Shown in pieces: positions 1-21,435 of a DNA stretch of 21,435 bases (its first letter is position 1; the number at the start of each line of letters is the position of its first letter). The DNA comes from a virus, in IMG/VR virus record IMGVR_UViG_3300036768_001154, positions 1 to 21,435 of that record. One strand, given 5' to 3'. The notes under the pieces were generated by a model, which had not been told where the DNA came from, ran no database searches, and saw only the letters and a program-made list of their open reading frames with translations. A program made the position numbers and the translations under genes.

Positions 1-112
1 CCGCCAGCCGGGTACTGTTCCCCGACTTGCTCTCCACCTTGAACGACGCCGGCCCGGACACCGACACCGTCTCACCGACCCGCACATCGAGGATCAACGT
101 CTTCAGCGCCAT
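1..112 (-). CDS. CsrA-like small protein, partial (3' end outside window)
   Basis: Only the first 37 codons are visible, starting MALKTLILDVRVGETVSV. The pattern LILDVRVGETVSVSG, followed by VxSKSGNSTRLA, follows the first beta strands of the CsrA/RsmE RNA-binding family (usual pattern LxLxRRxGExIxIG...VxxxGxxxRLxI). CsrA proteins bind GGA motifs in mRNA leaders and control translation. Here the first Arg-Arg is changed to Val-Arg, so RNA binding is not assured. The gene begins 10 bases after the scaffold stop and is read in the same direction, so it sits between the scaffold and the expected capsid gene. It could instead be a small head protein that only resembles CsrA. The missing C-terminal half would decide. 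Confidence 0.5.
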   Translation of the reverse strand, partial: MALKTLILDVRVGETVSVSGPASFKVESKSGNSTRLA

Positions 113-122
113 GAATTATGCC

Positions 123-1049
123 TTACGCCACCGCGTAACGCTCCTGCTGTTCCGGCGTGAGTTTCGCCAAGGCACGCTCCAGGGCCAGGCCGGACAAACG
201 ATCCAGATAGCTGAACTCGCCTTCGCTCTCGGTTTCGGAGCCGGCTTCCGGCAACCGCGCCAACGTCTTCCCCGGCTCGCCCGCCCGCCGCCGCCGGGCT
301 TCCAGCGCCTCATCCACGCGCGATCGCGCCAGCGCCTTGTCCGCCGCTGGCGGCCGCTCGGCCTTGCCCAGCTTGAAACGCGCCTTCACCATCTCGTGGG
401 CCTCCGCCAAAAACCACTGCGCATCCTTATCCGCGTTTTCCGGGTCGGATCCCAGGAACCGGACCGCCTTGTCCCACTCGGACATCAACTTCGCGTCCTG
501 CGCGTAATCGACCCCGTCCTTCTTCAGCGCCTCCCGCATGAACTGGCGCGTCTCCCGTCGCCACCATTCCGCCTGGTACGCCGCGTTCAGCTTCTGCGCC
601 GTCCGCGCCTCTGCGCGTTCCTCGCTCAGCGCCATCAGTTGCGATTCGATGGCGCGCAACCTGGCGCGGTGATCCGCATAGCTCAGTTCCGATTCACCCG
701 ACTCGTAACTCGCCTCGAGCTGATCCCGCTCGCTCTGCAACTGCTCGATCTTCTGGTCCAGCGCCGCGATATTCGCCGTCGGAATCGAGAACGACTGCAC
801 AGACGCCGCCAGCCGTTCCTCGTCCGCCTCCTCACCCGCCTCTGGATCATCATCGTCGTCGTCCACGTCGCCGCCGTCGATCACTGCGCTGGCGCCGGCC
901 TCATCGGGGCCCGCTGAACCGTCATCGTCATCATCATCGTCGTCGTCCGCGCCCGCGACCAGCTCTTTCAGGCCCGCCTCGATGCTGTCCTCGTCATCCT
1001 CCAGCGCCTCGCGCTCAGCGTCCGACAGCCCGTCCCATTGATTTGCCAT
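123..1049 (-). CDS. Scaffold-like head assembly protein
   Basis: This 308-residue protein is very acidic at the N-terminus, with two long aspartate runs within about residues 35-75. A predicted coiled coil follows at about residues 85-150 (heptad-like LDQKIEQLQSERDQLE), and the C-terminal third is basic to mixed, rich in Arg and Ala. Acidic, helical, non-globular proteins of about 300 residues placed after the portal and before the capsid are typical of P22-type scaffolds, which chaperone procapsid assembly and then leave. No sequence signature proves the function; it rests on composition, length and position. The start is ATG at 1049 with GAGAGG just upstream; the GTG one codon earlier is less likely. 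Confidence 0.65.
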   Translation of the reverse strand: MANQWDGLSDAEREALEDDEDSIEAGLKELVAGADDDDDDDDDGSAGPDEAGASAVIDGGDVDDDDDDPEAGEEADEERLAASVQSFSIPTANIAALDQKIEQLQSERDQLEASYESGESELSYADHRARLRAIESQLMALSEERAEARTAQKLNAAYQAEWWRRETRQFMREALKKDGVDYAQDAKLMSEWDKAVRFLGSDPENADKDAQWFLAEAHEMVKARFKLGKAERPPAADKALARSRVDEALEARRRRAGEPGKTLARLPEAGSETESEGEFSYLDRLSGLALERALAKLTPEQQERYAVA

Positions 1050-1094
1050 CACATCACCTCTCGTTGTTCACAAAAAACCCGTGCCGAAGGGCGC

Positions 1095-1538
1095 TCACAG
1101 CCCCAACGCCGCCCGCTGCTGCCGCCCCCATTCACGGGCGGCTTCGATGTCGGCCTGATACGCCGCGATCCGCTCCGCCTCGCCGGGCAGCAAGACATAG
1201 GAGCCCTGCAACGCGCCCACCGCGATCCGCGCGATGTACAGCTCATCATCCACCGTGTATTTGGCCCGAATCCGCTCGATAACCCGCTCGGCGATGAGTT
1301 GGCAATGCGGCGAAGCCGACTTGATAGCCGCGCGCAGCGGGTCGGTCAGCGTCACCGTCTCCAGCGTCGCAGCAATCGCCGGCAGCTGCGCCGGCAGAGT
1401 CACGCCGTCCGGCACAGAAACGTAAGTGTATCCGTCGTCGAGCGTGCACAGCTCCTGGCACCCCGCATCCCCGGGCGCATCCAGCGCGTGTGTCGTCCAG
1501 TCGTCTGTAACCTTCTGGTAGCGAACAATCGAGCTCAT
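1095..1538 (-). CDS. Small protein downstream of the receptor-binding gene
   Basis: This is a 147-residue protein. The start MSSIVRYQKV at 1538 has AGGA nine bases upstream; an in-frame TTG at 1556 is less likely. The first half is beta-rich and acidic. The second half has helices with the pattern IERIRAKYTVDDELYIARIA, then an AAYQADIEAAREWGR tail. Short proteins ending in a charged helix with a YxxDxExxREWGR-like motif often follow tail-fibre or lectin-like adhesin genes in phages and are proposed to be chaperones or fibre-associated proteins. It lies 21 bases downstream of the DGR-target-like gene, so such a role is an inference from position. I do not recognise a named family. Confidence 0.55.
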   Translation of the reverse strand: MSSIVRYQKVTDDWTTHALDAPGDAGCQELCTLDDGYTYVSVPDGVTLPAQLPAIAATLETVTLTDPLRAAIKSASPHCQLIAERVIERIRAKYTVDDELYIARIAVGALQGSYVLLPGEAERIAAYQADIEAAREWGRQQRAALGL

Positions 1539-1559
1539 GGTGTCTGATCCTGGCAAGGC

Positions 1560-3128
1560 TCACAAGAGATAAAGGCCGGCGCGGCCACCGGTACCGTAGA
1601 ACGAGGTCGACCGAGCGTCGCTCAGGGCCAGCGCCCACACGCCAGCAGCCGTACCCTGTGACCACCAGTTGCCGGTGACCGGGCACAGCGTGTCGATTAA
1701 CGCCTGATAGTAAACGTCATTGCCGAAGACGTTCGTGCCAGCACCGATAGATGCCGGCGTACTGAGCCCCAGACCATCCAGCACCCAATCCGACCCCGAC
1801 ACCGCCCCGCGAAACGCACTCGCAGCGCCATTTCCGCGAAAACGGCCATAGACATTGTTGGCGCCATACGCCGTCTGTAGGAAGCGCGATCCATCAATCG
1901 CATCCATCATCGCCGCGACACCCGCCGCGCCCCAGTGGTCTGTCGCCAACGTCGTGCCGCCGGTGAAATCCCGCAGCCGCACCGACGGTTTCGCCGCATA
2001 GAAATATCCCGCCCTCGCGCTTCCGCCCGAGGTATAGCCACTGAACGCCGTCGCATCGACGCCGTCGAGCGATACATGATCGGCATCCATCACCGTCAGC
2101 GTATACAGCCGCCCATTCAGCTGCGTCATGCCGCCTACGGCGTCGATGCGCATGACATCGCCCGTGGAGAATCCATGCCCCACGATCGTAAGCACACAAG
2201 GATTCGCCTGGGTGGCCCCCGTGATGGCTTTCGTGGTCGCGATGCACGTCATGCCGATAGCCACCTCGTACATCAACCCCGCCACATCCGCGATACCGCA
2301 GTTTTGGCCGTTGTGCGTGGATTTCGCGAAGACGTTGCCCGCGCCGCCCCCGTAGCCCGCCGATCCGGTTTTGCCGCAGTTGCCATACCCGTCCGATTGC
2401 CAGATCACCGATGTATCGTCGCTCGACCGCAGCGCGTTGTTGTCGCAACCGCGCGGGGCGGATACCCCCGAAGCGGCGTACCAGGCGCAATAGGTCGTGC
2501 CGGTGCTGGCGTTTGCATGCGCCCGACTCAATAGCGCAATGGCGGACTGCATCATCAGGCTTTTCGGGAAATAGGCCGCCCCGCGCGTCTTCGCGGCCTT
2601 GAATGCCCCGGCATGGATGTTGTCTGCCGTCGTCAACCCGGTCAGCAGCGAGCCCCAACCGTTGTGCGCCGCACTCGACGACAGCGGATTGCCGTTTTTC
2701 ACCGATACGGCCACGCCCGCCCCATGGGACCATTTGTACTTGTCGATGAAAAAGCCCGGCTGCACCAACCCGCCATCGTAAAACGCCCGGTGCAGTGCAA
2801 ACCCCTCCGCATTGGCCGCCGCCACGCTCGGAAAGGCCGAATAGGGAACGACCACGGGATTATTACTCCCGCTTTCAATCCGATAAAAAAAGGCGGGCAC
2901 CCAGCACATGACAGAGCCGCTCGCGTCGAGATAGTTACCGTAGGTATCCGAGAGCGGGTTGTCATACCCCGGCAGCGGTTTGATGGTAGACGGAAGATAC
3001 GGCGGCGGACAGATGCCGACACCGAAACCGGGGCCGCCGGGTGTGCCGATGTCGTTTGTCATGGCCTGATAACCCGATGCAGACCCAAGCCGCGGAGAAA
3101 ACATTCCATCCGTACCAAACATCGGCAT
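1560..3128 (-). CDS. C-type-lectin-like receptor-binding protein, DGR-target-like
   Basis: A 522-residue protein. Residues about 60-298 (CWVPAFFYRI, FFIDKYKWS, ADVAGLMYEVAIG) and 376-522 look like the two parts of a C-type-lectin/formylglycine-generating-enzyme-like fold. They are interrupted at about 299-372 by a domain with the pattern ANPCVLTIVGHGFSTGD...LNGRLYTL...SGYTSGG, typical of FCCH-type inserts in phage tail proteins. The C-terminus (about 485-522: NWWSQGTAAGVWALAL, then SDARSTSFYGTGGRAGLYL) matches the variable region of diversity-generating retroelement targets such as Mtd: conserved GVWALxL...RS...GGRA framework around serine, tyrosine and phenylalanine. Such proteins form the host-binding tip of the phage. 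No reverse transcriptase, Avd or template repeat is in the window. The start ATG overlaps the stop of the preceding gene (TAATG). Confidence 0.75.
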   Translation of the reverse strand: MPMFGTDGMFSPRLGSASGYQAMTNDIGTPGGPGFGVGICPPPYLPSTIKPLPGYDNPLSDTYGNYLDASGSVMCWVPAFFYRIESGSNNPVVVPYSAFPSVAAANAEGFALHRAFYDGGLVQPGFFIDKYKWSHGAGVAVSVKNGNPLSSSAAHNGWGSLLTGLTTADNIHAGAFKAAKTRGAAYFPKSLMMQSAIALLSRAHANASTGTTYCAWYAASGVSAPRGCDNNALRSSDDTSVIWQSDGYGNCGKTGSAGYGGGAGNVFAKSTHNGQNCGIADVAGLMYEVAIGMTCIATTKAITGATQANPCVLTIVGHGFSTGDVMRIDAVGGMTQLNGRLYTLTVMDADHVSLDGVDATAFSGYTSGGSARAGYFYAAKPSVRLRDFTGGTTLATDHWGAAGVAAMMDAIDGSRFLQTAYGANNVYGRFRGNGAASAFRGAVSGSDWVLDGLGLSTPASIGAGTNVFGNDVYYQALIDTLCPVTGNWWSQGTAAGVWALALSDARSTSFYGTGGRAGLYLL

Positions 3129-3391
3129 TACCCGTAATAGGCCACGTTGAGAATCGAACCCGGCGCGGTTTCCAGCAATGCCAGCGCTTTCAGGTTTCCC
3201 GTGTACGGCCAGGGCGAATCGAGCAACATGCCCACCGTGGAGGACGGCGCTTGTCCGTCATCGCGATATCGCCAACCCCCCACTTCGACCTGCAAAATAG
3301 CTCGCTTCGCGCCATCTGGCACCGTAAGGTATCGCACCAATCCATTGGCGACAATCTGTTCGTATCCGACGGGAGAATTGATATCTATCAT
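3128..3391 (-). CDS. Small structural protein of unknown function
   Basis: An 87-residue protein starting MIDINSPVGYEQIV. It is beta-rich with several conserved-looking turns (VGGWRYRDDGQAP, VGMLLDSPWPYTG) and has no signal peptide or membrane segment. Its ATG overlaps the portal stop codon (ATGA) and its own stop overlaps the next start, so it is translationally coupled between the portal and the lectin-like adhesin. The context suggests a small head-tail or tail-decoration component. I do not recognise a family and give no specific function. Confidence 0.6.
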   Translation of the reverse strand: MIDINSPVGYEQIVANGLVRYLTVPDGAKRAILQVEVGGWRYRDDGQAPSSTVGMLLDSPWPYTGNLKALALLETAPGSILNVAYYG

Positions 3392-5580
3392 GCGGGTATC
3401 TCTGAAGTCTTTAGGTTTGTAGGGGCGGTATCGGTCTGTCGCTGCTGCAACAGCTTCGCCAAATGCGCCACCTGCTCAGCCAGCATCCGCAGTGTCTCCT
3501 CGCTGCCGTCCTTTACCGCGTCGGCCTCGTTGCGCACCTTCTCCGCCTGGGCTTCCTTCAGCGCCACCTGGGCTTTCATATCGGCCACTTCGAGCGCTGC
3601 CATCTGGCCCTGAATCGCCTGCTGCTGTTGGTTTGCCACGCTAGCCTGCTGCGCAGCCTGCGCGGCCTGCGCCTGCTCTTCCTCGGAAAGCTGCGCCTGC
3701 GGTTTCGGTACGCCTAGCACTTGTCGCAGCTCGTTGATGAACGTCTCCTTGTTCGGAATATCGCTCAGCTCCAGCACCTGCGGCAGCAGCTTCAGCGATA
3801 TTTCCGGCGGCAGCTTCTGGAGCATGTCCATCAACTGCTCGAACATCGCGGCGCGCACGGTCGCGTGGAAATCCTGCTCGGATACCACGAAATCGGCCTC
3901 CTCTTCGGTAATATCGTTCAGAAACCGCACCGACCCATCCGGCTGAACCTCCGGCTGATTGACGTGCAGCCACTCGATCTTGCCCTTGGCGCCGGTCAGC
4001 CGGATCACCCGCGGCTCCGCCATAAACTGCTCGCACAAGCTCAACAGCTTCTGCCCGTGCAACTGCTTCGCGAATCTCAGATTATCGAAAATTTCCGCCG
4101 TCGTCACCGACCCCTGCATCTGTCGGGCCTCGATCGCCTTGCCCGACACCGCATTGGTCCTGCGTCCCATCAGCTCATCCGTCACCCCGCTGGATGACTG
4201 GATGTGCATGTGGTCCCGCTCCATCAGCCTCACCTGGCCTTCGGCCAGTTGCGCGTCGCTTCGGATCTCCAGCTCCGCGCCGCGCCGTTTCACGATGACG
4301 GAATCCGGCCGCGCCACCTCCTGCCGCAGCTCATCGACGTCGTCGACCGCGCCGTCCTCCATCACCACACGGTTGGTAGATAGCATCCACAGCGCCTTGG
4401 ACGCCCGCTTGTTGTAATCCTCCTGCGGATCGCGCAACTGCCGAATCACCCCATACGGCGCATTGTCCCGCCCGCGGCGATAACACCAGATCGGCGTCAG
4501 CGGAAACCGGTTATGCCGGTAGGGGCTCTTCCCGGCCCACAATAGCGCCCGCTCCGTGAACACCGCGCAGCGCATCTCGAATGTGATGCAGTCGAACAAC
4601 GACACCGCGCCGCCCTCGACCGCCGCCGCATGGCCAGGATCGTCGGGATTGAACACCTGCCCATGCAGCCCGGACAGGCCGCGCATCTTCTGCACCCGCA
4701 CCGGTACCGTGTACCAGCCCTCGATGAGCCGCACCCGCTTACGGCGGTAATTGATGTAAGTCGTGTCGGAAACGTAGGTCCGCCGGTCGAACGTCAGCGC
4801 CTTCGCCGGATCGCCCTGGCCGATCACCTGGCCCAGATACCAGAACTCCTCGCCCTGCTCATCCATCCCGCCCGTCATCAAATCGGAATTTCGGATCACC
4901 GCCTGTTCGATGATCGCCTTCCGATCGGGGAACAATGCCAGTGCGATATCCTCATCCACCCATTTCCAGCGGAACAGGTAGCGCCAGTCCTGCTGGTCCC
5001 GATCCTTGCCGGACGAATCGTACAGCACATTGCGCCACGACTCGCACGATGAATAGATCGGCTCATCGGCCTCATCGCCCCGGATACCGCATTCCAGCCA
5101 GCCCAGCCCCACGATCACCGCGCTCCGGAACGCCTCGCTGATCGCCCACGGCTCATTGTTCACGTCCGACAAGTACTTCATCAGACCCGTCTTCACCTCC
5201 GCCAGCGTTCCGCCTTCGTCCCGCCGCGGCAGAATCTTCCAGTCCAGCGGCGTCCGCTTCTGCGTCCCCGTGATCCAGTCGCAGACCGGCTTCACCAGGT
5301 TGAACACCAGCGGCCACTGGCCGCGCTCCTTCAGCTCATCCACGTCGTCCGGGTCCCACTGCAACCCGTCGTAGAAATCCTGATCCAACGCCATCTGATA
5401 GCGATTGATCGACTGCTTCGTCCGCTCCGCCGTGTACCAGCTCATCAGATCGCGGTGAAGCTGCTGCATCTCGCCCGAATCGAGCGGATGCGCCGCAGAA
5501 TCCGCTATGCCATCGTCGAACGGGTCAGGCAACCCGAACGGATCGGGGCGCGACTGTGCGCGGACGTTTTCGATGCCCAT
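3388..5580 (-). CDS. P22-like portal protein
   Basis: A 730-residue protein, close to the 725 residues of P22 gp1. Portals form the dodecameric ring at one capsid vertex through which DNA is packaged and ejected. Portal features include an N-terminal helical region (SWYTAERTKQSINRYQMALDQ), the FYDGLQWDPDD segment, a core with WRNVLYDSSGKDRDQQDWRY, and a long C-terminal region rich in Gln, Ala and Glu that is predicted to form the helical barrel and a coiled coil (about 625-715). MGIENVR at 5580 is chosen because GAGG lies six bases upstream and the ATG overlaps the previous stop (TGATG). The in-frame start at 5613 would overlap the previous gene further. Its position downstream of the terminase fits. 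Confidence 0.9.
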   Translation of the reverse strand: MGIENVRAQSRPDPFGLPDPFDDGIADSAAHPLDSGEMQQLHRDLMSWYTAERTKQSINRYQMALDQDFYDGLQWDPDDVDELKERGQWPLVFNLVKPVCDWITGTQKRTPLDWKILPRRDEGGTLAEVKTGLMKYLSDVNNEPWAISEAFRSAVIVGLGWLECGIRGDEADEPIYSSCESWRNVLYDSSGKDRDQQDWRYLFRWKWVDEDIALALFPDRKAIIEQAVIRNSDLMTGGMDEQGEEFWYLGQVIGQGDPAKALTFDRRTYVSDTTYINYRRKRVRLIEGWYTVPVRVQKMRGLSGLHGQVFNPDDPGHAAAVEGGAVSLFDCITFEMRCAVFTERALLWAGKSPYRHNRFPLTPIWCYRRGRDNAPYGVIRQLRDPQEDYNKRASKALWMLSTNRVVMEDGAVDDVDELRQEVARPDSVIVKRRGAELEIRSDAQLAEGQVRLMERDHMHIQSSSGVTDELMGRRTNAVSGKAIEARQMQGSVTTAEIFDNLRFAKQLHGQKLLSLCEQFMAEPRVIRLTGAKGKIEWLHVNQPEVQPDGSVRFLNDITEEEADFVVSEQDFHATVRAAMFEQLMDMLQKLPPEISLKLLPQVLELSDIPNKETFINELRQVLGVPKPQAQLSEEEQAQAAQAAQQASVANQQQQAIQGQMAALEVADMKAQVALKEAQAEKVRNEADAVKDGSEETLRMLAEQVAHLAKLLQQRQTDTAPTNLKTSEIPA

Positions 5581-5885
5581 CAGCGCCTCGGCGGATCGGC
5601 GAATCGCGCACAATCATCAAGCCCAATACCCCTGATACGCTCCTGATCAAATTTCCGTATTTTTGCGACCAACGGCAGGTCGGCGTGGCTCGTTTTCAGG
5701 AACCAATTGTACAAATATCCTTTAAACATGAGATCGGGATTGGGCTTTTCGGAAAACGGAGAGCGGTCGATCTCGGCGAATCCGTGCCTTACAAGCAGCC
5801 GAAAGACATGCGGTGCGAGCCACGCGCGAAGCCGACCAGGCTTCGGTTTCCAGTGCAAAAGGGGATAGTCTCTGTCTTTTTTCAT
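5580..5885 (-). CDS. Hypothetical protein between head genes
   Basis: A 101-residue basic protein (MKKDRDYPLLHWKPKPGRLR at the start) with several aromatic residues and the hydrophobic stretch FKGYLYNWFLK. It shows no recognisable domain. It overlaps the gene before it by ATGA and the portal start by TGATG, so it is coupled to both. Its DNA is noticeably more A+T-rich than its neighbours (for example around 5640-5730), which may mark a later insertion into the packaging/head module. The function is unknown. Confidence 0.5.
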   Translation of the reverse strand: MKKDRDYPLLHWKPKPGRLRAWLAPHVFRLLVRHGFAEIDRSPFSEKPNPDLMFKGYLYNWFLKTSHADLPLVAKIRKFDQERIRGIGLDDCARFADPPRR

Positions 5886-6322
5886 GCGGGCACCTCCGCT
5901 TCCATCACCGTCTGGCCGTCGATCTTGATCTCCAGCTCCGCCGTCTGTCGCGCCGCCTGCTGAACCTCGATCTCATACGCGGTCGGCGGATCGCCCGGCA
6001 TGTGAAACAAATCGTCCGTGTACTCCAGGATCGCGTCGGCCACATCTTTCGCTGCCATCCGATCCATACGCGCAAACCCGATCTGCGCCGCGATCTCAGC
6101 GCCCAGCGAAACGATTGAAAGTAGCCCATACCCGGACGATGCCATGACGTTGTGCATATAGCTCATCGGCAGAACGTACAGCGCGCGCCCCCGGTTCGCC
6201 TGGCGGAACACCAGGGCCGGCTCCGTCTGCCCATCCTGCCGCGTATGCCAGTTCAGGAACACCTGCACCGCCCCCTTGACCACCTTCTTCGGTGAAATAT
6301 CCAGATTCAGCGTGTAAGCCAT
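5882..6322 (-). CDS. Hypothetical phage protein
   Basis: A 146-residue protein starting MAYTLNLDISPKKVVKG. It has a hydrophobic central part (MHNVMASSGYGLLSIVSLGAEIAAQIGFA) and an acidic beta-rich end. The glycine/alanine-rich stretch is too polar for a confident membrane segment. It is the first gene after the terminator that follows the large terminase and is coupled by ATGA to the next gene. Similar-sized proteins are found between terminase and portal in P22-like phages, but I cannot assign a family. Confidence 0.5.
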   Translation of the reverse strand: MAYTLNLDISPKKVVKGAVQVFLNWHTRQDGQTEPALVFRQANRGRALYVLPMSYMHNVMASSGYGLLSIVSLGAEIAAQIGFARMDRMAAKDVADAILEYTDDLFHMPGDPPTAYEIEVQQAARQTAELEIKIDGQTVMEAEVPA

Positions 6323-6338
6323 TGGAGATTCCAGGCAT

Positions 6339-6357
6339 AAAAACCCGCCGCAGCGGG
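6339..6357 (-). terminator. Rho-independent terminator after the large terminase
   Basis: On the minus strand the sequence CCCGC-TGCG-GCGGG is followed directly by TTTTT. It lies just past the terminase stop and before the next gene, so it may limit read-through into the head genes unless late antitermination acts. Confidence 0.7.
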
Positions 6358-6361
6358 GGAT

Positions 6362-7906
6362 TCAAACCACCTTATGACTTCGCGGCCTCGACCGCCGCAC
6401 AGACTGCATCTGCGAGAGCGAAGCCACCCGATACCCTTGCGCGAACTGCCGGAACGCATCCGCACCGTTCGACGCATGATTGTGCAGCGGCTGGTTGCGG
6501 AACACCCCGTTCCGGTCGTCCCATGATTTCTGATACTCCTCCAGCGCAATCAACCCCTTATCGCAACGTTCCGCATCAATCCAGCACGACGGCAGCACCT
6601 TGCGCACCAGCTCGATACCGTCATTCACATCCGGGATACGCGGCACCACATGAATCGCATTATACGGCACGCCCAGCTCCACCAGGCGCTCCACCCGGCT
6701 CTGATCGTGCTCCAGATTCCGGTGCTCGGCATCGTGCGGCAGGTAGTAGTCGCCAAAAACATAGCCCTCCTTGACCCGTAGCCCCTCCAGCACGTTCACA
6801 TAGTGCGCCAGTCCGACCCCTGAATCCTCGAAATACCGGATGAACCGATGCTCGCCGGCCACAAACTGGTGAAACCAAATCGCCGTCACATCGTTGCGTC
6901 CCAGGTCCCAGAACGTATTCACTGGCATGCTCGGCACATGCGGCACCCGGGTGATCCGCCCCTGCTGCCGCATGCGCGCCAGAATCGCCCCGTAGTAACT
7001 CCCCACCAGCGCCTGCTCGAAGGCCTCATCCGGCGTACTCGGGAACTCCTGCTTCATCTTCTCACCCAGCGTCTCTGCCTTTTTGGCGTACCAGGCGCGT
7101 TGACTCGCATCCAGCACTATCCCGTGCTCCGTCTCCAACCCCAGAAAATACTGCTGCAACTCCGCCGTAATCAGCACATTCTCCGGCGCGATCCGGTACT
7201 CGGCCTTCTCAAACCATGGATAAAAATGGAACTTGAAGTCCAGCGGCGTCAACACCGCCCCCGTCCGTTTCTTATCCTGCGCCTTCTTGCACATCTCGTA
7301 AAAGTGCCCCGACCGCCCCTCGGCGGTCGATTCCACGTAAATGCGCTGGCCTGCGTGCACCGCGTTGAAGGCGCCCGTCACAATCTCCTCCGCCTTGTCT
7401 GGATACTTCCGGCAAATCTTCCCGAACTCCGACACATGCAGAAACTGCACCGTCCCGGACCGCATCGACGTCCCCACCGATATTTCCGAACCGTTCGAGA
7501 ACACCAACTGCGTCGCCGAATCGTTCACGCGCTGCACCGCCGTCTGCAACTGCTCCGGCAGATTGTCGTAGGCGTACTTCACCTTCTTCCGGAAAATCTT
7601 ACCCGCATCTTCCAGATTGTGCGCGATGATTCCCGCCGCGATATTCGCGTTGAACACACACGTATCCAGCGCTAGCAGGTCGATCAACGTCGTGAACCCC
7701 AGCTGTCTCGCCTTCAAAATGACGTTCAAATACCACTGCGCGTGATAAAACTGAAGCTGCTCCGCATTCGGACGGAACGCCACGCGCCGTCCCTGCTCAT
7801 CCTGAATCCAGTACAGGTTGTGCAGCCGCCACAGCGGGTCCTCCCACTGCGCCAGATTCAGTTCAAGCCGCGGCGTTCGCCGGGAGGTTGTTCGCGCCTT
7901 TGCCAT
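6362..7906 (-). CDS. Terminase large subunit
   Basis: This 514-residue protein is the packaging motor ATPase and nuclease. The visible motifs are a deviant Walker A KARQLGFTT (about 65-73), a Walker B region FLHVSE (155-160) with the catalytic Glu, the coupling motif STAEG (193-197), and the start of the RNase H-like nuclease domain at FWDLGRNDVTAIW (Asp about 334). Its length is usual for the family. It cuts concatemeric DNA and drives it into the procapsid through the portal. The start at 7906 overlaps the small-subunit gene by 44 bases, with GAG a few bases upstream. A terminator follows the stop. Confidence 0.92.
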   Translation of the reverse strand: MAKARTTSRRTPRLELNLAQWEDPLWRLHNLYWIQDEQGRRVAFRPNAEQLQFYHAQWYLNVILKARQLGFTTLIDLLALDTCVFNANIAAGIIAHNLEDAGKIFRKKVKYAYDNLPEQLQTAVQRVNDSATQLVFSNGSEISVGTSMRSGTVQFLHVSEFGKICRKYPDKAEEIVTGAFNAVHAGQRIYVESTAEGRSGHFYEMCKKAQDKKRTGAVLTPLDFKFHFYPWFEKAEYRIAPENVLITAELQQYFLGLETEHGIVLDASQRAWYAKKAETLGEKMKQEFPSTPDEAFEQALVGSYYGAILARMRQQGRITRVPHVPSMPVNTFWDLGRNDVTAIWFHQFVAGEHRFIRYFEDSGVGLAHYVNVLEGLRVKEGYVFGDYYLPHDAEHRNLEHDQSRVERLVELGVPYNAIHVVPRIPDVNDGIELVRKVLPSCWIDAERCDKGLIALEEYQKSWDDRNGVFRNQPLHNHASNGADAFRQFAQGYRVASLSQMQSVRRSRPRSHKVV

Positions 7907-8408
7907 GCAACTCGCTCAACAGCTTCGCCACCGGATTATTCTCCCCGAACAGATCGAGCTGGGCCTCTACGCGGATACGCGTCCTGGCCGCCGGCGTCAT
8001 CCCGAACTCCGTCGCACCCTTGGCCGCCCGTTCTGCCGCCCGGTTACGCAAGACCACGGCCGGATGATAGTTGAAGCCACCTTTCTCGCTCCTCAAAATC
8101 GGCATCTGGCCCGCGGCCAGCAGGTCTGAAACGATTTGCTGTGTCCGCCAGCACTCCGCTTCCGCCTCGCACCAGCGCACGAACGACATCACGTCGATTT
8201 CCGTAATCAGCTGGGCCGCTCTCAGCGCCGGGTAATGAAAATCCCAGATCGCCTTGGCCTCCGCCGAGGTCAGGAACCGATCGCGCGCCTCAACGGCGCG
8301 CTTCGCCTCCAGCAAATCCGGCTGCGGCTCATTCGGATTTTTCTTCACGTAACCCGTGGTTCCCTGAACCACGCGGATGGCCGTCGGCGTCGCCTTCCGC
8401 CCCGCCAT
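7863..8408 (-). CDS. Terminase small subunit (P27-like)
   Basis: A 181-residue protein starting MAGRKATPTAIRVVQGT. The N-terminal basic GRKxxPxxIRxVxGxTG pattern and the helix-rich middle (LTSAEAKAIWDFHYPALRAAQL, then FVRWCEAEAECWR) fit the P27-family small terminase, which recognises phage DNA and loads the large subunit. It ends in an Asp/Phe/Gly-rich tail (LDLFGENNPVAKLL). It lies immediately upstream of and overlaps the large subunit. The ATG at 8408 is preferred over the GTG one codon earlier; it overlaps the stop of the upstream gene. Confidence 0.8.
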   Translation of the reverse strand: MAGRKATPTAIRVVQGTTGYVKKNPNEPQPDLLEAKRAVEARDRFLTSAEAKAIWDFHYPALRAAQLITEIDVMSFVRWCEAEAECWRTQQIVSDLLAAGQMPILRSEKGGFNYHPAVVLRNRAAERAAKGATEFGMTPAARTRIRVEAQLDLFGENNPVAKLLSELHGKGANNLPANAAA

Positions 8409-8719
8409 CACCGCCCACCCCGATCCATCTTCGCCTTGTAGGCGCCCACCAACTCACCCAAATCGCGCTGAATCGAACTCAACGCCGACTGCATCTCACG
8501 CTGAAACTCAGACATCGACGCATTGATCGCCGCAAACTGGCTCTCGTGATTGCTCAAATGCTTCTCCAGCTTGGCCTCCAGCGCCTGTAGTTTCAGTGTA
8601 TGCTCCCGCACCTGATCCCAGGTCGAAATCGCCCCGGCGGCCAGCGAACCCGTCACCGAAACCACCACCGTCACTATCGGCACCGCAAAATCCTTGAACC
8701 ACGACGTGGTCACTGACAC
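8408..8719 (-). CDS. Membrane-anchored coiled-coil protein, spanin-like position
   Basis: A 103-residue protein with one N-terminal membrane segment (about residues 12-33, AVPIVTVVVSVTGSLAAGA) and then a long predicted coiled coil (VREHTLKLQALEAKLEKH...). This topology is that of an inner-membrane spanin (Rz) or a phage tail-associated protein. It follows the endolysin and two small lipoprotein candidates, so an i-spanin role in disrupting the outer membrane at lysis is a reasonable inference. The GTG at 8719 is chosen for its GAGGG upstream; a second GTG at 8713 is possible. The start overlaps the preceding gene. Confidence 0.55.
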   Translation of the reverse strand: MSVTTSWFKDFAVPIVTVVVSVTGSLAAGAISTWDQVREHTLKLQALEAKLEKHLSNHESQFAAINASMSEFQREMQSALSSIQRDLGELVGAYKAKMDRGGR

Positions 8720-8907
8720 GACACCCTCACCCCAGGCTCCAAATGCGCCACCACATCGTTCAGATGGGCCGGCCACGGACCGTTCCAGCTCGCCACCGGC
8801 CGCACCTCGCACCGCCCAACCGCGCAGCCGCCGATAACCAGCCCGGCAACAAAACACGTTCCCACCCAGATTGCCAGCGCTGCGGCCCGCAAAACTGCTC
8901 TTTTCAT
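8710..8907 (-). CDS. Small lipoprotein candidate in the lysis cassette
   Basis: A 65-residue protein starting MKRAVLRAAALAIW. The basic start is followed by a hydrophobic segment and the sequence VIGGC, which resembles a lipobox, leaving a mature peptide of about 38 residues with two more cysteines. Small lipoproteins near endolysins often act as outer-membrane spanins (Rz1). Here it is paired with the coiled-coil membrane protein just downstream, whose start lies inside this gene in another frame. The assignment is by topology and position only. Confidence 0.5.
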   Translation of the reverse strand: MKRAVLRAAALAIWVGTCFVAGLVIGGCAVGRCEVRPVASWNGPWPAHLNDVVAHLEPGVRVSCQ

Positions 8908-9137
8908 CGCATCGCCTCCTGCCGGGCCGCGTCGTAAGCCCGCAACAGCACCTCGCCGCCCTCGTCGTAATCCACCAGTTCCCCCTGTTGGATATGGATC
9001 AATACAGTTTCCGGGATGGGCGGCAGCACCCGCCGCGGCTTCTCAGAACACAGCGTGATATCCGGCAACGCCTTCGGTCCCACCTGCACCGGCGCACACC
9101 CCACCAACACCATCGCCAGCCACACCGGACGAATCAC
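8904..9137 (-). CDS. Second small lipoprotein candidate
   Basis: A 77-residue protein read from GTG at 9137, overlapping the endolysin stop (GTGA). The N-terminus VIRPVWLAMVLVGCAPV is a short signal peptide with a lipobox-like LVGC. The mature part has PRRVLPPIPETVLIH, a proline-rich stretch as in Rz1-type outer-membrane spanins, and ends in a charged helix. I think this is the better o-spanin candidate of the two lipoproteins, but no homology can be proven here. Confidence 0.55.
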   Translation of the reverse strand: MIRPVWLAMVLVGCAPVQVGPKALPDITLCSEKPRRVLPPIPETVLIHIQQGELVDYDEGGEVLLRAYDAARQEAMR

Positions 9138-9619
9138 AACGCCCCCCGGCACATCCGGTACTCCGCCTCGCGCCGCTTCACCAGCCCCGGCAGCACCCGG
9201 CCACCGGCACGCACCCAGCGCTTGATTTCCTCGCACGCCCCCGCGTAATCCGGCGGGTTCTGCTTCAACCGCTTCACCAGCGTCGACGCGCAAAACGCCG
9301 ACGTCCCGATGTTGTAGGCCAGAGACACGAACGCATCGAACTCGTACTGGAACAGCGGCACCTCGCCGATGCACCGCGAAACCGCCCGGCCCGATTCGTC
9401 TGCCTCGATGACCAGCCGCTGAACTGCCGTCACCGGATCGGTGGTATCGCCGGGTCGCACAGCCTCCGTAGACCCGAACCCGATCGTCTGCACCCCCACA
9501 CCGTCATCGTAGGCTTTCCCCCGGTATCCCTCAAACCCCGCGATACCTCCCACCACGAGCGCCGATGCCGACAACAGCGCCGCAGCGATCCGGCGGTTCG
9601 AAGGCCGCGCCGGTTTCAC
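9134..9619 (-). CDS. SAR endolysin, T4-type lysozyme (GH24)
   Basis: A 161-residue muramidase that cleaves the glycan strands of peptidoglycan at lysis. The catalytic triad spacing of T4 lysozyme is seen: Glu30 in FEGYRGKAY, Asp39, and Thr45 in VQTIGFGST, with the E-8-D-5-T spacing kept. The N-terminal segment (about residues 11-28, Ala/Leu/Val/Gly-rich) is a weakly hydrophobic signal-arrest-release anchor ending just before the catalytic Glu, so activation by membrane release is likely. The start is GTG at 9619 with GAGGA upstream, overlapping the holin-candidate stop. Confidence 0.88.
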   Translation of the reverse strand: MKPARPSNRRIAAALLSASALVVGGIAGFEGYRGKAYDDGVGVQTIGFGSTEAVRPGDTTDPVTAVQRLVIEADESGRAVSRCIGEVPLFQYEFDAFVSLAYNIGTSAFCASTLVKRLKQNPPDYAGACEEIKRWVRAGGRVLPGLVKRREAEYRMCRGAL

Positions 9620-9975
9620 CGCTGATTCCTCCGGACCACCGCATCCAGCGGCTCACGCTTCTTCGGCTCGATGTAGATGTAATCGTCCTCGTCCGGCTCG
9701 ACCGACTCCTGCCCGGTCTCCACCGGCTTATCCCTCACCAACAAATTCTTCGCACCGAACAGCGCCATCACCCCCAGCGCGCCGAAAATGAATGCCGTGA
9801 ACACCCAGCCCTCCGGCAATCGCTTGATCCCCGCATCCACCACCAGGTACAGCACCCCGCTCGCGCTCGCCAACTGCGCCGCGCCGACCTTCGTCGACCG
9901 CTCAGACCAGTCAAACCCGATTCGCTGCCTCACCTCCGCCGCCTTATCTCGGACAGCGGTAATCCGCTGACGCAT
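9616..9975 (-). CDS. Holin candidate
   Basis: A 119-residue protein with two predicted membrane segments (about residues 31-50 and 57-79, the second WVFTAFIFGALGVMALFGA), a charged N-terminus and a long acidic then basic C-terminal tail. Two membrane spans, small size and a position just upstream of the SAR endolysin fit a class II holin or pinholin that depolarises the membrane and times lysis. The start ATG at 9975 has GGAGGG upstream. No family signature can be confirmed by eye. Confidence 0.6.
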   Translation of the reverse strand: MRQRITAVRDKAAEVRQRIGFDWSERSTKVGAAQLASASGVLYLVVDAGIKRLPEGWVFTAFIFGALGVMALFGAKNLLVRDKPVETGQESVEPDEDDYIYIEPKKREPLDAVVRRNQR

Positions 9976-9978
9976 CGC

Positions 9979-10323
9979 TCAGCCCTCCGCCGGCGGCGCG
10001 CCCTTGGCACGGTTCGCCACGTACAGCGCCAGCTCCACCACGATGTGCAGGACGTTCTTTTTCGGATCGGCGACGAACTCACGCACGACGTTGGCCGCAA
10101 ACTGCTGCTTGATAATATTGTCAAGCGTCAGGTTTTTCAGCGCCGGATGCCGCTCGACGATAACCTCCCACGCCTTAAGGCTCTCCGGATCGGCTGCCTT
10201 AATATCCGTATTCAGGCCGGCGCACTTCTCCACCACCTGTCCGAACTCACTGCTCGACAAGCCCGACACCATCTTAGCCACGAATACAATGGCCGGTTCC
10301 AGTACCATCCAAACGTTCAACAT
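9979..10323 (-). CDS. Hypothetical protein, first gene of the late leftward region
   Basis: A 114-residue protein starting MLNVWMVLEPAIVFVAK. It is helical, with a hydrophobic N-terminus and a second hydrophobic stretch near the end (NVLHIVVELALYVANRA). The pattern is neither a clear signal peptide nor a clear pair of membrane segments. A perfect AGGAGG lies five bases upstream of ATG 10323; an ATG at 10326 sits too close to it. The gene is followed by the holin candidate three bases later. The function is unknown. Confidence 0.5.
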   Translation of the reverse strand: MLNVWMVLEPAIVFVAKMVSGLSSSEFGQVVEKCAGLNTDIKAADPESLKAWEVIVERHPALKNLTLDNIIKQQFAANVVREFVADPKKNVLHIVVELALYVANRAKGAPPAEG

Positions 10324-10387
10324 CATTTCCTCCTGGCAATAAAACCCCCCCGGCAGGCCGCTGCCGGCGGACTTTCGTAAAAGCCAT
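10274..10387 (-). CDS. Possible leader peptide ahead of the late genes
   Basis: A 37-codon reading frame starting MAFTKVRRQRPAGG with GGGGAG seven bases upstream. It covers the terminator-like hairpin at 10341-10367 and overlaps the start of the next gene by 50 bases in a different frame. It could be a leader peptide that couples translation to termination, or it may be spurious. Confidence 0.22.
   Translation of the reverse strand: MAFTKVRRQRPAGGVLLPGGNDVERLDGTGTGHCIRG
10341..10367 (-). terminator. Terminator-like hairpin in the late leader
   Basis: On the minus strand, CCGGCAG-CGGC-CTGCCGG (7-base stem, 4-base loop) is followed by a run of G and then TTTT. It lies upstream of the first late gene, where an attenuator or antitermination target would be expected. 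The G run before the T run weakens the case. Confidence 0.45.
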
Positions 10388-10480
10388 GTTCGATCTCCCC
10401 GTCGCGCCCGGCGGAACGATGACCATTCTAGAAAAAATCTAGCTCAAATGGGTGACGTTGCGCAACCCCCCCTCTTTTTT
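10388..10480. other. Non-coding stretch with two short palindromes
   Basis: No convincing gene is seen here. There is a CTAGA-aaaaa-TCTAG inverted repeat (10428-10442) and a perfect palindrome GTTGCGCAAC (10457-10466), next to a C/T homopolymer run. On the minus strand TTGCGC and TAGATT lie 18 bases apart and could form a weak promoter for the late genes; this is only a guess. Confidence 0.3.
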
Positions 10481-10640
10481 TTGACATCCTCCCCGGCCTG
10501 AAGTCTGGGGATTCCTACGGCGCTCAGGCGCGGCATTGAGCCGCCCCTGAGTCGCTTCGGTGAGTTCCTGCTGCTGACGGCATTACCGCACCGTTCACTT
10601 CACAGGCTAACCGGGCGTGTCCCGCCCTTACACAGTCAAT
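10481..10640 (-). mobile_element. IS200/IS605-family tnpB 3' end and right end (remnant)
   Basis: On the minus strand a reading frame ending at TGA 10524 gives VRAGHARLACEVNG, then AVMPSAAGTHRSDSGAA and QCRA. This is the characteristic C-terminus of TnpB from many proteobacterial IS605 elements. It continues into CCCCAGACTTCAGGCC and GGGGAGGATGTCAA (10481-10512), the typical IS605-type right end, which also forms the 3' scaffold of the TnpB guide (omega) RNA. Only about 38 codons of tnpB remain; the RuvC catalytic domain and left end are absent, and position 10636 is already the stop of a phage gene. The element is therefore a truncated remnant or an isolated guide-RNA scaffold. Confidence 0.8.
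10524..10640 (-). pseudogene. Truncated TnpB C-terminus
   Basis: The last part of a TnpB nuclease (the RNA-guided ancestor of Cas12), readable from about 10640 to the TGA at 10524, with no start codon or catalytic residues. TnpB normally has about 370-400 residues; this is under a tenth. The fragment lies where the leftward early operon ends and the late genes begin. Confidence 0.75.
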
Positions 10641-10944
10641 CGTCCGGGTCCAGCCCCATATCGCGCTTCATCGGGTTGAGCCCGCCCGGGTCGCTCATGT
10701 CGAAGTCGTTGCGGCGGAGGGTATAGCTCGGCGCGGCGGCATCCCGCAGGTTGGCGGATCCGGGCATCGTTCGGTAAATCGTTATGATGCCGCCGAGTTC
10801 CTGGATGGCGTAGCCGGGCTGGGTGGCGTCCTGAACAGAGCCGCCCGGGAGATTGGGTGTGATGTAGATCGTGTCGGCAATGGCCGGCGATGCCGGCGTC
10901 ATCGCAAGAATTGCGACGGCATTCATGACGCGGCGCGGGGTCAT
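10636..10944 (-). CDS. Exported small protein of unknown function
   Basis: A 102-residue protein starting MTPRRVMNAVAILAM with a signal peptide that would be cut after ASPAIA (about residue 23). The mature part is polar with a repeated Pro/Gly pattern (ITPNLPGGSVQD, YRTMPGSANLRD) and ends in an acidic tail. The start at 10944 has GAGAGGAG upstream; an ATG at 10962 is less likely. The start overlaps the preceding stop (ATGA). It is the last gene of the leftward early operon before the tnpB remnant. No family is recognised. Confidence 0.6.
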   Translation of the reverse strand: MTPRRVMNAVAILAMTPASPAIADTIYITPNLPGGSVQDATQPGYAIQELGGIITIYRTMPGSANLRDAAAPSYTLRRNDFDMSDPGGLNPMKRDMGLDPDD

Positions 10945-11339
10945 GGCGTAACTCCTCTCCATACGTAGTCTCCTTTGTCTTCAATGATGGCTGGCTCGCG
11001 GTCTTTGCAGTGGCATGCGTAGCCGGAAAGGCGATCGGCGACGGGGCGCCAGAAGTGCCTGACTTTGCCGCGAGGGACGTGGTTATCTTCTTCGGCGTCC
11101 TCGAGTCCGAATTGGGCGAGTACCCAACGGGCGTCCGCGCTACTGCACCGGCCGGGTGTTCCGTTAGGTTGGGTTCGGCTCAGGCTGAGGTGGTATTCCG
11201 GACCGAGGACTTCCGCGCCCGGCTCGGGGGCAACCACTTCGACGGCGCTTATTACCGCGAGTCCGCGTGAGAGGTAGTACCACGCTTCCGCCGCATATCC
11301 CTGCTCACCCCTACTGGAACGGGCGGACATGCGTTCCAT
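10941..11339 (-). CDS. Hypothetical phage protein
   Basis: A 132-residue protein. A central part with the pattern GPEYHLSLSRTQPNG and FGLEDAEEDNHVPRGKVRHFWRPV, and an ACHCKDREPAI near the end, looks like a compact conserved phage protein that might bind metal through His and Cys. The start is ATG 11339 or ATG 11330; neither has a strong ribosome site. It is coupled to the following exported protein by ATGA. The function is unknown. Confidence 0.55.
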   Translation of the reverse strand: MERMSARSSRGEQGYAAEAWYYLSRGLAVISAVEVVAPEPGAEVLGPEYHLSLSRTQPNGTPGRCSSADARWVLAQFGLEDAEEDNHVPRGKVRHFWRPVADRLSGYACHCKDREPAIIEDKGDYVWRGVTP

Positions 11340-11386
11340 CCGGGGCTGATGGGGCGCTTGGGTTGAATGATCGAGAGGATGTTCAT
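11252..11386 (-). CDS. Possible small overlapping protein
   Basis: A 44-codon frame starting MNILSIIQPKRPISPGW with GGAG seven bases upstream of its ATG, placed between the DHH gene and the 132-residue gene and overlapping the latter by 88 bases. The start context is better than that of its neighbour, but the second half is basic and low in information. It might be a coupled leader or the true 5' end of the neighbour after a frameshift. Confidence 0.3.
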   Translation of the reverse strand: MNILSIIQPKRPISPGWNACPPVPVGVSRDMRRKRGTTSHADSR

Positions 11387-11398
11387 CGTTCTACTCCG

Positions 11399-12247
11399 TC
11401 AATCGGATGCGCATGCGGCAAACAGCCCGTTGTCGCCCTTCTTCCGGCGAAACCCGGCCGCGTGTTTGTGTCCGCCCCCGCCGAATTGTTCGGCGATCTT
11501 TGCGACGTCGAGGCCGTCCTGGGCGGAACGCAGGGAGAAGTGGCGATAGGTAGGGCCGTCGTACCAGGTGACCGAGAAGGGCTCGCCCTGGCTCATGCGG
11601 TTGCCGGCTTCGCTGGCGTAGATTGGGGGCAGATTGGCGCAGGGAACTTCGTAGCCGGCGATGAATGCGCGGGTTTGGGTGGCTTCCAGAAGCTGGGCGA
11701 GGTCGCGGTCGAATTTACGATTGAGAACGCAACCTTCGGCTTCGAGTTCTTCGATGGGCATGCGCATGAGGCGGTCCCAGACATCGAAATCGTAGGGATA
11801 GCTGAAGACGGCGGCCATGACGTTGCGGGTTTCTGGCAGGGCGAATGCCCAGGTGTCGCGGTCGCTGATGTGATGGATCAGCGGCCACGCAGCCGGGTAC
11901 GCAGGGAAGTAATGCATCTTTGCCAGCAAAGCGGCGGATTTGTCTTCAGATAGCCGGACCGATACCGGGCAGCCCGGACTTTCAAACCCGTCGAGCCATT
12001 CGAATGCGGTTTTGTGGTGGTCGATGATGAGGAGGGATTGGGCGATCTGGGTGATTTCGGACAGGGTTTCGGGCGGGTAGCAGAAGTCGACGAGAATGAC
12101 GTGGCGGCCGGTGCAATCCGGCGGCGGTTCGTTATAGACGCCGGGGAAGAATTCGACGCGGTCGGCGCCGAGGGCCCTACGGACGACCCATGCGGCGCCG
12201 AAGCCGTCAGGACAGTTTTTGTGGTAAATGCAAAGAGTTGTTTTCAT
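11399..12247 (-). CDS. DHH-family phosphoesterase
   Basis: A 282-residue protein with all the motifs of a DHH/DHHA1 hydrolase: HKNCPDGFGAAW (about 9-20), VDFCYP (53-58), IDHH (75-78), DRDTW (129-133), and the DHHA1 substrate loop FGGGGHKHAAGF (255-266). Relatives degrade short RNA, pAp or cyclic dinucleotides using two metal ions. In a phage this could recycle nucleotides or remove signalling nucleotides used by host defence; both are inferences. AGGA lies upstream of ATG 12247. It is encoded directly behind the dNMP kinase, which supports a nucleotide-metabolism role. Confidence 0.85.
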   Translation of the reverse strand: MKTTLCIYHKNCPDGFGAAWVVRRALGADRVEFFPGVYNEPPPDCTGRHVILVDFCYPPETLSEITQIAQSLLIIDHHKTAFEWLDGFESPGCPVSVRLSEDKSAALLAKMHYFPAYPAAWPLIHHISDRDTWAFALPETRNVMAAVFSYPYDFDVWDRLMRMPIEELEAEGCVLNRKFDRDLAQLLEATQTRAFIAGYEVPCANLPPIYASEAGNRMSQGEPFSVTWYDGPTYRHFSLRSAQDGLDVAKIAEQFGGGGHKHAAGFRRKKGDNGLFAACASD

Positions 12248-12261
12248 GGCGTTTCCTAGGC

Positions 12262-12810
12262 TTATGCTATGTGGTTGGGGTTGAGGATGCCGGCGTGATC
12301 GAGCCAGGTGTCGATCTGGTGGAACAGGTCAGCCAGGCTGCCGGTGTTGTGGAAAACCGGTTCGTTCTCGAGGGGCGGCACCCCCAGTTCGGAAACGTGG
12401 GGGCGGACGCCGTTGTCGGCGGGGCGGTCGAGGTGGATGAGATGGCCGCGGCGGCGCACCCAGTCCGCCTCGTTGCCGAATCGCACGTCGCTGATAACGA
12501 TACGCTCTTCGGGGTCGGCATGGACGAGGGCGCGCTCCAGACGGTGGATCCAGATGTCCGGATGGATGAGCACGCGGCCCCATTCGGTACCGAGGGTTTG
12601 CATCAGCTCTCGGTAGGATGCGCCGATGCCGGGAATGACGGCTTCTTTTTCGTCGGTGCAGTAGCGAGTTTCGATGCCGAGCCCGGCTTGCAGCATGTCG
12701 CGTAGCGGATCGGCGAAGGCGAGCTGCTGAAAGCCGTGGACCTCGTGGAGGTATTTGGCGACAGTGTCTTTTCCGCGACGGGCGCGGCCGGCGATGCCGA
12801 GAATGATCAT
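12262..12810 (-). CDS. Deoxynucleoside monophosphate kinase-like protein
   Basis: A 182-residue P-loop kinase with the pattern GIAGRARRGKDTVAKYL at the start (P-loop Gly/Lys/Asp/Thr), LAFADPLRDML, a YRELMQTLGTEWGR motif and ISDVRFGNEADWVR, typical of phage dNMP kinases. These convert dNMPs to dNDPs using ATP and supply precursors for phage replication. GGAGAG sits six bases upstream of ATG 12810. It lies in the leftward early operon next to the DHH phosphoesterase, consistent with nucleotide salvage. Confidence 0.85.
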   Translation of the reverse strand: MIILGIAGRARRGKDTVAKYLHEVHGFQQLAFADPLRDMLQAGLGIETRYCTDEKEAVIPGIGASYRELMQTLGTEWGRVLIHPDIWIHRLERALVHADPEERIVISDVRFGNEADWVRRRGHLIHLDRPADNGVRPHVSELGVPPLENEPVFHNTGSLADLFHQIDTWLDHAGILNPNHIA

Positions 12811-12827
12811 GCTTTACTCTCCTTGAA

Positions 12828-13039
12828 TTATTGATGCAGGGCCTGGCAGTACGGGTGATACGCGTCGAGCAGCCGCAGGCCGGTGGTAAATCGGTGCGCG
12901 CGCACTTCGCCGCGGGCGAGACGGTTGATGGCGGCTTCATCGCAGCCGATTTCCCGTGCGAGTTGGGCCAGGGCCGGTGCCGCCGCAGGTTGAGGGCGAT
13001 GCGTTGCCAGTCGATCCGGGCGAGGTATTCGCGGTGCAT
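12828..13039 (-). pseudogene. Helix-turn-helix protein interrupted by a frameshift
   Basis: Two frames must be joined. From ATG 13039 one frame reads MHREYLARIDWQRIALNLRR. From about 12985 the frame shifted by one base reads ALAQLAREIGCDEAAINRLA and RGEVRAHRFTTGLRLLDAY to TAA 12828. Together they make a small helix-turn-helix protein of a common phage type (xWxxIxxNLRR...LAxxxGxxxxxxxRLARGE...xTGxxLLxxY). The break lies near 12975-12990, in CGG/GCC-rich sequence. It may be a real inactivation, a sequencing error or a programmed shift; no classical slippery heptamer is seen. Confidence 0.55.
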
Positions 13040-13266
13040 GCGGCGCGCCTGGGCTGGCGGTTGGCGCGGTCGGTGCGGCCTTTGGCGCGACAGGGCTCGG
13101 CTGTGGCGGCGCCGTAGCTGCGGCGGTTTAGTCCGGCCTTCTCGAGCTTCTTTTCGGCGTCGAGGACGGCTTCGCGCTCGTTGTAGGCGATGACTTTGCA
13201 GCGGTATTCGTCGCCGCTGGGCAGGATGTTGGCGAAGCGGACGGTGTAGGCGATGGCGGTGGTCAT
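12937..13266 (-). CDS. Hypothetical small protein
   Basis: A 109-codon frame from ATG 13266 (GAGG eight bases upstream), starting MTTAIAYTVRFANILPSG. Residues 1-50 (DEYRCKVIAYNEREAVLDAEKKLEKAGL) look like genuine coding sequence of a small alpha/beta protein. The last half is Arg/Thr/Pro/Gly-rich and overlaps the helix-turn-helix gene in another frame, so the natural end may be earlier and changed by a frameshift. Confidence 0.5.
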   Translation of the reverse strand: MTTAIAYTVRFANILPSGDEYRCKVIAYNEREAVLDAEKKLEKAGLNRRSYGAATAEPCRAKGRTDRANRQPRRAACTANTSPGSTGNASPSTCGGTGPGPTRTGNRLR

Positions 13267-13354
13267 GGTTTCATCCTCAATCAGTATATTCGGTCCGGGT
13301 GGCGAAATTGGGCGCACATCCCTAGCAAAGTGTAATACGTACCACAGAATAGGT

Positions 13355-13885
13355 TTAAGTCCATGTGGGCTGCTGGTGGGATTGTTGGCGAATATCGCGG
13401 CCCCTCGGCGCGGTACGGTGCCAGTCGGGGGAGGGGCTTTTGAGGTAGGGGCGGAATATCCATGCCGCCGCGCCCCCAGCGACGTCGATGAGCGTGATGA
13501 ACCCCCAATTTGCGCCGATCAATCGAGGCCCCGTCAGGAACAGCGTCCAGCACTCTTTTTCGCTCGCGGGCAGGACGACGCGGTGCAGATGGCGCGCGCC
13601 GAACGCAGCCATGCGTCCTGGCTCGCGCCAGCGCTGGCGGTAACCGCCATCCGGGCTCCAGATGAATTCCACGTAGCGCCCGGACAGCACGAGCGAGACG
13701 GCCCAGCGCCAGGGGTGGTTGTGAAACCCGCGGTCTGGGTCGGATGCGAGGAACCGGTGCAGGAAGAGTTCGCAGCCGAAGGCGCGGGCGACGAAGTACC
13801 GTTCGAGATACGGTTCGCCGTTCTCGCCTTTGATGTGGCGTGCGGGTAGGTGGTCGCTGAGTTTGAGGAGGAGGTGTTGCATCAT
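13355..13885 (-). CDS. Cupin-like phage protein
   Basis: A 176-residue protein with a likely double-stranded beta-helix: DRGFHNHPWRWAVSLVLSG, then RYVEFIW and FGARHLHRVVL. His55, His57, Glu73 and His99 or His101 could form the metal site of a cupin. Such proteins are common hypotheticals in phage early regions; the reaction is unknown. ATG 13885 overlaps the preceding stop (ATGA) and has AGGA upstream. The C-terminus is poorly ordered (Arg/Gln/His-rich). Confidence 0.6.
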   Translation of the reverse strand: MMQHLLLKLSDHLPARHIKGENGEPYLERYFVARAFGCELFLHRFLASDPDRGFHNHPWRWAVSLVLSGRYVEFIWSPDGGYRQRWREPGRMAAFGARHLHRVVLPASEKECWTLFLTGPRLIGANWGFITLIDVAGGAAAWIFRPYLKSPSPDWHRTAPRGRDIRQQSHQQPTWT

Positions 13886-14058
13886 ACGGCTTCCTTGTAT
13901 TTCACAGATTGGCGTTTACATGCGCGGACCTCGCGGAGCATGGCGGCGTCGGCGTTGCGAGTGATGCGCCGGAAGGGGGCCGGGCGCGCTGCGGCGACGG
14001 CGCCGAGGGCGAGCAGGATGGCGCTCACGCCGCCGATGATTTCGAGCAGTCCGATCAT
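13882..14058 (-). CDS. Small membrane protein
   Basis: A 58-residue protein from ATG 14058 with a single membrane segment (about residues 2-24, IGLLEIIGGVSAILLALGAVA) and a basic tail. GGAG lies seven bases upstream, and the ATG overlaps the stop of the 25-residue peptide gene. An upstream in-frame start at 14166 would run across that gene and is rejected. The function is unknown; small membrane peptides are common in phage early operons. Confidence 0.6.
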   Translation of the reverse strand: MIGLLEIIGGVSAILLALGAVAAARPAPFRRITRNADAAMLREVRACKRQSVKYKEAV

Positions 14059-14132
14059 GGGGTTTCTCCGTTGGCCAGGCGTTCGATTTCTGCGGTGATT
14101 TCTTCGTAGGTCCAGCGTTTTTCGTCTTTCAT
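14055..14132 (-). CDS. 25-residue early peptide
   Basis: A very short gene, MKDEKRWTYEEITAEIERLA then NGETP, with a near-perfect ribosome site (AGGAG six bases before ATG 14132). Its stop overlaps the next ATG (ATGA). It is the first gene read from the leftward early promoter, about 95 bases downstream of it. The acidic amphipathic helix suggests a binding or regulatory peptide, but the function is unknown. Confidence 0.6.
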   Translation of the reverse strand: MKDEKRWTYEEITAEIERLANGETP

Positions 14133-14168
14133 TTTTAGCTCCTGTCATCGGTGTGGTTCGTGCCATGC

Positions 14169-14194
14169 GTGCGATTACGCTGCGCTAATCGCAC
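14169..14194. promoter_or_regulatory. Hairpin in the leftward early leader
   Basis: A perfect inverted repeat GTGCGATTA / TAATCGCAC with an 8-base spacer (CGCTGCGC). It lies in the untranslated leader between the leftward promoter and the first leftward gene, where a nut-like antitermination site or an operator would sit. Confidence 0.5.
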
Positions 14195-14233
14195 CTGCGT
14201 GCTGCGGCCACAAAGGACCGCGCGCTCGGAAGA

Positions 14234-14263
14234 ACTATAACCGAGAGGTTATGCGGCAGTCAA
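14234..14263 (-). promoter_or_regulatory. Leftward early promoter with overlapping operator
   Basis: On the minus strand TTGACT (14263-14258) and TATAGT (14239-14234) are 18 bases apart, a good sigma70 promoter. The perfect palindrome ATAACC-GAGA-GGTTAT (14237-14252) covers the spacer and part of the -10 box, so a bound repressor would block it. Confidence 0.75.
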
Positions 14264-14399
14264 CGAGGCGAACGTCGAAAAGCTCATTCGGGTTCTGGGG
14301 GGGGCTCGGCTCTTTTGGCGAGACGATCAAACCAAGCTGGGGCAGTCACCTTGGCTCATCTGCGGGCGCCCGAGGCGGTGCAGCAGGGGATCGAGCACG

Positions 14400-14438
14400 A
14401 TAACCAGCCATTGACGAATGATAACCGGCTGGTATTAT
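14400..14438 (+). promoter_or_regulatory. Rightward early promoter with operators
   Basis: TTGACG (14411-14416) and TATTAT (14433-14438) are 16 bases apart. ATAACC-GGCT-GGTATT (14421-14436) sits in the spacer and -10 and matches the leftward operator. A further half-site ATAACC (14400-14405) lies just upstream. The start of transcription would be about 14445, only one or two bases before the ATG at 14447. Confidence 0.78.
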
Positions 14439-14446
14439 TTTGGCCT

Positions 14447-14701
14447 ATGGAACTGAAGCAGTATTTGAGGCAGCTCGACCCATCCGCGCGACCGTTGTTC
14501 GCAAAGCGCTGCGGAACGACCTACGCGTACCTGAAGCAGGTGGCTAATCGCAAGAAGCCATGCTCTGAAACTTTGGCGATGAACATCGATATGGAGTCGG
14601 GCGGATTGGTGCCCGTGGAGACTATGCGGCCCGATCTCATTAAGCAGTGGGCATGGATCCGCCGGGATCGCCACGAGCATGGGGCGGAGCAAGCCGCATG
14701 A
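14447..14701 (+). CDS. YdaS/Cro-like helix-turn-helix regulator
   Basis: An 84-residue protein, MELKQYLRQLDPSARPLFAK then RCGTTYAYLKQVANRKKPCS, with the helix-turn-helix of YdaS/Cro-like phage regulators (residues about 13-35) followed by LAMNIDMESGGLVPVETMRP. This pattern (FAKRxGxxxxYLxQVANxxxxxxxxLAxxIExxSGGxVxxxxxRPD) is common in phage Cro-type proteins. It is the first rightward early gene and is expected to bind the ATAACC-N4-GGTTAT operators. No ribosome site is seen and the promoter -10 box ends eight bases before the ATG, so the mRNA is probably leaderless. An upstream in-frame start at 14315 would cover the promoter and is rejected. Confidence 0.8.
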   Translation: MELKQYLRQLDPSARPLFAKRCGTTYAYLKQVANRKKPCSETLAMNIDMESGGLVPVETMRPDLIKQWAWIRRDRHEHGAEQAA

Positions 14702-14847
14702 CGCTGCCGGCGCGGGTGGCGCTAGTGGCGGCCCTGGTCGCTTTGTACGGATGGCTTGGTGCGATCTGGGCGGCGGAGGCGGCCGCATTTGAGCGGCGGT
14801 GCTGCGCGGCCGTGATCGGGATCGCGATACGGGCGGCGCTGGTTTAG
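14698..14847 (+). CDS. Small membrane protein
   Basis: A 49-residue protein starting MTLPARVALVAALVALYGWL whose ATG overlaps the stop of the regulator (ATGA). It has one clear membrane segment (about residues 5-27) and a second hydrophobic part with a CC pair. The function is unknown; it could be a membrane inhibitor of superinfection or of the host. Confidence 0.5.
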   Translation: MTLPARVALVAALVALYGWLGAIWAAEAAAFERRCCAAVIGIAIRAALV

Positions 14848-14871
14848 TGGCTGGGGTGAGGAGACTGGCAG

Positions 14872-14958
14872 ATGTTTGCTGTGCTGGGGTGGATCGCCGT
14901 CCTATGGCTGGTCGGGTCTTGTTGGTGGTTTTTCTGGGCTCTTGCCCGAGATTTGTAG
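14872..14958 (+). CDS. 28-residue membrane peptide
   Basis: MFAVLGWIAVLWLVGSCWWF then FWALARDL: a tryptophan-rich single membrane span with GAGGAG nine bases upstream of the ATG. It ends six bases before the tRNA-like element. It is too short for homology; the start context supports it as a real micro-gene. Confidence 0.5.
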   Translation: MFAVLGWIAVLWLVGSCWWFFWALARDL

Positions 14959-14963
14959 GTTTT

Positions 14964-15034
14964 TGCGGAGTAGCGCCGTGGTAGCACGGCAGTATCATCA
15001 GCTACATGTCGCGGGTTCGATTCCCGCATCCGCT
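14964..15034 (+). tRNA. tRNA-like cloverleaf, anticodon CAU (Met-type)
   Basis: A 71-base cloverleaf can be drawn: acceptor 14964-14970/15028-15034 with five internal pairs GCGGA/TCCGC; TA at positions 8-9; D arm GCGC/GCAC with loop CGTGGTA; anticodon arm GCAGT/GCTAC with loop ATCATCA (U33, then CAT); a 5-base variable loop ATGTC; and a perfect T arm GCGGG-TTCGATT-CCCGC. Mismatches at acceptor 1-72 and 7-66, one C-A in the D stem and one C-A in the anticodon stem, and C at position 37 make it weaker than a normal tRNA. No CCA is encoded. It may be functional, or a decayed or mimic tRNA. Confidence 0.6.
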
Positions 15035-15044
15035 TTCATGTTTC

Positions 15045-15105
15045 GCGCGCCTTGCCCGGAGTTCTCCTCCTCGGCTCCGGGCTCTAGCCGGCGCGCTTCC
15101 TTTTC
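15045..15105 (+). terminator. Two-part long hairpin with T-rich tail
   Basis: Outer stem GCGCGCC (15045-15051) with GGCGCGC (15090-15096); inner stem GCCCGGAG (15054-15061) with CTCCGGGC (15075-15082); then TTCCTTTT. It lies directly behind the tRNA-like element and could end or process its transcript. Confidence 0.55.
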
Positions 15106-15118
15106 GTTGCTCCTCCTC

Positions 15119-15135
15119 GCGGGCATGGTGCCCGC
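15119..15135 (+). other. Short perfect hairpin
   Basis: GCGGGCA-TGG-TGCCCGC, seven pairs with a three-base loop, between two terminator-like hairpins. It may be part of a structured RNA continuing from the tRNA-like element. Confidence 0.4.
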
Positions 15136-15140
15136 CTTGT

Positions 15141-15168
15141 CCGGGCGTGTGATGCGCCCGGTTTTTTT
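15141..15168 (+). terminator. Rho-independent terminator of the rightward early transcript
   Basis: CCGGGCG-TGTGATG-CGCCCGG is followed directly by TTTTTTT. It separates the regulator and small-peptide genes from the replication genes, the position of lambda tR1, so replication genes would need read-through or another promoter. Confidence 0.85.
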
Positions 15169-15233
15169 CCAAAATTCCGTCGATGCGCGCGAACGCGCTA
15201 GGCAGACCTTTCTATCGTGGCGGGCTGTGAAGG

Positions 15234-15353
15234 ATGGCCAACGTCATTCCGTTTCCGGCGCCGACGCCTGAGCCCGAGGGCCAATGGAGTTCCTGTGCGG
15301 CTCAGCGCCTATTGTGCGGGCATGAGTGGGTGGTGGTGCGTCGTGCGACGTGA
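15234..15353 (+). CDS. Small phage protein, apparently truncated zinc-ribbon type
   Basis: A 39-residue protein, MANVIPFPAPTPEPEGQW then SSCAAQRLLCGHEWVVVRRA. The start (M-N-V-I-P-F-P...P) and the CxxCGHEW-like segment resemble a common phage zinc-ribbon protein which normally continues with a second Cys pair; here only one side (Cys...CGHEW) is kept and the frame stops. It overlaps the next gene in another frame, so it may be a truncated relic. Confidence 0.4.
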   Translation: MANVIPFPAPTPEPEGQWSSCAAQRLLCGHEWVVVRRAT

Positions 15354-15537
15354 GAAAGGGGCCAATGGCCGGTGCCGGACGTTCGACGAGCTGGTCGCGC
15401 TGGGAGAATCGCGCGGCTATGCGGCCCCGGAGAAGTGGGCGAAGTTTGTACTGGCGGGCCGGGCGCGGCGCGCTGCTCGGTTCGGGTTGTTGCGTAATCG
15501 ATTGAGGGGGAACCCGATGACATACCGTTCCGATTAG
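15295..15537 (+). CDS. Hypothetical small protein
   Basis: An 80-residue protein read from GTG 15295 with GGAG five bases upstream; ATG 15322 is an alternative. Residues about 29-60 (CRTFDELVALGESRGYAAPE then KWAKFVLAGR) look like a genuine amphipathic helical protein. It overlaps the preceding small gene and is followed by about 170 bases without a clear gene. The function is unknown. Confidence 0.45.
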   Translation: MRLSAYCAGMSGWWCVVRREKGANGRCRTFDELVALGESRGYAAPEKWAKFVLAGRARRAARFGLLRNRLRGNPMTYRSD

Positions 15538-15704
15538 CCGCTGAGGGCGGTTTACATTGCCGTTTGGCCGGGGGCCGGCGGCGGCTCAGGCAAGGTCTTG
15601 GGCGAGATTCCTGACGTTTTCCATGGGTTGGGGTTGTTTTGCCGTGAGCAAGGCGGATTGCCATGGGATGCGCGGGGTTGGGGACTTTTTACGAGGAGAA
15701 AACG

Positions 15705-15779
15705 ATGAGCAATGAGACAAGGTGGGCTAGTAACGGCGAACGGGATGATTCAGATCAATCAGTGAGGACATTGTCATGA
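15705..15779 (+). CDS. 24-residue leader peptide coupled to the replication gene
   Basis: MSNETRWASNGERDDSDQSV then RTLS, with GAGGAG six bases before its ATG. Its TGA overlaps the next ATG (ATGA), so ribosomes ending here would restart on the replication gene, which has no clear ribosome site of its own. It is probably a translational-coupling peptide. Confidence 0.5.
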   Translation: MSNETRWASNGERDDSDQSVRTLS

Positions 15780-16621
15780 TCATTCGAACGGCCCGGACAC
15801 AGGGCTTTACGGTGGTGGCCAACAGTCTGATCGAGGATGCTTCGTTGGGCTGGGATGCGCTGGGGCTGCTGGTGTATCTGCTGAGCAAGCCGGATCACTG
15901 GCAGATCAAGCCGGCGACACTGGCGAAACAGCGCAACGCGGGGAAGGACAAGATTTATTCGATGTTGAAGCAGTTGCGCGAGGCGGGCTATGTCACGTTT
16001 CGCAAGTATGCGTCGGGGCATACGGATTGGCTGGTGTTCGACACGAAACAGGACTGGGCTGATGGCTCTGGGAATCCTCCCGATTTGGCGGATGAGAGCA
16101 GCACGCCTGATCCGGAAAAGCCAGGTCTTGAAAGCCCAGACCGGGCTTTTCCGGACGACAAAGAAGTAAATACTGAAACAGCAGTAAGAACTGAAAGAGC
16201 AACAAAGACTGAACAAATAACACCCCCTTCCCCCTCACGAAAAATCGCTGCCGACGACGTAGTGGCGGTGTTCGACTACTGGCGGTCAAAAACGGGCCAC
16301 ACGAACGCCAAGCTGTGCGCCAAGCGGCGGCGCTTGATCGCGGCGAGGTTGCGGGAGGGGTATTCGGCGGCCGATCTGTGCCAGGCGATAGACGGCAATC
16401 AGGCCAGCCCGTTCCACCAGGGTGAAAACGAGCACGGGCGGGTGTTTGATGCGATCGAGCTGATCTTCCGCAGCGCGGAGAAGGTAGACGGGTTCATCAA
16501 GTGTTTGTCAGCCCCAAAACGGGCAAGGAGTTCGGGCAATGGCGGGTTACGAGGCTATGCAGGATCGGGCGGAAATTGGCGGGACCGGGTATTTGCCGAC
16601 GACCCCTACCCCGAGTTCTGA
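15776..16621 (+). CDS. Phage replication-initiator-like protein (winged helix)
   Basis: A 281-residue protein. The N-terminal half (about 5-90: GFTVVANSLIEDASLGWDAL, LGLLVYLLSKPDHWQIKPATL, KIYSMLKQLREAGYVTF) is the winged helix-turn-helix seen in many phage replisome-organiser (O-like) proteins, here also resembling plasmid-type initiators. A linker rich in Thr, Glu and Pro (about 95-155) is followed by a second helical domain with VFDYWRSKTGHTNAKLCAKR and a glycine-rich tail. It is expected to bind the phage origin and recruit the helicase loader encoded next. The start overlaps the leader-peptide stop. Confidence 0.75.
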   Translation: MIIRTARTQGFTVVANSLIEDASLGWDALGLLVYLLSKPDHWQIKPATLAKQRNAGKDKIYSMLKQLREAGYVTFRKYASGHTDWLVFDTKQDWADGSGNPPDLADESSTPDPEKPGLESPDRAFPDDKEVNTETAVRTERATKTEQITPPSPSRKIAADDVVAVFDYWRSKTGHTNAKLCAKRRRLIAARLREGYSAADLCQAIDGNQASPFHQGENEHGRVFDAIELIFRSAEKVDGFIKCLSAPKRARSSGNGGLRGYAGSGGNWRDRVFADDPYPEF

Positions 16622-17222
16622 GCCGCAGGAAGACCCGCTGAAGCCGGTGATCCGGGCGATGTTCGATGCGCTATCGGCCGATTACGGGGATCGGTTTCTG
16701 TCGCAGTTCCGCGGGCCGGGTGCGTCGAAGCCGAATGCCTGGAAATACCGGATGCTGGCGTTGCTCAAGGGGATTTCACCGGCCGCCGTGGTGGAGGGTT
16801 TCGAGCAATGCTGCGCAGAGCATCCGGAGTTTCCGCCGACGGCGCGGTCGATTGCGGATGCGGCGAAGCGCCGTGCGGCGGAGATAGCGAACCTGGAGCG
16901 GCAGCAGGCTGAAGCGAACCGGCGGGCGATGTTAGCAGCACCCGCGGAGTTGGCCTGCGAAGCGGGCCAAGCTCGGATTTTGCAGATGCGTCGCGAGGCG
17001 TTCGCTCGGGCGGCGGAAGGCGGGGAAGAGGGCCGGGCACAGCGACTGAAGGCGGCGCTGGCGGAGCATGAAGCGATTCTGCGGGCGTCTGGGGTGTTGC
17101 GGCGGACTGATGCGGCGGCAATGAAGCTGTGTGCGGTGGCAGGGTGCGATCGGCCGGGGACGGTGGCGCATTCAACGCGGCCGGAGTTGTGGTTGTGTTC
17201 CGAGCATGGGCGGAGGCGGTGA
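16539..17222 (+). CDS. Protein in the helicase-loader position, C-terminal zinc-binding cluster
   Basis: A 227-residue protein starting MAGYEAMQDRAEIGG, with AAGGAG nine bases before ATG 16539. The first part is proline-rich; residues about 35-110 (DPLKPVIRAMFDALSADYGD then RFLSQF, and WKYRMLALLKGISPAAVVEG) resemble the loader-type (P-like) replication proteins of phages. A long Ala/Arg/Glu helix follows. It ends in CAVAGCDRP...LWLCSEHGRRR, a likely zinc site with C-x4-C and C-x2-H. Overlap with the initiator gene by 83 bases and the position behind it support a role in helicase loading. Confidence 0.6.
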   Translation: MAGYEAMQDRAEIGGTGYLPTTPTPSSEPQEDPLKPVIRAMFDALSADYGDRFLSQFRGPGASKPNAWKYRMLALLKGISPAAVVEGFEQCCAEHPEFPPTARSIADAAKRRAAEIANLERQQAEANRRAMLAAPAELACEAGQARILQMRREAFARAAEGGEEGRAQRLKAALAEHEAILRASGVLRRTDAAAMKLCAVAGCDRPGTVAHSTRPELWLCSEHGRRR

Positions 17223-17761
17223 TGTGTGTGTTCGAGGCGATATCTCGGCGGCTGAATGTACAGAATCAGCGCATGGGGTTGATAGGGCGGGGCCAAGGTG
17301 GCCTGGGCCTGAGCGCGGCGGAGGTTTCGGCGATGCTGGCTGGACTGCCGACACCGGTACAGGCGCTGGTGCTGGCGAAGGTCACCGGTGACCGGGCATC
17401 GATGAGCTATCTGAAGTCTGCGCTGATGGCCGAAGTGGGCGATCTGGCGCGCAAGCGGGAGTGGAAGGTCGGGAATGCCACGGGTCGCCTGGATCGCCTA
17501 GGGGAGCTAGTGCGGCTGGAGCGATTGGCGGAACTGGTGCGGGATGATCTGGCGCTTGACCGGGTGCGTTCGGGGTCTGAGGCAGTTAACCGGGTGGCGG
17601 GACGGTATTGGCCGGATGCCAGGCGTATCGAGTTTTTAGGGCTTGATAAGGCGTCGTGGATCCGGACCTGGCGGTTCCGGTATGGGGATTTGCTGCGCAT
17701 TGGGCAAGATTGGGAGGCGCAAGCTCGGGTGCATTTGGGGCGGGAGTATTTTGGGCGGTAG
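17222..17761 (+). CDS. Hypothetical protein, last phage gene before the csf locus
   Basis: A 179-residue protein from ATG 17222 overlapping the preceding stop (TGATG). It is rich in Arg and Leu and helical, with LSAAEVSAMLAGLPTPVQAL, a run of LxRLxxLVRLERLAELV, and WIRTWRFRYGDLLRIGQDW near the end. The Arg-rich helical character and the place just behind the replication genes are those of a late antiterminator or DNA-binding protein, but no signature is seen. The stop is five bases before the csf1 start, so transcription probably continues into the CRISPR locus. Confidence 0.5.
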   Translation: MCVFEAISRRLNVQNQRMGLIGRGQGGLGLSAAEVSAMLAGLPTPVQALVLAKVTGDRASMSYLKSALMAEVGDLARKREWKVGNATGRLDRLGELVRLERLAELVRDDLALDRVRSGSEAVNRVAGRYWPDARRIEFLGLDKASWIRTWRFRYGDLLRIGQDWEAQARVHLGREYFGR

Positions 17762-17766
17762 GACCG

Positions 17767-18573
17767 ATGATGTCGCACACATCCCTTATGCACGCCGCTG
17801 CTGGCCATCCGGCCCACGGTCTTGAGGCGTCACCCTCCGACAATGGTGTGTGCGCCACCTGCGGCGCATCGATTGACGCTGGCGTGCCGATATCCGCCAT
17901 CGAGACGCCAACCACGTCCGGCCACGCCGATCTTTTCCGCTTCGGCGGGCATCACGTGTGCGATGCCTGCGCCTGGCTCTTTGGTGCTGGCAAGGGCAGG
18001 CCCGGCAACGTCGTCGCCATCCCGCAGCGCCTGGAATACACCGTCATCAGCCTGGAGTCTGTCGTCGAGGACAAACGCCCGTGGCTGACCGTGCTGCGCG
18101 AGCTGGCCGAGATGCCCGCAGACACGCCAGCGACCGGCATCATGACTACCGACGTCAAGCCGCGCCTGTGGCACCGCTGCCGACGGGCGACGATAGGCCG
18201 CTTCGGCCTCTACGTGCACGCGCCTGAGTACGACGTAAGCGAGTGGCGCGATTTCGACCTGCCTGCCTGCCTGGCCGTGATCGATCTGATGCTCGCGCCG
18301 CTGCGCGCGGGCTTTGCCAAGGCCAGCGTGTATCACGGCCTGCTGTGCGACTACGCGCGCGCCCGCCGCGATCTGCCGCAGGTCATGGCGTGGGACGCGG
18401 CGCTGTCGATCCACCGCCAGCAGCCGCATTTTTTGCCAGCATTGATCGCCGCTGGCGTCACCAAAGGAGAGAAGACCGATGACAAACCCGCTGCAAGACC
18501 TGTTGTCCACGCTCAGCCCGCCTCAGCAGGCGGCCATCCAGCTGATCAAACTCAGCTTGGACTGTTTCAATAG
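17767..18573 (+). CDS. csf1: Csf1-like type IV large subunit with zinc finger
   Basis: A 268-residue protein. A four-cysteine zinc finger is visible: Cys29 and Cys32 (CATC) pair with Cys65 and Cys68 (CDAC), separated by about 32 residues, as in the Csf1 (Cas8-like) proteins of type IV CRISPR effectors. The rest is mixed alpha/beta with WLTVLRELAEMPADTPATG, LWHRCRRATIGRFGLYVHA and a long helical C-terminus. It would cap the backbone and contact target DNA. Its start lies five bases after the previous stop; ATG 17767 or 17770 could be used, and AGGA suits 17770 better. The last 31 codons overlap the next gene and end TQLGLFQ. The assignment rests on the zinc finger plus the following csf genes. 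Confidence 0.8.
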   Translation: MMSHTSLMHAAAGHPAHGLEASPSDNGVCATCGASIDAGVPISAIETPTTSGHADLFRFGGHHVCDACAWLFGAGKGRPGNVVAIPQRLEYTVISLESVVEDKRPWLTVLRELAEMPADTPATGIMTTDVKPRLWHRCRRATIGRFGLYVHAPEYDVSEWRDFDLPACLAVIDLMLAPLRAGFAKASVYHGLLCDYARARRDLPQVMAWDAALSIHRQQPHFLPALIAAGVTKGEKTDDKPAARPVVHAQPASAGGHPADQTQLGLFQ

Positions 18574-18931
18574 CGCCGATGGCGCCGGCCTGTTCGGTGG
18601 CGCCGAGCGCTATAACGTGCTGGCCGGGCGCGTCGAAATCTGCGCTGTGCAGGCGGACAGTCTGCCGCGCTTCTGGGCACTCCTGCTGCGCAGGATGCAG
18701 TGGCCCGTCCCGCCGAAGGCGGCAGATGCAGCGATCCTCCAGGCCATCAGTGCGCCCGGCGCGCACGAGGTGCTGCGCGTGCTGGCGACCGAGACGGCCA
18801 GCGTCATCACCCTGGCACGCATGGCGCACGATCAAGACAAATCCGCGCGGCGCGCACTGCGGCAAGCCTTTGACCCGGAGACGGGAGAAATCGACGAACT
18901 CAACGACCCATTACCGGAGGGCCTCCTGTGA
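18479..18931 (+). CDS. cas11: Cas11-like small subunit of the type IV effector
   Basis: A 150-residue, almost entirely helical protein starting MTNPLQDLLSTLSPPQQAAI, with AGGAGAG upstream of ATG 18479. Helices such as LPRFWALLLRRMQW and HEVLRVLATETASVITLARM fit the small alpha-helical subunits (Cas11) that line the inner side of class 1 effectors. Small subunits diverge too far to be recognised by sequence alone, so the call comes from length, helical content and position between csf1 and csf2, as in type IV-B loci. It overlaps csf1 by 95 bases and csf2 by GTGA. Confidence 0.65.
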   Translation: MTNPLQDLLSTLSPPQQAAIQLIKLSLDCFNSADGAGLFGGAERYNVLAGRVEICAVQADSLPRFWALLLRRMQWPVPPKAADAAILQAISAPGAHEVLRVLATETASVITLARMAHDQDKSARRALRQAFDPETGEIDELNDPLPEGLL

Positions 18932-19767
18932 AATACCAAATCCTACTGCAAGCCGTCACCCCTATCAGCCACGGCGATACCGTGACCGGTGTCGACAACC
19001 ACACCAACACCCGCATATTCATGCGCCAGGGCATGTTGATCGACGGCAAGCCCGCGCGCGTTCCGTCGATCTCGGAGAATGCGCTGCGCAGCGTGATATT
19101 CCGCTACCCGCTGCATGACCATCTGCTGCGTGCCCTGGAGATCGAGCGCGGGCAGATGCCGCAGGCCGTGGTCAATCTGCTGTTCTCCGGCGGCAACATG
19201 GCGAGCGGTGCCAAAGCGCCAACCAACGAGATCGCGCTCGGGCACCAGGTCAAGCAGCTCTATCCGAGCATTGATCTGCTCGGCGGGGCCGTGGATTCAT
19301 TCATCCTGCCGCGCTCTCGGATGCGCCTGGCTGCGTGGCTGGTGGCGCGCGAGTACCTGCCCGCCTTGCGTCTGGTGGCCCCGGAGCTTGCCGACGAGGC
19401 CGCTGGCGTATCGGCCTACGACATGCTCACCGAGGAGACGCGCACGCGCGGCACCGGCAGCGAGTCGAGCGGCAACCAGATGCTCTATACCTACGAGACA
19501 CTGGCCGCTGGTGCCCAGCTGCTGCTGGAGGTGAGCCTGGACGCCCACACGCCAGCGGCAACGGCGTCAGCGGCGTCACATGCGCTGGCGTGCTGGGACG
19601 GCTACATCGGCGGTCAGTCGCGGCAAGGGCGTGGGCGGATGGAGGTCGTACGCGCCAACCTGGGCAGTACGGACGCCTACCTCGCGCACATCGACGCGTA
19701 CAGAGACGCCATGCGCGACGGGTTGGTGACGGGCAAGCTGGGCACGGAGCGGGTGCTGTGTCAGTAG
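18928..19767 (+). CDS. csf2: Csf2, Cas7-family backbone subunit
   Basis: A 279-residue RAMP-type protein starting at GTG 18928 (KYQILLQAVTPISHGDTVTG), a pattern of Csf2/Cas7: a first beta strand, then PISHG, and later IDGKPARVPSISENALRSVI. Further segments are GSESSGNQMLYTYETLAAGA and GYIGGQSRQGRGRMEVV near the end, the glycine-rich loop of RAMP folds. Copies of Csf2 polymerise along RNA to form the type IV filament. Start and stop are coupled to the genes on both sides. This is the clearest marker of the type IV locus. Confidence 0.88.
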   Translation: MKYQILLQAVTPISHGDTVTGVDNHTNTRIFMRQGMLIDGKPARVPSISENALRSVIFRYPLHDHLLRALEIERGQMPQAVVNLLFSGGNMASGAKAPTNEIALGHQVKQLYPSIDLLGGAVDSFILPRSRMRLAAWLVAREYLPALRLVAPELADEAAGVSAYDMLTEETRTRGTGSESSGNQMLYTYETLAAGAQLLLEVSLDAHTPAATASAASHALACWDGYIGGQSRQGRGRMEVVRANLGSTDAYLAHIDAYRDAMRDGLVTGKLGTERVLCQ

Positions 19768-20501
19768 ACTGGACACGCATCGGACCGTTGCCGCAGGTCT
19801 CGCCCTGGCGACACGGGCAGCGAACGCTATCATGGGAGCAGCGCCGCGACCAATACGCAGCCCTGCCCAAGATAGGACTGACGATCATCGCAGAGCTGGC
19901 GACGCCGGTCATCCCCGCCGAGCGGGACCGGACACACCTGGACGGCATCCTGTCGAGCGCGGCCATCACCGACCACCCTGCGCCAAGCGCGTGGGGTAAA
20001 GTCGCCATCGTCCCGCTGCCGCTCGACCTGCTGTGGGTCAGCCCGCGCGGCCTGCCGCTATGGTCCTGCACGCCGCTCGTGCCAGCGGATGATGCGCTGG
20101 CTGTGACCATCCGCGAGTATTGGCACAAACGCTACCCCACCGACCGCGCCGATTTTGGCGCCAAGCTGAGCGCCAACACCTCATCAGGCCGCTGGCGCGA
20201 GTACAGGATGCCGGTGGCGGCGCAGTCGGCAATCCGTCTCGTGGCGCTTGCCATCGGCCATGCCGCAGAGGTGCAGCGTCTGCTGGATGGCATTACGCAC
20301 ATCGGCAAAAAAGGCAGCATGGGCTATGGCCGCGTGCTGCGCTGGACGGTGACAGAGACGGCCGGCGTGACGCCCGATGACATCCTGTCGCGCCGTCCGG
20401 TACCGGTAGCATCCGGACTAAGGCAGGGTGACCCGTTGCCCCTGCGCGGCTGGACGCCGCCCTACTGGTACGCGCCGCACTGGGAGGACTGCGTAGGATG
20501 A
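19758..20501 (+). CDS. csf3: Csf3, Cas5-family subunit
   Basis: A 247-residue protein from GTG 19758, overlapping csf2 by ten bases. It begins VSVDWTRIGPLPQVSPWRHG, has LAATPVI-like strands (TIIAELATPVIPAERDRTHL), a core with FGAKLSANTSSGRWREYRMP, and the glycine-rich RAMP loop ITHIGKKGSMGYGRVLRWTV (about 183-200), the hallmark of Csf3/Cas5 proteins. Csf3 caps the 5' end of the guide in type IV effectors. With no cas6 nearby, whether it helps process any guide is unknown. It is coupled to the cysH-like gene by an ATGA overlap. Confidence 0.85.
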   Translation: MSVDWTRIGPLPQVSPWRHGQRTLSWEQRRDQYAALPKIGLTIIAELATPVIPAERDRTHLDGILSSAAITDHPAPSAWGKVAIVPLPLDLLWVSPRGLPLWSCTPLVPADDALAVTIREYWHKRYPTDRADFGAKLSANTSSGRWREYRMPVAAQSAIRLVALAIGHAAEVQRLLDGITHIGKKGSMGYGRVLRWTVTETAGVTPDDILSRRPVPVASGLRQGDPLPLRGWTPPYWYAPHWEDCVG

Positions 20502-21262
20502 CGCCGATGCAACGCGCCGCCTATCTTGCCCACTGGCGCACCGATGTCATGCGGCGTCGCGTGTCTGAAGCGCACTCCGTCCTTGCTCGCGCATCCAGCC
20601 TTGGGCGCGTATCGGTCAGCATGTCGTGGGGCAAGGACAGCGTGGTGGCGGGGCATCTTGCGCTGCAATGCCTGCCTCCGCCCGTCACCCTGATACACAT
20701 CGCCAGCGCCTACCGGCTGCCAGGATTTGAGCGTGTGCAAGCGTACTTTTCGGGGCTGGCAGACCTGCATATCATCGAGCCGCGACGGACTCTGCAAGAG
20801 ACCATCGCGTGGCTGCGCGAGGTGGGGCTGCCGCACGAGCGCACGGCGTCACAGCAGCGGGCGGTGGTCAAGGCGATCAAGAAAGACGTCGGCACCGCAT
20901 GGTGCGTTGACCACGGCTTTGGTGTGCAGGTGATGGGCATCCGTGCGGGTGAGAGCAAGGCACGCAAGGCGCTTTTCCGCGCCAAGGGCGCGATCTACGA
21001 CGCGCATGGCATCAAGGCGGCCTGTCCGCTGGCCTGGTGGACTGCAAAGGATGTGTGGGCGTATATCGTCGCCCATGACCTGCCGTATCACCCGCTCTAT
21101 GACTGTGAGACGCACGGAGAGACGCGCGAGACGCTGCGCAACACCGGGTGGCTCTCCACAGACGGCGCAGAGCACGGCCGGATCGTGTGGCTGCGTGAGC
21201 ACTACCCGGAGCAGTACGCGATGCTTGCGCGTCACTTCGGGCGGGCGACGGCTTATACATAG
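20498..21262 (+). CDS. cysH: CysH-like PP-loop protein of the type IV-B locus
   Basis: A 254-residue member of the adenine-nucleotide alpha-hydrolase family. The PP-loop SMSWGKDS (41-48), GIRAGESKAR (147-156), and PLAWWTAKDVWAYI...LPYHPLYD (177-202) match the PAPS-reductase (CysH) fold. The catalytic ECG[LI]H motif of CysH and the CC/CxxC iron-sulfur ligands are missing: only isolated Cys58, 136, 176 and 203 remain. It can therefore bind ATP or a related nucleotide but is unlikely to reduce sulfate. CysH-like genes are the signature companion of type IV-B csf loci, with unknown function. GGGAGG lies upstream of ATG 20498. Confidence 0.85.
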   Translation: MTPMQRAAYLAHWRTDVMRRRVSEAHSVLARASSLGRVSVSMSWGKDSVVAGHLALQCLPPPVTLIHIASAYRLPGFERVQAYFSGLADLHIIEPRRTLQETIAWLREVGLPHERTASQQRAVVKAIKKDVGTAWCVDHGFGVQVMGIRAGESKARKALFRAKGAIYDAHGIKAACPLAWWTAKDVWAYIVAHDLPYHPLYDCETHGETRETLRNTGWLSTDGAEHGRIVWLREHYPEQYAMLARHFGRATAYT

Positions 21263-21309
21263 GGCCCTGACCCGGCCACCGGCCAGACGCAAAAAATTTG
21301 TCCGCCCTC

Positions 21310-21337
21310 TTGACGTCCATGCGTAGGCGTGTATAAT
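21310..21337 (+). promoter_or_regulatory. Strong sigma70-like promoter after the csf locus
   Basis: TTGACG (21310-21315) and a perfect TATAAT (21332-21337) are 16 bases apart. It lies 47 bases after the cysH-like stop and points to the next gene. Transcription would start about 21344, next to a short ATG frame (21345-21404, 19 codons) that overlaps the next start by ATGA and may be a leader. Confidence 0.85.
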
Positions 21338-21344
21338 AGGACCC

Positions 21345-21404
21345 ATGGACAGCACACCGCTGCCACCCGCGCCCCGGGGGTCCAGGGGCTGGAGAAAAAA
21401 ATGA
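21345..21404 (+). CDS. Possible 19-residue leader peptide
   Basis: MDSTPLPPAPRGSRGWRKK, starting at the expected transcription start and ending with TGA overlapping the next ATG (ATGA). It has no upstream ribosome site and would need leaderless initiation, so it is uncertain. Confidence 0.25.
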   Translation: MDSTPLPPAPRGSRGWRKK

Positions 21405-21435
21405 AACACATCGAAGCACTCATCGCAGATCAGGC
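21401..21435 (+). CDS. Gene cut by the window end
   Basis: ATG at 21401 with GGAG seven bases upstream, reading MKHIEALIADQ before the window ends. It is driven by the promoter at 21310. Too little is visible to name it. Confidence 0.6.
   Translation, partial: MKHIEALIADQ

What the first reader, a model, noticed from the sequence alone, without database searches (positions are those of the whole stretch)
17767..21262. Array-less type IV-B CRISPR-Cas locus carried by a phage
Seen: five overlapping plus-strand genes with a Csf1-type zinc finger, a helical small subunit, a Csf2 (Cas7) protein, a Csf3 with a GKKGSMGYG loop, and a CysH-like PP-loop protein. Known: this set defines type IV-B, described mostly from plasmids, without arrays or adaptation genes and with unknown function. 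New here: it follows phage replication genes by five bases in a genome with terminase, portal and lysis genes, so it appears to be phage cargo expressed with early genes. Inference: it could act against plasmids or rival phages, or take over guides of the host.
Basis: partly seen in the sequence, partly recalled or inferred. Interest (0 to 1): 0.95.

Follow-up and report, generated by a model that had tools for sequence, protein, structure and literature searches.

The report
Phage-borne CRISPR cassette with interchangeable enzyme
A bacterial virus carries a compact set of CRISPR-type genes without any CRISPR memory; near-copies sit at different places in other viruses, and one enzyme of the set has been exchanged between copies, which gives a way to ask what this poorly understood system does.

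Summary
Window 17767-21262 is a five-gene, array-less type IV-B CRISPR-Cas module (csf1-cas11-csf2-csf3-cysH) in a tailed-phage contig. It is not an assembly join: the same 3.5 kb, 86-87% identical in DNA with edges at the csf1 start and cysH stop, sits in two phage contigs otherwise unlike the window; those two are mosaic relatives of each other that carry it at different sites. I found 17 loci: 14 IMG/VR contigs and 3 MAG contigs. Type IV on phages is already in print. Not found in print: the module moves as a bounded cassette; CysH is exchanged independently of the Csf proteins (window-L032 Csf3 87%, CysH 29%; AU tests reject a shared tree); two loci add a Cas6e-like endonuclease; isolated phage Skermania SPI1 carries an unannotated set. 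Most likely mechanism (inferred): a conserved RNA-binding Csf filament works with a swappable ATP-using PP-loop enzyme in conflict with host defences or rival elements. Guide and target are unknown.

The parts
17762..21261 (+). whole cassette as a unit of exchange (stretch of DNA homology with L002)
   Evidence: blastn 87% over 17762-21261 to L002 and 86% over 17771-21263 to L003; no further DNA match of the window to these two loci
17767..18573 (+). csf1 (large subunit, zinc finger Cys29/32/65/68), 268 aa
   Evidence: PADLOC typeIV_Cas8 1.3e-10, residues 9-78; cysteines invariant in 9 of 9; fold not recognised
18479..18931 (+). cas11 small subunit, 150 aa
   Evidence: PADLOC typeIV_Cas11 1.4e-4; no meaningful PDB match by sequence
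18928..19767 (+). csf2 (Cas7-type backbone), 279 aa
   Evidence: PADLOC 2.2e-33; 7jhy Csf2 1.6e-7
19758..20501 (+). csf3 (Cas5-type), GKKGSMGYG loop, 247 aa
   Evidence: PADLOC 2.6e-31; 7xfz Csf3 3.3e-4 with profile
20498..21262 (+). cysH-like PP-loop protein, 254 aa, the exchanged gene
   Evidence: PF01507 2.9e-18; SWGKDS PP-loop, no invariant Cys; model Z 17.6 to FAD synthase PAPS domain
15776..16621 (+). phage replication-initiation protein upstream on the same strand
   Evidence: phrog_16167 2.1e-22
16539..17222 (+). upstream ORF of unknown function
   Evidence: no family hit
17129..17761 (+). upstream ORF of unknown function, ends 5 bases before csf1
   Evidence: no family hit
21310..21337 (+). 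sigma-70-like promoter after cysH (11 of 12 matches), probably for the next transcription unit
   Evidence: consensus match only, 4 such sites in the region against 1.4 expected
3388..5613 (-). portal protein (phage context)
   Evidence: phrog_156 2.9e-172
6362..7906 (-). terminase large subunit (phage context)
   Evidence: phrog_2 7.1e-30

Best explanation
A real type IV-B CRISPR-Cas module that belongs to a group of Csf proteins found here mainly on tailed-phage contigs. It travels between phages as one precisely bounded cassette. It has two parts that evolve separately: a conserved RNA-binding platform (Csf1, Cas11, Csf2, Csf3) and an exchangeable CysH-like PP-loop enzyme. Most likely, by inference, the Csf proteins assemble on short RNAs made by others (host transcripts or host crRNAs; in two relatives a Cas6e-like endonuclease could mature such crRNAs) and bring the ATP-using CysH-like enzyme to bound or base-paired nucleic acid. 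There it would activate its substrate by adenylation rather than reduce a sulfonucleotide, and so blunt a host defence or harm a rival element. Shown: gene identities, cassette movement, cysH exchange, no conserved reductase cysteine, purifying selection. Inferred: RNA source, target, chemistry and benefit to the phage. I hold the identity and the cassette/exchange statements at about 0.95 and the mechanism at about 0.35; the score below is for the whole.
For: Family and structure matches. Cassette DNA 86-87% identical with edges at csf1 start and cysH stop in L002 and L003, while only 3 of 25 other window proteins match anything (27-47% identity) in the 26 loci compared. G001 and G002, mosaic relatives that share segments at 77-98% DNA identity, carry the cassette (95% identical) at different sites. 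GC higher in the cassette than in its flanks in the window and in 6 of 6 relatives measured. All 15 gene comparisons among window, L002 and L003 give dN/dS 0.08-0.34. CysH exchange: window-L032 Csf3 87% but CysH 29%, while L032-Gallionellaceae CysH is 65%; G003 CysH is 58% to HyVt although Csf3 is 37%; AU tests reject the other partner's tree both ways, p 3.7e-11 and 4.6e-6, 11 loci; window-L032 DNA homology ends 20 nt into cysH. SxGKDS motif in 11 of 11 aligned CysH and in 7 of 7 further ones checked; no Cys among invariant columns. Model nearest to FAD synthase PAPS domain, CysD and PAPS/APS reductases, Z 17.6-14.7. Cas6e-like protein between csf3 and cysH in L020 and L027, matching E. coli CasE at 3.9e-6 with the YxxHQ histidine aligned.
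Against: No data on RNA, partner or target. The published IV-B complex binds heterogeneous RNA and does not enrich co-expressed I-E crRNAs, which weakens any reading with specific guides. Cas6e-like genes are in only 2 of 17 loci, and the MAG that holds L019 shows neither Cas6e nor Cas1. CysH is not universal: not found in L067, whose csf operon instead holds a QueC-family gene; L005 ends before it. Csf1 matches only in its zinc finger and its model (pLDDT 68) has no PDB match. The adenylation idea rests on fold and motif only; similar folds also thiolate tRNA or make GMP (TtuA, NcsA, LarE, GMP synthase).
Confidence: 0.4

Rival explanations
1. RNA or guide sponge: the Csf filament soaks up host crRNAs or other small guides and so protects the phage; CysH is a helper, for example one that modifies or releases the captured RNA.
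For: Published complex assembles on heterogeneous RNA of uniform length and its authors mention a sponge; no nuclease or array seen in the cassette and neighbours scanned; Cas6e-like gene in L020 and L027 could make host crRNAs available.
Against: Does not explain why CysH is nearly always kept and is the part that is exchanged; published work found no crRNA enrichment.
Confidence: 0.25
2. Weapon against rival elements: the complex uses host or borrowed guides to block transcription of plasmids or co-infecting phages, as plasmid type IV-A does.
For: Type IV-A silences competing plasmids without nuclease (reviewed in PMC11656645); phage genes lie on 10 of the 17 contigs that carry the cassette.
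Against: No array, mini-array or DinG accepted in the loci examined; no spacer can be read, so no target can be named.
Confidence: 0.2
3. CysH is an ordinary sulfur-metabolism gene that happens to sit beside csf genes.
For: PAPS-reductase-type genes are frequent in phages (phrog_2302, phrog_424; PMC11437467 passage).
Against: In the same gene run as csf genes in 15 of 17 loci; no invariant Cys; PP-loop kept.
Confidence: 0.04
4. Assembly join or decaying passenger without function.
For: The window ends 173 bases after cysH; L065 csf2 holds an in-frame stop.
Against: Whole cassette inside other contigs with different flanks; dN/dS well below 1; a complete set in an isolated phage genome.
Confidence: 0.03

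Closest known systems
Type IV-B CRISPR-Cas of plasmids (Mycobacterium sp. JS623 complex, PDB 7jhy, PMC7937560)
   Same: csf1, cas11, csf2, csf3; cysH association; no array or nuclease
   Different: On phages; window Csf2 only 26% identical to the Rhodococcus plasmid copy and 30% to SPI1; cysH exchanged between near-identical csf sets
Fuxivirus type IV-B (Bathyarchaeia virus, PMC10848311)
   Same: Virus-borne IV-B with CysH-like gene next to csf3
   Different: Archaeal host and a mini-array; here several different tailed phages and no array found. Sequences not compared here
Skermania phage SPI1 Orf40-44 (KR011061.1)
   Same: Same five families in the same order, isolated phage
   Different: Distant Csf2 (30%), groups with the Rhodococcus plasmid copy; all five annotated as hypothetical
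Type IV-A (csf5/Cas6, DinG/Csf4, array)
   Same: Csf1, Csf2, Csf3 families
   Different: No DinG or array found; the Cas6 of L020 and L027 is of the Cas6e family (PF08798)
PAPS reductase CysH / FAD synthase PAPS domain / CysD
   Same: PP-loop fold and ATP-site motif
   Different: No invariant Cys in the csf-linked proteins

Membership tests
Type IV-B CRISPR-Cas | Csf2 (type IV Cas7) | tested here: met
   PADLOC 2.2e-33; 7jhy 1.6e-7; NCBIfam TIGR03115 only 21.9 bits against a cut-off of 130
Type IV-B CRISPR-Cas | Csf3 (type IV Cas5) | tested here: met
   PADLOC 2.6e-31; below the TIGR03116 cut-off, 43.8 against 140
Type IV-B CRISPR-Cas | Csf1 large subunit | tested here: inconclusive
   Zinc-finger part matches, 1.3e-10; rest unmatched; TIGR03114 19.3 bits against 140; model without PDB match
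Type IV-B CRISPR-Cas | Cas11 small subunit | tested here: met
   Four typeIV_Cas11 models, best 1.4e-4; no PDB sequence match below E 0.9
Type IV-B CRISPR-Cas | CysH-like gene next to csf genes | tested here: met
   PF01507 2.9e-18; position
Type IV-B CRISPR-Cas | No CRISPR array | tested here: met
   No array in the window by repeats, 16-mer scan and Rfam; the record is a fragment, so an array elsewhere in the phage is not excluded
Type IV-B CRISPR-Cas | Csf2 branches with known IV-B | tested here: inconclusive
   21-sequence tree separates 15 loci of this group, four other IV-B and two IV-A; two near-identical IV-A sequences are too few to root it
Type IV-B CRISPR-Cas | RNA-bound Csf complex | not testable with these tools
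   needs purification and RNA sequencing
Type IV-A CRISPR-Cas | DinG/Csf4 helicase, Cas6 and array in the locus | tested here: not met
   None among the cassette and neighbouring genes scanned; no PF08798 match in the window
Sulfonucleotide reductase (true CysH) | Conserved catalytic cysteine | tested here: not met
   No Cys among invariant or nearly invariant columns of 11 csf-linked CysH; that the reductase needs it is from PMC8175902 (passages)
Cas6e (L020 and L027 protein) | Cas6e family match and catalytic His region | tested here: met
   PF08798 over cut-off; E. coli CasE 3.9e-6 with YxxHQ aligned; catalytic role of that His is recalled

The most novel reading that the evidence does not exclude
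Phages share a modular weapon in which a conserved RNA-scaffolded Csf filament, loaded with RNA taken from the host (in some phages matured by a phage Cas6e), directs an interchangeable adenylating PP-loop enzyme onto nucleic acid. Phages would swap this 'warhead' to keep pace with host defences: an RNA-directed modification system rather than a cutting or silencing one.
Probability: 0.2. Interest if true: 0.92.

Novelty: new variant of a known kind. Interest (0 to 1): 0.64.

Why it matters
What type IV-B does is an open question in the reviews whose passages I read. Three findings make it easier to test: the unit of exchange is the csf1-to-cysH cassette; cysH is exchanged separately, so it is probably the specificity- or effector-determining part; and a complete copy sits in an isolated phage (SPI1), where it could be deleted. 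The Cas6e-bearing relatives give a direct test of guide capture.

Tried and rejected
Megablast of the window and tblastn of its Csf2 against 50,697 phage records, and tblastn of Csf2 against 72,556 plasmid records, gave nothing at 1e-5. Samples of whole genomes show that the group is rare: 1 of 369 genomes of the class of G007 and 1 of 399 of the order of G006, in each case the seed itself. My first impression that the flanks of L002 and L003 share nothing came from loci that did not cover the same parts; the whole contigs G001 and G002 do share terminase, RecE/RecT and other genes at 88-99% protein identity, so I no longer call those two unrelated to each other. CRISPR arrays were sought by repeat finding, a 16-mer spacing scan and Rfam in the window and related contigs; none was accepted. 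The nearest thing is six irregularly spaced copies (18-40 bases apart) of a TCCCAAAAACGGGAC-type repeat in G009, the contig of L027, inside an ORF and about 13 kb from the cassette: it looks like origin iterons rather than an array. Other spaced repeats (L038 near 6939, L009 near 16369, L065 near 6703, window 846) are tandem or low-complexity runs, judged by eye. Cas11 and Csf1 profiles found no convincing PDB relative by sequence; the Csf1 model found none by fold. A Csf2 catalytic-aspartate argument (D23 loop against 7jhy D42) was dropped because the alignment is shifted by two residues there. Host assignment was not settled: the portal has some match in 10 of 300 genomes of the order of G006, at 44-50% in 4, and L005 and a Gallionellaceae MAG contig have 98% identical Csf2; these are hints only. 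Papers PMC10848311, PMC8175902, PMC11656645, PMC12669027, PMC7937560, PMC11437467, PMC9002306 and PMC9723712 were seen as passages only. Pinilla-Redondo 2020, Moya-Beltran 2021 and Al-Shayeb 2022 are not held (the DOI of the last was recalled), so cassette transfer, cysH exchange or Cas6e in IV-B may be described there. Searches behind 'not found in print'.
Full report
What is there. The window is a whole IMG/VR record of 21,435 bases, linear. Its minus strand carries phage genes: terminase small and large subunit, portal, endolysin, DHH phosphoesterase and dNMP kinase. The listed best portal relatives (12 of 291 records) are phages of 60.7-63.0 kb such as Parlo, Skulduggery and PEp14 at 42-47% identity, so the record is a fragment. 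On the plus strand, after a replication-initiation protein and two ORFs without family hits, come five overlapping genes that match Csf1 (zinc-finger part), Cas11, Csf2, Csf3 and a PAPS-reductase-family protein. Csf2 matches the IV-B backbone subunit of 7jhy. The NCBIfam Csf models are hit far below their cut-offs, so this is a divergent set.

Not an artefact. Scans of IMG/VR with Csf2, Csf1, Cas11, Csf3 and CysH gave 13 further contigs, and one scan of genome contigs gave three MAG contigs: 17 loci with the window. L032 is known by csf3 and cysH only, and L033 by part of csf2, csf3 and cysH. I saw hallmark phage genes in 10 of the 17: the window, G001, G002, G003, G004, L020, L032, L033, L061 and L067. 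For L018, L027, L063, L064 and L065 (IMG/VR records) and the short MAG contigs L019 and L021 I showed none.

A cassette that moves as a unit. Window and L002 share 87% identical DNA over window 17762-21261, window and L003 86% over 17771-21263. Of 25 other window proteins, 3 match anything in 26 loci compared, at 27-47% identity. The contigs of L002 (G001) and L003 (G002) are mosaic relatives of each other: outside the cassette they share DNA segments at 77-98% identity, among them terminase and RecE/RecT genes. Yet they carry the cassette (95% identical) at different sites: G001 among head genes, between a minor head protein and the head protease, G002 after RecE/RecT, where G001 has its RecE/RecT without a cassette. 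Elsewhere it lies after replication genes (window), before a primase (G003), downstream of RecT (G004), before terminase gpA (L020, L032) and before a portal gene (L033). So no common time of expression can be assumed. G+C of the cassette exceeds that of its flanks in the window and in 6 of 6 relatives measured. dN/dS lies between 0.08 and 0.34 in 15 of 15 comparisons among window, L002 and L003: the genes are kept.

cysH is exchanged. Identity tables for the five proteins show the contrast. Window and L032: Csf3 87% (L032 has about half of it), CysH 29%; L032 CysH is instead 65% identical to that of the Gallionellaceae contig L019, whose Csf3 is 61%. G003: Csf2 74-78% with window, G004 and L019, Csf3 37% with HyVt (L020), yet CysH 58% with HyVt and 29% with the window. 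The CysH alignment rejects the Csf tree (AU p 3.7e-11), the Csf concatenation rejects the CysH tree (4.6e-6), and so does Csf3 alone (11 loci, three lacking some Csf genes). For window against L032 the DNA homology ends 20 bases inside cysH, a junction at the gene start. CysH lies in the same gene run as the csf genes in 15 of 17 loci, in L018/L026 after four further ORFs; L005 ends before it, and L067 shows none but has a QueC-family PP-loop gene between csf1 and cas11.

What CysH may do. Eleven aligned CysH share the PP-loop S-x-G-K-D-S and an E-S-x-x-R motif and have no invariant cysteine; seven more checked by script all have the PP-loop, five of them also the G-x-x-x-x-E-S-x-x-R pattern. 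The model (pLDDT 78, weak in 98-114 and 217-227) is closest to the human FAD synthase PAPS domain (Z 17.6, rmsd 2.4, 162 aligned), CysD (Z 17.0, rmsd 2.4, 163 aligned) and PAPS/APS reductases (Z 16.5-14.7), with GMP synthase, LarE and tRNA thiolases such as NcsA and TtuA lower (Z 14.1-12.8). A shared fold shows no function; with the reductase cysteine absent, ATP-dependent adenylation is the plainest guess, as proposed for plasmid IV-B in PMC8175902 (passages).

Cas6e in two relatives. L020 and L027 carry, between csf3 and cysH, a protein over the Pfam cut-off of the Cas6e family, matching E. coli CasE at 3.9e-6 with the histidine of the YxxHQ motif aligned. The family was sought by HMM in 12 records and by tblastn in the 5 loci found later: 2 of 17 loci. 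A scan of IMG/VR with it found only L027. No array was accepted in the loci examined; iteron-like repeats in the L027 contig are 13 kb away inside an ORF. The MAG that holds L021 has its own Cas6e and Cas1, that of L020 has two Cas1 loci, and that of L019 has neither; binning of these phage-like contigs is unsure.

An isolated phage. Skermania phage SPI1 (KR011061.1) Orf40-44, all annotated hypothetical, match Csf1 1.9e-28, Cas11 5.9e-15, Csf2 1.2e-66, Csf3 2.1e-36 and PAPS_reduct 1e-8. Its Csf2 groups with that of a Rhodococcus plasmid, so phages took up IV-B at least twice if the tree is right. No paper in the library holds Skermania, SPI1 and phage together.

Known and new. Type IV in some phages and prophages is in print (PMC11656645, passages), IV-B with CysH in Fuxivirus (PMC10848311, passages), and a virus contig with csf2/csf3/csf4 (PMC9723712, passage). 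The 2025 classification says that most IV-B loci lack arrays (PMC12669027, passages). Cassette transfer between phages, cysH exchange and Cas6e inside IV-B were not found in print in my searches, but three central papers were not available.

Verdict. A true, divergent IV-B module, ordinary in gene content and new in its mobility and modular evolution. The mechanism is inferred; the most informative tests are an operon and a cysH deletion in SPI1 and RNA sequencing of Csf complexes with and without the L027 Cas6e.

Noticed in passing
L020:11481-12002 and L027:9900-10418: Cas6e-like gene inside a type IV-B operon, between csf3 and cysH; the Csf3 of both loci has another loop (GPNGAAGYG / GPHGAAGYG) in place of GKKGSMGYG.
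   Followed up: partly
L054:3063-6696 (Skermania phage SPI1, KR011061.1): Complete unannotated type IV-B operon in an isolated phage.
   Followed up: partly
L026:9938-13914 and L056:6662-10500 (Natrinema plasmid): Extended type IV-B loci with a PAPS_reduct+DUF3440 protein and a ParB_N protein (weak; IbrA/IbrB names are recalled) besides CysH; an archaeal plasmid and an IMG/VR contig share this set.
   Followed up: partly
L067:4414-5097: QueC-family gene (6.6e-54) inside the csf operon of a phage contig in which no CysH was found: another PP-loop enzyme in place of CysH, or chance.
   Followed up: no
L065:7546-11223: csf1-like gene lies after cysH, and csf2 holds an in-frame stop at codon 222 of 280: order changed, decay, or assembly error.
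   Followed up: no
L005 and L019: Csf2 98% identical between an IMG/VR contig and a Gallionellaceae MAG contig, a hint at the host group.
   Followed up: no
window:21310-21337 and L027:11137-11165: Near-perfect sigma-70-like promoter just after cysH in the window; a similar TTGACA...TATAAT pair after cysH in L027, seen by eye.
   Followed up: no
L038:16751-16910: Six near-palindromic TCCCAAAAACGGGAC-type repeats with irregular spacing inside an ORF of the L027 contig, probably replication-origin iterons.
   Followed up: partly
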